64,000 bases of DNA from Persephonella sp. KM09-Lau-8 (GTDB taxonomy: Bacteria > Aquificota > Aquificia > Aquificales > Hydrogenothermaceae). Shown one piece after another: positions 1-64,000 of the stretch. The position numbers and the translations under genes are program-made. The notes under the pieces are model-generated. The model saw only the letters and a program-made list of their open reading frames with translations. It did not search any database and had not been told where the DNA came from. Position 1 is the stretch's first letter, and each line of letters starts with the position of its first letter. The stretch covers positions 1,302,001 through 1,366,000 of the forward strand of contig NZ_JNLL01000001.1 of the NCBI RefSeq assembly GCF_000703085.1. Direction: 5' to 3'.

Positions 1-815
1 ACCCATATTTTCAGGTTATGTGCACCAAGCATCATAATGGCATGTCTTATATTTTTAATTTTTGATTTCAGGGAAAAATAAGCCGAGTTTACAAATTTCA
101 GGAGATTATAAGTCATATGAACATCAGCCTTTATTATGTTTTCTATTTTGTCTATTGATGGGTTTTCTGTGTTAAGTTCTTTTAGGAGATTTAGAAGTGT
201 AACTTCGTAGGGGTCAAACCTTTTGTGTGAAATTATCATAGGCTGGGCGAAGAAATAACCCTGGAACAGATCAAATCCAATATGATAAGTTCTATCAAAA
301 GTGTCATAATCTTCTACCTTTTCTGCAATTAGTTTTTTGTTGTATTTTTTCAGAAATTCTGTTGTTTTTTCCAAACCTAAACCATGTGTCTGTAGGAGAT
401 CTATTTTTACATAATCTACATAAGGCAGTAGTTTAACGCTATCTGCTGTGATTAAGAAATCATCAAGGGCAAATTCAAATCCTTTTTCTTTTAAGGTTTT
501 TATTCTTTTAATCAGGGTTTCATCAGCAGGAGTATTCTCCAATATTTCTAAAACAATGTTCTGAGTAGGTATAAAATCGAAAATATCATAAAAAAGTAAA
601 TCATAATTAACATTTATAAATGTTTTCTTTCCAGAAGAGAGTTTTTGTATACCAATGTTGTTGAAAATATTAATAAGCACCCGTGAGGTTGCTACATTAT
701 CACTTTCTATCTGGGCAAAATCTTCAAAACTTTTTCTATAAAGAATTTCATAAGCTGCTATTTTCTTTTTTCTATCTAAAATAGGTTGTCTTCCTATGAA
801 TATGAAATTTTCCAT
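1..815 (-). CDS. EAL-HDOD signalling protein, 3' end outside window
   Basis: Reading back from an ATG at 815, 271 codons stay open to the window edge, so the C-terminus is missing. The N-terminal half resembles an EAL domain of the YuxH/CdgJ kind: it opens with FIGRQPILDRKKKIAAYEIL and contains LDDFLITADSV, VKIDLL and LIAEKVED. The expected E of the EAL signature falls in AYEILYRKS, where the motif is degenerate, so c-di-GMP hydrolysis is doubtful. The following part (VHMTYNLLKFVNSAYF, then IRHAIMMLGAHNL) is the start of an HDOD domain. Such proteins are usually signalling adaptors, often for motility or adhesion. It is divergent from the macro-domain gene, with a 39-base gap. Confidence 0.85.
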   Translation of the reverse strand, partial: MENFIFIGRQPILDRKKKIAAYEILYRKSFEDFAQIESDNVATSRVLINIFNNIGIQKLSSGKKTFINVNYDLLFYDIFDFIPTQNIVLEILENTPADETLIKRIKTLKEKGFEFALDDFLITADSVKLLPYVDYVKIDLLQTHGLGLEKTTEFLKKYNKKLIAEKVEDYDTFDRTYHIGFDLFQGYFFAQPMIISHKRFDPYEVTLLNLLKELNTENPSIDKIENIIKADVHMTYNLLKFVNSAYFSLKSKIKNIRHAIMMLGAHNLKIW

Positions 816-854
816 ACAACCAACCAATTTTTAAAATTGATATAATTATATTTG

Positions 855-1418
855 ATGAAAGAAATTAAGTCAGGCAACACAAAAATAGTCTTAAAAATAG
901 GAGATATCACAGAAGAAAACACAGATGCAATAGTTAATGCTGCAAATTCCACCCTTATGGGTGGTGGTGGAGTTGATGGGGCTATTCATAGCAAAGGAGG
1001 CCCCCAGATATTAGAAGAATGTAAAAAGATACGCCAGACCCAGTATCCTGATGGATTGCCTACAGGGGAAGCTGTTATTACTACAGGTGGAAATCTAAAA
1101 GCAAAGTATGTGATACACACTGTTGGTCCAATATGCGGTGGAAAATTCAATGATACAAAAAGAAAACTTCTGTATAACGCATATTACAACAGTTTAAAAT
1201 TAGCAAAACAAAATGGGATAAAAACAATTGCTTTTCCTTCTATAGGCACAGGTGCATATAGATGTCCTGCTGATGAAGCTGCAAGAATTGCATTAAAGGC
1301 AGCCATTGATTTCATAAAAAATGAGAACTTTATAGAAGAAATAAGATTTGTTCTCTTTACTCCAGATATTTATGAATATTACAACCAGGCATTGAAGGAA
1401 GTTTTGAATGAAACCTGA
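855..1418 (+). CDS. Macro-domain protein (YmdB-type ADP-ribose / O-acetyl-ADP-ribose hydrolase)
   Basis: A stand-alone macro domain of 187 residues. GDIT (16-19), VNAANSTL (27-34) and the GGGGVDGAI loop (36-44) give the ADP-ribose pocket. N31 and D41 lie ten residues apart, matching the catalytic pair of E. coli YmdB. GTGAYRCP is the second phosphate-binding loop. The family removes ADP-ribose from proteins or hydrolyses O-acetyl-ADP-ribose in the cytoplasm. An in-frame TTG at 852 precedes the ATG at 855; the ATG is preferred. No Shine-Dalgarno sequence is visible; a TATAAT lies at 841-846, so a leaderless message is possible. The end overlaps the next gene by 11 bases, which suggests co-transcription. 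Confidence 0.9.
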   Translation: MKEIKSGNTKIVLKIGDITEENTDAIVNAANSTLMGGGGVDGAIHSKGGPQILEECKKIRQTQYPDGLPTGEAVITTGGNLKAKYVIHTVGPICGGKFNDTKRKLLYNAYYNSLKLAKQNGIKTIAFPSIGTGAYRCPADEAARIALKAAIDFIKNENFIEEIRFVLFTPDIYEYYNQALKEVLNET

Positions 1419-2187
1419 TATAGTTGATATATTAATAGTCCTGATAATAGCCAGTATTGTTGGCTATTACATCTATCTAAGATACAGGGAAGAAAAAAAG
1501 AAAAAGGAAGAACAGCTTATTCCAACACTTAATTACTACAAAGATAAATTCAGCAAGGAAAAAGTAGAGTATTCAGAAAAAGCCAGAAGGTTTCAGGAAA
1601 AAGTAAAGGAGTATAAAAACAAGCTTAAAGAGATAAAAGAAAATGTATTCAGATACAAATGGAATGATGATGAAAAGCAGCTTTTAAGAAGACTAAAGGG
1701 AACCGATTTTGAGTGGACATTTACCGAGCTTCTAAAAATTCTTGACTTTCAGGTAAATGAACCTCCTGTTTATAAAGACCACAATATAGATTTACTGTTA
1801 AAGATAAATGATAGCCTGATCTGTCTTGATTTTGTTGATTACCAGCAAGCAAAAAAGATAAACGAGAAGTATATTGATACATTGATAAAAGGCCAGGAAA
1901 AATATAACTGCCAAGGTGTGTGGATTATAAGTAATGGACTTTTTGACCAGAAGATAAAAAATTATATGATAGATAAAGGAGTGCAATTTTTTGAGTATAA
2001 ACAAGTCATAAAATTTTTCCCTTCTATCAGAATTGTTGAGGATTTTTATGAAATAGAAACAAAACTGAATAATTATGAACTTCTACATAAAGAAACGGCA
2101 GATGAGGTTATAAGAAGGGATACATGGATTAAGGAAGTAGAGGAAAAACTACAGGAAGCTTACAAAAAACAACAGGTGGAAAAATGA
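1408..2187 (+). CDS. Membrane-anchored Mrr-like (restriction-endonuclease fold) protein, probably catalytically degenerate
   Basis: A 259-residue protein. It has one N-terminal membrane segment (about residues 7-25), a charged probable coiled coil (about 28-90), and a domain that resembles Mrr_cat / PD-(D/E)XK folds from about residue 100: WTFTELLKILDFQV, then NIDLLLKINDSLICLDFVDY, then GVWIISNGLFDQKI. In active Mrr domains the second stretch ends in QxK; here those positions read LDFV, so the catalytic lysine seems lost. It may be a nucleic-acid-binding or structural relative. It overlaps the macro-domain gene upstream and, through ATGA, the M16 peptidase downstream. The family assignment is inferred from pattern only. 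Confidence 0.6.
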   Translation: MKPDIVDILIVLIIASIVGYYIYLRYREEKKKKEEQLIPTLNYYKDKFSKEKVEYSEKARRFQEKVKEYKNKLKEIKENVFRYKWNDDEKQLLRRLKGTDFEWTFTELLKILDFQVNEPPVYKDHNIDLLLKINDSLICLDFVDYQQAKKINEKYIDTLIKGQEKYNCQGVWIISNGLFDQKIKNYMIDKGVQFFEYKQVIKFFPSIRIVEDFYEIETKLNNYELLHKETADEVIRRDTWIKEVEEKLQEAYKKQQVEK

Positions 2188-3497
2188 AAAAGATATTAAT
2201 AATTTTGGTGGGGTTAATTATGGGTATAACTATAGCAAAGGCAAACAAACTGCTTGAGGAAAAACATATATACATAGAAAAACTGGATAATGGGGCAACT
2301 GCCATAATAAAAGAGAGAAAAGATACACAGGCTGTAGCACTACAGGTGTGGTTTGGGGTTGGTTCTGTATTTGAGAATGATAATGAAAGGGGACTATCAC
2401 ATTTTCTTGAGCATATGCTCTTTAATGGAACAAAATATACAAAGCCTGGTGAAATAGAAAAAGAGATTGAGAAAAAAGGTGGTAGTATTAACGCAGCTAC
2501 CAGTTATGATTTTACTTTTTATCATATAGAAATAGCAGCACCATTCTGGGAGGAGTCTCTCCAGTATCTCTATTATATGACTACTGCCCCAACCCTTTCT
2601 CAAAAAATGATAGAAAAAGAAAAACCGATTGTTTTAGAGGAATTAAACAGACATCTGGATAATCCAAAGAGTGCTTTATGGGATACTTATAACAAGCTGG
2701 CATATAAAGTAAGCAACTATAAACATCCTGTAATAGGATATAGAGAAACCATAGAAAAATTTGATGAACCACTTGTGAAACATTATTTCTACTCTTACTA
2801 TGTCCCTTCTAACACATATATTGTAGTTGTTGGAAATATAGATAAAGATGAAGTGCTAAAAAAAATAAAAGAAACATTTGGCACAGTAAAAGGCAAATAC
2901 TACAAACCACCTAAAGTTCCACTTGAACCTCCTCAAAAAGAGGTAAGAAAAAAAATCCTGAGAAAACCTCAAATAACAAGGGCTTATGTTGCGATAGGAT
3001 GGCAGGCACCACCTATAAAAGATAAAGATAGCTATACAGCGAGGGTTCTGGAAGAGATTTTTTCAGGTGGTAGAACATCTGTGCTTTATCAGAAACTCAG
3101 AGAAACAGGGCTGGTTCAGGCTGTCTTTGGAGGATATCTATCCCATAGGGGAACAAGCCAGTTTATATTCTTTTTTGTAACGGAGCCGGAAAAGGTTGAT
3201 AAAGTTAAAAATGAGCTATTCAAAATAATAAATGATTACAGAAAAAATAGTATCCCAGAAGAAGTTGTGGAAAATGCAAAAAACAAGATTATAAACAGTG
3301 AAGTATTTTCCCGTGAAGAAGTCGTTCATGATGCAGAAGCTCTCGGATATGCAGCTTCCGTTGCTGGGGATGTAAAATATGATATAGAGTATCTGGATAA
3401 TATTAAAAAGGTTACAAAAAGGAAAGTAGATAACTACTTGAAAAAATATTTTGGTGATAATAACTACACAGAAGTTCAGCTTTTACCTGAAAAATAA
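2184..3497 (+). CDS. M16-family zinc peptidase, exported
   Basis: A 437-residue protein with an N-terminal signal-like hydrophobic segment (about 1-20). The inverted zinc motif HFLEH is at 73-77 (H73, E76, H77) and the third ligand E153 lies in VLEELNRHLDNP, at the spacing normal for pitrilysin/insulinase M16 enzymes. A second, inactive M16 half follows, with RETGLVQAVFGG and a length normal for bacterial PqqL/YmxG-type subunits. It probably degrades peptides in the periplasm. The start is ATG in an ATGA overlap with the preceding gene, so it is translationally coupled. The TAA stop (3495-3497) is followed without any gap by the 5' base of tRNA-Arg. Confidence 0.93.
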   Translation: MKKILIILVGLIMGITIAKANKLLEEKHIYIEKLDNGATAIIKERKDTQAVALQVWFGVGSVFENDNERGLSHFLEHMLFNGTKYTKPGEIEKEIEKKGGSINAATSYDFTFYHIEIAAPFWEESLQYLYYMTTAPTLSQKMIEKEKPIVLEELNRHLDNPKSALWDTYNKLAYKVSNYKHPVIGYRETIEKFDEPLVKHYFYSYYVPSNTYIVVVGNIDKDEVLKKIKETFGTVKGKYYKPPKVPLEPPQKEVRKKILRKPQITRAYVAIGWQAPPIKDKDSYTARVLEEIFSGGRTSVLYQKLRETGLVQAVFGGYLSHRGTSQFIFFFVTEPEKVDKVKNELFKIINDYRKNSIPEEVVENAKNKIINSEVFSREEVVHDAEALGYAASVAGDVKYDIEYLDNIKKVTKRKVDNYLKKYFGDNNYTEVQLLPEK

Positions 3498-3571
3498 GTC
3501 CCCGTAGCTCAGAAGGATAGAGCGCGAGATTCCTAATCTCGAGGTCGGCGGTTCGAATCCGCCCGGGGACA
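3498..3571 (+). tRNA. tRNA-Arg (CCT)
   Basis: The full cloverleaf is readable: acceptor GTCCCCG / CGGGGAC, D stem GCTC / GAGC, anticodon stem CGAGA / TCTCG with loop TTCCTAA (anticodon CCT), T arm GGCGG-TTCGAAT-CCGCC, and discriminator A at 3571. It decodes AGG. CCA is not encoded. It starts on the base after the stop codon of the M16 peptidase gene, so it is probably cut from the same transcript. Confidence 0.97.
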
Positions 3572-3647
3572 TTTAACAATTTCATATATAATCTCCCTAA
3601 CTTGTTAACTGACAACAGAACTGTTATATTTATTGCAAATTTGGTTA

Positions 3648-3743
3648 ATGAGAACAAAAGGGGAAATTTATAAATACTTTTTAACATTGATAGAGCAACT
3701 AACCTTTGGAAAAATAATAGCACCTATTTGGGGGAAATCATAA
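3648..3743 (+). CDS. Possible 31-residue ORF of unknown function
   Basis: An ATG at 3648 opens a 31-codon frame (MRTKGEIYKYF..., ending IIAPIWGKS) that stops 9 bases before the next start. It has no convincing Shine-Dalgarno sequence. It is listed because it sits in line with two other short genes downstream of tRNA-Arg and its spacing to the next gene is operon-like. No homologue is recognised; it may be chance. Confidence 0.25.
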   Translation: MRTKGEIYKYFLTLIEQLTFGKIIAPIWGKS

Positions 3744-3752
3744 GAAAGAAAA

Positions 3753-4007
3753 ATGAATAAAGACCAGAAAGAACTTGAGCTGAAGAAATTAGAGATTGAA
3801 AAACTGAAAATTAAAGAGGGATTATTTAGAACCTTGATTATAATTATTCTAACTGCAAGTGCAGGATTAGGGACTTTGCATCTTAAAGTATTTGGAAGTA
3901 AATTCAATAAAGAGTTATATGTATTTTTATTATTTGTAATTATTGTAGTTTCCATATTCGCTTTATGGTTATGGTTATCTATAAGAAAGAAATTAAAGGA
4001 GATTTGA
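3753..4007 (+). CDS. Small membrane protein, two TM segments, unknown function
   Basis: An 84-residue protein. The N-terminal 25 residues are a charged, heptad-like helix (KDQKELELKKLEIEKLKIKE). Two hydrophobic segments follow (about 26-42 and 56-75), then a basic tail (SIRKKLKEI). This predicts a small inner-membrane protein with a cytoplasmic coiled coil. The upstream AAGAAAG is only a weak ribosome-binding site. It is followed after one base by a 35-codon gene with a strong ribosome-binding site. No family is recognised. Confidence 0.6.
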   Translation: MNKDQKELELKKLEIEKLKIKEGLFRTLIIIILTASAGLGTLHLKVFGSKFNKELYVFLLFVIIVVSIFALWLWLSIRKKLKEI

Positions 4008-4008
4008 T

Positions 4009-4116
4009 ATGTTTTTAGAAATTTTACTTTTTATTGCAATGTTAATAGTTTTAGTAGTTTTCGGCACAATGGCATTCTTGACTATGAAGGATTACTTTGA
4101 GGAAAGAAAACAGTAA
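4009..4116 (+). CDS. Single-TM microprotein (35 residues)
   Basis: An ATG at 4009 gives a 35-residue product: MFLEILLFIAML..., one hydrophobic helix (about 4-24), then a charged tail KDYFEERKQ. A strong AAGGAG lies at 3996-4001, seven bases upstream and inside the end of the preceding gene, which argues that it is translated. It is followed by a good bidirectional terminator. Function unknown; it may act as a small membrane partner of the 84-residue protein before it. Confidence 0.6.
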   Translation: MFLEILLFIAMLIVLVVFGTMAFLTMKDYFEERKQ

Positions 4117-4133
4117 TTCATAATCATCTTAAA

Positions 4134-4155
4134 CCAAGGGGCGAATGCCCCTTGG
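4134..4155. terminator. Bidirectional terminator between convergent genes
   Basis: A perfect nine-base stem CCAAGGGGC / GCCCCTTGG (4134-4142 and 4147-4155) closes a GAAT loop. T-rich sequence follows on both strands (ATTTATCT on plus, TTTAAG on minus). It lies between the stop of the 35-residue gene and the stop of the convergent persulfide dioxygenase gene. Confidence 0.8.
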
Positions 4156-4157
4156 AT

Positions 4158-5537
4158 TTATCTCCCACAGACCAGAGGAGATTTCTTATAATTACTCCAG
4201 CCTGTGAAACCACCTGCCAGAACAGATATATTTTCAAATCCAGCTTTTTCCAGTAAACTTGCAGCCAGTGCTCCCCTTGGTCCTATACCGCAGTAAATAA
4301 CTATCTCTTTATTTCTGTCAAGCTCATTATATCTCTCTCTAAGCTCTGTTAGTGGAATATTTACAGAGCTTTCTATATTTCCATTTTTCAATTCAGATTT
4401 AGACCTGACATCCAGAAGAATTATACTCTCTGTGTTAAGTTTATCTTCCAGTGTATCTGGCGACAGGGCTTTAAATGATTTTATAGCTTTTCCTGCATTT
4501 GCCCATGCAAATGTATGATTTTCAAGATATCCTACAATATTATCTATACCAACCCTTCTCAGCTTAATAGCTATATCGTCAACTTCATTGCTATTGTCTG
4601 TAACAAGCAAAATCTCTTTTTCTGGGGCAAGTATCCATCCAGCAAATAGAGAGAAAGGCATAAATCTGTAATCCATGCTTAGAGAATTAGGAATATGACC
4701 TCCAATCCATGTAAGATAATGTCTTGTATCCAGAATAATTCTGTCATCATCCATAAGATTTTCAAATTCTTCAACAGATAAAGGCTTTGGAGAATTGAGT
4801 TTAGAAAGGAATATAGCTCCTTCTTCATTTATCTTAGAACATCTTTTGAAATGGTCTGGTGCAGGTGGCATTCCTTCAAGAAGGGTTTTTATAAAATCTT
4901 CTTCTGAAAGGGATAAAAGTTTATTAAATTTCTTTTCATAGCCTATAGTAGAACTTCTTTTTGTGGACAATGCTTTACCACAGAGAGTTCCTGCTCCATG
5001 TGCAGGATAAACCTCTACAAAATCAGGTAATCTCATAAGTTTCTGCAGTGAGTTATACAATGCTTTTGCAAGTTCCTCTTTTTTATTGGGGAATAAATCA
5101 GGTCTTCCAACATCACCAACAAAAAGTGTATCCCCTGTAAAAACAGCAGCAGGCTCTTCTCCACGGGATAAGTCTGTAAATATATAAGATACATGTTCAG
5201 GTGTATGTCCAGGGGTGTCTAAAACATCTATTTTTATGTTTTCTATCTGGATTGTGTCTCCTTCTTGAACAGGAATGTGTTCCCTTTTGCTGTTTTGCTT
5301 TGCTGGAAGATACAGCTTTGCTCCTGTTTTCTCAGCAAGTTCATAATGTCCACCTATAAAATCAGCGTGGAGATGTGTTACCAGTATTGCTTCAATTTTT
5401 ACTCCCAGTTCTTTTGCTTTCTGGATGTAATCATCTACATCTCTTTTAGGATCAATAACTATAGCTTTTGTTTGACCTGTAACTAAATAAGATATATGGG
5501 ATATTCCATCTCCAACATAAAATCTTTCTATAAGCAT
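4158..5537 (-). CDS. MBL-fold persulfide dioxygenase fused to two rhodanese domains (YrkH/CstB-like)
   Basis: A 459-residue fusion. The N-terminal metallo-beta-lactamase domain has THLHADFIGGH, TPGHTPEH and FTGDTLFVGDVGRPD, the pattern of ETHE1-like persulfide dioxygenases. Two rhodanese domains follow: the first lacks a catalytic cysteine (ILLVTDNSNEVDD at that place), while the second keeps it in IYCGIGPRGA. It should oxidise persulfide sulfur to sulfite or thiosulfate in the cytoplasm, fitting a sulfide- or sulfur-oxidising life. The frame is open further upstream, but the start is set at the ATG at 5537, because AGGAGG lies nine bases before it (5547-5552) and the conserved sequence MLIERFYVGDG begins there. 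Confidence 0.9.
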   Translation of the reverse strand: MLIERFYVGDGISHISYLVTGQTKAIVIDPKRDVDDYIQKAKELGVKIEAILVTHLHADFIGGHYELAEKTGAKLYLPAKQNSKREHIPVQEGDTIQIENIKIDVLDTPGHTPEHVSYIFTDLSRGEEPAAVFTGDTLFVGDVGRPDLFPNKKEELAKALYNSLQKLMRLPDFVEVYPAHGAGTLCGKALSTKRSSTIGYEKKFNKLLSLSEEDFIKTLLEGMPPAPDHFKRCSKINEEGAIFLSKLNSPKPLSVEEFENLMDDDRIILDTRHYLTWIGGHIPNSLSMDYRFMPFSLFAGWILAPEKEILLVTDNSNEVDDIAIKLRRVGIDNIVGYLENHTFAWANAGKAIKSFKALSPDTLEDKLNTESIILLDVRSKSELKNGNIESSVNIPLTELRERYNELDRNKEIVIYCGIGPRGALAASLLEKAGFENISVLAGGFTGWSNYKKSPLVCGR

Positions 5538-5645
5538 TGCTATTAACCTCCTGTGGTTAGTATTTACTAACCAGTATAGATAAAATATGAAACGGGGAAT
5601 ATGAGAAATGTCACGAAATATTTGAGATTTCAGGAAAAACAAGTT

Positions 5646-5882
5646 TTATCTATTAAACAGGTCTTCCAGTAGTGCTATTTCCATTTTGTTTTTGATATCT
5701 TTAAGGGATTTTACAAAATATTTTTCTGCCTGTTTTTGTATTTCATCCATCGTTCCCTGAAATACAATTTTCCCTGTGTCTTTGTAAATAGTCATTACAT
5801 ATATTTCTTTTTCGTAGTCATATTCCAGAACTACTTTTATACCTTTTTCACTTTCAAATTCTTCTATTATTTCTCTACCCAT
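5646..5882 (-). CDS. Conserved-looking hypothetical protein (78 residues)
   Basis: A 78-residue acidic soluble protein starting MGREIIEEFESEKG, with an alternating beta pattern in its first half (VVLEYDYEKEIYVMTIYKD) and a helical second half. Its start overlaps the end of bioF by eight bases, so it is probably translated from the bioF message. No known family is recognised. Confidence 0.6.
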   Translation of the reverse strand: MGREIIEEFESEKGIKVVLEYDYEKEIYVMTIYKDTGKIVFQGTMDEIQKQAEKYFVKSLKDIKNKMEIALLEDLFNR

Positions 5883-7014
5883 CGTAGTTCTCCAGAATTT
5901 CTTTTAAAGAGTTTACCAGATAATTTATATCGTTTTCGGTATGTTGGTAGGAAATTGTAATTCTAAGTCTGGAAGTTCCTTGTGGCACAGTTGGTGGACG
6001 GATAGCCTGAACAAAGAGTTTCTTTTCAAGCAGCCTGTCCCTGATATAAAGGGCTTTCTTTTCTTCACCTACAATTAAGGTAAGAATAGGTGTTCCATAA
6101 TAAGTTAGATTTATACCTTGTTCTTTAGCCTGTCTGTAGAGATATTCTGACAGCTTTAAAACTTTTTCTCTCCTAAAAGATTCCCTTTGTAATATCCTCA
6201 GGTTTGAAAGGGATATAAAATTTTGAACAGGGGATAAAGCAGTAGAAAAAATCTGGGTTCTCATACGGTTAATCAGGTAATCTATCAGAGTGCTACTTCC
6301 ACAGATAAAAGCCCCATAACTCCCGACTGCTTTTGAGAGAGTTCCCATCTGTATTATATTTTCATCAGGTTTCAGTCCAAAATGGAAAATCGTTCCTTTT
6401 CCTTCTCCTATAATTCCTGTTGCATGGGCATCATCAACTATTATTACTGCGTTATATCTATCAGCAAGAGTTTTCAATTGGTCAAAAGGAACAATATCCC
6501 CTTCCATACTAAAAACGCCATCTGTAATGATAAATCTAAATCCTGTGGTTTGTTCTCTTTTAAGTTTATCTTCTAAATCATTCAGGTCATTGTGTTTATA
6601 TATAACCCTTTTCGCCTTTGAAAGTCTTATTCCATCTATGATTGAAGCATGATTAAGCTCATCAGAGAATATAATATCTTTTTGTGAAGTTATTGCCTGT
6701 ATCAGACCTGTATTTGCAAGATAACCACTGCCTACCACAAGACAGCATTCTGTTTCTTTGAACCTTGCAAGTTCTTCCTCAAGCTGCTTTTGTGTCTCTG
6801 TATATCCTGAAATAAGAGCAGAGGCACCGCTACCAAGGGAAAGATTTTTGATGTTTTTACAAAGTTTTTCTTTTGTTTCAGGATTATCTTTTAATCCAAG
6901 ATAATCATTTGAGGAGAAATCTATAATATTTTCAGGCAGGATATACCTTTTTCTGTATAAGTTTTTATTCTTTACTTCATCAAGCTGTTTTTTTAAAAAT
7001 TCATTAAATTTCAT
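5875..7014 (-). CDS. bioF: 8-amino-7-oxononanoate synthase (BioF)
   Basis: A 379-residue PLP enzyme of the alpha-oxoamine synthase family. It joins pimeloyl-ACP or -CoA and alanine in biotin synthesis. It shows DFSSNDYLGL (32-41), GSGASALISG (61-70), DDAHATG with D194 and H197, and the PLP lysine K228 in TLSKAVGSYGAF; the C-terminal SRLRITIS is also typical. Length is normal. It could be a 2-amino-3-ketobutyrate CoA ligase relative, but the N-terminus and length fit BioF better. No other biotin gene is in the window. A 78-residue gene overlaps its 3' end. Confidence 0.9.
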   Translation of the reverse strand: MKFNEFLKKQLDEVKNKNLYRKRYILPENIIDFSSNDYLGLKDNPETKEKLCKNIKNLSLGSGASALISGYTETQKQLEEELARFKETECCLVVGSGYLANTGLIQAITSQKDIIFSDELNHASIIDGIRLSKAKRVIYKHNDLNDLEDKLKREQTTGFRFIITDGVFSMEGDIVPFDQLKTLADRYNAVIIVDDAHATGIIGEGKGTIFHFGLKPDENIIQMGTLSKAVGSYGAFICGSSTLIDYLINRMRTQIFSTALSPVQNFISLSNLRILQRESFRREKVLKLSEYLYRQAKEQGINLTYYGTPILTLIVGEEKKALYIRDRLLEKKLFVQAIRPPTVPQGTSRLRITISYQHTENDINYLVNSLKEILENYDG

Positions 7015-7120
7015 ACATATCCTTTAAAAAAGGCTATTTTTGTGCAGAATTTTACCATAGGAGCTAATATAATATTATGGGAATATTTTTATAAAACTAT
7101 AAAATCATGAGGTTTAGGAG

Positions 7121-9163
7121 ATGAACTACCTTGCTATCATTCAAAAATATCTGCCTGATATTTTAGAAGAATTAAAAGAAGATATTCTAAAGGAAAAAGA
7201 TAGCTTAAAATTTCTCGGAACTGAAGAAGACCTGAACAAAATTATTCAAAAACAGGAGGAATTAGTAAAAAAATATCTTCTTGAGTTCGAAGGTGAAGAT
7301 GTTTTAGAGCAATGTGAAGAATTCTATAAGGAAGTCAACCTTCCTTATGTAATTATAAAAAGTAATTTTAACAAACTTAAGAAAAAAGTAATCCAAAAAC
7401 TTATAGACGAAGGTTCAGATGAGGAGCTAATATTTAATGTCAAAAAATATATAGAAAAACTAGCAAATGCTATCGCTAAAGTCTATATAAAAAAAGATAT
7501 CCAGATTTTAAAGGAAATTGAAAACTCTCCATTTGTTGATTATGTTCTCTACAAATCTAACTTAGAATGGATAAAACAGATAATAAAAGCTATAGAAAAG
7601 GATAATATGTCCTATTTCCCTCTTTATTCCCCAAAAGATAGCGAATTTATAAAATATCTGGAATATCCTGAATCTATAATGGTGTGTATGGATGCCAATC
7701 TATGCTCATATCTGGAGGAGCTTCACAAACTGATTTTCAAAACAGCATACTCTTTTTATGTATTTTACTCAAAAGGCAATTATGCAGAAAGTTATCTTGC
7801 AGAAAAAGATTTTATAGAACAGGCTTTTAAACTTATGAAAACTATTTCTGAACTGTATTTCATAACCTTTTCCGACCTGGAAACAAATTTCTTTAACCTG
7901 ATTAGCTATCTGGCAAGCTCGGATAAAAGACAGTTTGTTTCTATTATAGATATACAGAATTTAAAGACATTAAACAAAATCTACGGGGAAGAAACTGTTA
8001 CACAAGCAATTACTGAAATAGAAAAACAGATAAATAAAATTCTTAAAAATAAACAGGACAGAACTTTATTTATAAGAGGAGTAACAGCGAACTTTTATAT
8101 GTTTAACACCAATTATACCCATGAAGAAATAAAAAAGCTTATAGCCCAGATATCAGAAATAGTAAACAAAAAATTGGTAATTAATGATAAAGAAATAGAA
8201 ATAAAAACAATTATAGGCACACTGGAAATAGAACCTTTCTCTGAGATTACAGGTGAAGAAGTTAGAAGAATATTAGCCCATCTAAAAGAAGAAGCCAAAA
8301 AAAGAGAAAAGAAAATGTTACTCATTCTGGATAAAGAAGAAAAAACCGAAATCCTCAAATGGATTAATCAGAGATATCAAAATGTTAATTTCATCAAAAA
8401 CAGTATATTCAGCAAAAATATAGAACTGGTTTTCCAGCCTGTTATAGATATAAAAACAGGGAAAGTGGAGTTTGTGGAAACCCTTGTAAGAATAATAAAT
8501 GGTGAAGGAAGATTAATTCCTGCAGGGGTATTCATTGATTTGGTTTATGAGCTTGGACTGATATCTGAGCTGGATACTATAGTTTTAGAGCTATTAAAGG
8601 AAAAACAGGATACTATAAGCAGAATAACCCAGAATGTTCTTGTAAATGTTAGTTACAAATCTCTGATATCACAGAAATTTCAAAGAAAGCTGAAAGAAAC
8701 AATTAAAAAACTGGATAAACTAAATCTTGTATTTGAACTGACAGAACAGCAATTAATTGAAAATATATCAATTGTGGAGAAATTAAGAAAAGAAACAGGT
8801 CTAAAATTTGCTGTTGATGATTTTGGGGCGGGATATTCATCACTTAAAACTGTTGCTGACCTTGCAGAGAAAGATATACTCGGAATTCTAAAAATCGATG
8901 GAACGCTAATAAAGGATTTAGATAAACATGAAAATATCCAGAAAATAGTTTATATAATCTCTATTCTGTGTGAAAGCCTTGATTTAAAAGCTGTGGCAGA
9001 GTTTGTAGAAAATAAAGGCAGTTTTGAGGCATTAAAAGATATGGGAATTCATTACGGACAGGGATACTATATATCCAAGCCAAAAGTAATAGAGGAATTG
9101 ATTATTGACGTTTTCTCAGACAAATATAAACAGATTAACGGGTTTTCTCCACAAAATATTTAA
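7121..9163 (+). CDS. c-di-GMP phosphodiesterase: degenerate GGDEF plus EAL domain
   Basis: A 680-residue cytoplasmic protein with no TM segments. Residues about 1-255 are a helical region of no recognised family, probably sensory. About 260-410 is a GGDEF-like fold whose signature is lost (RGVTANFYMFN), so it cannot make c-di-GMP. From about 430 it is an EAL domain with most catalytic features: FVETLVRI (ETL in place of EAL), LTEQQ, VDDFGAGYSS, LKIDG, AEFVE and GYYISKP. It should be an active phosphodiesterase. ATG at 7121 is the first possible start after an in-frame stop; GAGG at 7109-7112 has good spacing. It overlaps the convergent hisH by 29 bases. Confidence 0.9.
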   Translation: MNYLAIIQKYLPDILEELKEDILKEKDSLKFLGTEEDLNKIIQKQEELVKKYLLEFEGEDVLEQCEEFYKEVNLPYVIIKSNFNKLKKKVIQKLIDEGSDEELIFNVKKYIEKLANAIAKVYIKKDIQILKEIENSPFVDYVLYKSNLEWIKQIIKAIEKDNMSYFPLYSPKDSEFIKYLEYPESIMVCMDANLCSYLEELHKLIFKTAYSFYVFYSKGNYAESYLAEKDFIEQAFKLMKTISELYFITFSDLETNFFNLISYLASSDKRQFVSIIDIQNLKTLNKIYGEETVTQAITEIEKQINKILKNKQDRTLFIRGVTANFYMFNTNYTHEEIKKLIAQISEIVNKKLVINDKEIEIKTIIGTLEIEPFSEITGEEVRRILAHLKEEAKKREKKMLLILDKEEKTEILKWINQRYQNVNFIKNSIFSKNIELVFQPVIDIKTGKVEFVETLVRIINGEGRLIPAGVFIDLVYELGLISELDTIVLELLKEKQDTISRITQNVLVNVSYKSLISQKFQRKLKETIKKLDKLNLVFELTEQQLIENISIVEKLRKETGLKFAVDDFGAGYSSLKTVADLAEKDILGILKIDGTLIKDLDKHENIQKIVYIISILCESLDLKAVAEFVENKGSFEALKDMGIHYGQGYYISKPKVIEELIIDVFSDKYKQINGFSPQNI

Positions 9164-9755
9164 AGTTTTTAAGTAGCTGAAGACCTGCTTTCTGGCTTTT
9201 TTCAGGGTGGAACTGGACTGCCCATATATTGTCTTTCTGGACGGCTGAGCAGAATTCCACAGAATAATCTGTGGTTGCAGCTATGTCTGAATTATTTGAA
9301 GGAACAGCATAAAAGGAATGAACAAAATAGTAATATTCCCCATTTTTTATATCTGAAAAAAAACCTTCTTCCTGTTTAATCCAGACCTGGTTCCATCCCA
9401 TATGGGGGACTTTATAGCCTTCTTTATTTTCAAATCTTATAACTTTACCTTTTAGAACTCCCAGTCCTTCATGCTCTCCAAATTCATAACCATACTCAAA
9501 AAGTATTTGCAGTCCAAGGCATATTCCCAGATAAGGTTTTCCTGCCTTTATTGATTTAATAACAGGTTCAAGGAGATTTAACCTATCAAGATTATGCATT
9601 GCATCCCCGAATGCACCAACACCGGGAACAACAATGGCCTTTGCATTTTCCACATCTTTAGGCTCAGAGGATACCTTCACATCAAAACCGACTTTTTCAA
9701 GGGCTTTTGCAACACTTCTTAGATTACCCATTCCGTAATCAACGACTGTTATCAT
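9135..9755 (-). CDS. hisH: Imidazole glycerol phosphate synthase, glutaminase subunit HisH
   Basis: A 206-residue class I glutamine amidotransferase. The triad is C79 (YLGICLGLQ), H183 and E185 (QFHPEKSQ); VPGVGAFGDAM is the family oxyanion/PGVG region. It supplies ammonia to HisF for imidazole ring formation in histidine synthesis. hisF is not in this window. The start overlaps the trpA stop by four bases, so the two genes form a mixed histidine/tryptophan operon. Length is normal. Confidence 0.96.
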   Translation of the reverse strand: MITVVDYGMGNLRSVAKALEKVGFDVKVSSEPKDVENAKAIVVPGVGAFGDAMHNLDRLNLLEPVIKSIKAGKPYLGICLGLQILFEYGYEFGEHEGLGVLKGKVIRFENKEGYKVPHMGWNQVWIKQEEGFFSDIKNGEYYYFVHSFYAVPSNNSDIAATTDYSVEFCSAVQKDNIWAVQFHPEKSQKAGLQLLKNFKYFVEKTR

Positions 9756-10522
9756 TTCAGCCCCTCTTTAAGCTCTTTTACCAGATTTTTAATGCCTTCA
9801 ATATCAGCTTTTCCCTGTAGTTTTACAACTGCACTACCTACTATAACCCCATCTGCTATTTTACTTAATTTTTGGGTATGCTCTTTTTTGGATACTCCAA
9901 ATCCAACAGCGACAAATTTACCGGTTATTTCTTTAATCTGTTTTACTTTTTCTTCCAATTCCTGCCATGGAAGCGTTTCCCTTTCCCCTGTAATTCCTGT
10001 CAGAGAAACATAATATATAAAGCTGTCGCTCATATCCCCAATTTTCTTAATTCTGTCTTCATGGGAGGTTGGGGCAAGCAGAAAAATCATGTCAAGACCG
10101 TTTTTATTTACAATCTGTTTAAAGCCTTCTGCTTCCTCTGGAGGAAGGTCAGGAACAATAAATCCGTCTATACCACTATCTTTTGCCATCTGGCAGAATT
10201 TTTCTTCTCCCATAACAAAAATAGGATTGTAATAGGTCATTAAAATAAGAGGTGTATCAGGGAAGTCCTGTTTTATTTTCTGTGTAAGCTGGAATACATT
10301 AACAGGGGTTATTCCATCTTTTACAGCTTTTTCGTGGGCAACCTGTATTGTTGGACCATCTGCAACCGGGTCTGAGAATGGAAGGCCAACTTCTAATATG
10401 TCTGCACCGGCTTCTATTAATGCTTTTGCCGTTTCATAGCTTTTTTCCAGAGAGGGATAGCCTGCCATAAAATAACATATAAGTGGTTTTTTGTCTTTGA
10501 ACTTACTTTCTATGAAACGCAA
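9752..10522 (-). CDS. trpA: Tryptophan synthase alpha chain
   Basis: A 256-residue TIM barrel that cleaves indole-3-glycerol phosphate to indole. Catalytic E44 (DILEVGLPFSDPVADGP) and D55 keep the spacing of E. coli E49/D60, and YYVSLTGITGERE and VGFGVSKKEH are typical phosphate-binding loops. Start is TTG at 10522; the next in-frame ATG would remove the first strand. A GGGG run lies just upstream. trpB is not adjacent, as is common when tryptophan genes are dispersed. It is translationally coupled to hisH. Confidence 0.96.
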   Translation of the reverse strand: MRFIESKFKDKKPLICYFMAGYPSLEKSYETAKALIEAGADILEVGLPFSDPVADGPTIQVAHEKAVKDGITPVNVFQLTQKIKQDFPDTPLILMTYYNPIFVMGEEKFCQMAKDSGIDGFIVPDLPPEEAEGFKQIVNKNGLDMIFLLAPTSHEDRIKKIGDMSDSFIYYVSLTGITGERETLPWQELEEKVKQIKEITGKFVAVGFGVSKKEHTQKLSKIADGVIVGSAVVKLQGKADIEGIKNLVKELKEGLK

Positions 10523-10561
10523 CCTGACCCCTTTACTTTTGATTTTGGTAATATTTTATCA

Positions 10562-11152
10562 TTATTTCTCTTTTACAAAATCAAGAACATAACTCATTAG
10601 CTCTTTTATTCCTGTTTTTTCTTTGGAAGAGGTCAGAAAGACAGGAAAATCATCTGACAGGCCAAGGGTTTTTCTTATGATTTTTTTGGCTTTGGCTTTT
10701 TCACTCTGGTTGAGTTTATCTGCTTTTGTTGCAACCACAACATAAGGAATTCCAAGGCTTTCCAGCCATTCCTTCATCATAATATCTAATTTTGTTGGTT
10801 CATGTCTGCTATCAACAAGCATTATTACAAGGGATAGATTTTCCCTTGTTTGAAAATAGGTTTCTATCATTCTTTTCCATTTTTGCCTTTCAGCCTTAGA
10901 AACAGCTGCATATCCATATCCGGGAAGGTCAACAAAGTATATATTGTCATTTAGCAGAAAAAAGTTTATAAGTCTTGTTTTTCCCGGGGAAGAGGATACT
11001 TTGGCAATATTTCTGTTGAATATTGCGTTTATAAGGGAGGATTTTCCCACATTTGAGCGGCCAACAATGGCTATTTCTGGAAAGTGGGGAGGCGGATAAT
11101 CCTTTGGATTAACCGCACTTTTGACAAATTTTACCTTTTTGATAGTTGCCAT
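10562..11152 (-). CDS. engB: Ribosome-biogenesis GTPase EngB (YsxC/YihA)
   Basis: A 196-residue TrmE-Era-like GTPase of normal length. The G1 loop is GRSNVGKSSLINA, G3 is DLPGYGYA, G4 TKADKL and G5 TSSKEKTG. The family is needed for 50S subunit assembly and, in many bacteria, for growth. It begins one base after the clpX stop, so it closes a tig-clpP-clpX-engB operon. Confidence 0.95.
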   Translation of the reverse strand: MATIKKVKFVKSAVNPKDYPPPHFPEIAIVGRSNVGKSSLINAIFNRNIAKVSSSPGKTRLINFFLLNDNIYFVDLPGYGYAAVSKAERQKWKRMIETYFQTRENLSLVIMLVDSRHEPTKLDIMMKEWLESLGIPYVVVATKADKLNQSEKAKAKKIIRKTLGLSDDFPVFLTSSKEKTGIKELMSYVLDFVKEK

Positions 11153-11153
11153 T

Positions 11154-12383
11154 TTAACTTGCTTTTTCGTATATCAGAATTGGCTGTTTTTTCTTCAGGA
11201 CAACATCTTTATCTATTACTACTTTTTTAATACCTTTTGCCTGCGGGACTTCATACATAACATCAAGCATAATTTCTTCTACTATCGCCCTTAGACCCCT
11301 GGCACCGGTTTTTCTGGCTATAGCTTCTCTTGCTATTTCTCTGATTGCATCTTCTGTGAATTCAAGCTCAACCCCATCCATTGCAAGTAATTTTTTGTAT
11401 TGCTTGATAAGTGCATTTTTTGGCTCTGTGAGAACTCTTACCAGTGCATCTTCATCAAGTTCTTCCAATGTGGCAATTACAGGTATTCTTCCTATAAATT
11501 CAGGGATTAAACCGAATTTAATAAGGTCTTCAACCCTTACTTTTGAAAGGATATTTCCTTCTTCCTCTTCTTTTGACCTGATTTCTGCAGCAAATCCTAT
11601 AGATTTTTTACCAATTCTTTGTTTTATAATGTCCTCAAGACCTACAAAGGCACCGCCGAGGATAAACAGGATATTTGTTGTGTCCAGCTGGATAAATTCC
11701 TGATGGGGATGTTTTCTGCCACCTTGCGGTGGAAGGTTGGCAATAGTTCCTTCTAAAATTTTCAGTAATGCCTGCTGGACACCTTCACCAGAAACATCTC
11801 TTGTAATAGATGGATTTTCACCGGATTTTTTTGCTATTTTGTCTATCTCATCTATATAAACAATACCCTTTTGTGCTTTTTCTATATCATAATCTGCAGC
11901 CTGCAGCAGCCTTACCAGTATACTTTCTACATCCTCTCCAACATATCCTGCTTCTGTTATGTTAGTCGCATCTGCTATTGCAAATGGAACATTAAGTATC
12001 TTTGCCAGTGTCCTTGCCAGAAGGGTTTTTCCTGAGCCTGTGGGACCTATCAGGAGTATATTGCTTTTTTCAAGCTCAACATCATCATCTGAGTATTTAT
12101 CAGGATAAAAAATTCTTTTGTAGTGGTTATAAACTGCAACAGATAATATCTTCTTAGCCCTTTCCTGCCCTATTACATACTCATCAAGTTTTTTCTTAAT
12201 TTCTGCAGGGGTAGGAAGCTCTTTAAGCTCTTCTACAGGCTTATTTTCCAGTTCTTCTTTCAAAAGCAGATTACACTGGCTTATGCAATCATCACATATA
12301 AAGATATTATCAGGCCCCGCAACCAGAACTTTCACTTCATCTTGTGATTTACCACAGAATGAGCATTTATGTAGCTCGCTCAT
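11154..12383 (-). CDS. clpX: ATP-dependent Clp protease ATPase subunit ClpX
   Basis: A 409-residue AAA+ unfoldase. The N-terminal zinc-binding domain has the four cysteines CSFC...CDDCISQC. Walker A is GPTGSGKT, Walker [12 protein letters not shown], and RPPGGRKHP-like pore residues appear as [12 protein letters not shown]. The C-terminal [12 protein letters not shown] is the sensor-2 region. It delivers unfolded substrates to ClpP, encoded just upstream. Gene order tig-clpP-clpX is common in bacteria. Length is normal. Confidence 0.98.
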
Positions 12384-12390
12384 CTTTTAC

Positions 12391-13002
12391 CTACCTTTTT
12401 TCTATTACTTTGTCTATCAGGCCGTATTCTTTGGCCTCATAGGCAGACATAAAATAATCCCTTTCTGTATCTCTTTCAATTTTTTTGACGCTCTGACCTG
12501 TATGTTTTGCCAGATATTCATTAAGCATCTTTTTCAGTCTTAGTATCTCTTTTGCATGTATCTCAATATCTGTAGCCTGTCCCTGAAATCCACCAAGTGG
12601 CTGGTGAATCATAATTCTGGAACTTGGGAGGGCGTATCTTTTGCCTTTTGTTCCTGCAGAAAGCAGGAAAGCTCCCATTGATGCTGCCTGTCCCATACAG
12701 ATTGTGCAGACATCTGGCTTGATATAGTTCATAGTGTCATAAATAGCAAGTCCGGCAGTAACAACACCACCGGGAGAGTTTATATACATATATATATCTT
12801 TGTCTGGGTCTTCAGACTCAAGGAATAACAGCTGTGCAACCACAAGGTTTGCCACATGGTCATCTATAGGAAATCCAAGCAGGATAATCCTGTCTTTTAA
12901 AAGTCTTGAATATATATCGTAAGCCCTTTCACCCCTTGGGGTTTGCTCAATTACTATTGGAACTAACTGGCTTACGATTCTATCTAAATCATTTTTGCTC
13001 AT
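12391..13002 (-). CDS. clpP: ATP-dependent Clp protease proteolytic subunit ClpP
   Basis: A 203-residue serine protease with the triad S108 ([10 protein letters not shown]), H133 ([10 protein letters not shown]) and D182 (DTERDYFM), at the exact spacing of E. coli ClpP. It forms the tetradecameric chamber that degrades substrates fed by ClpX. The start lies 14 bases inside the end of tig. Gap to clpX is seven bases. Confidence 0.98.
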
Positions 13003-14365
13003 CTACTTCCTCCTTTTTTTCCTCAGGAGATTCTTCTTTTGCCTCTTCCTGAGTTTCTTCGGCTTTTTCTTCCTGTTGCTGTTGTTTCACTTTTTCTTCA
13101 TATTCTTCTTTTGTCATTTCGATAATATTAGCCTTTTCTTTTAAAAGGTCAAGGACTTTTTTCCTGAGAATTGAATAAACAATATTGTTCATAAGGTTAT
13201 TTTCTTCAAGGTATTTTCTAACCTGTTCAGGTGTTGTGTTATAGGCTTTTGCCATTTCTTCAATCTCTTTGTTAATCTCTTCTTCAGAAACTTCTATGCC
13301 TTCTTTTTCTGCTATTTTGTTTATAACAAACATAACTCTGACATTTTTAATTGCTGTCTCTTCAAGTCCCTGTGCTGCTGCTGCAAGCATCTCCTGACTT
13401 GGTTTGATTCCGTAGTTTTCAAGCTGTCTTGCATAATCCTGAACCAGATATTCCAGTTCTGCCCTTACAAGAGAAGATGGAACTTCAAAGTCATACTGTT
13501 TAGCAAGCTCATCAATTATTTTTTGCTGTAGTTCGGCTTCTTTTGCAATTTTTATCTGATTTTCTATCTGTTCTCTTATCTTTTGTTTTGCCTCTTCAAC
13601 ATTTTCCCCAAGACCTACTTTTTTGACAAATTCATCATCAAATTTTGGTAGTTTTTTCTTTTTGACCTCAAGGATTTTTACCTTAACTTTAGCCTTGCCA
13701 AATTCTTCTCCCTGCTCGTTGTAAAGTGGAACATCTTCTACCTCAACTTCTTCACCGGCTTTTTTGCCTATTATTTTTTCTTCTATCTCTGGTCTGAGCT
13801 GCCCTGCTCCAACAACTATCTCAAGCTCATCTTCTTCCTCTTCGCCATTGTCCGCAGTTATATGGTAATGGATTTTTATCATATCCCCTTCTTCAATTTT
13901 CTTGTCTGTAACTTCCCATTCTGCGTTTTCATCTCTAAGCTTGTCTATGTAGTTTTGAATGTCCTCATCTGTAATCTCATGTTTTATAGTTTCAATTTCC
14001 AGTCCCTCGTAAGGCTTGAGTTCAAATTCAGGAGCCACTTCAAAGGCAACTTTGAATTTTAGAGTATCTCCTTTTAGCTCAATATCCCCAAATGTTATAT
14101 CCTGTGAAACAGGTTGTAGATTTTGTTCTTCAAGAATTTTCTGGAGATTTTCTCCGATAAACTTTCTTGCAACTTCTTCTTGAAGTGCAGATTTATATCT
14201 TGCTTTGATTACTGATGCAGGAACATGTCCTTTTCTGAAACCTGGAATATTAACATTTTTCTGGAACTCTTTTATAACGCTATCCACTAATTTTTTAATT
14301 TTGTCGCCTTTTTCCTCAATTGTAAGAGTTCTTACAAGTCCTTTTTCTTCTACTGTAACGCTCAT
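12989..14365 (-). CDS. tig: Trigger factor
   Basis: A 458-residue ribosome-associated chaperone. The ribosome-docking motif appears as [14 protein letters not shown]. The central FKBP-like PPIase domain (about 155-235) includes [12 protein letters not shown], and a long helical C-domain ends in a very acidic, glutamine/glutamate-rich tail (from [10 protein letters not shown]). The tail is longer than in E. coli. It folds nascent chains at the exit tunnel. It is first in the tig-clpP-clpX-engB operon. Confidence 0.96.
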
Positions 14366-14388
14366 TTACCTCTCCTTACTTAGATTTT

Positions 14389-14913
14389 TTAGAAAATACA
14401 AACTTTTATTATATCAAATATGAGCCCTTGATTGCTCCACAAGAAAAGGTTTGAGAAATAATGGAATATAAAACTGCTCCAGACAGATTTCGTATAGTAA
14501 TACAGGTACCCAAATAAAATAGATGGGAAAAAGGTAAGTACAGAAAAAATATCAGGTCTGAGAATAATATGTGGAATTGCAAACAACAGGGAGGTTATGA
14601 TTATAGATAGATGTATATTTATTTTTTCTGCAATTTTGTTCTGTAAAAAAGCTCTGAAAAACACTTCTTCTGCAAATGCTTGAGGCAATGTGTAGAGATA
14701 TAGATTTGAAAAATTTATGAATGGAAAATAAACGATTGAACTTAATATTCCAACAACAATAGCTTTAAACTTCTTTAAACCTAATTGTTTTTCACCTAAA
14801 AATAAAAGAGGTAAAATTAGTATAGAAAACTGGAAAATATAAGCAAAAGCAAACTTTTTGGTTAGTAATATCGATATAATAAAAAAGGAGTATAATAAAA
14901 CCAATTGCTTCAT
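14389..14913 (-). CDS. CPBP-family glutamic intramembrane protease, candidate MrtJ-like sorting protease
   Basis: A 174-residue multi-pass membrane protein. It has the three CPBP (Abi/CAAX) motifs: AEEVFFR with E82, E83 and R87; FAIPH with H115; and HYFSN with H151 and N155. Members are glutamic-type intramembrane proteases related to Rce1. It is short for the family, and lies divergently only 28 bases from a secreted subtilase whose tail has a Gly-rich stretch, Cys, TM helix and basic end. That pairing matches the published pattern of MrtJ/MrtX-type proteases dedicated to a CTERM sorting signal. The domain assignment is seen in sequence; the substrate link is inferred. Confidence 0.85.
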   Translation of the reverse strand: MKQLVLLYSFFIISILLTKKFAFAYIFQFSILILPLLFLGEKQLGLKKFKAIVVGILSSIVYFPFINFSNLYLYTLPQAFAEEVFFRAFLQNKIAEKINIHLSIIITSLLFAIPHIILRPDIFSVLTFFPSILFGYLYYYTKSVWSSFIFHYFSNLFLWSNQGLIFDIIKVCIF

Positions 14914-14941
14914 CCTTTAATTTTAAATGGAGGATTTACCA

Positions 14942-16741
14942 ATGAAAAGGGTATTTTTATTTTTTCTTTTTTTAGGGCTCTTTTATTATGGTAATTCTGA
15001 GGAGGTTATTGTTTTTCTAAAAAAGGGAATTAGTTCCTCTTCTATAAATGCTCAGTCTATAGTCAAAAAACATAAAAATAGAATTGTTGTAAAAGTACCT
15101 GAAGGCAAAAAAGTTTCTGATTTTATAAAAGAACTGAAAAAAAACCCTGATGTTGCCTATGTAATACCCAACTATAAGGTTTATCCACAAGCTGTTCCCA
15201 ATGACCCATGGTATAGAGATGGATATCAGTGGTATTTACAGAATATAGAATGGGATAAAGTATTTGATCCCTCAAGTTCTATACCCCAAGTATACGTTGC
15301 TGTAATTGATACAGGAGTTGATTATACTCATCCTGACATAAAGGACAATATCTGGATTAATGATGGTGAGTTATTAGAGATAGATAGTAACAATAATGGA
15401 ATAGATGATGGTTGTGAAAACAATAATGATGATGATAACAATGGCTATATTGATGATTGCTATGGATATGACGCTATCTCAGGTAAAGGAAGTGCAATGG
15501 ATTATGATGGTCACGGGACAAATGTTGCAGGGATAATAGGTGCTACAACAAACAACAATATAGGAGTTGCCGGAATTAACTGGAATGTGAAAATTATCCC
15601 CTGTAGATTTATGTCTGATGGTTCAGGAAATGTAAACGACCTGATTGAATGTCTTGAATATATAAAAACTGTAAAAAATACTTTAAATAAAGAAGGTGAA
15701 GACATCGCCATAATAAACGGAAGTTATGGTTATACCGCTCCTGCTGATCAAACTTTAAATATAGATTGCACACAGTATCCTGATACAGAAAAATGTCTTA
15801 TTCAAGATATAGGAGCAATCTTCGTTGCAGCTGCAGGAAACTATACATCAAATAATGATGCATATAATTTTTTACCCTGTAATTATTCTGTTGTCCTTGA
15901 TAATGTTATATGTGTTGGTTCAGTGGATAGGTATGATAACATTTCGTCTTTTTCAAACTATGGAATATCTACAGTAAATATTTTCGCTCCAGGAGGAGAG
16001 CGAGATAACAATCAAGCTATTATTAATTTGGATACAACGCAAGATAATGATAATAGTGATTATAAAGGTTATATTGGAACTTCGCAGGCTGCGCCTCAAG
16101 TTGCAGGAGTTTTATCTTTACTCAAATCAATAGATTATACAAGTTCAAACCCAGAGCTAATCAAAAAAGTCATAACTTCTGGGGATAATCTGTTATCACT
16201 TTCAGGTTATTCTGCATCCTGTAACAGACTTAATGCATACCAAGCTGTTTCCTCTTCTGATAATCTTCCTAAAATATGTATAAATAAACCTATCACCCAG
16301 GATAATCAGAATTTCTACTACAAAGTTGGTTCAATAGAGACAGGAAATACCAAAGAATTTTCATTCAAAATAAAAAGCACAGGAACAGGCACCTTAGATT
16401 TAGGTAGTGTATATCTTGATAAGAATTCTAATTTCAAAATAACTGGAGAAAATTGTTCTGGAAAATCTTTTACCTTTGGTCAGGTATGTGAAATCAAATT
16501 ATCTTTCAGTTCCAGCGAAGATGGAACCTTTTCAGATTATCTGAATATAGAAACAAATACCCAATATAACACCATTAAAATCCAACTATCTGGTTCTGCA
16601 TATACTCCTAAAACTGATACCGGCGGCGGTGGTGGAGGTTGTAATATGAACACTACCGGAAAATATTCTTACTTAGAATGGCTTATATTACTATCCCTGC
16701 TGTTCGTAGGCAAAATAGTTCTCAATAGAAGAACTGTATAA
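14942..16741 (+). CDS. Secreted subtilisin-like (S8) protease with C-terminal sorting signal
   Basis: A 599-residue protein. It has a signal peptide (1-19), an I9-like propeptide (about 20-82), and an S8 catalytic domain with D123 (AVIDTGVDYTHP), H191 (DGHGTNVAGI), oxyanion N300 and S381 (GTSQAAPQVAG). An Asp/Asn-rich insertion (146-174) is likely calcium binding. A beta-sandwich domain (about 465-553) resembles choice-of-anchor-D/ASPM-like repeats. The tail is GGGGGGC (561-567), a hydrophobic helix (579-593) and RR, typical of CTERM-type surface-anchoring signals. ATG 14942 is chosen over 14927 because GGAGGA (14929-14934) precedes it and the signal peptide starts there. Confidence 0.93.
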   Translation: MKRVFLFFLFLGLFYYGNSEEVIVFLKKGISSSSINAQSIVKKHKNRIVVKVPEGKKVSDFIKELKKNPDVAYVIPNYKVYPQAVPNDPWYRDGYQWYLQNIEWDKVFDPSSSIPQVYVAVIDTGVDYTHPDIKDNIWINDGELLEIDSNNNGIDDGCENNNDDDNNGYIDDCYGYDAISGKGSAMDYDGHGTNVAGIIGATTNNNIGVAGINWNVKIIPCRFMSDGSGNVNDLIECLEYIKTVKNTLNKEGEDIAIINGSYGYTAPADQTLNIDCTQYPDTEKCLIQDIGAIFVAAAGNYTSNNDAYNFLPCNYSVVLDNVICVGSVDRYDNISSFSNYGISTVNIFAPGGERDNNQAIINLDTTQDNDNSDYKGYIGTSQAAPQVAGVLSLLKSIDYTSSNPELIKKVITSGDNLLSLSGYSASCNRLNAYQAVSSSDNLPKICINKPITQDNQNFYYKVGSIETGNTKEFSFKIKSTGTGTLDLGSVYLDKNSNFKITGENCSGKSFTFGQVCEIKLSFSSSEDGTFSDYLNIETNTQYNTIKIQLSGSAYTPKTDTGGGGGGCNMNTTGKYSYLEWLILLSLLFVGKIVLNRRTV

Positions 16742-16764
16742 TAATCCTGATCTTTCTATAGTAT

Positions 16765-16798
16765 GAGGACTACCTCAATAGAAACTGAGGTGGTCTTC
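16765..16798 (+). terminator. Hairpin downstream of the S8 protease gene
   Basis: A 13-base stem with two G.U pairs (GAGGACTACCTCA, 16765-16777, with TGAGGTGGTCTTC, 16786-16798) closes an eight-base loop 24 bases after the stop codon. The following sequence is only moderately T-rich, so it is a likely but imperfect intrinsic terminator. Confidence 0.6.
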
Positions 16799-16877
16799 TT
16801 CACCTTTAAGAAAATACCTCTATAAATCTAAAACTTCATATGGATATTTTGGGGCTTTTGAGAACTATTTGAATAAG

Positions 16878-16961
16878 TGCGAGCGGGGGGAGTTGAACCC
16901 CCACGGCCTTGCGGCCACGGGATCCTAAGTCCCGCGCGTCTGCCAGTTCCGCCACGCTCGC
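16878..16961 (-). tRNA. tRNA-Leu (TAG)
   Basis: Class II tRNA with a long variable arm. Acceptor GCGAGCG / CGCTCGC, anticodon stem CGGGA / TCCCG around loop CTTAGGA (anticodon TAG), T loop TTCAACT, discriminator A. CCA is not encoded. It lies five bases downstream of a second tRNA-Leu; the two share much of their D arms and are probably an old duplication. Confidence 0.96.
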
Positions 16962-16966
16962 ATATA

Positions 16967-17050
<84 letters not shown>

Positions 17051-17073
17051 AGGTGCGGTCTATAATATATGAT

Positions 17074-17493
17074 TTATTTAGCTGTCAGCAATATTCTCAG
17101 GACTGTTCCACCGAATCCCTGCTTTATTTTAATAACAATTAACTGTCTATCCCTTGAGTATGCCACCGTAGTTTCTTCACCGGCAACAAATAACTCTTTT
17201 TTCCAGCCATTTTTAGGCATGTATTTATCAAAGAAATAAAGCAGCTTTGAAGTAGATGCCTTTCCCACATAAACAAGGTAAGCTCTAACTATACCCTCAT
17301 TTTCATAAATCATAGAGAGGTCTTGCTTAAGTGAAAAATTAGAAGGCACAGGAAAAACATAGTTTCCATATTTTACTGTAAATGGTTGAAGAACTTTAGG
17401 CTCTTTGGAAAATGCATTCTGGGTGTTTACATTACAGCCGGCAAGCAAGAATGCTACTACCACAAAAGAAAAGTATAAAAATAGTTTTTTCAT
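17074..17493 (-). CDS. Lipoprotein of unknown function
   Basis: A 139-residue protein with a lipoprotein signal: basic start, hydrophobic core and lipobox LLAGC with C20. The mature part contains YLVYVGKASTSKLLYFFDKYMPKNGW, a beta-alpha pattern with a conserved-looking NGW, and ends in IVIKIKQGFGGTVLRILLTAK. No named family can be assigned with confidence. The ATG at 17493 is chosen because CCTCC on the plus strand (17504-17508) supplies a GGAGG ten bases upstream and because the signal peptide starts there. It may be membrane-attached in the periplasm. Confidence 0.8.
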   Translation of the reverse strand: MKKLFLYFSFVVVAFLLAGCNVNTQNAFSKEPKVLQPFTVKYGNYVFPVPSNFSLKQDLSMIYENEGIVRAYLVYVGKASTSKLLYFFDKYMPKNGWKKELFVAGEETTVAYSRDRQLIVIKIKQGFGGTVLRILLTAK

Positions 17494-17553
17494 AAAAATA
17501 AATCCTCCAGACAAATCCTGCATTTATATATTATAAACAATTACAGGAAATGG

Positions 17554-17627
17554 GGAGGGTGACGGGACTTGAACCCGCGACCCCAAGGGCCACAACCTTG
17601 TGCTCTGCCAGCTGAGCTACACCCTCC
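17554..17627 (-). tRNA. tRNA-His (GTG)
   Basis: The gene encodes the extra G at position -1, acceptor GAGGGTG / CACCCTC, anticodon loop TTGTGGC (anticodon GTG) on a CAAGG / CCTTG stem, T arm GCGGG-TTCAAGT-CCCGT, and the His discriminator C73. The next three bases complete an encoded CCA end (17551-17553). Confidence 0.96.
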
Positions 17628-17706
17628 ATAAGAGGCTAATATTATATGATTGTTTAATCTTTTTTGCAAGATTTAGAGGTCAAATTTTTTGGTTTTTCAA
17701 ATATCT

Positions 17707-18216
17707 TTATGCTCTAATATACTCAAATTTACACTTTTCATTTTCGTAATCCCTTTCTGTCCACTGGACACCTTTTGCTCCATACATCTGCTTTGCAAAT
17801 CCTTCAATAAATCCCCATCCTGCCCAGCATACAGAGTGTTCAACAGGTTTAAGATTCCTGTCATCAAGGATTTCATAGAAAACACATTTGCATATATAAG
17901 CGGCATTTTCCTCCCTTTCTACTCTTTCTGCAAAGCCCAGTTCATTTAAAGCCAGTTCCATTACCTCTTCCCATTTTTCCCGTGGGTTTTGCTCCATCAT
18001 ACTTTTTGCAACTTCTCTGCCCAACTGTCTCATTGTGGAAAATCCACCTTTTTCTCCAAATAAATCCTGTATTTTTTCTGCAAATGCAAAAACCAACTGC
18101 CTACCTAATATATTTTCACCTAAATCGCTTAAGACAAGTTCGACAGCCTTATCGCCGATAATATTTTTTGTAAGTTTAACCAGTATAGATATTACTTCTT
18201 CATTAATCTTTTCCAC
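17707..18216 (-). CDS. Hypothetical protein, possibly V4R-like ligand-binding domain
   Basis: A 169-residue soluble protein. The N-terminal half is helical (EEVISILVKLTKNIIGDKAVE). The C-terminal half has ICKCVFYEIL, PVEHSVCWAGWGFIEGFAKQMYG and a final NEKCKFEYIRA, a Cys/Gly pattern that resembles V4R (4-vinyl reductase) or L-2-amino-thiazoline-4-carboxylate hydrolase-like small-molecule-binding domains. This is a low-confidence family guess. Four cysteines in the second half could bind metal. The start overlaps the end of lnt by 25 bases, so it is probably co-transcribed with it. Confidence 0.6.
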   Translation of the reverse strand: MEKINEEVISILVKLTKNIIGDKAVELVLSDLGENILGRQLVFAFAEKIQDLFGEKGGFSTMRQLGREVAKSMMEQNPREKWEEVMELALNELGFAERVEREENAAYICKCVFYEILDDRNLKPVEHSVCWAGWGFIEGFAKQMYGAKGVQWTERDYENEKCKFEYIRA

Positions 18217-19708
18217 AGCTGGCTCCTTATCACAAAAATTAGTAATAAAAATATAATTAAATAGCTTATCTGAATATAGTAATAATATTGACTAAAGAAG
18301 GTTTTATTTTCAAGTAGGAAAACCTTATCCACAATAACACCTTCTTTAAATAATCCTATTGAAGAACTGATTTTTCCTGTGGGAGTTATAACAGCAGAAA
18401 TACCTGTATTGGCAGCCCTAACAAAATATCTTCCTGTTTCTATCGCCCTGACCCGTGCCATTTCAAAATGCTGATAAGGTGCTACTGTATTGCCAAACCA
18501 TGCATCATTAGTTGCATTTATTATCAGATTTCCTTTGTGGGAAAACGATGCCACAAATTCAGGAAATATTGCTTCAAAGCAAATAAGTGGAATAATTTTA
18601 AACTCCCCGTATTTTAATATTTTTTGCTTTTTCCCTGGTATGAAATCATAACCCTGTAGATAAGGAAACAACGGCTTAAAAATTCCAAAAGGAAAAGGGA
18701 CATACTCACCAAAAGGTACAAGTTTAATCTTATTGTAATAATCAACTATATTGGCTTTTTCATCAAACAAAAATATAGAGTTATGAAGAATCAGGTTATC
18801 ACCTTCTTTGTAGTAATTATCAAACCCTGAAACAAGCGGAACACCAATCTTTTTTAAATAATGTCTGAAATACACATACAAAGCTCTTTCCGGCTTAAAA
18901 AGGGGATATGTTGGAATTGCTGACTCGGACAAAACAATCAGGTCAACATTCTGTTTGGCAGCTTCCCTCATAAGTTTTAGATATTTCTGTGTAATTTTTA
19001 GTGCTTGCTGAGGGTCATTTTTTTCACTTTCATCTATGTTTCCCTGAATAACAGCTATCTTTTTCTGCGCACCTTCAGGCTGGAAGTTTTTAATTCTGTT
19101 ATCTCCCCAAATATAAATCACCACAAATATAGCAATACTAAAGACAACCAAAGATGCAGATAAAAGATTTCTTTCACGGATGAACAGATAAACTACAACA
19201 GAGAAAAATACAGCTAAAAAAGAAAGAAAATATATACCTGTGTAGGCTGTTATCTGGGCTATAGGGTTTATATAAGAAAGGGAATATCCCATTAAATTCC
19301 ATGGAAAACCGCTAAAAGGTATAAACTCTCTTAGATTTTCCAGCAAAACCCATAAAAAAGGAGCTAAAAATATGGAATATTTGTAATCTCGCAACCAGTT
19401 TAAAAATACCGAAAAGGGGACAAACAAAAATAATGAGAAAAAAATAGAAAACAGAATAAATAAAATAACTGCCACAAAAATATTAACATCTCCATAGTAG
19501 CTTATAGCATAGGTAATCCAGTAAAACGAAAAAATACTAAAGGAGATGCCTGTAATGAGGGAATATAAAATAACCTTTTTCAAAGGATTCCCATAAGCTT
19601 GATAAAAAATAATAAAAAATCCCCCTAAAAATGCGAAAGGGATAAAATATCCAGGTAAAGAAAGTGCAAGCAGTAACCCCCGATAAACGCTAATATAATA
19701 TTTTTCAT
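18192..19708 (-). CDS. lnt: Apolipoprotein N-acyltransferase Lnt, with an apparent frameshift near the 5' end
   Basis: The long frame (from a TTG at 19583) contains a multi-pass membrane region and a C-N hydrolase domain with E220, K287 and C335 (numbered from 19583), the Glu-Lys-Cys triad that N-acylates lipoproteins. It lacks the usual first TM segment. That segment is encoded upstream: an ATG at 19708 with AAAGG before it gives MKNIILAFIGG, and the downstream frame gives LLLALSLPGYFIPFAFLGG. They join perfectly if a run of five G (plus strand C, 19677-19681) had six. The corrected protein would be 505 residues, normal for Lnt. The cause is sequencing error, real mutation or slippage. Confidence 0.88.
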
Positions 19709-19721
19709 TGATTTATATCCT

Positions 19722-19749
19722 TTGAGAAATATCCTATTTCAATTATAAT
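19722..19749 (+). promoter_or_regulatory. Sigma-70-type promoter for the ferredoxin gene
   Basis: TTGAGA (19722-19727, five of six to consensus) and TATAAT (19744-19749, exact) are separated by 16 bases. Transcription should begin near 19756, leaving a short leader with an AAGGAGG ribosome-binding site before ATG 19783. Confidence 0.7.
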
Positions 19750-19782
19750 CTAAAACTGATAAACATAATAAGGAGGAAAAAT

Positions 19783-20070
19783 ATGGGTAAATTAAAGGTA
19801 GTTGTTGATAGAACAATCTGTGAAGGAATTGGTCCATGTGCAGAGGAAACCAAGTATATTGAACTGGATAAAAGACACAAGGCTGTAATCCTTGAGCCAG
19901 GAAAACCCAAAGAAGAGGTTATGGAAAAAGCTCAACATGTTAAAAGACAGGAGGTTATTTTAGACCTTACACCTGAAGAAGAAGAAGAAATATTCAGAGC
20001 AGCAGAAGCCTGTCCTGTAAAAGCCATATTCATATATGACCCTGAAACAGGGGAACAGCTATATCCTTAA
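19783..20070 (+). CDS. Small ferredoxin with only three cysteines
   Basis: A 95-residue acidic protein. Cysteine ligands are C13 and C19 (TICEGIGPCAEE) and C77 (AEACPVKAIF). Single-cluster ferredoxins normally have CxxCxxC...CP; here the second position is Ile16. A [3Fe-4S] cluster, or a [4Fe-4S] cluster with a non-cysteine ligand, is therefore expected. A central acidic insertion (61-72) is unusual. It has its own strong promoter and ribosome-binding site, so it is probably well expressed. The redox partner is not clear from neighbours. Its stop overlaps that of the convergent M48 gene by four bases. Confidence 0.85.
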   Translation: MGKLKVVVDRTICEGIGPCAEETKYIELDKRHKAVILEPGKPKEEVMEKAQHVKRQEVILDLTPEEEEEIFRAAEACPVKAIFIYDPETGEQLYP

Positions 20071-21338
20071 TAACCTAACAATCTTTGCAGGCGTCTTTTG
20101 GCGTCTGCTTCCCAGCCTCTTTTTCCATCTGTCAATTTCAAAGCTTTCTCATAATTTTTAACGGCTTTGCTTATCTCTCCTAATGCCTCATAATCTCTAC
20201 CTAGGAAATAGTATGTATCTGGAAAGTTTGGAATCAGTATCCTTGCTCTTGTTAGGTATTTTATGCTTTCTCTGTAATTTTTGAGTTTGAAATATCCATA
20301 GCCTGCAAAAAAATGTGGTCTAAAAAATAATCCATCAATCTGGGCAGCTTTAACAGCATACTTAACACCATCAGCATATTTTTCCTGCTTCAGCAAAATG
20401 TAAGATTTTAAGGTAAGAGCGGCATTGTTTTCAGGATAAAGCTTTATGGCTTTGTTCACAAGATTAAGTGCAACCCCTATATTTTTTTCTTTGATCAGCC
20501 TTATTTTTGCCTTTTTATACAGGTCATAGGAAGGCTTTGTTTTTTCCAGTTTTTTCTTTATATAATGAAAGCGGGGACTATCCTTCTTTAGAGGTTTATT
20601 TAAGTTAAGTCTGGATATTAATTTTTTTACCTGTTTTATTCTTGTATCTGGGAGGGGATGGGTTAATAACCATTCTGGCTGATGGATTTTGTCCATTTTT
20701 TTAAAAATATAAAATGTTTCTACAATTCCCCGTGGGTCATAGCCTGCTTCATAAGCAAATTTAACTCCATATCTGTCTGCTTCACTTTCCTGGTCTCTGC
20801 TCCATTTTAACGATAATAGCTGGGCTCCGAGTCCACCAAATTGCATGAGAACATCACCGTATTTTGTCTGGTAAGCAAAAATAGCTGCCAGATTCATAAG
20901 TAGATTCATTCCATAAATTTTTTCAAGGAATTTAGCGTGGTGCCTTGCATTCACGTGGGCAAGCTCGTGTGCCAGAACACCTGCCAGCTGGTCTTCTTTA
21001 TCAAGGGCAAGTATAAGACCTCGGTTTACAAAAATAAATCCTCCTGGGAGGGCAAAGGCATTTATTACATCTGTATTAACCACGTAAAATTTGTAGTTCA
21101 ACTTTCTTGGTGTATGTTTTGCGATTTCCTGTCCCAATTGGGAAACATATTCCTGAACCTCTTTGTCTGGATATCTGCCATCATTTTGCTCAATGGCCAG
21201 AGATACATACATCTGGCCTATTTTGATTTCCTGACTTTCAGGCAAAAGGGTGTATGTTTCCTTTCCTGTTAACGGATCATAGGTTTTTGCACAGGAAACC
21301 AGTATTAAAGCTACTAATAAAAGTATTACTTTTCTCAT
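20067..21338 (-). CDS. M48 metalloprotease lipoprotein with TPR repeats (BepA/YfgC-like)
   Basis: A 423-residue protein. A lipobox (LILVSC, C16) predicts a lipoprotein. The M48 domain has the zinc motif HELAH (H124, E125, H128) and the third ligand in ESEADRYG. TPR repeats fill roughly 285-415. The architecture matches BepA, a periplasmic protease/chaperone that controls assembly of outer-membrane LptD and beta-barrels. This suits its neighbours, which make LPS. Its ATG overlaps the yicC stop by one base (TAATG). Confidence 0.93.
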   Translation of the reverse strand: MRKVILLLVALILVSCAKTYDPLTGKETYTLLPESQEIKIGQMYVSLAIEQNDGRYPDKEVQEYVSQLGQEIAKHTPRKLNYKFYVVNTDVINAFALPGGFIFVNRGLILALDKEDQLAGVLAHELAHVNARHHAKFLEKIYGMNLLMNLAAIFAYQTKYGDVLMQFGGLGAQLLSLKWSRDQESEADRYGVKFAYEAGYDPRGIVETFYIFKKMDKIHQPEWLLTHPLPDTRIKQVKKLISRLNLNKPLKKDSPRFHYIKKKLEKTKPSYDLYKKAKIRLIKEKNIGVALNLVNKAIKLYPENNAALTLKSYILLKQEKYADGVKYAVKAAQIDGLFFRPHFFAGYGYFKLKNYRESIKYLTRARILIPNFPDTYYFLGRDYEALGEISKAVKNYEKALKLTDGKRGWEADAKRRLQRLLGY

Positions 21339-22195
21339 TATTCTATATTCTGAACCTGTTGTCTGATTTTTTCAAGCTGGGTTTTCATCTCTACTGTGTA
21401 AGGAGAAAAATCAGGCATTTTGTTTCCAAGTGTGTTTATCTCCCTGTGCATTTCCTGACATAAGAAATCCATTTTTCTACCTACAGGCTGGTCTAATTTT
21501 ATAAGCTCTTTGAACCTTTTTATATGGGATTTAAGACGGACTATTTCCTCTGTCATGTCCATTTTCTCTGCAAGGAGTGTAGCCTCTATAAAAGCCCTTT
21601 CGGAGTATTCTTCTCCAAGAAGTTCTTTCACTTTCTCGGTTATTTTTTCTTTTGCCTTTTCTATGATTTCATCTTTTTCCTTTTCTATCTTTTCAACAAT
21701 TTCTTCTATTATTAGCAATCTATTTTGTATGTCTGCTATAAGCTTTTCTCCTTCTTTTTTCCTTTCCTCTTTCAGTTTTTCGCAGGCTTCTTCTACCACC
21801 TCAAGAATTCTTTTTTTCAGTGTTTCATCTACCACTTCCTCTTCAAGCTCAGATGCAAGCCCTGAAACAAGGTCAAATATTTTGTCATCAGAAGGTTTTA
21901 AACCAAGCTGTGAAAGCATCTGATTAACACTTTCAAGGGCAGTTTTCATATTTTCAATATTCATTAATATTTTTGGTTTTGTGTATTTGATATTTACATA
22001 AACCTGAAAACTACCCCTTTCAAAATATTTTTTTATAGTATTCCTGATGTCCAGCTCAACAAAAAACAGAATTTCACGGGGGCCTTTTATGGATATATCA
22101 ATTCCTTTGTTATTCACGGATTTTATGCGAACTTCTATCTCATACTCATCAAAATTTTTTATTGAGTATCCAAACCCTGTCATACTGTAAGGCAT
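21338..22195 (-). CDS. yicC: YicC family endoribonuclease
   Basis: A 285-residue protein beginning MPYSMTGFGYS, the family hallmark, with the C-terminal DUF1732 part (FLCQEMHREINTLGNK, then LEKIRQQVQNIE). E. coli YicC is a hexameric endoribonuclease acting on small RNA such as RyhB. The central region is a long charged coiled coil. It is translationally coupled to the M48 gene. Confidence 0.94.
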   Translation of the reverse strand: MPYSMTGFGYSIKNFDEYEIEVRIKSVNNKGIDISIKGPREILFFVELDIRNTIKKYFERGSFQVYVNIKYTKPKILMNIENMKTALESVNQMLSQLGLKPSDDKIFDLVSGLASELEEEVVDETLKKRILEVVEEACEKLKEERKKEGEKLIADIQNRLLIIEEIVEKIEKEKDEIIEKAKEKITEKVKELLGEEYSERAFIEATLLAEKMDMTEEIVRLKSHIKRFKELIKLDQPVGRKMDFLCQEMHREINTLGNKMPDFSPYTVEMKTQLEKIRQQVQNIE

Positions 22196-22205
22196 TCCTT
22201 TCCTC

Positions 22206-23288
22206 CTAAATTTCTATTCCAAATACAGACTGCATTATTGAACCAAAAATATATGCAATTCCGGCTGCTGTAAAGGCTGATATTACCATCTCTGCAATCT
22301 TTTTCTTGATACTGATTCCAGATAAAACAGAAATAATGGTTGCCACAACTGTTAGGGCTAAACCTGCAAATATTATTGAAAATGGCAGGGCTATATATGA
22401 GTTTGGTGCAAAAAAGTAAGGAATTACAGGGAAAAACACGCCAAACAGATAGGCAAATCCTGTGAACAACCCTGATTTGACTTCATTTTCGTCTGTTTCT
22501 TCAATAAGCAGTTTTGATATAGCTTCTTTATTAAGTCCGATTTTATTGGCTATTTCTTCGGCTATTTCTTTTACAACACCTGAGGAAATCAATTTCTCTT
22601 TGTATTCTTCAACTGCCCTTTCAGGTGCAACATCAAATATAATTTCCATTTGTTCTTTTTGTGCCTGATTTACCTGTCTCTGTGAACGAACAGAAATAAA
22701 AGCCCCTATTCCCATTGAAAGTGCACCAGCAAAACCAACAATTAGACCAGATACCCCCACCATAACAGGATTATACATATAAACAGCAGACAGACCTGCA
22801 ACTGCCCCAAGTATCTCAACCAGTCCATCATTCATCCCCAGAACAAAATCTCTGATATTTGAGACCCCTTTTTCATTAATCTGGCGGGCAAAGAATGTTT
22901 CATGTTCTATCTCATCTAAGATAATTTCCTTTAGTCTTTGTCTTTCTTCTGGGTTAAGGGTGGCCTGTTTTAGGAAATTATAATAATGTTTTATAGCTCC
23001 ACTTTCCCCAAGTTCAAAAAATGATATAACAATAACAGGGTTCATAAATTTTGATAAAAATTTCATAAATAGTAGCTTGGTTTTATTTATTGAAACTTCT
23101 GGAATAGTAGCATTTCTATTTTTCAGAAAATCAGCCCAGAACTGAGCATGTTTTTTCTCCATCAAGGCAATTTTTTGTATTTTTTCTCTTATATCCTGCT
23201 TTTTAATAACCTTGCTGATTTCCATATATGTATAAAAATCATTCATTTCCATCTGATAAAAATGCTGGGCAAGTTTTATCTCATCCAT
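22206..23288 (-). CDS. Ferritin-like/VIT1-CCC1 membrane protein (MbfA type), probable iron/manganese exporter
   Basis: A 360-residue fusion. The N-terminal rubrerythrin-like di-iron domain (about 1-135) keeps two ExxH motifs (MEKKHAQF and DEIEHETFF). The C-terminal VIT1/CCC1 domain starts at VRDFVLGMNDGL-like residues and has about five membrane helices. Related MbfA proteins export iron and protect against peroxide. The GTG at 23297 also opens the frame, but ATG 23288 has better spacing to the GGTGG upstream. It overlaps waaA by eight bases. An iron exporter beside fetB suggests joint control of iron load. Confidence 0.88.
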   Translation of the reverse strand: MDEIKLAQHFYQMEMNDFYTYMEISKVIKKQDIREKIQKIALMEKKHAQFWADFLKNRNATIPEVSINKTKLLFMKFLSKFMNPVIVISFFELGESGAIKHYYNFLKQATLNPEERQRLKEIILDEIEHETFFARQINEKGVSNIRDFVLGMNDGLVEILGAVAGLSAVYMYNPVMVGVSGLIVGFAGALSMGIGAFISVRSQRQVNQAQKEQMEIIFDVAPERAVEEYKEKLISSGVVKEIAEEIANKIGLNKEAISKLLIEETDENEVKSGLFTGFAYLFGVFFPVIPYFFAPNSYIALPFSIIFAGLALTVVATIISVLSGISIKKKIAEMVISAFTAAGIAYIFGSIMQSVFGIEI

Positions 23289-24483
23289 TCTTCCCACCTA
23301 AAACTTTGTTTATATTCTGCACATAGCACCTGAAAATTCTGTCTACTTCTTTAAATAAATCTATATTTTCAATTCCCTTGTTTAACAGGCTGGAAATAGT
23401 ATCTTCCAGTTTCTTTTCGTCTTCTGCCACAAAAACAATCTTATCTTTAAGCTGTTTTACTATATCATCTATTTTGTGATAATGCTTTCCTATAACTACA
23501 GGTTTATTTTCTAAAGCAGCCTCAAGAACATTATGCCCACCAATATTGGCTATTGTTCCACCAATAAAAACAACATCAGCATATTTATAAAATCCAGAAA
23601 GCTCACCTATAGTATCAATAAGATAAATATCTTTTTCCATAATGTCAGACTCAGACCTTAGCTGATAACTGAAACCTGAATTTTCAATAAGCTTTTTTAC
23701 TTCTTCTATTCTTTCAAGATGTCTTGGGGCTATGATTAGATGAAGATCTGGATATTTTTCTTTTAGTTTTTTGAAAATCTGAAGAATTATCTTTTCCTCA
23801 GGGGCATGGGTGCTACCAGCTATTAGAATTTTCCCTTTTTTGTGAAATTTTATATCTTTTTTGCTTTTTGAGGAAATAAACTTTAAATCTCCACATAAAA
23901 TAATTTTTTCAGGATTATTTACAAATTCTTTTAAGTATTGGTAATCTTTATCTGACCGGACAAGAAACAAATCAATGCTGTTAAATATTTTTTTATAAAA
24001 AACCTTGAATCTTTTGTATTTTTTATAGGAGTCATCAGATATTCTAGTATTGGCAGATATAAACGGAATAAACCTATGGGCTGTATTTACAAAATTAAAC
24101 CAGAATTCTCCCTCGATGGATACAACAGCAACAGGATTGTAGATTTTTATAAACTTTTTAAATAAAAAAGGAATATCAAATGGTAAAGCCCTTACGGTAG
24201 CATAGGGATACTGTTTTTTTGCATAATCTATCCCACGGGGAGAAAACACGGTAATAAGGATGTTATATCTATCCTTATAATACTCTATCAAAGGCCTTGC
24301 AACATTAAGCTCACCAACACTGGCACAATGGAACCATAGATTGTTTTGTCCTTTGTCTGAATAAAGAATAAATCTTTCTTTTAGATTAAAGGTGTATCCT
24401 TTTTTTCTGTTCAGAAAAATATAAACAGGCAAAACAGGCACCAACAACAAGATATAAAAAAATGTATATAAAAACTGTATCAA
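23281..24483 (-). CDS. waaA: 3-deoxy-D-manno-octulosonate (Kdo) transferase WaaA
   Basis: A 400-residue GT30 enzyme anchored by one N-terminal helix. HCASVGELNVARPL includes the conserved base E58, and the C-domain has LIAGSTHAPEE, IIAPRHLERI and GGHNVLEAALENKPV. It adds Kdo to lipid A precursor on the inner face of the cytoplasmic membrane, which proves an LPS-bearing outer membrane. It overlaps fetB by four bases and the ferritin/VIT gene by eight. Confidence 0.95.
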   Translation of the reverse strand: MIQFLYTFFYILLLVPVLPVYIFLNRKKGYTFNLKERFILYSDKGQNNLWFHCASVGELNVARPLIEYYKDRYNILITVFSPRGIDYAKKQYPYATVRALPFDIPFLFKKFIKIYNPVAVVSIEGEFWFNFVNTAHRFIPFISANTRISDDSYKKYKRFKVFYKKIFNSIDLFLVRSDKDYQYLKEFVNNPEKIILCGDLKFISSKSKKDIKFHKKGKILIAGSTHAPEEKIILQIFKKLKEKYPDLHLIIAPRHLERIEEVKKLIENSGFSYQLRSESDIMEKDIYLIDTIGELSGFYKYADVVFIGGTIANIGGHNVLEAALENKPVVIGKHYHKIDDIVKQLKDKIVFVAEDEKKLEDTISSLLNKGIENIDLFKEVDRIFRCYVQNINKVLGGKNG

Positions 24484-25217
24484 CCTTCAGTAACCGTCCT
24501 TATTATTTTTTTGTATCCATAGTTTATAGAAAACAGTCCTGTAAACAGTGCCACAGCAACCATCATATACATTATAGCAAGCTGATAGGATACTGCTTCA
24601 AATGGGTCAGCCCCTGCAAGTAGCATACCTGTGGTTATCCCAGGAATATGGATAATACCCACCGTTTGCAGGGAATTCAGTATCGGAATCAAAGAGGCTT
24701 TTAGAGACTCTTTCCTGATAAAATAAAACGCATCTTTGAGACTGCCCCCCAATGCAACTACACCTTCAATAATATCCAGTGTATTTTTTGTTTCTCCTTT
24801 CATCCGGTCAAGTGCAAGTGTATAAACATTCAGAGAGTTTCCTATTACCATACCACCTACAGGAATTATCTGGTTTGGCTCAAAGGTTATAATGCCCATA
24901 AGCAGCAAGGAGGAAATCACAATAAAAGAAGCCAGAAATATAACCTGAAAAGCTGTCAAAAATCCTTTGTCAGCAAGTCTTACCCTTCTCTGCCCTGTCC
25001 ATGCTGCAAAAACAACCATAAAAACAAGAATCATAACAAGGGCTACCGGATTTTTTAGTTTGAAAACAAAAAACAGCAGATACCCAAGGGCAGCCAATTG
25101 AAGCAAAGCCCTTATTGAATTTATCAGTATAGTCTTCTCAAGTCCTAATTTTTCCCTGTATGAAAAATACAGAGCAATAAGTATGAGAATGTATGAAGCA
25201 AGAAATTTATATTCCAT
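24480..25217 (-). CDS. fetB: FetB-like ABC transporter permease (UPF0014)
   Basis: A 245-residue membrane protein with about seven helices. Recognisable segments are NSIRALLQLAALGY, WTGQRRVRLADKG, GMVIGNSLNVYTLALDR and GITTGMLLAGADPFEAVSYQ, the UPF0014/FetB pattern. E. coli FetAB exports iron under oxidative stress. The ATPase FetA is not next to it here. ATG 25217 is preferred over a GTG six bases upstream because GAGG is well spaced. It is the first gene of a fetB-waaA-ferritin/VIT-yicC-M48 operon. Confidence 0.9.
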   Translation of the reverse strand: MEYKFLASYILILIALYFSYREKLGLEKTILINSIRALLQLAALGYLLFFVFKLKNPVALVMILVFMVVFAAWTGQRRVRLADKGFLTAFQVIFLASFIVISSLLLMGIITFEPNQIIPVGGMVIGNSLNVYTLALDRMKGETKNTLDIIEGVVALGGSLKDAFYFIRKESLKASLIPILNSLQTVGIIHIPGITTGMLLAGADPFEAVSYQLAIMYMMVAVALFTGLFSINYGYKKIIRTVTEG

Positions 25218-25294
25218 TAACACCTCTACATTGTTTTATTCCAAAATGAAAAATAATATTATAACTATAAGCAGAATAGGATTTAGAGGGGGTA

Positions 25295-26020
25295 ATGTTT
25301 AAAAAGATTTTTGTTTTATTGATTGTTTTATTTGCTGCCGGATGTTCAGGGATAAAAAGTAATGTAGACACCACAAAGTTTAAAAATGTCAGATACGAAG
25401 GCCAGAAGGTCAGGATGGCTGTTCCTATAGTCCTGTGTAAAGCAGCAAAGTGTAATGAAAACATAGCCAGTATTACACAGGATTTGCTCATAAATGAACT
25501 GCTCCACACAAACAGGTTCATAATGCTTGAAAGAGGATACGGTCTTGAGGAAATAAAAAAAGAACTACTCTTATCCCAGTCAGATATGATTGATGTAAAA
25601 AAAGCCATTCCTACAGGACTACTGGAAGAGACAGATATTCTGGTTATTGGAGTAATCACAGCAATTGAACCTAAAAAAACTAAATTTTTTGTTCCAGCTC
25701 TAATCCCATGGAAAGAAGGAGGTAGACATCACATAACAGGTGGAATTGCACAGTATAAAGAAAGCTATATACAGATAATAGTCCGTCTTGTTGATGTCAG
25801 AACAGGTAGGGTTTTGAAATCCATAAAAGGTGAAGGCAAATGGAACTGGTGGAATCTTGTTTTAGGTGAAGGTGCATTTAAAAAAGGTGGAGTTATCGGA
25901 GGAATCTCTGTAGACCAGAGCATCCCTATGGAACAAACCATTCAAAATATGGTTAAAAAAATAGCAGCAGAAATCATAAAAAGTATTCCACAGGAGTATT
26001 ACAGACATAATATTAATTAA
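25295..26020 (+). CDS. CsgG/HfaB-family outer-membrane lipoprotein
   Basis: A 241-residue protein with lipobox LFAAGC (C17). The mature part has NRFIMLERGYGLEEIKKE, ATDILVIG-like EETDILVIGVITAIEP, and VRLVDVRTGRVLKSIKGEG, the CsgG signature order. CsgG forms the curli secretion pore; HfaB anchors holdfast. No curli subunit gene is adjacent, so the exported substrate is unknown. AGAGGGGG sits just upstream of ATG. It is followed after 14 bases by an exported protein that may be a partner. Confidence 0.85.
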   Translation: MFKKIFVLLIVLFAAGCSGIKSNVDTTKFKNVRYEGQKVRMAVPIVLCKAAKCNENIASITQDLLINELLHTNRFIMLERGYGLEEIKKELLLSQSDMIDVKKAIPTGLLEETDILVIGVITAIEPKKTKFFVPALIPWKEGGRHHITGGIAQYKESYIQIIVRLVDVRTGRVLKSIKGEGKWNWWNLVLGEGAFKKGGVIGGISVDQSIPMEQTIQNMVKKIAAEIIKSIPQEYYRHNIN

Positions 26021-26034
26021 AAGAGGTGATAAAA

Positions 26035-26469
26035 ATGAGATTTTTAATTATTTTGCTTGGTATTTTTGGATTTGTTTATGCTCAGGGAATTCTTTATTCT
26101 GAAAACGACAAGGTCATAATCCTTGGTAAAGATGTTTATTACGGGAAATTTTACTTTTTTAAAAAGCAGCCTATCAAAATGCTGAGTTTACCCGGTGATT
26201 TTGTGCTTAAAATTGACAGCTCAAAATGTCCCCTTGGATTTACCCTCGCAGAAAGAAAATATATTCAGGGATTTTACGATGTGAAACTGGTGGATGTTGA
26301 AAGGGAAAATAACTGCATTACTTATATCGGAAATATCCCAGAAAGGAAAGTAATCAAAGATATGACTATAGGCCAGATAATACTTACCTACTGCGAAATG
26401 GATGATAAACTTGACTGCGATAAAGGAGCTATTACCTGGCAGCTTTATTACTTTCCCCAGCAGCAATAA
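26035..26469 (+). CDS. Exported protein of unknown function, partner of the CsgG-like gene
   Basis: A 144-residue protein with a signal peptide cut near FVYA/Q16. The mature part is beta-rich with four cysteines (SKCPLGF, ENNCITY, TYCEMDD, KLDCDK), which suggests disulfides. No family is recognised. ATG 26035 is chosen over a GTG nine bases upstream, because AGAGG is correctly spaced. The 3' end overlaps the convergent lpxB by 38 bases. Confidence 0.7.
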   Translation: MRFLIILLGIFGFVYAQGILYSENDKVIILGKDVYYGKFYFFKKQPIKMLSLPGDFVLKIDSSKCPLGFTLAERKYIQGFYDVKLVDVERENNCITYIGNIPERKVIKDMTIGQIILTYCEMDDKLDCDKGAITWQLYYFPQQQ

Positions 26470-27598
26470 ACTGCCTGATAATATCCGCTGTTTTTTGTAG
26501 TGCTCCTGGCTGCCCTAATTTTTGTTTTACCTCTGTTAGTTCAGTTCTGGTTTTGTTGTAAAGTTCTTTATCTTCAAGATATTTCAAGCTCCACTCTGCT
26601 ATAGTGTTTGGATTACAATCATCCTGAAGCAGTTCTTTTATTACTTCCCTACCTGCAATAATATTGGGCAGACCTAAAAAGTTTATGGAAACCAGCATTT
26701 TCCCTATAAAAAATGTTATTGGAGATACTTTATAAACCAGTAAAAATGGGTTTCCTATAATCGCAGCTTCCAGCGTTGCAGTTCCTGAGGCTATCACAGA
26801 AAAAACAGAATGTTTCATAACTTCATAAGAGGGATTTTTAAACTGATTACCGGTAATTATACTGAGAGGCAGATTTTTGTACGTGGATACAATACCCCTT
26901 GCCAGATTTTCCATATTCGGTGTAACAGGAACAACAAAATGTAAATTCGGTTTTTCTTTCAAGATTATCTGTGCAGCCTGAAGCATTATAGGAAGAAGGG
27001 TTTTTACTTCACTTTCTCTGCTTCCTGGCAGAAATCCAAATATCCTTTTATCTGAAGGAATTTCCAATGTCTTTTTAAATTCTTCTTCTGTGGTTTCGGA
27101 TTTGACTATATCCAGAAGGGGATGCCCTACAAACTCAAGTCTGAAATTTTCATTTAAATAGGGTTTATAAATCTCTTTTTCAAAAGACCAGATTGATATA
27201 AGCAGGTCTGTATATTTTGCTATCTTGGGAATTCTACCTTTTCCCCAAGCCCATACCTGCGGGGCAATAAAATAAACAGTTTTTATTCCTCTTTTTTTAG
27301 CTTCTTCAAGGAGTTTCAGATTAAATCCGGGAAAATCAACAACAATAAGTAAATCAACCCCCTTATCAAGCTCTTTAACCGCTTTTTTAAAGGCCTGTTT
27401 TATCTTGAAATATTTTGGTAAGGCTTCCATAATACCGACAACGGATATATCCTCTAATCTCTCTACAGTTTTACACCCGGCATCACGCATTTTAGGCCCT
27501 GTAATACCAATCCACTCAAATTCAGGAAGCAGTTTTATAAGCTGGGATGCATAGTTATCGCCTGATATTTCGCCAACACTGATAAAAATTCTTTTCAA
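26432..27598 (-). CDS. lpxB: Lipid-A-disaccharide synthase
   Basis: A 388-residue GT19 enzyme. It begins MKRIFISVGEISGDNYAS (family SxGExSGD), and has GPKMRDAGC, YFIAPQVWAWG, FVGHPLLD, LPGSRESEVK and SGTATLEAAI. It joins UDP-diacylglucosamine and lipid X to form the lipid A disaccharide at the inner membrane. Length is normal. It is convergent with, and overlaps, the exported-protein gene. Confidence 0.96.
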   Translation of the reverse strand: MKRIFISVGEISGDNYASQLIKLLPEFEWIGITGPKMRDAGCKTVERLEDISVVGIMEALPKYFKIKQAFKKAVKELDKGVDLLIVVDFPGFNLKLLEEAKKRGIKTVYFIAPQVWAWGKGRIPKIAKYTDLLISIWSFEKEIYKPYLNENFRLEFVGHPLLDIVKSETTEEEFKKTLEIPSDKRIFGFLPGSRESEVKTLLPIMLQAAQIILKEKPNLHFVVPVTPNMENLARGIVSTYKNLPLSIITGNQFKNPSYEVMKHSVFSVIASGTATLEAAIIGNPFLLVYKVSPITFFIGKMLVSINFLGLPNIIAGREVIKELLQDDCNPNTIAEWSLKYLEDKELYNKTRTELTEVKQKLGQPGALQKTADIIRQFIAAGESNKAAR

Positions 27599-27718
27599 TT
27601 TTTCTCCACTTTAGAAATTTTTCACCTAATTATACTAATTTTGGAAAAACTTGCTTAAAAACAACTATTTCATAAATTGTAAGTCATTGAAAAATCTTGC
27701 AAAAGGAGGATTTATTCT

Positions 27719-28384
27719 ATGGAAAGACTTTCCACCGAAGAAAAACAAAAATTAGACAAACAGCTAAAGGAGGTTGCAAAGAGGGTTAATGAAATTTTAG
27801 ATAAATATGGAGAAAAAGCTATTCAGGAAGTTCCTGCAAGGGGAAGAAAACTTGTAGGATATATCCCACAATTTTTAATTGATGCCCTGAATAGCGTAAC
27901 AACAATCTGGGGGTATGACTATAAGCTAATTTCCCTTGAGGAAAAAGAGGTCGTAAGAAAAAGCGGTAACAAAGAAAAGGTTTATCAGGCTACAGTGGAA
28001 GTTTCCCTCTGGATTTTAGACGACAGAATAAGAAAAGTTCAGGTCGGTGGCGGTGAAAATGTAACTCCTGGAGATGCAATTAAAGGAGCTATCACAGATG
28101 CTATAGGAAAATGTCTTTCCCTTTATTCTATTGGCAATAAAGCTTATAGAGGTGAGCTTGAACTTGGAGAGTTTAAATTGTCTGCCCCTGAACCAAGAAC
28201 AACACAACCAACAGAAAAACAGATTGAATATCTGAAAACACTGGCAAAGAAAACACAGGTTGAGTTTCCAAAAATGGCAAAACAGATATTGAACAAGACA
28301 ATAAGAACAGAGAAAGAACTAAAAGAGCTAACAGGTCAGGAAGTAAGCAGATTAATAGAAGCTTACAAAAGAATTGCTGTTTAA
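27719..28384 (+). CDS. Rad52/DdrA-like single-strand annealing protein
   Basis: A 221-residue protein. The core matches the Rad52-superfamily annealing fold: VPARGRKLVGYIPQFLIDAL, then YQATVEVSLWILDD, then GGGENVTPGDAIKGAITDAIGKCLSLYSIG, where the GDAIKGA(I/V)TDA helix is the family hallmark. The C-terminal PTEKQIEYLKTLAKK is a separate helical part seen in many phage annealing proteins. It should bind single-stranded DNA and pair complementary strands in recombinational repair. AAAGGAGG is upstream of ATG. Neighbours are not phage genes and an intrinsic terminator follows, so it is a single-gene unit. Confidence 0.82.
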   Translation: MERLSTEEKQKLDKQLKEVAKRVNEILDKYGEKAIQEVPARGRKLVGYIPQFLIDALNSVTTIWGYDYKLISLEEKEVVRKSGNKEKVYQATVEVSLWILDDRIRKVQVGGGENVTPGDAIKGAITDAIGKCLSLYSIGNKAYRGELELGEFKLSAPEPRTTQPTEKQIEYLKTLAKKTQVEFPKMAKQILNKTIRTEKELKELTGQEVSRLIEAYKRIAV

Positions 28385-28388
28385 GTTG

Positions 28389-28416
28389 CAGGGGCTTTAG
28401 CCCCTGATTTTGTTTT
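28389..28416 (+). terminator. Intrinsic terminator after the Rad52-like gene
   Basis: Stem CAGGGGC / GCCCCTG (28389-28395 and 28400-28406) with a TTTA loop, followed by ATTTTGTTTT. It starts five bases after the stop codon. Confidence 0.9.
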
Positions 28417-28429
28417 ATAATTTTTAGGC

Positions 28430-28740
28430 TCCTACCGGTTGAAAACTCAGTTTTTGTTTACTTTGAGTTCACCTAATTCAAAAAACTGTTTAAACCGGAA
28501 GAAGACGATAAAGTTTTTTATCTTTTAAAACTCCAAAGCCAATTTCCAGTTTGAAGAGAGACGGTTTCTGGGTAAAAACAATTACTATCCAGCCTTAAAT
28601 AGGGACTTGAAATGGTGTATTCCTTACATTGGGACGTATTTAAGTAAAGATAACGCCATTGTCTTAACCGGCCGCAGGGCTCCCATTGCCCCGGGTTTCA
28701 GTTAAGACAATTCCTCTAGCAGCACTCCCATTAAAAAATC
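28430..28740. ncRNA. Candidate structured RNA, unidentified
   Basis: A 310-base stretch without a credible ORF, unusually rich in inverted repeats. Pairs seen: ACCGGTT/AACCGG (28434-28440, 28493-28498) enclosing CAGTTTTTG/CAAAAAACTG (28448-28456, 28479-28488); GATAAA/TTTATC (28507-28522); CTTAAATA/TATTTAAG (around 28594-28643); and a perfect ten-base TTGTCTTAAC/GTTAAGACAA (28659-28668, 28701-28710) around a very GC-rich core (CGGCCGCAGGGC..., 28669-28700). GC-rich islands in an AT-rich thermophile usually mark stable RNA. I could not find RNase P, SRP or tmRNA signature sequences, and could not exclude 6S RNA. A TATAAT at 28416-28421 would suit plus-strand transcription; strand is open. Confidence 0.45.
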
Positions 28741-28813
28741 CTTATTCGCGTTTTTTAGATCTGAATTTTTATTTAATTCTCTTAACCACTACCATTCTAA
28801 ATTCTATAAATGG

Positions 28814-28886
28814 TCGGAGCGAGCGGACTCGAACCGCCGACCTCTGGCCCCCCATGCCAGTGCTCTACCGCCTGAGCTACGCTCCG
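28814..28886 (-). tRNA. tRNA-Pro (GGG)
   Basis: Acceptor CGGAGCG / CGCTCCG (C1-G72 as usual for bacterial tRNA-Pro), anticodon stem CTGGC / GCCAG with loop ATGGGGG (anticodon GGG), T loop TTCGAGT, discriminator A; CCA is encoded (28811-28813). Its first ten bases are also the last codons and stop codon of the HU gene on the same strand. Confidence 0.95.
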
Positions 28887-29182
28887 ACTTTTTCTCCATT
28901 TAAGGCTTTTTGGAGTTTTTTACCCATTTTAAATGATACACCAAGTCTTTCAGGTATCAACTTTTCTTCTTTTGTTTTTGGGTTTCTACCTATTTTAGGT
29001 GCTCTTTTTTTAACTACAAATGTTCCAAATCCTGAAATTTGGATTTTATGTTCATCCTCACCGTTAACTATTTCATCAGCTATCAGTTCAAAAACCCTGT
29101 TCACAACATCTGAAATATCTTTTTTGGGCAAAGTAACATTTTTATTTTCTATTATCCAGGTAATTATATCAGCCTTTGTCAT
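28877..29182 (-). CDS. HU-family DNA-binding protein
   Basis: A 101-residue histone-like protein: MTKADIITWIIE, then ISGFGTFVVKKRAPKIGRNPKT, the HU/IHF signature with GRNP in the DNA-binding arm. It bends and compacts DNA as a dimer. The last codons and stop (GTC GGA GCG TAG, 28877-28888) lie within or at the 5' end of tRNA-Pro, so tRNA 5' maturation would cut the HU message before its stop codon. A good AGAGG lies upstream of the ATG. Confidence 0.95.
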   Translation of the reverse strand: MTKADIITWIIENKNVTLPKKDISDVVNRVFELIADEIVNGEDEHKIQISGFGTFVVKKRAPKIGRNPKTKEEKLIPERLGVSFKMGKKLQKALNGEKVGA

Positions 29183-29215
29183 TTCTAACCTCTTTTTTGT
29201 TTTTAGGGAAAAGTA

Positions 29216-29734
29216 TTATAACTCATTTAGGTAAGAATTTTTATACATGATATAGTTTTGATAGGATTTTTCAAGCCATTTTAATTCGTCTTCTGTGAGT
29301 TTTCTTTTGAACTTGGCAGGTGCTCCAGTCCAGAGGGATTGGGGCTCTATTTTTTTGCCAGGGGTAACAAGAGCCCCTGCTCCTACTATACTTTCCTTTC
29401 CTACTACCACACCATCCATAATAGTAGCAGACATACCTATAAGACATCTGTCTTCTATAGTGCAGGCATGAAGCATAACATTATGGCCTACTGTAACTTC
29501 TTTTCCAATTATTGTTGGATATTTTTTGTGGTCAACATGGATTATCGTTCCGTCCTGTATATTTGTTCTATCTCCAATCCTGATATAGTTAACATCACCC
29601 CTGATTACTACGTTATACCAGATTGAACAGTCCTCTCCTATCTCAACATCTCCGATAATAACTGCATTTTCGGCTATAAAGGCTGAAGGATGTATTTTAG
29701 GATACTTTCCCTTGTAAGGTTTAATTATTGCCAT
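29216..29734 (-). CDS. Gamma-class carbonic anhydrase
   Basis: A 172-residue left-handed beta-helix protein of hexapeptide repeats. Zinc-ligand histidines are H66 (GTIIHVDHKK), H84 and H89 (TVGHNVMLHAC), at the spacing of Cam/YrdA proteins. SIWYNVVIRGD is a family hallmark. It should interconvert CO2 and bicarbonate, useful in an autotroph, although several YrdA-type members are inactive or act on other substrates. AGGAGAGG upstream of ATG. Its start overlaps a 39-residue membrane protein gene by 14 bases. Confidence 0.92.
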   Translation of the reverse strand: MAIIKPYKGKYPKIHPSAFIAENAVIIGDVEIGEDCSIWYNVVIRGDVNYIRIGDRTNIQDGTIIHVDHKKYPTIIGKEVTVGHNVMLHACTIEDRCLIGMSATIMDGVVVGKESIVGAGALVTPGKKIEPQSLWTGAPAKFKRKLTEDELKWLEKSYQNYIMYKNSYLNEL

Positions 29735-29840
29735 CCTTACCTCTCCTGTGTTTTTTCAGAAATTTATACCCGATTACAAAGTAAAGGGCTGTCATAGATG
29801 CCATTATTAAAACCACAACGAGTATTGATGCCAGTTCCAT
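29721..29840 (-). CDS. Single-TM microprotein (39 residues)
   Basis: An ATG at 29840, directly after the TAA of the PIN gene, gives a 39-residue protein: MELASILVVVLIMAS..., one TM helix (about 4-25), then a basic tail KFLKKHRRGKDGNN. GAAGG lies eight bases upstream. The frame ends 14 bases inside the gamma-carbonic anhydrase gene, whose ribosome-binding site it contains. Translation of the two should be coupled. Function unknown; it may tether the anhydrase or act in another membrane complex. Confidence 0.6.
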   Translation of the reverse strand: MELASILVVVLIMASMTALYFVIGYKFLKKHRRGKDGNN

Positions 29841-30269
29841 TTATGTTTCCTTCAAAGGATTTATTATCTCCAGATTCTTAATTTTTAAGTTGTGGTGCAT
29901 ATCTTCTGAGTATAAAACATCACAATTATTTTCTAAAGCAGATGCAACTATTAAACTGTCCCAAAAAGAAAAATTGTACTCTTGTCTCAAATTTACTGCT
30001 TTTTTATAGGTATTTAGTGAGATTTCTTTTACATTTACAATGGAATTAATTCCATCCACCATTGATATGATTTCATCTTCAGGAAGAAAATATTTTCTCA
30101 AGCATACATAATGAAATTCATTTATTACCTGAATAGAAACCAGTATATTGTCTTTAGAAGCTATTTCTTCTAAAAACTTTACTACTTTATTTCTTTTTTC
30201 CTTATTCTCTTCCAAAAAGGCATAAATCCAGATGTTAGTATCTATGAAAACTGCTTTTTTATCTGTCAT
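29841..30269 (-). CDS. PIN-domain toxin (VapC-like ribonuclease)
   Basis: A 142-residue PIN domain. Acidic metal ligands: D10 (FIDTNIWIYAF), E near 51 (VINEFHYV), and the aspartate in NFSFWDSLIVASAL, with a fourth in LYSEDM. VapC toxins are Mg-dependent endoribonucleases that cut tRNA or rRNA. The start overlaps the antitoxin gene by 11 bases, as is typical of such pairs. Confidence 0.88.
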   Translation of the reverse strand: MTDKKAVFIDTNIWIYAFLEENKEKRNKVVKFLEEIASKDNILVSIQVINEFHYVCLRKYFLPEDEIISMVDGINSIVNVKEISLNTYKKAVNLRQEYNFSFWDSLIVASALENNCDVLYSEDMHHNLKIKNLEIINPLKET

Positions 30270-30462
30270 ATATCTGCTCTCTGTCTAATCGGGTTATGTG
30301 ATACTTCTTTGAAGCTCCTTTATAAAAAATATCAGGTAGCGTTTTTTTATTTTCTATTAGAAACTTAATATATTCTTCTATAGATTTAAAGCCTCTTTCT
30401 TCTGCTTCTTTTCTTAATTTTTGTATTTTCTGCTCTTCCAACTCGATTTTTATTACAGCCAT
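30259..30462 (-). CDS. Antitoxin partner of the PIN toxin
   Basis: A 67-residue protein: MAVIKIELEEQKIQKLRKEAEERG, a ribbon-helix-helix-like strand and two helices that would bind DNA, then a charged tail (PDIFYKGASKKYHI) that could wrap the toxin. ATG 30462 is chosen over the TTG at 30474 because GGAG sits six bases before it. It probably represses its own operon. Confidence 0.75.
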   Translation of the reverse strand: MAVIKIELEEQKIQKLRKEAEERGFKSIEEYIKFLIENKKTLPDIFYKGASKKYHITRLDREQIYDR

Positions 30463-30485
30463 TTTAAACTCCAATGATATTTGAT

Positions 30486-30971
30486 TTATTCTTCCTTATA
30501 AACAGCCTTGCCTGTCTCTGTTTCCCAGACTGTAACGGATACAACTTTAATATCTTCCAGCAAACCGGCCTCTTCAAGTTTTTTCTCAAGGAATTTGTAA
30601 ATAAATCTGGCTATAGCTTCAGCAGTTGGGCAAAAGTCAACAACAAACAACTTTAAAAATCCAAAATGTTCTTTAAAAGTTGGGAATAACGGGTCATTTT
30701 TGTCAATGATAAATGAATGATCTATCTGATTATCTATCAAATCTTTTAATGCAGCCTTTATATGATAAAAATCTATGACCATCTCCTGTTCGTTTAGAGT
30801 GTCTGAACCAACTGTTACTTCTACTTTATAGCTATGTCCATGAATGTTAAGACAGGGATTTGGAGGGATTTCTTTTCCCATTAATTTTGCACCTTTGCCA
30901 GACATAAGATTTTGCTTCCATACCCTATGACCGGCTTCAAATTTAAATCTTTTAGTTATCTCATATCTCAT
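30486..30971 (-). CDS. queD: 6-carboxy-tetrahydropterin synthase QueD
   Basis: A 161-residue T-fold enzyme. Zinc ligands H15, H44 and H46 and catalytic C40 occur in FEAGHRVW and NPCLNIHGHSY; the CxxxHGH spacing is typical of QueD and PTPS-I. VIDFYHIK, DHSFI and CPTAEAIARFIY complete the signature. It makes the queuosine precursor from dihydroneopterin triphosphate. Some residues between H15 and C40 form an insertion compared with short QueD enzymes, as in other extremophile members. A 6-pyruvoyl-tetrahydropterin synthase role is the alternative. Confidence 0.88.
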   Translation of the reverse strand: MRYEITKRFKFEAGHRVWKQNLMSGKGAKLMGKEIPPNPCLNIHGHSYKVEVTVGSDTLNEQEMVIDFYHIKAALKDLIDNQIDHSFIIDKNDPLFPTFKEHFGFLKLFVVDFCPTAEAIARFIYKFLEKKLEEAGLLEDIKVVSVTVWETETGKAVYKEE

Positions 30972-30983
30972 ATCTTTCTCCTG

Positions 30984-31763
30984 TTAAAACTTTATTTTAT
31001 AGCCATCAAAAACAGGTCCTTCATAACAGACCCTTATATAACTATCTTTTTCTGTATCTTTAATTACACATCCTATACATATTCCAAATCCGCAAGCCAT
31101 TTTGCTTTCAAGTGATAGATATGCAGGGGTGTTGTGTTTTCTGGCAACATCCATAACGGCTCTCATCATTCCTTTTGGCCCACAGACTGCCAGAGCTGTG
31201 TCTGGTTTTTCATTTATCAGTTTGTCTAAATCCCTTGTCACAAGACCTTTTTCCCCATAAGAGCCGTCTTCGGTGTAGATAATCACATCATCTTCAAAAC
31301 CATTTTCCTTAATCCAGTCAAGCATTGAAAGCTGTTCTTTTCTTCTAACACCATATATAGCTGTGAAACTTTTTCCCATCTCCCTGAGTTTTTTCATAAA
31401 CAAGGATAATCCTGCAAAGCCTATACCACCACCAACAATAACATAATGATTATAGTTATACGGAAAAAAGTTTTTTCCAAGGGGAGCAAGGACAGATACC
31501 TGTTCACCTTTTTTTAGATGGGTCAACACCTGTGTCCCTTTCCCATAAACATCGTAATAGAGGAGGACTTCATCCCCTTGGACATCTGCTATTGCAAAAG
31601 CCCTCCTCATCATAGGGTCATACTGGATATCTGAAGTGGCTCTTACCATGGCAAATGAGCCTGCAGGGGCGTCTTTAAGCTGGGGTGCTTTAATCCTGAG
31701 AAGATAAGTAATTCCTGAAATATGTCTGTTTTCTAAAATCTCGTATTTTTCATCAAATATCAA
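30984..31763 (-). CDS. pyrK: Dihydroorotate dehydrogenase electron-transfer subunit PyrK
   Basis: A 259-residue FAD/NAD(H) reductase-fold protein: RRAFAIAD (FAD), IVGGGIGFAGLSLFMKKL (nucleotide binding), CGPKGMMRAV, and the [2Fe-2S] cysteines in ACGFGICIGC plus the distant C in IRVCYEGPVF. With PyrDB it passes electrons from dihydroorotate to NAD. No pyrD is in the window. Start is TTG at 31763, seven bases after AGAGGG. It ends 12 bases before queD. Confidence 0.92.
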   Translation of the reverse strand: MIFDEKYEILENRHISGITYLLRIKAPQLKDAPAGSFAMVRATSDIQYDPMMRRAFAIADVQGDEVLLYYDVYGKGTQVLTHLKKGEQVSVLAPLGKNFFPYNYNHYVIVGGGIGFAGLSLFMKKLREMGKSFTAIYGVRRKEQLSMLDWIKENGFEDDVIIYTEDGSYGEKGLVTRDLDKLINEKPDTALAVCGPKGMMRAVMDVARKHNTPAYLSLESKMACGFGICIGCVIKDTEKDSYIRVCYEGPVFDGYKIKF

Positions 31764-31840
31764 TATTTGTCCCTCTGAAAGTGATTATTGAAATTATTAT
31801 CTCAAAATTGAATGGTGATTGAAAAGGTATATAAATGAAA

Positions 31841-31863
31841 AAATCCCCCTAATCGGGGGATTT
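31841..31863 (-). terminator. Intrinsic terminator of sdhA
   Basis: Nine-base perfect stem AAATCCCCC / GGGGGATTT (31841-31849, 31855-31863) with a five-base loop. On the minus strand it is followed by a run of T. It lies six bases downstream of the sdhA stop. Confidence 0.9.
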
Positions 31864-31868
31864 GATTT

Positions 31869-33578
31869 TTAGTATTTCCTTTCCTGTGGTTGATATTTTG
31901 TGATTTTTACTTCTGTGTATTCAATTTTTGGACCATCTTCTGTGTAATAGGCAAGGGAGTGTTTAAGGAAGTTTTCATCATCCCTTTCAGGATAGTCTCT
32001 TCTTGCGTGGGCACCCCTTGACTCTTTTCTCATTTCTGCTGTGATAGCTATAACTTCAGCAAGGTCAAGAAGATATCCAAGTTCAAGGTAGTTTATAAGG
32101 GCTGTGTTAAATAATTTTCCGCTATCTCCAGGAGCAAGATTTTTGTACCTTTCTTTAAGCTCTTTTATCTTTTCAATGGCTTCTTGCATTGGTTTTTCTT
32201 CTCTGAATATACCAACTTTATCCCACATTGTTTGTGCCATTTCCATTCTGATATCGTTTATATTTTCTGTTCCTTCTTTCTTGAGGAGTTCTTCTACTTC
32301 TCTTCTTGCTCTTTCTTCTTCAGCTTTATAGTTATAAGATGTATCCTCAGGTTTATTCCTTGCATATTCTACTGCTGCTGCACCTGCAGGTTTTCCAAAT
32401 ACAACAATATCAAGAAGTGAGTTTCCACCGAGCCTGTTTGCACCGTGAACAGAAACACAGGCACACTCACCAACGGCAAACACACCTTTAACCGGTGTCA
32501 TTGAAGTTTTGTAATCTTCTACGTGAATACCACCCATTGAGTAGTGGGCTGTTGGTCTAACTGGAATTGGTTCTTCTATAGGGTCAACACCTTCAAAATC
32601 TATTGCAAGCATTCTAATCTGTGGAAGTCTTTCTTTAATCTTTTTAGCCCCAAGATGTCTGAGGTCAAGATGAACATAGGCCATCATTCCTTCGCCCCAG
32701 CCTCTACCTTCCAGAATTTCAGTTTCAATAGCCCTTGCAACCATATCCCTTGGGGCAAGTTCCATTTTATTTGGGGCATATCTTTCCATAAATCTTTCGC
32801 CTTTGTTATTTATCAGATAACCACCTTCACCTCTTGCACCTTCTGTAACAAGAATACCTGTTGACCTTAATCCTGTTGGGTGGAACTGAACAAACTCCAT
32901 ATCTTTGATTGGAATACCTGCTCTGTAACAAAGGGCAACTCCGTCCCCTGTAGAACCGATGGCATTAGAGTTTCTTACCCAGTAAACTCTTGCATATCCA
33001 CCAGTTGCAAATATAATAGCTTTTGCTTTTATAACATGGACTTCCCCGCTTCTTATATCTATAGCAACAACACCTTTGGCTTCTCCGTTATCAACCAAAA
33101 GCTCTTTCACGAACCATTCATTTAAAAACTCAACATCATTTTTTAGACACTGTTCGTAAAGGGTATGAAGTATTACGTGTCCTGTTTTATCAGCTGCATA
33201 ACATGTTCTTGGGAAACCTGCACCACCGAAAGGTCTTTGTGCTATTCTTCCATCTGGAAGTCTTGAAAATGGAACTCCAAGGTGTTCAAGTTCATAAATT
33301 CTTTTTGGAGCTTCTGTGCACATAAATTCTATTGCATCCTGGTCTCCCAGATAATCAGAACCTTTTACAGTATCAAATGTATGAACTTCTGGGCTATCTG
33401 ATGGGTCAACGTTTGCTAAAGCTGCATTAATTCCACCCTGAGCAGCACCTGTATGTGAACGGGTTGGATAAACTTTTGTTACAACTCCAACTTTTACATC
33501 TTTTGCTTTACTTGCTTCAAGGGCTGCCATCAATCCACCGCCACCAGCACCAACAATCAAAACATCGTAATTTAACAT
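31869..33578 (-). CDS. sdhA: Succinate dehydrogenase / fumarate reductase flavoprotein subunit
   Basis: A 569-residue flavoprotein. GAGGGGLMAALEA is the FAD-binding loop, H42 in RSHTGAAQGG is the covalent FAD histidine, and HPTGLRSTG, TEGARGEGG, RPTAHYSMGGI and SVHGANRLGGNSLLD form the active site and C-terminal FAD site. It interconverts succinate and fumarate; in an autotroph using the reductive TCA cycle it could run as fumarate reductase. ATG 33578 follows GGGAGG by seven bases and is preferred to the upstream ATG at 33599. The iron-sulfur subunit is not adjacent, and a terminator follows directly. Confidence 0.95.
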   Translation of the reverse strand: MLNYDVLIVGAGGGGLMAALEASKAKDVKVGVVTKVYPTRSHTGAAQGGINAALANVDPSDSPEVHTFDTVKGSDYLGDQDAIEFMCTEAPKRIYELEHLGVPFSRLPDGRIAQRPFGGAGFPRTCYAADKTGHVILHTLYEQCLKNDVEFLNEWFVKELLVDNGEAKGVVAIDIRSGEVHVIKAKAIIFATGGYARVYWVRNSNAIGSTGDGVALCYRAGIPIKDMEFVQFHPTGLRSTGILVTEGARGEGGYLINNKGERFMERYAPNKMELAPRDMVARAIETEILEGRGWGEGMMAYVHLDLRHLGAKKIKERLPQIRMLAIDFEGVDPIEEPIPVRPTAHYSMGGIHVEDYKTSMTPVKGVFAVGECACVSVHGANRLGGNSLLDIVVFGKPAGAAAVEYARNKPEDTSYNYKAEEERARREVEELLKKEGTENINDIRMEMAQTMWDKVGIFREEKPMQEAIEKIKELKERYKNLAPGDSGKLFNTALINYLELGYLLDLAEVIAITAEMRKESRGAHARRDYPERDDENFLKHSLAYYTEDGPKIEYTEVKITKYQPQERKY

Positions 33579-33683
33579 AATCTTGCCTCCCAAAAGCATT
33601 TCTTAGAGAAATTATTATAAACTATATCATAAGCCTTATATATATTTCTATAGATGGGGAAAGGAAATCCATATATGCAGAGC

Positions 33684-34163
33684 TTAAAAATTCATAACTA
33701 TAGGTTTTTCTGCCTGATTTACAAAATTTAAAAATGTTGCAGTTCCAGCCGGTTCTTCTACCCCATCAATAAGGTCTTCTTTTTTATATCCAAATAGTTG
33801 CATTGCAGTTTTACAAGGATATAGTTTTACTTCAAGGTCTATTGCCTGTTGAACAAGCTGTTCTATGGAAGGAATCCTATGCTCCGCCATCATTTTTTTC
33901 ATCATATTCGTTGCAAAATCCATCATACCAGGCATAACTGTCAGAATTTGTGGAACAGGGAAAGGCATTGGCATGGCAGGATTCCCTATTGGTGATACTT
34001 TAAGCTGTTTAATTTTTTCTTTATGAATTACATTTAGACCGTAGAAACTGAAAAATATACCTACTTCCATCCCCATAGCTGCAGCAGTAGTTCCCAGCAT
34101 AAAAGCAGGCATTGCTTTATCTAAAGTTCCACTTAAAAGGATAATTCCAACTCTTGTTGACAT
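33684..34163 (-). CDS. DsrE2-like sulfur carrier (DsrE/DsrF family)
   Basis: A 159-residue protein: GIILLSGTLDKAMPAFMLGTTAAAMG is the DsrE2 N-terminus, and the conserved cysteine is in KLYPCKTAMQLFGY. Methionine/proline-rich central segments (GNPAMPMPFPVPQ) are common in DsrE2. It may carry sulfane sulfur in oxidation of reduced sulfur, together with rhodanese and TusA. Those partners are not beside it, but a rhodanese fusion is elsewhere in the window. Confidence 0.85.
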   Translation of the reverse strand: MSTRVGIILLSGTLDKAMPAFMLGTTAAAMGMEVGIFFSFYGLNVIHKEKIKQLKVSPIGNPAMPMPFPVPQILTVMPGMMDFATNMMKKMMAEHRIPSIEQLVQQAIDLEVKLYPCKTAMQLFGYKKEDLIDGVEEPAGTATFLNFVNQAEKPIVMNF

Positions 34164-34198
34164 TTCAACCTCGTATATAGAAATATATTTTCTATTAT

Positions 34199-35533
34199 TT
34201 AATGTAACACTCTCAATATATCATTAAATATGGCAAAAATCATAAGTGTTCCTATCAGTGCAAATCCTATATAGGCCAGATATTCTTTTGCTTTTTCAGG
34301 TAAAGGTCTTCTGATAATTGTTTCTATAAGTAAAATCAGTATCAATCCACCATCAAGAACAGGAATTGGTAGTAAGTTAAGATATCCAAGCTGAAGAGAG
34401 ATAAAACCTGTAAAAAACAGATAATTACCGATACCGCTTTCCAGTGCCCCTCCAGAATATTTGGCTATTGATATGGGACCTCCAAGGTTATTTTTTATCT
34501 CCTGAAGTGATTTCTGTCCTGTAACTATATCTTTCAGAAAATCATACAGAAGAACAGTCATCTCCATATTTTTCTGGATACTTTTCTTAAAGGCTTCAAC
34601 AAAACCATATTTTTTGATTTCCGCTTCATAAATCGGTGCTATTCCTATCACATATTTATTTAGCTGCTTGTTAAACTCAGGAATAACCTGCACACTAAAT
34701 ACTCTTTTTCCTCTTCTGACCATAAGATTTATAGGCTTTTTATCCTTTATTTGGGATAAAACATTTACAATCTCATACCAGCTCCGGACAGGTTTTCCAT
34801 TTATGGCAAGAATTATATCTCCTTCTTTTAATCCTGCTTTTGCTGCAGGGGAATCTGGTAAGATTTTGCCTATCTTAGGTGGTATCAGAGGGGATATGCC
34901 TATGGATTGTTTAGTTATATTTTCTGGGATTTCCATAGGAATTATGATTTTTTTCCCGTCTCTCAGGACTTCAAGATTTACCTTCATACCGGCTTTCATA
35001 GTAATTTCAACAGTAAACTGTTTCCAATTTTTTATAGGTTTTCCATCTATGGCTATCACTTTATCAAAAGGTTTCAAACCTACTTTTGCAGCTGGGGAAT
35101 CAGGAACAACATATCCAACAACTACAGGTTCTTTCATATATTTAGGTTCAAAAACTCCTATCATATAGGCAGCTGCCACGAGAATAACTGCAAGGATAAT
35201 ATTGAATAAAGGACCAGCAAAAGCAATAAGCATCTTTTGCCATCTTGGCTTGGCTGCAAATGAACGTGGGTCCTGATAAGCTTCCTTTTCAGTTTCCCCC
35301 TGGATAGGTTCTGTCATGGAGTCTTCCCCATACATCTTCACATAACCACCCAGAGGAATAGCAGCTATCTGATAAACAGTTTCCTTACCCTTCCATCTAA
35401 ATATTGGGGGTCCAAATCCAATTGAAAACACTTCAACCTTAACACCAAACATACGGGCAAATATAAAATGCCCAAATTCATGTATGGTAATCAAAACACC
35501 AATCATTATCAAAAATGCTATTAAGCTAAGCAA
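34199..35533 (-). CDS. rseP: Site-2 intramembrane metalloprotease RseP
   Basis: A 444-residue polytopic protein. Zinc motif HEFGH is at 18-22 in the first TM; LLPIPVLDGG in the last part supplies the third ligand aspartate. Two PDZ domains lie between (DSPAAKVGLKPFDKV and DSPAAKAGLKEGDII, each preceding an xIDGKPI/AINGKPV strand). It cleaves anti-sigma factors or signal-peptide remnants in the membrane. It follows dxr by two bases, a widely conserved gene order. Confidence 0.96.
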   Translation of the reverse strand: MLSLIAFLIMIGVLITIHEFGHFIFARMFGVKVEVFSIGFGPPIFRWKGKETVYQIAAIPLGGYVKMYGEDSMTEPIQGETEKEAYQDPRSFAAKPRWQKMLIAFAGPLFNIILAVILVAAAYMIGVFEPKYMKEPVVVGYVVPDSPAAKVGLKPFDKVIAIDGKPIKNWKQFTVEITMKAGMKVNLEVLRDGKKIIIPMEIPENITKQSIGISPLIPPKIGKILPDSPAAKAGLKEGDIILAINGKPVRSWYEIVNVLSQIKDKKPINLMVRRGKRVFSVQVIPEFNKQLNKYVIGIAPIYEAEIKKYGFVEAFKKSIQKNMEMTVLLYDFLKDIVTGQKSLQEIKNNLGGPISIAKYSGGALESGIGNYLFFTGFISLQLGYLNLLPIPVLDGGLILILLIETIIRRPLPEKAKEYLAYIGFALIGTLMIFAIFNDILRVLH

Positions 35534-35535
35534 TT

Positions 35536-36648
35536 TTACCTCCTACTGTTTTGGATTAAATTTTTAAACAGATTTTTTGTTTCTTCTATGATTGAGATAA
35601 CATCCTCATAATCTTTGGGTGCTGGAAAATCCAGTTCCTGTAAAACAGTATCCACAATCTGTGGAATTTCTGTGAAATCAATTTTTCCTTCTAAAAAGAG
35701 TTGAACGGCTATCTCATCTGCAACTGTAAGCACTATAGGATATGCTCCTCCTTTTTTACCAGCCTCTTTTGCTATTCTTAGCAAGGGGAATCTGTTTTCA
35801 TCTGGTTCGTAAAACTCTAATTTTTTTATCTCAAAAAGATTTAATCTATGTGTATCTGTCTCCCATCTTTCTGGATAAGAAATTGCGTAACTTATTGGTA
35901 TTCTCATATCTGGATTTGAGAGATTTGCAATAATACTGCCATCTATAAATTCAACAAGACCGTGAACAATACTCTGGGGATGAATAACAGCCTCTATTTT
36001 TTCGTAAGGAATATCAAATAAATAATGGGCTTCTATTATTTCCAAACCTTTATTCATCAAGGTTGCACTGTCAATGGTAACTTTTTTACCCATTTTCCAT
36101 TTAGGATGATTTAAGGCTTCTTCAACAGAAATACCTTCCAGATTATCCCTTTTCCAGAAGGGCCCCCCAGAAGCAGTTAAAATAATCCTATTTACTTCAT
36201 CTTTTTTTCCACTCTGTAAACACTGGAATATAGCAGAGTGTTCGCTGTCTATAGGGATTATTTCCGAATATCTATCTTTTAAAACTTCTCCAAGACAAAT
36301 AATTGCTTCTTTGTTTGCTGTAGCAAGCCTTTTATTGTTTTTTAAAAGCAGATAGGTAGGTTTTATTCCTGCTATTCCTGCTATTCCATTTATAAACAGA
36401 TCTATATTTAGGTTTGCAATTTCCTCAAGACCTTGATTCCCGCTTAAAACCTTTAGACCTGGTAAATCGGTATATTCCTTTATATATACATATTCAGGTT
36501 TAAATTCCTGTATCTGCTTTAGAAGTATTTCTGAGACACGGGAAGCTGCAAGTAGCTTAACTTTTAGTTTATCTGGATGTTTTCTGACTATATCCAGAGT
36601 TTGAGTTCCGATAGAACCTGTGGAGCCTAAAACTGCCAGTGTTTTCAT
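35536..36648 (-). CDS. dxr: 1-deoxy-D-xylulose 5-phosphate reductoisomerase
   Basis: A 370-residue enzyme, slightly short for the family. It has the NADPH loop GSTGSIGTQTLDI, NKEAIICLG, IPIDSEHSAIFQCL with metal-binding acids, TASGGPFW, and the substrate motif HPKWKMGKKVTIDSATLMNKGLE. It makes methylerythritol 4-phosphate for isoprenoids. Its start shares one base with the stop of the upstream disulfide oxidoreductase gene. Confidence 0.96.
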   Translation of the reverse strand: MKTLAVLGSTGSIGTQTLDIVRKHPDKLKVKLLAASRVSEILLKQIQEFKPEYVYIKEYTDLPGLKVLSGNQGLEEIANLNIDLFINGIAGIAGIKPTYLLLKNNKRLATANKEAIICLGEVLKDRYSEIIPIDSEHSAIFQCLQSGKKDEVNRIILTASGGPFWKRDNLEGISVEEALNHPKWKMGKKVTIDSATLMNKGLEIIEAHYLFDIPYEKIEAVIHPQSIVHGLVEFIDGSIIANLSNPDMRIPISYAISYPERWETDTHRLNLFEIKKLEFYEPDENRFPLLRIAKEAGKKGGAYPIVLTVADEIAVQLFLEGKIDFTEIPQIVDTVLQELDFPAPKDYEDVISIIEETKNLFKNLIQNSRR

Positions 36649-37253
36649 CAGGATATAGCTCCAAAAATATGTCCTAAGATTTCATTTTCTTCTTTTAAAC
36701 CGACAAACTCAGCCTTATCATTAATAACAACTTTAGGAACAGCTGCCACGTTGTATTTTATAGCCATATCTGAAAACTCATAACAATCAATAGCCGTAGT
36801 CGTTATATTTTTATTTACCATTGCAAAGCTGAACATCTTAAGCATTGTAGGTGGGCACCAGCCACAGCTTTTTGTTATAAATATTTTTATATCAACAGGC
36901 TGGTCTATCTCTTCCAGAAATTCAACAGTTCTTTCTGTCAGGTCATACTCATTTCTGGATACCATCAGTATTGTTTTTATGAAAGAAGGAAACTCCCCTC
37001 CATCTGGTTTACCCATAAATCTAATTCCAAAATCTATATCCTTTTGCTGAATTGATATACAAGGGTATCCGTGGCAATTCAATCTATCTGAAATTGTTAA
37101 ATGTATCTTTTCTGATAAATCGGAAATCTCTCTTAAAAGCTCTTCTATTTCATCAGAAACAGGTTTATCATTTTTTCTGAGAATAAGCTGAACAGGTTCT
37201 ATTAATTTCTCAAACTCTTTTTTAAGATTATTTTTCACTTCATCAGAAAGCAT
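36648..37253 (-). CDS. Thioredoxin-fold protein disulfide oxidoreductase (PDO-like)
   Basis: A 201-residue protein with two thioredoxin-fold halves. The C-terminal half carries the redox site SCGWCPP and the cis-proline loop NVAAVPKVV. The N-terminal half has CHGYPC where a CxxC might be expected, so only one site looks standard. PDO proteins make or exchange disulfides in the cytoplasm of thermophiles, where intracellular disulfides are common. This fits the thermophile inference. It is first in the PDO-dxr-rseP operon. Confidence 0.85.
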   Translation of the reverse strand: MLSDEVKNNLKKEFEKLIEPVQLILRKNDKPVSDEIEELLREISDLSEKIHLTISDRLNCHGYPCISIQQKDIDFGIRFMGKPDGGEFPSFIKTILMVSRNEYDLTERTVEFLEEIDQPVDIKIFITKSCGWCPPTMLKMFSFAMVNKNITTTAIDCYEFSDMAIKYNVAAVPKVVINDKAEFVGLKEENEILGHIFGAIS

Positions 37254-37326
37254 TTTCCCTCCGAAAATGATATAAATTAAGTCTTTATTATAATATAGTT
37301 AAAATCGTAAGTTTATGGGGAATTTT

Positions 37327-39138
37327 ATGTGTGGAATTATAGGTTATGTAGGCAAAAGAAATGCTGTTCCGGTTTTACTTTATGGACTTCAAAGACTGGA
37401 ATACAGAGGATATGATTCTGCTGGTATAGCAATTATAGATAAAGCAGGGGATAAAATTATTGTTGAAAAGCAGGTAGGGAAGATAAAAGACCTTCAGGAA
37501 TATCTCTGGGGCAAAAAGATAGAAGGACATATAGGACTGGGGCATACCCGCTGGGCAACTCATGGTGCACCAACAATAGAAAATGCCCATCCACATACAA
37601 GCCAGAAAGGAACAATATCTATTGTTCACAACGGAATTATAGAAAACTATATGGAATTAAAAAAGGAATTAATGGATAAGGGATATAAATTTAAGTCTGA
37701 AACAGATACAGAGGTTATAGCCCATCTGTTTGAGGATTTATATACAGGAAATCTACTGGAAACAACTTTTAAAGTGGCAAAAAAATTAGAAGGAGCTTAT
37801 GCAGTAGGAGTTATATCTACCTATGAACCTGATAAAATTGTAGCAATCAAAAAAGGCAGCCCATTAATTATTGGTCTTGGAAAGGATGAGAACTTCATAG
37901 CTTCTGATATTCCTGCTGTTTTGGAATACACAAAAGATTTTATTGCACTTGAGGATGGGGAAATTGCAGTAATAACAAAAAATAAAGTTGAAGTTTATTC
38001 AATAGATGGAAAAAAACTTGAAAAAAAGCCTTTCCATGTAAACTGGGACGTTTCTGTTGCTGAAAAGGCAGGATATAAACATTTTATGCAAAAAGAAATA
38101 CATGAACAGCCAAGGACTATAGCAGATACAATTTCCGGATTTAACTCATCAAAAAATGAAGAACTATTTGAAACGTTAAAAGATGCCAGCAGGCTTTATA
38201 TAATAGCCTGTGGAACATCCTATCATGCAGGGCTTGTAGGTAAATTCTGGATAGAAAAATTTGCCAAAATTCCTGTTGAGGTGGATTATGCTTCTGAGTA
38301 TAGATATAGGGATAGAATGATAGATGAAAAAACTGTAGTGCTTGGCATAAGCCAGTCTGGAGAAACAGCCGACACCAGATTTGCCCTTTTAGATGCGAAA
38401 AAAGAAGGGGCAAAAACAATAGGTCTTGTTAATGTTGTAGGAAGTTCTTTGTCCAGAGAAACTGATTATATTTTATACACCTATTGTGGACCAGAAATTG
38501 GGGTTGCTGCCACCAAAACATTTACAGCCCAATTGGTAAGCCTGTTGTTATTTGCCCTTGAAGCAGGGTTAAAAAGAGAAACAATTTCGCTTGAAGATTA
38601 TGAATTTATCCATAATCAGCTTTTACATATTCCTTCAAAGGTAGAAGAAATCCTTAAAAAAGATAATGAAATTAAAGACCTTGCCCATAAATATATGAAT
38701 GCAACCGATTTTCTATTCTTAGGAAGAAATATAAACTATCCAATAGCTCTGGAGGGGGCTTTAAAACTTAAGGAGATATCCTATATCCATGCAGAAGGTT
38801 ATCCTGCAGGGGAAATGAAACATGGTCCAATAGCCCTGATAGATGAGAAATTACCTGTAGTCTGTGTAATTCCAAAAGATAGGTTTTATGAAAAGATGTT
38901 TTCCAATGTTCAGGAAGTAAAAGCCCGTAAAGGAAAGGTTTTATCTGTAGCAACAGAAAAAGATGAGGAAATAAAGCAGCTTTCAGACGATATTATCTAC
39001 ATTCCAGAAACAATAGACCCTTTATATCCTATCCTTACGGTAATTCCTTTACAACTACTTTCTTACCACATAGCAACTCTTCTTGGAAAAGATGTTGACC
39101 AACCAAGAAATCTTGCCAAGACAGTTACAGTAGAATGA
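37327..39138 (+). CDS. glmS: Glutamine-fructose-6-phosphate aminotransferase GlmS
   Basis: A 603-residue enzyme. The class II glutaminase domain starts MCGIIGYVG; its catalytic cysteine must become residue 1 after Met removal, so the ATG at 37327 is the true start and not the in-frame ATG at 37315. RLEYRGYDSAG, HTRWATHG, and two SIS domains (IIACGTSYHAG, LGISQSGETADT, KEISYIHAEGYPAGEMKHGP) follow. It makes glucosamine 6-phosphate for peptidoglycan, LPS and the polysaccharide locus just downstream. No glmS ribozyme is seen in the 73-base upstream gap. Confidence 0.97.
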   Translation: MCGIIGYVGKRNAVPVLLYGLQRLEYRGYDSAGIAIIDKAGDKIIVEKQVGKIKDLQEYLWGKKIEGHIGLGHTRWATHGAPTIENAHPHTSQKGTISIVHNGIIENYMELKKELMDKGYKFKSETDTEVIAHLFEDLYTGNLLETTFKVAKKLEGAYAVGVISTYEPDKIVAIKKGSPLIIGLGKDENFIASDIPAVLEYTKDFIALEDGEIAVITKNKVEVYSIDGKKLEKKPFHVNWDVSVAEKAGYKHFMQKEIHEQPRTIADTISGFNSSKNEELFETLKDASRLYIIACGTSYHAGLVGKFWIEKFAKIPVEVDYASEYRYRDRMIDEKTVVLGISQSGETADTRFALLDAKKEGAKTIGLVNVVGSSLSRETDYILYTYCGPEIGVAATKTFTAQLVSLLLFALEAGLKRETISLEDYEFIHNQLLHIPSKVEEILKKDNEIKDLAHKYMNATDFLFLGRNINYPIALEGALKLKEISYIHAEGYPAGEMKHGPIALIDEKLPVVCVIPKDRFYEKMFSNVQEVKARKGKVLSVATEKDEEIKQLSDDIIYIPETIDPLYPILTVIPLQLLSYHIATLLGKDVDQPRNLAKTVTVE

Positions 39139-39203
39139 TTTATACTTAAATAATTAAAAGTTATTTAAATATATATTAGGTTTTATTTTTTAGGGGAAGG
39201 GGT

Positions 39204-39533
39204 ATGTGGCTTTTAATATTTTTATTTATTACAGGTAGTTCTTTTGCCTTTGAAAAAACAATAATAGAGAACAAAGGTGACTATTACAAGGTAGAGATAT
39301 ATAAAGAATATATTCCCAAAAAGCATTATCACAAACGGCATAAGAAAAGGAAAACCCATACAAAAAAGAAAATCCATAAAAAAGCGCCCTACTATGTGGC
39401 AAAACCCAAAGGTAAAGTTTTTCACAGGCCTGATTGCAGATTTGGTAAAAAAATAAAGCATAAGATTATTTTTAAAAGCAGAAAAAAAGCCTTAAAGGCA
39501 GGTTTGCGTCCCTGTAAAGTCTGCAATCCATAA
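39204..39533 (+). CDS. Exported small protein with Ada-like zinc-binding motif
   Basis: A 109-residue very basic protein. A signal peptide (about 1-15, ...ITGSSFAF) is followed by a Lys/His-rich linker (38-60) and a C-terminal module VFHRPDCRFGKKI...KAGLRPCKVCNP whose C-C-CxxC arrangement resembles the zinc-binding domain of Ada methyltransferase. Such small modules also occur fused to nucleases in exported proteins. Its function is unknown; nucleic-acid binding outside the cytoplasm is a guess. AGGGGAAGGGG lies just upstream of ATG. Confidence 0.75.
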   Translation: MWLLIFLFITGSSFAFEKTIIENKGDYYKVEIYKEYIPKKHYHKRHKKRKTHTKKKIHKKAPYYVAKPKGKVFHRPDCRFGKKIKHKIIFKSRKKALKAGLRPCKVCNP

Positions 39534-39573
39534 TATATAGTAAAATAGAAAAAAATTCTTTTGAGGGTTAGTC

Positions 39574-42285
39574 TTGGAAATAACAGAGTTTACAAAAGGG
39601 AATAAAGAGAAAATAGCCATAATAGGCCTTGGATATGTAGGACTGCCTTTAGCAGTTTTATTAGACCAGAAATTTAATGTAATAGGATTTGATATAAATC
39701 CCCAAAGAATAAAAGAACTAAAAGAAGGCTATGACAGAACCAGGGAGGTAGAATCAGAAAAACTAAAAAACTCTACTATAGAGTTTACTGATAACCCAGA
39801 AAAAATATCCGAGGCTAAAGTAATAATAGTCACAGTTCCAACCCCAATAGACCAGCATAATATACCAGACCTTAGACCAATCAAATCAGCCACAAAAACA
39901 GTAGGCAAATATATGCAAAAAGGCTCAATAGTAGTTTATGAATCAACAGTATACCCAGGACTGACAGAAGAAGAATGCGTTCCAATTTTAGAGCAAGAAA
40001 GTGGCCTAAAATGGAAAAAAGACTTCAACGTTGGCTATTCCCCAGAGAGAGTAAACCCAGGGGATAAACAACACACAATAGACAAAATCACAAAAGTAGT
40101 GGCAGGAGACACACCAGAAATAACTGAATTTTTAGCCCAGTTATATGGAAGTGTAATCACAGCTGGAGTTCACAAAGCCCCAGACATAAAAACAGCAGAA
40201 GCCGCCAAAGTGATAGAGAACACCCAGAGAGACCTAAACATAGCCCTTATGAACGAGTTATCAGTAATATTCAATAAAATGGGAATAGACACAAAAGCCG
40301 TTTTGGAAGCAGCATCAACAAAATGGAATTTTCTTAGATTTGAACCAGGGCTTGTTGGTGGCCACTGTCAAATTGGTTCAGAAAAAATTTCTGTCAAATA
40401 CAACGGCAAAATTATAGATACTTCCCTAAAGGATTTTATTGATAATCTTAAAATTAGAAAGAAAGTCAATTTTTATGGAACAGACATTTTTATACCTGAA
40501 AAAGAAGTAAAGGTCTTGACATTTAATCCATATAAAGAGACTTTTGAATTTTTTCCTGTAAGAGCTTTTACTAAAAGAAAATATAACAAATTAATAAAAG
40601 TTAGATTATCTTCAGGACAACAAATTACTGCCTCAGACAAACATCCATTTATCGTTAAAAATGGGAGAACTTATGATGTAAAATTGGCAAATCAGTTAAC
40701 TGTAGGGGATGAAATCCCTATAACGAGAAACTTACCGGTTGTCTATAAAAATATAAAACTAAATATCATTGACATAATATCTAATTCGGACTTTGTTGAA
40801 AAAGTTCGTGTAAAACCTAAAAATAAAAGATGGAAAGATTTTGATAAGTTTAAAAAATATATAAGCAAAAAATTTCTGAACAAAAAAGTTTCAAACTACT
40901 TTTATTGGAATTATCTCCCATTAAAAGAATATCTAAAGATAAGAAATTACTTTAGAAAAAATTACTCTGAGGAAGAACTGGTATTAATTACCGGAAGGGG
41001 ACCATCTGCTTCTCAATTCCCAGTTGTTATTGCTATAAACGAAGACTTTGCAAGATTTATTGGTTATTATCTATCTGAAGGATGTATTACCGAGGATAAA
41101 AAAGCAACAAGAATAAGAATAACAATAAATCCAGAAGAAAAAGAACTTCTAAAAGACCTGAAATCAATACTTGATAAGTGGAATATATCATACTCTCTAT
41201 ACAGAGACAAGAACTATAAATCTCTAACAATTAAAATATCAAATAGAATATTTGGATTCTTACTTAAAACACTTAATACAGGAAAAAACAGTTATGATGC
41301 TCGTATTCCTGATTTAATTATGTATAACACTGACAAAATAAGGTTAGAAGTCCTAAAAGGGCTATTTAGAGGAGACGGGGGTTTTTCTTACAGCAATAAA
41401 CTCCCAAAGATATCTTACTTTACATCCTCAGATATCCTGTATTATCAAATAACGCTTCTTTTAGTTAATTTTGGGATTTTCCCATACCATATGAAAAGAA
41501 AAGGATTAATAGAAATTTATTCTATTAAAGACATAAAAAAAATGCAGGATTTCTTCTTAGACAGTAAAAAAGAAAAGCTAAAAAAGGCAATAAGTGAAAA
41601 ATCAGACGGAAAAATAAAAAACTATTATTCTGATGAACATTTTTACATCACAAAAGTAAAAGAAATAACCTATTTAACGGAAAATACTTACGTTTACTCT
41701 CTTGAAGTTCCGGCAACAAAAAATTATGTAACTTCTGGAGGAGTAATCACTCATAATTGCATTGGAGTAGACCCATACTATCTAACCTTTAAAGCCCAGG
41801 CGATAGGGCACCATCCAGAAGTAATACTGGCAGGAAGAAGAATAAACGATTATATGGGCAAATTTGTAGCAGAAAACACAGTAAAGAAACTAATAAAAGC
41901 AGGAAAAGCTGTAAAGGGAAGCAAGGTTCTGATTTTAGGTCTAACATTTAAGGAAAATATATCAGACATAAGAAATACAAAGGTTATAGATGTCTACAAG
42001 GAGCTAAAAGAATATGGAATCAATGTTTATATCCATGATCCATTTGCATATCCAGAGGAAGTAAAAGAGGAATATGGAATAGAGCTTTTAGATGACATAG
42101 AGAAAGAAGCACCATATGATGCGATAGTAGTAGCAGTAAAGCACAGACCATTTATTGAGGAATTAGACTTTAAGAAATACAAAGAGCTGATGAAAAATGA
42201 CGGCAAGCCTGTTCTGATAGATATCAAAGGTCTATATAATAAGGATAAAGCTATTAAAGAAGGATTCCTATACTGGAGATTATAA
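39574..42285 (+). CDS. tviB: UDP-N-acetylhexosamine 6-dehydrogenase (TviB/WbpA type) interrupted by an intein
   Basis: A 903-codon frame encodes 439 residues of dehydrogenase with 464 residues of intein after residue 264. The N-extein has GLGYVGLPLAVLLD (NAD binding), STVYPGLTEEE, and AAKVIENTQRDLNIALMNEL; the C-extein resumes with CIGVDPYYLTFKAQ, in which C729 is the catalytic thiohemiacetal cysteine, then LGLTFKENISDIRNT. The TviB/WbpA group oxidises UDP-GlcNAc (or GalNAc) to the uronate for surface glycans. Splicing is required for activity. Start is TTG 39574 after GAGGG. It shares one base with the next gene. Confidence 0.95.
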   Translation: MEITEFTKGNKEKIAIIGLGYVGLPLAVLLDQKFNVIGFDINPQRIKELKEGYDRTREVESEKLKNSTIEFTDNPEKISEAKVIIVTVPTPIDQHNIPDLRPIKSATKTVGKYMQKGSIVVYESTVYPGLTEEECVPILEQESGLKWKKDFNVGYSPERVNPGDKQHTIDKITKVVAGDTPEITEFLAQLYGSVITAGVHKAPDIKTAEAAKVIENTQRDLNIALMNELSVIFNKMGIDTKAVLEAASTKWNFLRFEPGLVGGHCQIGSEKISVKYNGKIIDTSLKDFIDNLKIRKKVNFYGTDIFIPEKEVKVLTFNPYKETFEFFPVRAFTKRKYNKLIKVRLSSGQQITASDKHPFIVKNGRTYDVKLANQLTVGDEIPITRNLPVVYKNIKLNIIDIISNSDFVEKVRVKPKNKRWKDFDKFKKYISKKFLNKKVSNYFYWNYLPLKEYLKIRNYFRKNYSEEELVLITGRGPSASQFPVVIAINEDFARFIGYYLSEGCITEDKKATRIRITINPEEKELLKDLKSILDKWNISYSLYRDKNYKSLTIKISNRIFGFLLKTLNTGKNSYDARIPDLIMYNTDKIRLEVLKGLFRGDGGFSYSNKLPKISYFTSSDILYYQITLLLVNFGIFPYHMKRKGLIEIYSIKDIKKMQDFFLDSKKEKLKKAISEKSDGKIKNYYSDEHFYITKVKEITYLTENTYVYSLEVPATKNYVTSGGVITHNCIGVDPYYLTFKAQAIGHHPEVILAGRRINDYMGKFVAENTVKKLIKAGKAVKGSKVLILGLTFKENISDIRNTKVIDVYKELKEYGINVYIHDPFAYPEEVKEEYGIELLDDIEKEAPYDAIVVAVKHRPFIEELDFKKYKELMKNDGKPVLIDIKGLYNKDKAIKEGFLYWRL
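40366..41757 (+). mobile_element. Intein with LAGLIDADG homing endonuclease
   Basis: A 464-residue in-frame insertion, C265 to N728 of the host protein. Splicing signals are complete: first residue Cys (CQIGSEKISV), block B with SDKHPFIV, block F ending YSLEVPATKNYV, terminal HN, and Cys as +1 residue. Two LAGLIDADG-type helices, FIGYYLSEGC (intein 231-240, E238) and VLKGLFRGDGGF (329-340, D337), indicate an intact DOD homing endonuclease. The insertion point is directly before the catalytic cysteine of a nucleotide-sugar dehydrogenase (GGH|CIGVDP), a highly conserved DNA site. Inteins copy themselves into empty alleles at the DNA level. Confidence 0.95.
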
Positions 42286-42587
42286 TGGCAACTACGCCAA
42301 AAGTAAGACTTTCCCCTGAAGAAATAAAAATCATAAAGGAAACTATAAAAAAATATGACCCTGAAGCAAGAATTTTTATATTTGGAAGCAGAACAGATTT
42401 AAGCAAAAAAGGTGGAGATATTGATATCCTTGTTATCTCTAAAAAAATTGATTACAAACTAAGAAGAAAGCTTCGGGTAGATTTACTACTCCAATTAGGA
42501 GATAGAAAAATAGATTTAATTATTACAGAAAATCCTCATAAAACAGAATTTACAAAAATTGCATATAAATACGGGGTAGAAATTTGA
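42285..42587 (+). CDS. MNT-type nucleotidyltransferase antitoxin
   Basis: A 100-residue minimal nucleotidyltransferase. The motif IFGSRTDLSKKGGDIDILV gives G34-S35 and the metal-binding D45 and D47; a third acid is D77 (RKIDLIITE). In MNT/HEPN toxin-antitoxin pairs this protein AMPylates or binds the HEPN RNase. It starts on the last base of the dehydrogenase stop codon. The cognate HEPN gene directly downstream looks frameshifted. Confidence 0.88.
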   Translation: MATTPKVRLSPEEIKIIKETIKKYDPEARIFIFGSRTDLSKKGGDIDILVISKKIDYKLRRKLRVDLLLQLGDRKIDLIITENPHKTEFTKIAYKYGVEI

Positions 42588-43040
42588 AAGCAGAAGAGCT
42601 TAAGAAAATATTTTGTGACAACTTGAATTTATTTAATAAAAGTATAGAATGGCTAAATAAATCTTAATCAGAAGGCAAAAAATATAGATTTGGAGAAAAA
42701 TAATTTATCTGAAGAAGAATTAGAAGTCCTTGAAACTTTATCAAATAGATTCTCTCGGGCTGTTGATATTTTAATCAATAAAGTCTTGCGAAGTCTTGAT
42801 TTATTAGAATTAGAAGACATAAGTAGGAAGATAGATATAGTAATAAGAGCTGAAAAAAGAGGCCTTGTTGATGATTATAAACTTTTAATAGAGCTTAAAG
42901 ACTTAAGAAATGAACTTATTCATGAATATATACAGGAAATGCTTTTAGAAAAATTTAAAGAAATAATTGAAAAGACACCCCTTTTGTTTGATATTGCCAA
43001 TAAAATTAATAGTTATTTAAAAAAATATAATTACTGTTGA
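42584..43040 (+). pseudogene. HEPN toxin (HepT-like), frameshifted
   Basis: A TTG at 42584 overlaps the MNT stop and encodes LKAEELKKIF...IEWLNKS, then stops at 42665-42667. Another frame continues with LNQKAKNIDLEKNNLSEEELEVLETL and runs to 43040. Joined, they give one HEPN protein of about 150 residues; the RNase motif Rx4H is intact (LRNELIHEY). A one-base indel near 42665 explains the break. A TTG at 42690 (LEKNNLS...) could still start a truncated protein that keeps the motif. It is a decayed toxin or a sequencing error. Confidence 0.75.
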
Positions 43041-43098
43041 ATAAAAAGCTAAAATTAAAGTAAAATTAATGCCTTAAATTTTTCTGGAGGTTCTTAAA

Positions 43099-44271
43099 CT
43101 GAAAATAGCAGTTGCAGGTGCAGGATACGTAGGATTATCAAATGCAATCTTACTTGCCCAGCATAATGAAGTTGTAGTAAAGGATATAGACCCAAAAAAA
43201 GTAGAACTTATAAATAAAAAAATTTCTCCTATTATAGATAAAGACATAGAAGACTATCTAAAAAATAAACCATTAAACCTAAAAGCCACTCTTGACCCAG
43301 AAGAAGCCTATAAAGATGCAGAATTTGTAATAATAGCTACTCCAACAGACTATGACCCGATAACAAATTACTTCAATACAAAATCTATAGAAGCAGTAAT
43401 AAAAGAAGTTCTTCAAATAAATCCACAGGCTATTATGGTAATAAAATCAACAATTCCCGTCGGATATACAGACGAAATAAAGGAAAAATTTGGCATAGAT
43501 AATATTATTTTTTCTCCAGAATTTCTTAGAGAAGGTAAAGCCTTATACGACAACCTTTATCCTTCCCGAATAGTTGTTGGAGAAAAATCAGAAAGGGCAA
43601 GAAAATTCGCAGGGCTACTTTTACAGGGAGCAAAGAAAAAAGATGTCCCTGTCCTTTTTACCGGTTCAACAGAAGCAGAAAGTATAAAACTTTTTGCAAA
43701 TACATATCTTGCAATGAGAGTGGCATTTTTTAATGAGCTTGACACTTTTGCAGAAAGTCATGGATTAAATGCAGAAGAAATTATAAAAGGTGTATGCTTA
43801 GACCCAAGAATAGGTATGCATTATAACAATCCATCATTTGGATATGGTGGATACTGCTTGCCTAAAGATACAAAGCAACTACTTGCCAACTATATGGAAA
43901 AGAATATCCCCCATTATCTTATAAAAGCAACAGTTGAATCAAACATAGCCAGAAAATATTTCATAGCTGAACAGATTCTCAAAAGAAATCCTAAAATTGT
44001 AGGTGTTTACAGGCTTACAATGAAATCTGATTCGGATAATTTCCGAGAAGCTGCAGTCATAGACATAATTGAGTATCTCAGAGCAAAAGATGTAGAGGTT
44101 GTAATATACGAGCCATTAATTAAGGAAGATAAATTTATGGAATTCAAAGTAATAAACAACCTTGAAGAATTCAAAAAAATTCCTGACCTGATAATAGCAA
44201 ACAGATATTCAGAAGAACTTGACGACGTAAAACACAAAGTTTATACACGGGATATTTTCAGAAACGGATAA
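43099..44271 (+). CDS. ugd: UDP-glucose 6-dehydrogenase, CTG start
   Basis: A 390-residue enzyme. [19 protein letters not shown] (NAD binding) begins directly after a CTG at 43099; no ATG, GTG or TTG exists between the upstream in-frame stop and that point, and GGAGG is eight bases before it. [31 protein letters not shown], and the catalytic C253 in [15 protein letters not shown] identify the family. It makes UDP-glucuronate for surface glycan. Starting at the first ATG (43435) would lose the nucleotide-binding domain. It lies between two toxin-antitoxin modules. Confidence 0.93.
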
Positions 44272-44283
44272 AACTTAAAATTA

Positions 44284-44320
44284 AGGAATATACTTCCTAA
44301 ATTTCGAGGAGTATACTCCT
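44284..44320. repeat. Two tandem palindromes
   Basis: AGGAATATACTTCCT (44284-44298) and the perfect palindrome AGGAGTATACTCCT (44307-44320) are near-identical units, each followed by a TAAA-TTTC-like spacer. They lie between ugd and the first Uma2 gene. Twin palindromes one helical turn or two apart (23 bases centre to centre) suit a repressor operator; a small repeat or terminator remnant is the alternative. Confidence 0.5.
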
Positions 44321-44405
44321 AAAATTTCAAAATATTTTTCAAATTTGTTTTCCAATCCGAAAGCTATAATATTATTCTTATAAATCTCAATGATCTGGTG
44401 AAAAA

Positions 44406-45019
44406 ATGAGTTTAGAAGTAAAAGAAAAGAAGAAAAAAAGCAGAAAAAGAGTTCCCAAGGAACTTATATATGAGATGAGATATGGCAGTCCTATCTATTA
44501 CAGAGATTACGACAAGGTAATCTCGGGGGAGAAAACTCTGGAGGAAGTTATGGGGAGTAGTAAATTACAGGCATTTATAATTGCCCTAATATTAGGATAT
44601 TTATCATCAAAGCTGGACAGGAAAAAATATTTAGTTTTGACCAACGAAGCTGGCTTTCGGTGGGCACCGCGAACATGGAGAAATTTAGATATTGCTATTT
44701 TTGATAAGAAAAAATTTTTAAAGAAGGGATAAATGATAAATATGCAAAGACCCCTCCAGAGGTTGTAATTGAAGTAGACTCAAAGGCAGATCTAAGAAAA
44801 TACGGAGATTTTATGAATTATATGAGAGAAAAAACACAGGATTTATTAAATGCCGGAGTAAAAAAGGTTATCTGGTATACCACATTCGACAAAAAAGTAA
44901 TGGTTGCAGAAAAAGGCAAAAGATGGTTTATAACAGACTGGAACGACACAATAGACATAATAGATGATATAAAGCTAAATCTTGATGAGCTTTTAAAAGC
45001 AGAAGGAATAAAAGAGTAA
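44406..45019 (+). pseudogene. Uma2-family PD-(D/E)XK nuclease, frameshifted
   Basis: The first frame gives 108 residues (…GYLSSKLDRKKY, NEAGFRW, RNLDIAIFDKKKFLKKG) and stops at 44732. The next frame continues KEGINDKYAKTPPEVVIEVDSKADLRKYG…LLNAGVKKVIWY to 45019. An extra A in the AAA at 44720-44722 would restore a single protein of about 204 residues, the same length as the intact Uma2 gene at 45802. The nuclease motif (D…ExD) is preserved in the joined product. Uma2 (DUF820) proteins are restriction-endonuclease-like, of unclear function. It is decayed or misread. Confidence 0.78.
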
Positions 45020-45345
45020 TGAAAACAAAAGAATTTAAAAATATCCGTCTTACAGAGTACGAACTGAAAGCCATCAAGGAGACTGCAAAAGAAGTTTTTG
45101 GAAATAAAGCAAAAGTCTGGCTTTTTGGCAGTAGAGTTAATCCAAATGCAAAAGGTGGTGATATAGACATTTATATTGAAATTCCTAATTATGAGGAAAC
45201 AGATGTTTTCAGTAAAAAAGTGAAATTTTTGGTTCAACTTGAAGATAAAATTGGAGAGCAAAAAATAGATGTAATAACAGCACCATACAATTGTGAAAAA
45301 TTCTATTGTATAGAAGCTAAAAAAACAGGAGTAAGGATTTTATGA
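45019..45345 (+). CDS. MNT-type nucleotidyltransferase antitoxin (second copy)
   Basis: A 108-residue minimal nucleotidyltransferase: WLFGSRVNPNAKGGDIDIYIE with G37-S38 and D48, D50, and a third acid in QKIDVITAP. It is a distant paralogue of the protein at 42285. Its start overlaps the Uma2 stop (TAATG) and its end overlaps the next gene (ATGA), so the nuclease, antitoxin and toxin-like genes form one operon. Confidence 0.88.
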   Translation: MKTKEFKNIRLTEYELKAIKETAKEVFGNKAKVWLFGSRVNPNAKGGDIDIYIEIPNYEETDVFSKKVKFLVQLEDKIGEQKIDVITAPYNCEKFYCIEAKKTGVRIL

Positions 45346-45800
45346 AGGATATAAACCTTGTTTTGCAAGAGATAGATAAACATGAAGAAAGATTAAAATA
45401 TGTGGTTGATAAGATAAAAAGCTGGAACGGATTAAATACTGAAATTTTCGATGACCCTGAAAAAGTTGAAACAATTGATGCCTTCCTATTTAGATTTTCA
45501 AAAATGCAGGATACAATGGGAGAAAAGCTATTCCCCCTAATCTTAGAAGTCTTAGGAGAAGAATCAAGGAATAAGCCATTTATAGATATCTTAAATAGAC
45601 TGGAACAGCTTGAGTTTTTACCTTCTGTAAATGAATGGAAAGAATTAAGAAAAATAAGTAATTTAATAACAGATATCTATCCTTGGGAACAGGAAATGTT
45701 GATTAAAGAACTCCAACAAACTATTGAAGCAGCAGAAAAATTAATGAAACTCTATGATAATATAAAAGAAAAAATTAAACCTTATATCAGAGGACAATAA
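45342..45800 (+). CDS. HEPN/HepT-like toxin, active-site motif degenerate
   Basis: A 152-residue all-helical protein: VETIDAFLFRFSKMQDTMGEKLFP and NEWKELRKISNLITDIYPWEQEM. In HEPN toxins this last segment normally reads R(N)xxxH; here the histidine position is Asp (SNLITD), so RNase activity may be reduced or absent. It is coupled to the MNT gene by an ATGA overlap. It could act as a substrate-binding partner for the nucleotidyltransferase. Confidence 0.78.
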   Translation: MKDINLVLQEIDKHEERLKYVVDKIKSWNGLNTEIFDDPEKVETIDAFLFRFSKMQDTMGEKLFPLILEVLGEESRNKPFIDILNRLEQLEFLPSVNEWKELRKISNLITDIYPWEQEMLIKELQQTIEAAEKLMKLYDNIKEKIKPYIRGQ

Positions 45801-45801
45801 A

Positions 45802-46416
45802 ATGGCTACAGCTATAGAAAATAAAATAGTGAAGAAAAAAAGAGGGAGAAAAAAAATACCGGACTATCTGGTATATGAGATATTAGGTAATAAAAGGATT
45901 TATTACAAAGATTATAAAAAAGTTCTGTCAGGGGAACTTCCACCGGAGGCAATAATGGGGAGTAGTGAGTTACACGCGTGGATTATAGATTTGATACTAC
46001 GCGTTTTATACTCTCAACTTAATAAGGAAAAATATAAAATTCTTTTAGGGGAAGTGGGTTACTTCTACACATCATCCCGTTCAAAAAAATGGCTTAATTT
46101 GGATATAGCTATAGTTAGTAGAGAAAAGTTGAAAAAGCCTCAAGGAACATATTTAAAAGTTCCACCTGAGGTAGTTATAGAAGTTGATACAAAAGCAGAT
46201 TTATCAGAAGTAGGGGATGAATATTTTGTAATAAAAACTGAGAAACTCCTCAAAAGTGGAGTTAAGAAGGTTATCTGGATATTTACCGATGCAAAGAAAA
46301 TCCAAATAGCAGAAAACAAAACTCCATGGATTATTGTAGATTTTGACTACGAATTTGAAATAATCGATAATATTAAGATCAATTTAGAAAAGCTCTTAAA
46401 AGAGGATATGAAGTAA
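45802..46416 (+). CDS. Uma2-family PD-(D/E)XK nuclease, intact copy
   Basis: A 204-residue protein with a basic N-terminus (VKKKRGRKKIPDYL). The nuclease core is GEVGYFY, LNLDIAIVSREKL and PPEVVIEVDTKAD, which supplies the D and ExD metal ligands. C-terminal GVKKVIWIFTD is also typical of Uma2 (DUF820). It is clearly paralogous to the broken gene at 44406. One base separates it from the HEPN-like gene. Uma2 genes are common and numerous in cyanobacteria and some thermophiles; their biological role is unresolved. Confidence 0.85.
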   Translation: MATAIENKIVKKKRGRKKIPDYLVYEILGNKRIYYKDYKKVLSGELPPEAIMGSSELHAWIIDLILRVLYSQLNKEKYKILLGEVGYFYTSSRSKKWLNLDIAIVSREKLKKPQGTYLKVPPEVVIEVDTKADLSEVGDEYFVIKTEKLLKSGVKKVIWIFTDAKKIQIAENKTPWIIVDFDYEFEIIDNIKINLEKLLKEDMK

Positions 46417-46462
46417 AATAATGGATTGATGGTTATTTTTTGAGGAACCTATTTAAACAATA

Positions 46463-47746
46463 ATGATAAATAAAATAAAAGGACTTTTTAATACAGAAGA
46501 CAAAAAAAGACTTCTATCCAACTTTTTATCCCTTTCTATCTTACAGGGAGCTAATTATATTTTGCCTTTGATAACACTACCTTATCTGGTAAGAGTTCTT
46601 GGCCCTGAAAAATTTGGTCTTATTATGTTTGCACAGGCTTTTATTCAGTATTTTGTAATTCTTACAGATTACGGTTTTAATTTATCTGCTACACGAGAAA
46701 TATCGATTCACAGAGAAAACAAAGAAAAAATTTCAGAAATATTCAGTTCAGTAATGATAATAAAGTTCAGTTTGTTGGTAATTTCTTTTATAATATTAAC
46801 TCTTATTGTTTTTTCATTTGAAAAATTTAGAAAAGATTGGTTAGTGTATTACTTGACGTTTGGTATGGTGGTGGGGCAGGTATTGTTTCCGATATGGTTT
46901 TTTCAAGGCATAGAAAAGATGAAATATATCACATTTTTAAATATATTGGCTAAAACTATCTTCACAGTTGCCATTTTCATTTTTGTTCATCAGGTCTCAG
47001 ATTATATTTATGTTCCCTTACTAAATTCCTTAGGTTTTATAATAGCCGGTATCTTAGCCTTATGGATAGTTTTTAAGGATTTTGGTATTAACTTCAGTAA
47101 AGTTCCTTTTGAATCTTTAATTAATAAATTAAAAGAAGGTTGGCATGTGTTTATCTCTACCATAGGAATAAATTTATATAGAAATGCAAACGTTTTTATT
47201 TTAGGAATTGTAACGAATGAAAAAGTTGTCGGATATTATGCTATAGCAGAAAAAATCTTAAAAGCAATTCAGTCCTTACAAAACCCTTTAGGACAAGCTT
47301 TATTCCCATTTTTTTCAAAAAAGTTTAAAAGTTTAAGTAATAAACAATCTGTAGAAATAATTATAAAATTCTCGAAATTGGCCTTTTCTGTTTATTTTAT
47401 AATTTCGATTTTCATCTTTTTGTTCGCTGAACCTATAATAAAAATTATTACAGGTTCTTATTTATATAATAGTATACTTGATTTAAAAGTGCTATCTTTC
47501 ATAATAGTTATCGGAGGTATGAACTACTTTTTTGGAGTTTTAGGATTACTAACTTTAGGGAAGAATAAACTTTTTATGAAAGGCGTTTTTCTTGGGGGAA
47601 TGCTAAATATACCTATATCTTTAATATTATCAATAACTTTTAAAGATTTAGGAGCATCTTTCAGTTTACTTTTAAGTGAATTAATTATTCTTGTTTTATT
47701 TGTAAGATTTACATATCTTTTACGAAAAGAGAGCTTGGAAAGATGA
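46463..47746 (+). CDS. wzx: Polysaccharide flippase (Wzx/RfbX family)
   Basis: A 427-residue protein with about 12 membrane helices. The start region NFLSLSILQGANYILPLITLPYLVRVLGPEKFGL is the classic polysaccharide_synt (PF01943) N-terminus. It moves lipid-linked repeat units across the inner membrane. ATGA overlap with the GT2 gene places it at the head of the assembly operon. No clear Shine-Dalgarno sequence is seen. Confidence 0.93.
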   Translation: MINKIKGLFNTEDKKRLLSNFLSLSILQGANYILPLITLPYLVRVLGPEKFGLIMFAQAFIQYFVILTDYGFNLSATREISIHRENKEKISEIFSSVMIIKFSLLVISFIILTLIVFSFEKFRKDWLVYYLTFGMVVGQVLFPIWFFQGIEKMKYITFLNILAKTIFTVAIFIFVHQVSDYIYVPLLNSLGFIIAGILALWIVFKDFGINFSKVPFESLINKLKEGWHVFISTIGINLYRNANVFILGIVTNEKVVGYYAIAEKILKAIQSLQNPLGQALFPFFSKKFKSLSNKQSVEIIIKFSKLAFSVYFIISIFIFLFAEPIIKIITGSYLYNSILDLKVLSFIIVIGGMNYFFGVLGLLTLGKNKLFMKGVFLGGMLNIPISLILSITFKDLGASFSLLLSELIILVLFVRFTYLLRKESLER

Positions 47747-48759
47747 AAGTATGTGCCATTGTGGTTACTTATGGAGATAGGTTTAAATATTTAAAACAAG
47801 TAATAAATGCATGCTTTCAAGAAGGAGTTGATAAAATAATAGTTATTGATAACGCTTCAGAAGAAAATAGTAGAAGCCAATTAAAAAAGTATGAAGCAAA
47901 AAATAAACATAAATTAAAAGTCATCCACCTCGATGAAAACACAGGTTCGGCCGGCGGATACAAAAGAGGACTCAAAGAAGCTTATAATTGTAGGAACTGT
48001 GAGTATATATGGCTTTTAGATGATGATAATCAACCACAAAAAAATAGCTTAAGAGTTTTAAAAGAATTTTGGAATGATCTAAAACAAGAGGATAAAAAAG
48101 AAAAGATTTCATTGCTTTCATATCGTCCTGATAGAGTTCAATATAAAGAAGCAATAATGACAAACAATCCTAATTTAGTTTTAGGTAGAAAAAACAGTTT
48201 TTTAGGATTTCATATTTTAGATTTACCCAAAAAAATTATAAGGATTTTAAAAAGAAAAATGGGATTATCAACTTTTAAAGAAAATCCAAATATCAAAAGT
48301 GGAAAAGTGGCAGTAGCCCCTTATGGAGGCATGTTCTTTCATAAAAATTTGATAGATAACATTGGTCATCCGAGAGAAGAATTTTTTCTATACGCTGATG
48401 ATCATGAATGGAGTTATAGAATAACGAAGTCTGGTGGTAGTATTTACTTAGTATTAGATTCCAAGCTTAGAGATATTCATGCTTCTTGGAATGTTCTGAA
48501 TAAAAAAGAGACTTCCTTTCAAGTAATAGCAAAGGGTGATCCATTTAGGATTTATTATAGTGTTAGAAACAGGATTATTTTTGAAATTGAGAATATAGTT
48601 ACGAATAATTTAATATACTCTATTAACAGAAAAATATTCAGAAGCTTAGTAAAAAACTCAAAAATTAAAAATAAAGAAAGTTTAAAAAGCTTTGATAAAG
48701 CAATAAATGATGGGTTAAATAAAAAAACAGGAAAGTTTAATGAAGATACTATTGTTTAA
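47743..48759 (+). CDS. Glycosyltransferase family 2 (galactofuranosyl- or rhamnosyltransferase-like)
   Basis: A 338-residue GT-A enzyme: CAIVVTYGDRFKYLKQVI, VIDNASEE, NTGSAGGYKRGL and the metal-binding WLLDDDNQP. The GSAGG motif and length resemble GlfT/rhamnosyltransferase-type GT2. It presumably transfers a sugar to the undecaprenyl-linked unit in the cytoplasm. It overlaps both neighbours (ATGA at its start, 20 bases at its end). Sugar specificity cannot be read from the sequence. Confidence 0.88.
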   Translation: MKVCAIVVTYGDRFKYLKQVINACFQEGVDKIIVIDNASEENSRSQLKKYEAKNKHKLKVIHLDENTGSAGGYKRGLKEAYNCRNCEYIWLLDDDNQPQKNSLRVLKEFWNDLKQEDKKEKISLLSYRPDRVQYKEAIMTNNPNLVLGRKNSFLGFHILDLPKKIIRILKRKMGLSTFKENPNIKSGKVAVAPYGGMFFHKNLIDNIGHPREEFFLYADDHEWSYRITKSGGSIYLVLDSKLRDIHASWNVLNKKETSFQVIAKGDPFRIYYSVRNRIIFEIENIVTNNLIYSINRKIFRSLVKNSKIKNKESLKSFDKAINDGLNKKTGKFNEDTIV

Positions 48760-49924
48760 TACGCTATATTACCCTAATTTAATAGGCGGCGCTGAAAAAT
48801 CTGTTCAGCTATTGGCAGAAGGTCTATTGAAAGAAGGAGAAGAGCCTATTGTAGTTACTACATCAAGTAGAGATTATATTGATTATGTAAACGGTGTAAA
48901 AGTCTATTATGTGAAAACGAATAATTTATATTGGGCTTATAATGCTGGAAAAGAAAGCAAATTAAAAAAGCCCATTTGGCATTTGATAGATAGTTATAAT
49001 TTCCTTAATAAAAAAATTGCTTATATTATAGAAAAAGAAAGGCCGGATATTATTCACACAAATAATTTGGCCGGATTTTCTGTAATCGTATGGAAATTTG
49101 CAAAAGATAAAAATATAAAAATAATTCATACTTTGAGAGACTATTATTTATTATGCCCTAAGTCTACTATGTTTAATGAAAAACTGAATAGAAATTGTGG
49201 TAAACAATGTTGTGGATGCAAACTATATTCTTTTCCAAAAAAACTTTTATCCCAAGACATTGATGCTGTTGTTGGAGTTAGTAAATTTATTTTAAATAAG
49301 CACTTAGAATATGGGTACTTTAAAAATACAAAAATTAAAAAGCATATTTATAATCCAGTAACAGTATCTACAAGTGTAGATAAAAATATTTCAAAAAATA
49401 TAAGATTAGGTATCATTGGATTGTTAGCAAAATCTAAAGGAATTGAATTTGTATTAGATAAGTTTTCAAAGATGAAATTGGAAAGAGTTGAACTTCATAT
49501 ATATGGAAAAGGCAAAAATGAGAATTATGAAAACTATTTAATAGAGAAATACTCGCTTGAAAATATTTTTTTTGAAGGTTTTAAAAGCCCTAAAGAAATA
49601 TTTTCAAATATAGACATTTTGATTATTCCTTCTTTATGGCATGAACCCTTTTCTAGAGTATTAATAGAATCCTATTCTTATGGGGTTCCTGTTCTAGCCT
49701 CAAAAAGAGGTGGTATTCCGGAAAATGTTATAGAAGGAAAAACGGGATTTCTATTTGATCCAGATAAAAATGGTGATTTTCATAAAAAATTTAAAGATAT
49801 GATTTCTTACTATACATCTAATAAATTTGATCCCTCATATATACAAAAATTTGCAAGAGATAATTTTTCAATAAAAAATGTTTTAAATGAATATATCAAG
49901 ATATACTCTAACTTATTAAAATAA
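48740..49924 (+). CDS. Glycosyltransferase family 4
   Basis: A 394-residue GT-B enzyme. PNLIGGAEKSVQLLAEGL is the acceptor-side loop, and PSLWHEPFSRVLIESYSYGVPV holds the EX7E nucleotide-sugar motif. A Cys-rich patch (NRNCGKQCCGCKLYS) between the domains is typical of a subset of O-antigen GT4 enzymes. Its start lies inside the GT2 gene. Acceptor and donor are unknown. Confidence 0.88.
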   Translation: MKILLFNTLYYPNLIGGAEKSVQLLAEGLLKEGEEPIVVTTSSRDYIDYVNGVKVYYVKTNNLYWAYNAGKESKLKKPIWHLIDSYNFLNKKIAYIIEKERPDIIHTNNLAGFSVIVWKFAKDKNIKIIHTLRDYYLLCPKSTMFNEKLNRNCGKQCCGCKLYSFPKKLLSQDIDAVVGVSKFILNKHLEYGYFKNTKIKKHIYNPVTVSTSVDKNISKNIRLGIIGLLAKSKGIEFVLDKFSKMKLERVELHIYGKGKNENYENYLIEKYSLENIFFEGFKSPKEIFSNIDILIIPSLWHEPFSRVLIESYSYGVPVLASKRGGIPENVIEGKTGFLFDPDKNGDFHKKFKDMISYYTSNKFDPSYIQKFARDNFSIKNVLNEYIKIYSNLLK

Positions 49925-49928
49925 TTAT

Positions 49929-51152
49929 ATGTATATGAACAAACACATTGTAAACAAGCAAATTAATAATAAAGATTATTTTGCAATATTTTTATTTAAA
50001 ATAATTGTTTTCTTTATGGTTTTTGATGGAATTAGAGATGCATTAGTTATATCCAGCTATATATCACCTATCAAAGATTTATCTGTTTTCTTATTATTTT
50101 TTTATGCTTTAATAAAATTCAAATTTAAAACAAATTTAAAAAAGAATTTATACTCTATAAGCTTACTTATATTTAGTACTTCAATTCCAACTTATATATT
50201 TTATTTATTTTGGAGTAATGATACAGGAAGATATATCTCAAGTGAATATAGTATTTATGCTAGATATTTAATGTTCCCCATTTTGATATATTTATTTTTA
50301 AACTACGAAAAACTAACTGGAACCAATATAATTAATTTAGTCAATTATTTTTTAAAATTGGTTGTGTTGTTTGTTATTATAACGCCAATCCTTTACTTCA
50401 TGGAACCTTCTTTTTTAAAAGAAGATTTTAAACAATGGGGAAGATTAGGTGTTGGCTACCCTACTATGGATGCCCAAGTATTATTATTCGCTTTATCTTT
50501 ATTGCTTTTTTTAAGAAAATTAGACTTTAAAAATATGATATTAATCTGGATTGTTACAGTCGGTATCCTTATGCAAAATACAGGTACCGGATATGTAACT
50601 CTTATTCTACTTTTAGCTTACTGGTTATACAAAACCAACAATAGAAATAGGCTAATCTTAATCGTAAATTTTGGTGTTACTATTGGAGTATTTTTTTCAG
50701 TTTTTATTTTGATAAACTATGAAATTTTTTCAATTTTTTTTACTTTAATGCAAAACAAACTTTATTCTATTTTTACGGGTAGTCAAGATATTTCGCAACA
50801 AATAAGAGAAGAACAATTTATTCAACTAAAAAATCATGTTTCAAATATATTTGAATACTTATATGGAATAGGCTTTAAAATTTATGTAGAAAACCAATAC
50901 TATTTTATGTTTATTGGTTTAGGATATGTAGGATTATTATATTTTTGTATATTTTTATTTGTTAATTTCGTTTATGGTTTTTTAATAAGAAAAAAGGATA
51001 GCTCAATTCTCTTAATTTCTACTACCATTTTTGCCTTGACATCTTATACTTTAGTATCATTATATCTATTTCCCATAGAAGTTATGTATGCATTTGGAAT
51101 TGGATTAAGCAAACATTTATATGATAAAAGGGTAAACAATGATTGTAATTGA
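49929..51152 (+). CDS. wzy: O-antigen polymerase-like membrane protein (Wzy candidate)
   Basis: A 407-residue protein with about 10-12 membrane helices and a large loop before the C-terminal helices, no enzyme signature. This topology, together with its place between glycosyltransferases downstream of the flippase, suggests the Wzy polymerase that joins repeat units in the periplasm. The motif GVGYPTMDAQVLLFALSLLL resembles Wzy_C/O-antigen ligase superfamily segments. Wzy proteins share almost no sequence, so the call rests on context. Confidence 0.7.
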   Translation: MYMNKHIVNKQINNKDYFAIFLFKIIVFFMVFDGIRDALVISSYISPIKDLSVFLLFFYALIKFKFKTNLKKNLYSISLLIFSTSIPTYIFYLFWSNDTGRYISSEYSIYARYLMFPILIYLFLNYEKLTGTNIINLVNYFLKLVVLFVIITPILYFMEPSFLKEDFKQWGRLGVGYPTMDAQVLLFALSLLLFLRKLDFKNMILIWIVTVGILMQNTGTGYVTLILLLAYWLYKTNNRNRLILIVNFGVTIGVFFSVFILINYEIFSIFFTLMQNKLYSIFTGSQDISQQIREEQFIQLKNHVSNIFEYLYGIGFKIYVENQYYFMFIGLGYVGLLYFCIFLFVNFVYGFLIRKKDSSILLISTTIFALTSYTLVSLYLFPIEVMYAFGIGLSKHLYDKRVNNDCN

Positions 51153-52191
51153 TGCAAGAATGATTAACGCTTCTGGCATAGGTAGATATATAAGAAATAT
51201 CCTACCTTTTTTATTAAAAGAATTTAATCTAAAATTACTAGGCAATGAACAAGAATTAAAAAAATATTTTCCTATAAATTCAAACCAAATTATAAATGTA
51301 AATTCAAAGATATATTCAATACAAGAACAGTTTGAGATTGCCAGAAAAATCCCTCAGTGTGATATTTTCTGGTCACCACATTATAATATTCCAATACTTC
51401 CAATAAAGGCTAAAAAACGGATGGTCACAATTCATGATGTATACCATTTAGCTTTTAAAAAAAGTTTGTCTCTTCCTCAAAAGATATATGCATCCATTAT
51501 GATAAAGCAGACAGTTAAAAGATCAGATATAATCTTGACAGTGTCTGAGTTTTCCAAAAGCGAAATCAAAAAGTACGTACCTACCAATAAGGATATAAAA
51601 GTTATATATAATGGCATAGATTTAAGTTTTTTTGACAAACCAGTACCATTAAAAGAAAAAGGAAATTACATTTTATATGTAGGTAACATAAAACCTCACA
51701 AAAATTTAGTAAAAGCTTTAAAAGCTTTTTCTAAGTTAAAAATTCCAGAAATAAAATTTAAAATTGTTGGAGAAAAAGATAATTTTATAACAATCGATAA
51801 AGAAGTAAAAAAAATCGCACAAAAACTTGGTAATAGAGTAGAATTTACTGGTTATGTAAGCGATGATGAATTAAAAGAATTATATAGAAAAGCAAAACTT
51901 TTCCTTTTTCCTTCTCTTTACGAAGGTTTCGGATTACCTCCTCTTGAAGCTATGGCATCTGGAACTCCTGTTATCGTGTCAAATGTAGCAAGTTTGCCGG
52001 AAGTTTGTGGGGATGCTGCTTTTTATATAAACCCATACGATATAAATGATATAGCTAGAGGAATAGAAACCGTATTAAAAGATGAAGATCTACAAAGACA
52101 ATTAATACAAAAAGGATTAGAAAGGGTAAAATTATTTAGTTGGGAAAAATCTGCCCAAAAATTAATAGAAATTATAGAAGGGGAATTATAA
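51139..52191 (+). CDS. Glycosyltransferase family 4 (mannosyltransferase-like)
   Basis: A 350-residue GT-B enzyme: [54 protein letters not shown] and [21 protein letters not shown] (EX7E). The IDARMxxxxGIGRY start is typical of mannosyl- and rhamnosyltransferases such as WbdB/MtfB. It overlaps the preceding gene by 14 bases. Confidence 0.9.
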
Positions 52192-52192
52192 A

Positions 52193-53338
52193 TTGAAAAT
52201 AGCGTTAGTCCATGATTGGCTTACTACTATAGCAGGTGCAGAGAAAGTTTTAGAGGCTATTTATGAAATCTATCCTGCTGATATTTATACGTTAGTTAAA
52301 GATGAAAACAATTTAAAAGATACAATTTTTGAAGTTGCAAAAATAGAAACTTCTTTTATTCAAAAACTTCCAAAGGCAAAAATTAAATACAGAAATTATT
52401 TACCTTTGTTTCCCATAGCTATAGAGCAATTTAATTTATCAAACTACGATGTTATTATATCTTCATCTCATGCCGTTGCAAAAGGTGTATTGACTAACCC
52501 AAATCAACTTCATATTAGCTATATTCACACACCTATCAGATATGCTTGGGATTTGTACCATCAATATTTAAAAGAAAGTAATTTAAACAAAGGAATAAAA
52601 GGATGGATTGCAAAATATTTTTTACATAAGATAAGAATTTGGGATTATACTACAGCAAATAGACCTGATTATTATGTAGCAAACTCTAAATATATAGCAA
52701 AAAGAATAAAAAAAATATATGGAAAAGAATCAACAGTAATTTATCCACCTGTTGACGTTGATAAATTCGAACTTTACACGAAAAAAGAAAATTTTTATTT
52801 AACTGCTTCAAGGATGGTTCCTTACAAAAAAATAGATTTAATAGTAGAAGCATTCTCAAAAATGCCAGATAAGAAACTTGTTGTTATAGGAGATGGTCCT
52901 GATTTTGATAAAATAAAGAAAAAAGCAAGTAAAAATGTTGAACTTTTAGGATATCAACCATTTGATATCCTAAAAGATTATATGCGAAGAGCAAAGGCAT
53001 TTATATTTGCTGCTGAGGAAGATTTTGGTATAGCGCCTGTCGAAGCTCAAGCATGTGGAACTCCAGTTATAGCTTTTGGAAAAGGGGGTGTGACAGAGAC
53101 AGTAATAGAAAATGAAACTGGAATATTTTTTTATAAACAAGCGGTAGACAATTTAGTTGATGCTATCAAAAATTTTGAGAAATTAGAAGATAATTTTGAT
53201 TTTAAAGAAATAAGGAGAAATGCAGAAAGATTTAGCAAAAAAAGGTTCAAAGAAGAATTTAAGAGTTTTGTAGAGAAAAAAGCAAAAATTTTCTTTGACG
53301 AGGGAATATATGAAAGCCGTAATCCTTGCCGGAGGTAG
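52193..53338 (+). CDS. Glycosyltransferase family 4 (WbaZ/WcaI-like)
   Basis: A 381-residue GT-B enzyme: [49 protein letters not shown], and [20 protein letters not shown] (EX7E). The HDWL and [10 protein letters not shown] motifs match mannosyltransferases of the WbaZ group. Start is TTG 52193 after AGGGGA. Its 3' end overlaps rmlA by 29 bases. Confidence 0.9.
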
Positions 53339-54194
53339 TGGAACAAGACTTTATCCAGTTACACAGGCTATAAACAAGCACTTTTTACCTATTTATAATA
53401 AACCAATGATTTATTATCCTTTGTCTTTAGTAATGCTTCTTGGTATAAAAGATATTTTGTTTATAGTAAATCCAGAGGATAAAAAAGATTTTGAAAAATT
53501 ATTCAAAGATGGTTCCCATTTAGGAATGAATATACAATATAAGATACAAAAAAAACCCAATGGTCTTGCAGAAGGGCTCATATTAGCAGAGGACTTCATA
53601 GGAAACGATAATATCTGTTATATGCTTGGAGATAATGTGTTCTTTGGTCACGATTTAGTGAATATTATGGAGTCAGCAAGGAATGATATAGAAAAAAACG
53701 GTGGGGCTTATGTGTTTGGCTATTCTGTAAAAGACCCCGAAAGATTTGGAGTGGTAGAGTTTGACGAAAGCGGTAATGTTCTTTCTCTGGAAGAAAAACC
53801 GGAAAAACCTAAATCAAACTTTGCTGTTGTTGGAATGTATTTTTACGACAGGGAGGCTGTTGAGATAGCCAAAAAAATAAGGCCTTCAGATAGGGGAGAG
53901 CTTGAGATAACATCTGTTAATGAGGAGTATCTAAAAAGGGGAAAACTAAAAGTAAAGCTTCTGGGTAGAGGTTTTGCATGGTTTGATGCAGGAACTCACG
54001 ACAGCTTCCTTGAAGCTGGAGAGTTTGTAGCAACAATTGAGAAAAAAACAGGTTTGATGATAGGTTGTATAGAGGAAATAGCATACAAAAATGGCTGGAT
54101 AACCAGAGAGCAACTTCTTGAACTTGCAAAACCTTTGAGAAAAACAGAGTATGGCAGATATTTAATAGAACTGGCAGAAGGTGAGCAGGTGTAA
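53310..54194 (+). CDS. rmlA: Glucose-1-phosphate thymidylyltransferase
   Basis: A 294-residue nucleotidyltransferase. [31 protein letters not shown] is the RmlA signature (given here as GGSGTRLYP...NKPMIYYPL), with [27 protein letters not shown] and [10 protein letters not shown]. It makes dTDP-glucose, first step to dTDP-rhamnose. ATG 53310 is chosen over 53295: GAGGGA is five bases upstream and the conserved MKAVILAGG starts there. Confidence 0.96.
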
Positions 54195-54232
54195 TAAATT
54201 TAAGTTAAAAATTTCGGTCATAGGAGTTAAAG

Positions 54233-54451
54233 ATGAAAGCCATAAAAGATAAAGAGTTGATAAGCTTAATAGAAAGTTTGCCAGAGGATTTAAAAAAAGA
54301 AGTTAAAGATTTTGCAGAATATTTATTAGCGAAATCAAAAACCAGAAAGAGATTATCATTGAACTGGAAGGGAAGATTAAGCAAATATAGGAAAAAATTT
54401 ACCTCTATGGAACTTCAAAAAAAAGCTTTAGAGTGGAGAACATCTCCTTAA
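54233..54451 (+). CDS. DUF2281-like antitoxin
   Basis: A 72-residue protein: ISLIESLPEDLKKEVKDFAEYLLAK then WKGRLSKYRKKFTSMELQKKALEWR, the arrangement of DUF2281 proteins that pair with PIN toxins. The first part is helical, the second probably wraps the toxin. TAGGAG lies upstream of ATG. It forms a two-gene module with the PIN gene, inserted between rmlA and rmlC. Confidence 0.8.
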   Translation: MKAIKDKELISLIESLPEDLKKEVKDFAEYLLAKSKTRKRLSLNWKGRLSKYRKKFTSMELQKKALEWRTSP

Positions 54452-54855
54452 TGAAATACTTAATAGATACAAACATATGGCTTGAAATTTTACTGGATCA
54501 GGAGAAAAGTAAAGAAGCTTTTGATTTTTTAAGTAAAATTGATAGTAGTTCTTTAGCAATATCAGATTTTTCTTTACATTCCATTGTTTTAATACTTACT
54601 AAATTAAAAGAGCATAAAACAGCTAAAATATTTTTAGAAGATATTAACACTTCAGGAGTAAATATTTTAACTATAGAATCTAACAATTTATACAAAGTTG
54701 TTGATATAATCCAAAATCTTAATATAGATTTTGATGATGCTTACCAATACTATCTTTCTAAAAAATATAATCTTGTATTAGTAAGTTTTGACAAAGACTT
54801 TGATAAAGCAGATATAAAAAGAAAAACACCAAAAGAATTATTTCAAGGGGATTAA
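54451..54855 (+). CDS. PIN-domain toxin
   Basis: A 134-residue PIN ribonuclease: LIDTNIWLEILL with D6, SDFSLHSIVLIL near the second acid site, and the aspartates in NIDFDDAYQYYLS and LVSFDKDFDK. The start is ATG 54451, sharing one base with the antitoxin stop (TAATG); an ATG 18 bases upstream lies inside the antitoxin and would add no conserved sequence. It ends one base before rmlC. Confidence 0.85.
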   Translation: MKYLIDTNIWLEILLDQEKSKEAFDFLSKIDSSSLAISDFSLHSIVLILTKLKEHKTAKIFLEDINTSGVNILTIESNNLYKVVDIIQNLNIDFDDAYQYYLSKKYNLVLVSFDKDFDKADIKRKTPKELFQGD

Positions 54856-54856
54856 A

Positions 54857-55429
54857 ATGCCATTTGAGTTTATAAAAACAGATATCCCTGATGTTATTTT
54901 GGTAAAACCCAAGGTTTTTGGCGACGACAGGGGCTTTTTTATGGAATTTTATAAAAAGTCTGATTTTGAGAAAGCCGGTATAGACACAGATTTTGTTCAG
55001 GATAACCATTCAAGATCTGTTAAAGGTGTTTTAAGGGGTCTTCATTACCAGAAAGAGCCTTTTTCTCAGGGTAAGCTTGTCAGATGCATAAAAGGATCAA
55101 TATTTGATGTTGCTGTTGATATAAGAAAAGGAAGTCCAACATTTGGTAGATGGATAGGATATGAGCTATCAGAAAAAAATAAATTAATGCTTTGGATACC
55201 AAAAGGATTTGCTCATGGATTTTTAACTTTATCAGAAGAAGCAGAAGTTATATATAAAGTTAGTGGTGGAGAATATTCTCCCGAACATGATACTGGAATA
55301 AGATGGGATGACCCAGAAATAAATATACAATGGCCTTTAAATGAAGTAGATAATATTTTATTATCAGAAAAAGATAAAAAACTACCATTTTTAAGAGATG
55401 CAGATATAAATTTTGTTTATGGAGGATGA
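54857..55429 (+). CDS. rmlC: dTDP-4-dehydrorhamnose 3,5-epimerase
   Basis: A 190-residue cupin. FGDDRGFFMEFYKK, catalytic H63 in LRGLHYQKEP, GSIFDVAVDIRKGSPTFG with the partner aspartate, and IPKGFAHGFLTLSE are all standard. It epimerises C3 and C5 of dTDP-4-keto-6-deoxyglucose. Order here is rmlA-(TA pair)-rmlC-rmlB-rmlD. Confidence 0.97.
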   Translation: MPFEFIKTDIPDVILVKPKVFGDDRGFFMEFYKKSDFEKAGIDTDFVQDNHSRSVKGVLRGLHYQKEPFSQGKLVRCIKGSIFDVAVDIRKGSPTFGRWIGYELSEKNKLMLWIPKGFAHGFLTLSEEAEVIYKVSGGEYSPEHDTGIRWDDPEINIQWPLNEVDNILLSEKDKKLPFLRDADINFVYGG

Positions 55430-55432
55430 GAT

Positions 55433-56422
55433 TTGAAATTTTTAGTAACAGGTGGAGCAGGATTTATAGGAAGTGAGTTTGTTAGACAGGCTGTTAAACA
55501 GGGAATAAAAACAATTGTTATAGATAAACTTACATATGCAGGTGATTTAGAAAGATTAAAAGAAGTTGAGGATAAAATAAATTTTTATAAAGCTGATATA
55601 ACAAATATAGAATTTATGGAGTATATTTTTAAAAAAGAAAAACCAAATGTAATAGTTCACTGGGCAGCAGAAAGTCATGTTGATAGAAGTATATTGGACG
55701 CTTCTCCTTTTATTGAAACAAATGTAAAAGGGACTCAGTTTTTATTAGATATAGCTAAAGAGAGTAACATAGACTTATTTATAAACATTGCAACAGACGA
55801 AGTTTATGGTGAGCTTGGAGAAGAAGGACAATTTTATGAAGATACGCCTCTAAGTCCTAACTCTCCATATTCCGTAAGCAAAGCTTCAGCAGATATGCTT
55901 GGAAGAGCATATTATAGAACTTATGGACTTCCTGTTATTACAGTTAGACCTTCAAATAATTATGGATACTGGCAATATCCTGAGAAATTAATACCTGTTG
56001 TAATTTTAAAGGCTTTAAACGAAGAGCCAATTCCAATTTATGGAACAGGAGAGAATGTTAGAGAATGGCTATTTGTTTCAGATTGTGCAGAAGCAGTTTT
56101 TGAGATAATAGATAAAGGAGAAGTTGGAGAGGTTTATAACGTTGGAAGTGGTGAGGAAAGAAAAAATATAGATGTTGTAAAATCTATTTTAAATATACTT
56201 GGGAAATCAGAAGATTTAATAGAATTTGTAAAAGATAGACCTGGCCATGATTTTAGATATTCTTTAAATACTGAAAAAATTGAAAAAGAAATTGGATGGA
56301 AGGCTAAAGTTAAATTTGAAGAAGGTATTGAAAAAACAGTAAAATGGTATCTTGATAATATGGACTGGGTAGAGAGAAAATTAAAGTATTTGAAAGACTA
56401 CTGGGATAAAGTTTACACATGA
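55433..56422 (+). CDS. rmlB: dTDP-glucose 4,6-dehydratase
   Basis: A 329-residue extended SDR enzyme: GGAGFIGSEFVRQ (NAD), AAESHVDRSI, ATDEVYGELG with the DE pair, SPYSVSKASADM (YxxxK), and RPSNNYGYWQYPEKLIP. It dehydrates dTDP-glucose for rhamnose synthesis. Start is TTG 55433 after GGAGG/GAGG in the rmlC end. RPGHDFRYSLN near the C-terminus is diagnostic. It overlaps rmlD by four bases. Confidence 0.96.
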   Translation: MKFLVTGGAGFIGSEFVRQAVKQGIKTIVIDKLTYAGDLERLKEVEDKINFYKADITNIEFMEYIFKKEKPNVIVHWAAESHVDRSILDASPFIETNVKGTQFLLDIAKESNIDLFINIATDEVYGELGEEGQFYEDTPLSPNSPYSVSKASADMLGRAYYRTYGLPVITVRPSNNYGYWQYPEKLIPVVILKALNEEPIPIYGTGENVREWLFVSDCAEAVFEIIDKGEVGEVYNVGSGEERKNIDVVKSILNILGKSEDLIEFVKDRPGHDFRYSLNTEKIEKEIGWKAKVKFEEGIEKTVKWYLDNMDWVERKLKYLKDYWDKVYT

Positions 56423-57270
56423 AATATTTAATTCTTGGGAAAAACGGGCAACTTGGAAACGCTTTTGTAAAATATTTAGCAAACCAAAAAAAGAACTTTT
56501 CAGCCTTATCTCATGAAGAGTGTGATATATCAGATTTAAACATTGTTTTAAAAGTTCTTGAAGATTATAAACCTGATATAGTTATAAACTGTGCTGCTTA
56601 TAACCTTGTTGACAAAGCTGAAAGTGAGTATTGGAATGCATACAAAACTAATGCTTTAGGTGTTAAGAACTTAGCTTATGCCTGCAAAGAGTATAATAGC
56701 TATCTAATTACTTATTCAACAGACTATGTCTTTGATGGGACAAAAGAAAACGGTCTTTATACAGAAGAAGACATTCCAAACCCACTTAATGAATATGGAA
56801 AAAGCAAGCTGACAGGTGAAAATTGGCTGATGGAAGAAAATCCGGAAAAATATCTGATCTTCAGAACAAGCTGGGTATACGGGGAAGGAAAACAAAATTT
56901 TATATATAAACTAATGCAATGGACGAAAAATAATGATTATCTAAAAATAGCTTACGATGAAATATCAGTTCCAACTTCAACAAGAACAATAGTAAATGTT
57001 AGTTTAAAGGCTATAGATAAAGGCCTAACTGGTCTATTTCATCTTACTAATACAGAGTATGCTTCAAGATATGAATGGGCCAAAAAAATATTTGAGATAA
57101 AAAGAATAAAAAAATTTATCTATCCTGTTTCCAAGGATATATTTAATCTTCCAGCAAAAAGACCTAAATTTTCAGCCATGGATAACCAAAAGATTTCCTC
57201 TATGTTAGATACTAATATTCCCACCTGGTATGAAGAATTAGGCTATATAATAAAAAACATAGTTATTTAG
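56419..57270 (+). CDS. rmlD: dTDP-4-dehydrorhamnose reductase
   Basis: A 283-residue SDR enzyme: LGKNGQLGNAFVKYL (NADPH), INCAAYNLVDKAE, TYSTDYVFDG, NEYGKSKLTGE (YxxxK), and FRTSWVYG. It reduces the ketone to give dTDP-L-rhamnose, completing the pathway in this locus. ATGA overlap with rmlB. Confidence 0.96.
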   Translation: MKYLILGKNGQLGNAFVKYLANQKKNFSALSHEECDISDLNIVLKVLEDYKPDIVINCAAYNLVDKAESEYWNAYKTNALGVKNLAYACKEYNSYLITYSTDYVFDGTKENGLYTEEDIPNPLNEYGKSKLTGENWLMEENPEKYLIFRTSWVYGEGKQNFIYKLMQWTKNNDYLKIAYDEISVPTSTRTIVNVSLKAIDKGLTGLFHLTNTEYASRYEWAKKIFEIKRIKKFIYPVSKDIFNLPAKRPKFSAMDNQKISSMLDTNIPTWYEELGYIIKNIVI

Positions 57271-58257
<987 letters not shown>

Positions 58258-58314
58258 GTTTATAAATGATTATCTACATGTGATAAAATTTTCTTCAAAA
58301 AAACTTAGGTAGAA

Positions 58315-59739
58315 GTGAAGAAAAATAAGCTTAATATTTTATTCCTAATCTTAATAGATGTTTTAGCCTACTATACAACTTTAACTTTTGCTTTTTTAAC
58401 GAGAAAAGCTTTAAGTTTTTTACCGATAGATATTTTAAAATTTTCCTTTGATTATACCCATTTTCTTAAACTCTGGTGGATTCCATTAATATTTTTACTT
58501 TTTATGGGATATGAGAAATTATATACAAGAAGATTTCCTTTTTGGGATGAGGTTAAACAAATTTTGAAGGCTGTAACTCTTGCTACACTGGTTATATTTG
58601 CCATTGTATCACTTGGGAAAATTACAAATCAGATTTCCAGATTGACAATAATTTTTATATGGCTTTACGGGATATTCATTTTCCCTATATTCAGGTTATA
58701 TGGTAAAAAACTTCTTTTTAAGGCAGGTTTATGGCAAAAACCTCTTATTATCATAGGTGCAGGGGAGACAGGTATAAAAACTGCTGAAGGATTACTTCAG
58801 GATACACATACCGGTTATGAGATAATCGGGTTTTTAGATGATTTTAAAAACCAAAATGTCGAGGTAAAAGATAAAACTTTTCCTATTTTAGGAAAAATAA
58901 ATGATTTTGATAAATTAAATCTTGAGATAGATACTGTTGTTGTTGCTATTCCTTCTATGGAAAAAGATAAACTGACACATTTGATAAACCATTTTCATAC
59001 AAAGGTAAGTAGAGTTTTTATAATACCTGATTTACAGGGGGTATCTCTTTTAAATAGTGAGCTATACCATCTTTTTATGCAACAGCTTTTTATGATACGT
59101 ATCAATAACAATTTAAAATCACAATTAAATCAAGGATTAAAAAGAGCTTTTGACCTCGTTGTTTCAATAGCTCTGCTTCCGGTTTTACTACCTTTAATAG
59201 GGATAATTGGGTTATTAATAAAAATAGATTCTCCGGGACCTATTTTCTTTGCTCATACAAGAATAGGGAAAAATGGAAAGCCTATAAAAGTTTATAAATT
59301 TAGAAGTATGTATATCGATTCTCAAGAGAGGCTAAAAGAAATCTTAGAAAAAGATCCTAAAGCACGAAAAGAATGGGAAACATATTTTAAACTTAAGAAC
59401 GATCCGAGGGTAACCAAGATAGGAAAATTTTTACGGAAAACTTCTTTGGACGAACTTCCGCAAATATTTAATGTCTTAAAAGGAGAGATGAGTCTTGTTG
59501 GACCTCGTCCTGTAATTAAGGATGAAATAGAAAAATATTATAAAGACTATGCTGATTACTACTATATGGTAAGACCCGGAATAACAGGATTATGGCAAGT
59601 TAGTGGTAGAAGTGACACTGATTATGATTATAGAGTAAAATTAGACACCTGGTATGTGCTTAACTGGTCTTTGTGGCTGGACATTGTAATTCTGTTCAAG
59701 ACTATAAAGGTGGTATTAAAAAGGGAAGGTGCATATTAA
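58315..59739 (+). CDS. wbaP: Undecaprenyl-phosphate sugar phosphotransferase (WbaP/WcaJ type)
   Basis: A 474-residue polyprenyl glycosylphosphotransferase. Four N-terminal membrane helices and a CoA-binding-like cytoplasmic domain (IIGAGETGIKTAEGLL) precede a fifth helix (AFDLVVSIALLPVLLPL) and the catalytic domain: DSPGPIFFAHTRIGKNGKP, YKFRSMYIDSQ, LRKTSLDELPQIFNVLKGEMSLVGPRPV, RPGITGLWQVSGRS. It places the first hexose 1-phosphate (glucose or galactose) on undecaprenyl phosphate. Start GTG 58315. Confidence 0.95.
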   Translation: MKKNKLNILFLILIDVLAYYTTLTFAFLTRKALSFLPIDILKFSFDYTHFLKLWWIPLIFLLFMGYEKLYTRRFPFWDEVKQILKAVTLATLVIFAIVSLGKITNQISRLTIIFIWLYGIFIFPIFRLYGKKLLFKAGLWQKPLIIIGAGETGIKTAEGLLQDTHTGYEIIGFLDDFKNQNVEVKDKTFPILGKINDFDKLNLEIDTVVVAIPSMEKDKLTHLINHFHTKVSRVFIIPDLQGVSLLNSELYHLFMQQLFMIRINNNLKSQLNQGLKRAFDLVVSIALLPVLLPLIGIIGLLIKIDSPGPIFFAHTRIGKNGKPIKVYKFRSMYIDSQERLKEILEKDPKARKEWETYFKLKNDPRVTKIGKFLRKTSLDELPQIFNVLKGEMSLVGPRPVIKDEIEKYYKDYADYYYMVRPGITGLWQVSGRSDTDYDYRVKLDTWYVLNWSLWLDIVILFKTIKVVLKREGAY

Positions 59740-59740
59740 A

Positions 59741-60928
59741 TTGAAGAATATAAACTGGAAAGAAATATATATATATTTACTTATCATATCTGCATTTATT
59801 TCTATATCTATTTTTGAAGTCTTTGTGGTTATTGGTTTATTATGGGTTATATTTGAAATTTTTAAGAAAAGAAAGGAACTATTCAAGGGAAGTTTTAGAT
59901 ATCCTCTTGTTATATATTCAGGAGTTACGGTTGCTTCTACAGCTTTATATGCTCCTAAGATGTTTACTAAGTCTATAGAAGAGGGAATTTTCCAGCTTTT
60001 GTATTTTCTTGATATCAAAAGTAATAAAGAGCAAATAAAAAAAATTATTTATTTATTTTTAGCTATTGGGATAATTCTGTCTTTTGTTGTTTTTTATTTT
60101 TATTTTACAAAACATGATATTAAACTAATATGGGGTGGAGCTTTTGAAGTAGGCCAGTTTTTTGGGATGTTTTCTTTGATGGCATTTTTTGTATTTGTTT
60201 ACTATTATAAATTAAAAAGCAAAAAGTTTTTTTTATTCTTTACCCTGTTCTTATTCTTCTTCGCTATTTTAATTTTCGCACATAAAAGGTCGCCATTGCT
60301 TGGTTATTTAGTAGTGGCTTATTTGTCTATAATTGTTCTTTATAAAAACAAAATGTTTCCTAAAATTTGGTTTTGGGGATTAAATGTTTTGCTTACAGCT
60401 TCACTTATAGGAGGATATATTTATCTATCAAAAACAGATTATAGATTTAAAACATTTAATGAAATGATAATTGGAAAAAAACCATTTAGTTCAAAAACAC
60501 TGGATATAGCTGCAAGTGGACGGGTTAGGATTGCAAAAGATGCCATTTTAATAATAAAGGATGATATTAAAAACCACAGATGGACAAATATCCTTGTAGG
60601 ACATGGAATAAGATCAGGATATTACCTACCCCATAAATATAGCTGGAAATCACTAACAAAATATGAATCTATATTTATATTGTCTGAGTTTATAGAAAAA
60701 GGGTTGATAGGATTAATAGCAATATTAACCATATTCTTTCTGGCTTTTAAGAGATTTTTAAGTGTTAAAATTCATAATGTAGAAGATGTATTTGTCCTTG
60801 GTATGTTTGTGCCATTACTTATTCATTTAGTGGGAGTAATATTTACATTCTTCTGGGATGCTTTACTTCCGATGTATTTGCTTTTATTCAAGATAGGAGA
60901 AATGTATTTTTACAGGGAGGAGAAGTAA
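59741..60928 (+). CDS. O-antigen ligase-like membrane protein (WaaL/Wzy superfamily)
   Basis: A 395-residue protein with about ten membrane helices and a large periplasmic loop (about 240-320) holding KRSPLLGYLVVAYLS, IAASGRVRIAKDA and VGHGIRSGYYLPH. The pattern GRxxxW/G-hG near a late loop fits Wzy_C O-antigen ligases. It would attach finished polysaccharide to lipid A-core, or act as polymerase while the protein at 49929 is ligase. TTG 59741 is preferred over GTG 59729, which would have no room for a ribosome-binding site. Confidence 0.72.
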   Translation: MKNINWKEIYIYLLIISAFISISIFEVFVVIGLLWVIFEIFKKRKELFKGSFRYPLVIYSGVTVASTALYAPKMFTKSIEEGIFQLLYFLDIKSNKEQIKKIIYLFLAIGIILSFVVFYFYFTKHDIKLIWGGAFEVGQFFGMFSLMAFFVFVYYYKLKSKKFFLFFTLFLFFFAILIFAHKRSPLLGYLVVAYLSIIVLYKNKMFPKIWFWGLNVLLTASLIGGYIYLSKTDYRFKTFNEMIIGKKPFSSKTLDIAASGRVRIAKDAILIIKDDIKNHRWTNILVGHGIRSGYYLPHKYSWKSLTKYESIFILSEFIEKGLIGLIAILTIFFLAFKRFLSVKIHNVEDVFVLGMFVPLLIHLVGVIFTFFWDALLPMYLLLFKIGEMYFYREEK

Positions 60929-62346
60929 TGAAAACAGTTATACTTGCAGGTGGGAGTGGAACAAGATTATTCCCTTTATCCCGTAAATATTTTCCCAAGC
61001 AATTTTTAAATATATCTGATAATAAAAGCCTTTTTCAGAAAACAATAGAAAGAAATCTGGAAGTTACTGGAGATATTCAAGATATTCTGATTATAACCAA
61101 CAAGGATTATAAATTTCATGTGATAAATCAAATCAAGGATATTTTAGGAAAAGATATTGATACAAATATTTTGCTTGAACCTATAGGAAGAAACACTGCA
61201 CCTGCAATTGCTTTAGCAGTTAGATATTTACAAGATAAACTTGGAGTTGATGAAAATGAGGTTGTTTTTGTATCCCCTTCTGACCATATAGTATCTCCGA
61301 CTGAAAAATTCGTAAATTATGTTAAAAAAGCAGAAGATTTAGCAAAAAATGGTTTTATAGTAACATTCGGTATAAATCCTACAAAGCCGGAAACTGGTTA
61401 TGGATATATAGAAGCAGACTTATCCGCTCAAATTAACGATGCTTATAAAGTAAAACAATTCCATGAGAAACCAGATTTAGAAACTGCCCAGAAATATATA
61501 TTGTCAGGTAATTATTACTGGAACAGTGGTATGTTTGCTTTTAGTATAAGAACTATTTTAGATGAGCTAAAAAGATTTTCTCCAGAAATTTATGAACTGA
61601 TAGATGAAAAAACTTATGAAGAAGTTTTAGACAATTTTGAAAATATGCCTGATATCTCAATAGATTATGCAATTATGGAAAAGACAGATAAAGCTGTTGT
61701 TCTCCCTCTGGAACTTTTATGGTCAGATGTTGGTTCGTGGGATAGTATATACGATGTTATGAACAAAGATGAAAATAAAAATGTCAAAACAGGAAAAGTG
61801 ATAGATATAGATACAAAAAATTCTCTGATTATAGGAGATGAAAGATTAATTGCTACTATAGGAGTTAATGACCTGATAATAGTTGAAACTCCCGATGTGG
61901 TTATGATTGCAAAGAAAGGAGAAGGCCAGAAAGTAAAAGAGTTAGTAAATAAGCTGAAGGATGATGAAGAACTAAAGCATCTTACCGAATTTCATACAAC
62001 AGTTTATAGACCCTGGGGAAGTTATACAGAATTAGAAAAAGGAGAAAGATACAGGATAAAAAGGATAACTGTTCAGCCAGGACAGGCTTTAAGTTTACAG
62101 ATGCATTATCATAGAAGTGAACACTGGGTTGTTATTAAAGGAACTGCAAAAGTTATATTGGAAAATGAAAATGGAGAACTGAAAGAATATTTTGTCCATG
62201 AAAACGAAAGTATATATGTTCCTAAAACTACCAAGCACAGATTGATTAACCCTGGTAAAGTTCCCCTTGAGATAATAGAAGTTCAGGTAGGAGAATATGT
62301 GGAAGAGGATGATATAGTTAGATTTGACGATGTTTATGATAGATAA
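60928..62346 (+). CDS. manC: Mannose-1-phosphate guanylyltransferase / mannose-6-phosphate isomerase
   Basis: A 472-residue bifunctional enzyme. The N-terminal GDP-mannose pyrophosphorylase has GGSGTRLFPLSRKYFPKQF and EPIGRNTAPAIALA; FVSPSDHIV and EKPDLETAQKYI follow. The C-terminal type II PMI cupin has RPWGSYTELEKGERYRIKRI and QMHYHRSEHWVVIKGTAKV with metal-binding histidines. It provides GDP-mannose for the GT4 enzymes of the locus. It shares one base with the preceding gene and abuts the convergent wzz. Confidence 0.96.
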   Translation: MKTVILAGGSGTRLFPLSRKYFPKQFLNISDNKSLFQKTIERNLEVTGDIQDILIITNKDYKFHVINQIKDILGKDIDTNILLEPIGRNTAPAIALAVRYLQDKLGVDENEVVFVSPSDHIVSPTEKFVNYVKKAEDLAKNGFIVTFGINPTKPETGYGYIEADLSAQINDAYKVKQFHEKPDLETAQKYILSGNYYWNSGMFAFSIRTILDELKRFSPEIYELIDEKTYEEVLDNFENMPDISIDYAIMEKTDKAVVLPLELLWSDVGSWDSIYDVMNKDENKNVKTGKVIDIDTKNSLIIGDERLIATIGVNDLIIVETPDVVMIAKKGEGQKVKELVNKLKDDEELKHLTEFHTTVYRPWGSYTELEKGERYRIKRITVQPGQALSLQMHYHRSEHWVVIKGTAKVILENENGELKEYFVHENESIYVPKTTKHRLINPGKVPLEIIEVQVGEYVEEDDIVRFDDVYDR

Positions 62347-63237
62347 TTAACCAATATTTTCCTCATGTCTTTTGCGGGCGTTTTCTATCCATTCTTTGAA
62401 GAAGGCAAAGAATATACCTAAAAATAGACCTGATACCGAAGCAACAGCAATTATTAAAGCTTTTTTAGGTTTTGATGGTTTTTTGGGAATTGTCGGGGAC
62501 ACGGATAATTCAAAGCCTTTAAGCTCCTGTAGTTTTAACTGGAGTTGTGTTATCCGCTGGGAAATCTCCAGAATTTTCGCATCAATATCAGCAGGATTAA
62601 AGCTGAAATTTCGAATTTTGCCTTCCTGAATATTTTTTAATATCAAATCTTTTGTCTTTTTCATGTTTTCAAGTTCAGACTGGCTAATGTTAATTAGTTG
62701 TGCAAGTTTTTCTTTTTCTAATTTTAATTTTTCTTTTATGTATGGGTAGTTATTTAAATAATCTAATATCTTAGATGATATGACAGGAATAAGATTTGAT
62801 TGGTTTGTTTCAATACGAATTTTTATTATTTCTTTGTTATTTCTTAGCTTTTCTGGATTTATATCTTTAATTTTTTTTATTTTACTTTCAGATAAATTTA
62901 ATGCTTTAGATAAGTCTGAATAGTTTTCCTCTTTCAATTTATCCTGTAGTTTCTTGATTAAGCTTGACGTTTCTTCTACTGTTAAAATATTTTCTTTTTT
63001 CAGAGAATTTCCTTCTTTTACATAAACCGATGGAATTTTTATATAAAACTCTGTTGAATAAACAGGTTTTGCTGTCAGAATATATCCTATTGCTATGAGT
63101 AAAAATAATAAAAATGTTAGGAAAACGGATTTCCATCTTTTTTTGAGAATCAGATATAATTCGTAAAGGTCAATTTCGTCTTCCTGATAGTAAACTATGT
63201 TTTGATTTTCTACAGGAACAGGTTTATTTTTTTCCAT
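62347..63237 (-). CDS. wzz: Polysaccharide chain-length regulator (Wzz family)
   Basis: A 296-residue protein with two membrane helices (about 36-54 and 265-285) around a long coiled-coil periplasmic region. The start EIDLYELYLILKKRWKSVFLTFLLFLLI and the proline-rich KKPSKPKKALIIA before the last helix are Wzz hallmarks. No kinase domain. It sets the modal length of the polymer made by Wzy. It is convergent with manC without intervening bases, so it has its own promoter. Confidence 0.93.
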   Translation of the reverse strand: MEKNKPVPVENQNIVYYQEDEIDLYELYLILKKRWKSVFLTFLLFLLIAIGYILTAKPVYSTEFYIKIPSVYVKEGNSLKKENILTVEETSSLIKKLQDKLKEENYSDLSKALNLSESKIKKIKDINPEKLRNNKEIIKIRIETNQSNLIPVISSKILDYLNNYPYIKEKLKLEKEKLAQLINISQSELENMKKTKDLILKNIQEGKIRNFSFNPADIDAKILEISQRITQLQLKLQELKGFELSVSPTIPKKPSKPKKALIIAVASVSGLFLGIFFAFFKEWIENARKRHEENIG

Positions 63238-63283
63238 TAGACTCCATATATTAATATTTTCCGATTGGTATTATTATACCACT

Positions 63284-64000
63284 TTAAGATAAGAAATCCC
63301 TAAGATGTTTTTTAATTGCAAGGGTTCTTAGCTTTTTCAGTGCTCTTTGTTCAAGCTGTCTGACCCTTTCCCTTGATATACCTAAAATTTCTCCTACTTC
63401 TGTTAGTGTTTTGGGTTCTTCTCCTTTTAAACCAAATCTGTATTCTATGATTGCTCTTTCCCTTTCATCAAGGGCATTAAGGAGCTTATTTAATTCCTTA
63501 TGTAAGGATTCTTCAACTATATCTTTTTCTACGTCTTCTGTTCCTTTTTTGGAAATAAGGTCTAATAATGTTAAATCCTCCTCTTCTCCAAGAGGTTTAT
63601 CAAGGGAGTAAGGCATTCTAACCACTTGCAGGGCATTTCTGACTTTTTTGGGAGATGCATCCACTTCTTTGGCTATTTCTTCTATGGTAGGTTCCCTTTT
63701 GAGCTGTTCTTTTAGTTTTTCGTATGTTTCTTTTACCTTGCTAATAAATAGCGACTCTTTTACTGGAATTCTAACTGCCCCTGTTTGCTGGAATATGGTC
63801 TGCATAATAGCCTGCCTAATCCACCATACCGCATAGGAGATAAATTTAACATCTCTGTCTGGGTCAAATCTTTTAGCTGCTTCTATTAGACCGAGATTTC
63901 CAGCAGCTATCAGGTCTGTAAGTGGGACACCCCAGCCCATAAAGTTTTTGGCTACATTTACAACAAATCTGAGATTGCCTTCAACTAATTTTTTTAGGGC
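63284..64000 (-). CDS. Sigma-70 family RNA polymerase sigma factor, 5' end outside window
   Basis: The frame stays open to the window edge, so only the C-terminal 238 residues are seen. Region 2 is ALKKLVEGNLRFVVNVA, DLIAAGNLGLIEAAKRFDP and FISYAVWWIRQAI (2.3-2.4); region 3 starts with RIPVKESLFISKVKETY; region 4 has EIGEILGISRERVRQLEQRALKKL-like TEVGEILGISRERVRQLEQR. It is an RpoD/RpoS-group sigma. Without the N-terminus I cannot tell the main sigma from an alternative one; KPLGEEEDLTLLDLI resembles both. The ATG at 63940 is internal. Confidence 0.93.
   Translation of the reverse strand, partial: ALKKLVEGNLRFVVNVAKNFMGWGVPLTDLIAAGNLGLIEAAKRFDPDRDVKFISYAVWWIRQAIMQTIFQQTGAVRIPVKESLFISKVKETYEKLKEQLKREPTIEEIAKEVDASPKKVRNALQVVRMPYSLDKPLGEEEDLTLLDLISKKGTEDVEKDIVEESLHKELNKLLNALDERERAIIEYRFGLKGEEPKTLTEVGEILGISRERVRQLEQRALKKLRTLAIKKHLRDFLS

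Follow-up and report, generated by a model that had tools for sequence, protein, structure and literature searches.

The gap between a Rad52-family gene and tRNA-Pro in the window (the whole 64,000-nucleotide stretch of Persephonella DNA analysed here) is probably a composite of three remnants: the relic of an IS200/IS605-type transposon, a hairpin that we call R2, and the stump of a second motif, R1. New RNA genes are often assumed where a thermophile has an orphan fold between genes. Comparative anatomy identified much of this orphan fold as a fossil guide-RNA transposon, and the analysis exposed two small structured-element families, R1 and R2, that are apparently undescribed and occur, in more than one genus, in plasmid- and phage-like DNA and at CRISPR borders. 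One of them, R1, shows strong covariation and an invariant loop–loop contact. The gap (28385-28810) and its neighbors contain the following features:

27719..28384, plus strand: Rad52/Rad22-family gene, left neighbor (PF04098, E 1.2e-5)
28389..28406, plus strand: intrinsic terminator of the Rad52-like gene, followed by ATTTTGTTTT (terminator scan; a similar one in G006 and G013)
28429..28519, plus strand: left end (LE) of an IS605/TnpB-type element (DNA search against tnpB upstream regions)
28520..28655 (end approximate), plus strand: decayed omega/reRNA (tnpB 3'-end) region (alignment with G001:C38, G001:C16, and full-length copies)
28658..28711, probably minus strand: R2 hairpin with arms ATTGTCTTAAC..GTTAAGACAAT, core TGAAACCCGGGGCAATGGGAGCCCTGCGGCCGGT, and loop AATGGGA (covariance model)
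28720..28734, minus strand: stump of the R1 5' end, TAATGGGAGTGCTG (alignment with G001:C38 and R1 copies)
28811..28886, minus strand: tRNA-Pro(GGG), right neighbor

A Composite Insertion beside tRNA-Pro

The initial annotation described 28430-28740 as about 310 bases without a credible gene, and the ORF check found none there. It also reported a GC-rich core in an AT-rich genome, which the composition bears out: the window has a GC content of 32.9%, while the hairpin at 28658-28711 reaches 53.7% overall and up to 76.7% over 30 nt, a value equaled within the 64-kb window by tRNA genes only. A GC-rich island in an AT-rich thermophile is a classical mark of structured RNA. The ten-base inverted repeat TTGTCTTAAC/GTTAAGACAA was confirmed and is in fact longer, with 11 perfect base pairs (28658-28668/28701-28711), an arm length reached by 5 of 300 dinucleotide shuffles, with a shuffle mean of 7.5. 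The flanking terminator was confirmed at 28389-28406 and is that of the Rad52-like gene, which is 99% identical in G001, G006, and G013. A TATAAT hexamer is present at about 28416 as reported, but no sigma-70-type promoter candidate passes the scan. The proposal of a single stable RNA fared worse. The fold of the whole 326 nt beats shuffles only modestly (z −2.1 and −2.3 for the two strands, 3 of 100 shuffles each), which does not support a single 310-nt RNA with a stable fold; the stretch is a composite insertion consisting mostly of transposon relic.

The insertion is seen directly in the relatives. In five members of the genus, G002, G005, G009, G010, and G011, the stop codon of the Rad52-like gene lies ~5 nt from tRNA-Pro and the gap is missing; these genomes provide the empty site, the borders of the elements being approximate. 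In G006 and G013, other DNA of 560 bp fills the orthologous gap. Because the relatives either lack the gap or carry different DNA there, we regard it as an insertion hot spot. The 560-bp remnant (G006:C1 and G013:C109; L082, L084) perhaps comes from a minus-strand gene, and the orthologous site in G004 is occupied by 2.6 kb of inserted DNA with a GGDEF-like gene. Divergence between the genome of the window (G000) and that of its sister species, G001, is 9.0% for the whole gap and 8.5% for ordinary intergenic DNA, and thus no constraint is visible on the gap as a whole in this comparison. The hairpin differs by 1 change in 54 nt, which is only suggestive of constraint.

A Relic of a tnpB-Less IS200/IS605-Type Element

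The first remnant is settled in kind: it is a decayed, nonautonomous, PATE-like IS200/IS605-type element, a known kind of element. Its left end (28429-28519) matches the DNA just upstream of an intact tnpB in G006 with 78% identity over 91 nt (E 2.2e-13) and the DNA upstream of an intact tnpB in G001:C17 with 77% identity. This palindromic left end, homologous to those of tnpB-bearing copies, places the element in the PATE class of IS200/IS605-type elements. The protein of the full-length copies is a guided TnpB (NF040570, E 3.7e-65; also PF07282 and PF01385). The window element has no tnpB, and no ORF in the gap, and is not of the autonomous form. A tnpB-less layout, with the left end followed by the scaffold and the right end, is common to two loci of G001, of which C38 is the orthologous locus and C16 a different locus with an intact TAGTTGA end.

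In an alignment of the tnpB-less and full-length copies, the omega/reRNA scaffold forms four helices with 12 of 26 pairs changed on both sides and 93% of the cells paired; none of 500 shuffles was as good, and slid controls gave 35-50%. In the window copy, the alignment covers the first scaffold helices; the two 3' helices (the long-range helix and the terminal hairpin) are missing, as is the end. The right end, a subterminal hairpin with a terminal TAGTTGA, is present in family copies including G001:C16 and absent from the window, and since it is missing we classify the window element as a relic and not as an intact element. No close TnpB was found in G000, the best having 32% identity, and the other TnpB elements of that genome end in a different motif, TAGTTCAC.

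Taken together, an IS200/IS605-type element would have lost tnpB while its left end and a right part resembling an omega/reRNA remained; such an RNA would guide a TnpB nuclease. Given the lost 3' scaffold helices, the lost right end, and the lack of a subfamily TnpB in the genome, the guide-RNA element in the window is probably dead. PATEs have already been described as originating from core-deleted IS200/IS605 elements (PMC3119063). Like these (IS1341-type, TnpB), our element combines a palindromic left end, a deleted tnpB, and a residual right part, and full-length tnpB copies are present in the same genus; unlike PATEs, the nonautonomous layout retains a covarying omega/reRNA scaffold, the window copy having decayed further. 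The roles of TnpB and omega RNA are known, as is the coincidence of the IS200/605 scaffold end with the transposon boundary (PMC10711439). The scaffold found here similarly overlaps the tnpB 3' end, contains several stem-loops, and ends at the right end, whereas the window copy, having lost its last two helices and its TAGTTGA terminus, retains no guide boundary. As to the insertion target, nearly all copies of the tnpB element (L061-L067, L070) lie directly behind a CATAATTTACCTCC-like sequence, and their left ends abut the start codon of a divergent gene, replacing its Shine–Dalgarno sequence; the Shine–Dalgarno region may be the target.

The R2 Hairpin Retains Its Core and Re-Pairs Its Arms

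The R2 covariance model scores 74.4 bits in the window (28708-28661, minus strand). We searched 136 Aquificota genomes with the core pattern TGAAANCCNGGGCAATNGNAGCCCNGCGNCCGGT, allowing up to 3 mismatches and using the reversed pattern as a control. Matches were found in 3 of the 136 genomes only (G000, G001, and G101) and none with the reversed control. The 34-nt core is identical in G001 and G101 (G001:C38 and G101:C177), and the G000 copy differs by one base. In G101:C177, the hairpin lies ~15 nt after the last repeat of a CRISPR array (GTTTTATCTGAACTATATGGGATAGAAAC) and before a degenerate repeat. The arms of the G101 and window copies are unrelated in sequence but complementary within each copy, giving the same fold. 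Among the hairpins built into the model are two related ones from G101, on a small Rep3 plasmid-like contig; no further copies were found with it across the phylum. The sample thus comprises five copies in three genomes, one of which is a draft genome contaminated at about 7%, and with five rows the pair statistics are modest: the number of double-change pairs was matched in 42 and the covariation score in 15 of 500 shuffles. The polarity of wobble pairs leans weakly toward the minus strand. We are moderately confident that R2 is a selected structure, its apical core nearly invariant and its arms variable but re-paired. Two exact matches to a core 18-mer in genome_contigs, in a Rickettsia endosymbiont MAG and in Pseudomonas, were unrelated and judged to be due to chance. 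An integron attC site was rejected by eye, the arms being unlike RYYYAAC/GTTRRRY.

The R1 Motif Shows Strong Covariation

On its own the R1 stump scores 4.6 bits, not above chance, and it is assigned by its alignment with G001, relative to which the rest of R1 is deleted in the window. G001 has an intact R1 of about 90 nt beside R2. The motif is also found in G007, G008, and G015, and the covariance model adds G013, a second locus of G001, and G101. Six distinct rows show two stem domains with 11 of 26 pairs changed on both sides and 95% of the cells paired; none of 500 shuffles was as good, and slid controls gave 31-51%. A 6-bp loop–loop pairing, CCCTGC/GCAGGG (CCCUGC/GCAGGG as RNA), is invariant. 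These patterns argue strongly that R1 is a selected structure.

The R1 copies of G013 (L209) and of the second G001 locus (L216) are identical over about 100-105 nt and have unrelated flanks, which suggests that R1 units travel. R1 and R2 occur together in G001:C38 and G101:C292. A resemblance of R1 to a cobalamin-type box was seen by eye only, and Rfam gives no match. A 14-mer of R1 had 81 matches in viral_contigs, which were uninformative; longer patterns had no match there, nor did BLAST searches of plasmids and phages.

A third hairpin, GC-rich and 65 nt long (GGCAGGTGTCTGAGGGGATATCCCCGCGCTCCTGAATGCTGCAGCATTCTTGTACAGCACCTGCC), is identical in G013:C16 (L209) and G101:C292 (L210), which belong to two genera; the flanking DNA is unrelated, and a TTATATTA box precedes the hairpin. 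Weak R3 matches in G000 and G013 (26 bits, E about 1e-4) and in G001:C21 (20.7 bits) were rejected: they fell in one regulator gene family, and model E-values near 1e-4 are therefore not trustworthy.

Genomic Contexts and Possible Roles of R1 and R2

R1 recurs in DNA of particular kinds in genomes that are, judged by gene content, Hydrogenothermaceae-like (Persephonella-like), several of the relatives being draft genomes. In G007 and G015, CRISPR repeats lie within about 70 nt of it, and in G008:C64 (L123/L206) a frameshifted cas6b, a Cas6b remnant, follows about 75 nt downstream on the same strand. The G013 copy is near a DnaB/Toprim protein and repeated GAACTATTTATACAG-type sequences, the G101 copy has a Rep3 gene nearby, and the copy in G001:C2 lies in a phage-like gene region. 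This recurring link with plasmid and phage DNA and with CRISPR borders suggests a role for R1 and R2 in mobile elements, as a regulatory RNA or as a hairpin of replication or mobility. The most probable roles are those of a small RNA or of a single-stranded DNA hairpin belonging to a mobile element, and selection would have preserved their structure, not their sequence. A more specific proposal is tentative: they could be two new small structured RNA classes, each with a conserved kissing loop or apical core, that Hydrogenothermaceae plasmids and phages carry and that have settled where CRISPR arrays end or in front of cas6, acting there on CRISPR RNA processing or on the control of plasmid replication. 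The initial suggestion of a new class of structured RNA holds insofar as the gap contains an unclassified structured element, R2, whose core recurs in a second genus between arms that have re-paired and which in the sister species has the intact, covarying R1 beside it, but not as one RNA. The annotation had proposed an Rfam search and a comparison of the orthologous gap; the search gave no Rfam name, and in the comparison five relatives lacked the gap.

The closest behavioral parallel, drawn by analogy, comes from Haloquadratum, whose small mobile repeats invade IS605 relics. Like these, R1 and R2 are short, transposase-free, present in multiple dispersed copies, albeit few, and found beside IS605-type relics (PMC3119063). 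Unlike them, R1 and R2 show arm covariation and conserved cores and occur in an unrelated organism; when we looked for inverted terminal repeats, ends of the TTTTAATGG..CCATTAAAA type were found in some R1 copies only, and there were no empty sites. A survey of novel ncRNA candidates in Aquificales likewise sought GC-rich structured candidates in this thermophile order, and its new candidates are from Aquifex aeolicus (PMC4227106).

Alternative Explanations

It is possible that R1 and R2 are features of the DNA with no RNA function, such as transposase-free small mobile palindromes that move as single-stranded hairpins. The identical R1 copies of roughly 100 nt in unrelated flanks (L209 vs. 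L216) are consistent with this, as are the third hairpin shared by two genera, the R1 within a phage-like gene region, the position of R2 next to an IS605 relic, and the precedent of Haloquadratum SMR-A, for which PATEs and IS605-type transposons account for 104 of 192 targeting events (PMC3119063). However, arms that differ yet stay paired and an invariant loop–loop pairing are more than a passive repeat needs, and neither R1 nor R2 has shown a target duplication or an empty site.

R1 and R2 are unlikely to be ordinary terminators or products of end-of-array decay at CRISPR loci. At three loci the last CRISPR repeat is no more than about 70 nt away, and CCTTTTCTT comes after the G101 hairpin; against this, the hairpin in the window lacks a T run and is not called as an intrinsic terminator by the terminator scan, R1 occurs in both orientations relative to the repeats, and both motifs are also found on plasmid- and phage-like contigs without CRISPR. 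We consider it quite improbable that R2 is the native right-end hairpin of the IS605-type element in the window, or an insertion in its loop: by eye, the right-end stem of G001, CTTCCTAA..TTAGTAAG, could enclose R2, but every other family copy ends in a short hairpin and TAGTTGA, and the G101 R2 has no such element nearby. Finally, the stretch is gene-free, GC-rich, and adjoins a tRNA gene, but that it is one divergent known stable RNA (6S, tmRNA, RNase P, or SRP) is hardly tenable when Rfam gives zero matches for the gap on either strand at the gathering score and chance-level matches only in a relaxed search, five relatives lack the gap, and 6S is already refuted.

Neither R1 nor R2 has an Rfam match, and the models for tmRNA, RNase P RNA, and SRP RNA are unmatched, in accordance with the initial failure to recognize their cores. 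The suggested divergent 6S RNA has no RF00013 match, and the 6S RNA gene of G000 lies elsewhere, at C1:233818-233984, above the cut-off of Rfam.

A further observation concerns the R1 copy at L216 (G001:C2). This copy sits inside the phage-like coding region and, by eye, is apparently read through in frame on the opposite strand, which recalls the in-frame palindromic elements of Rickettsia.
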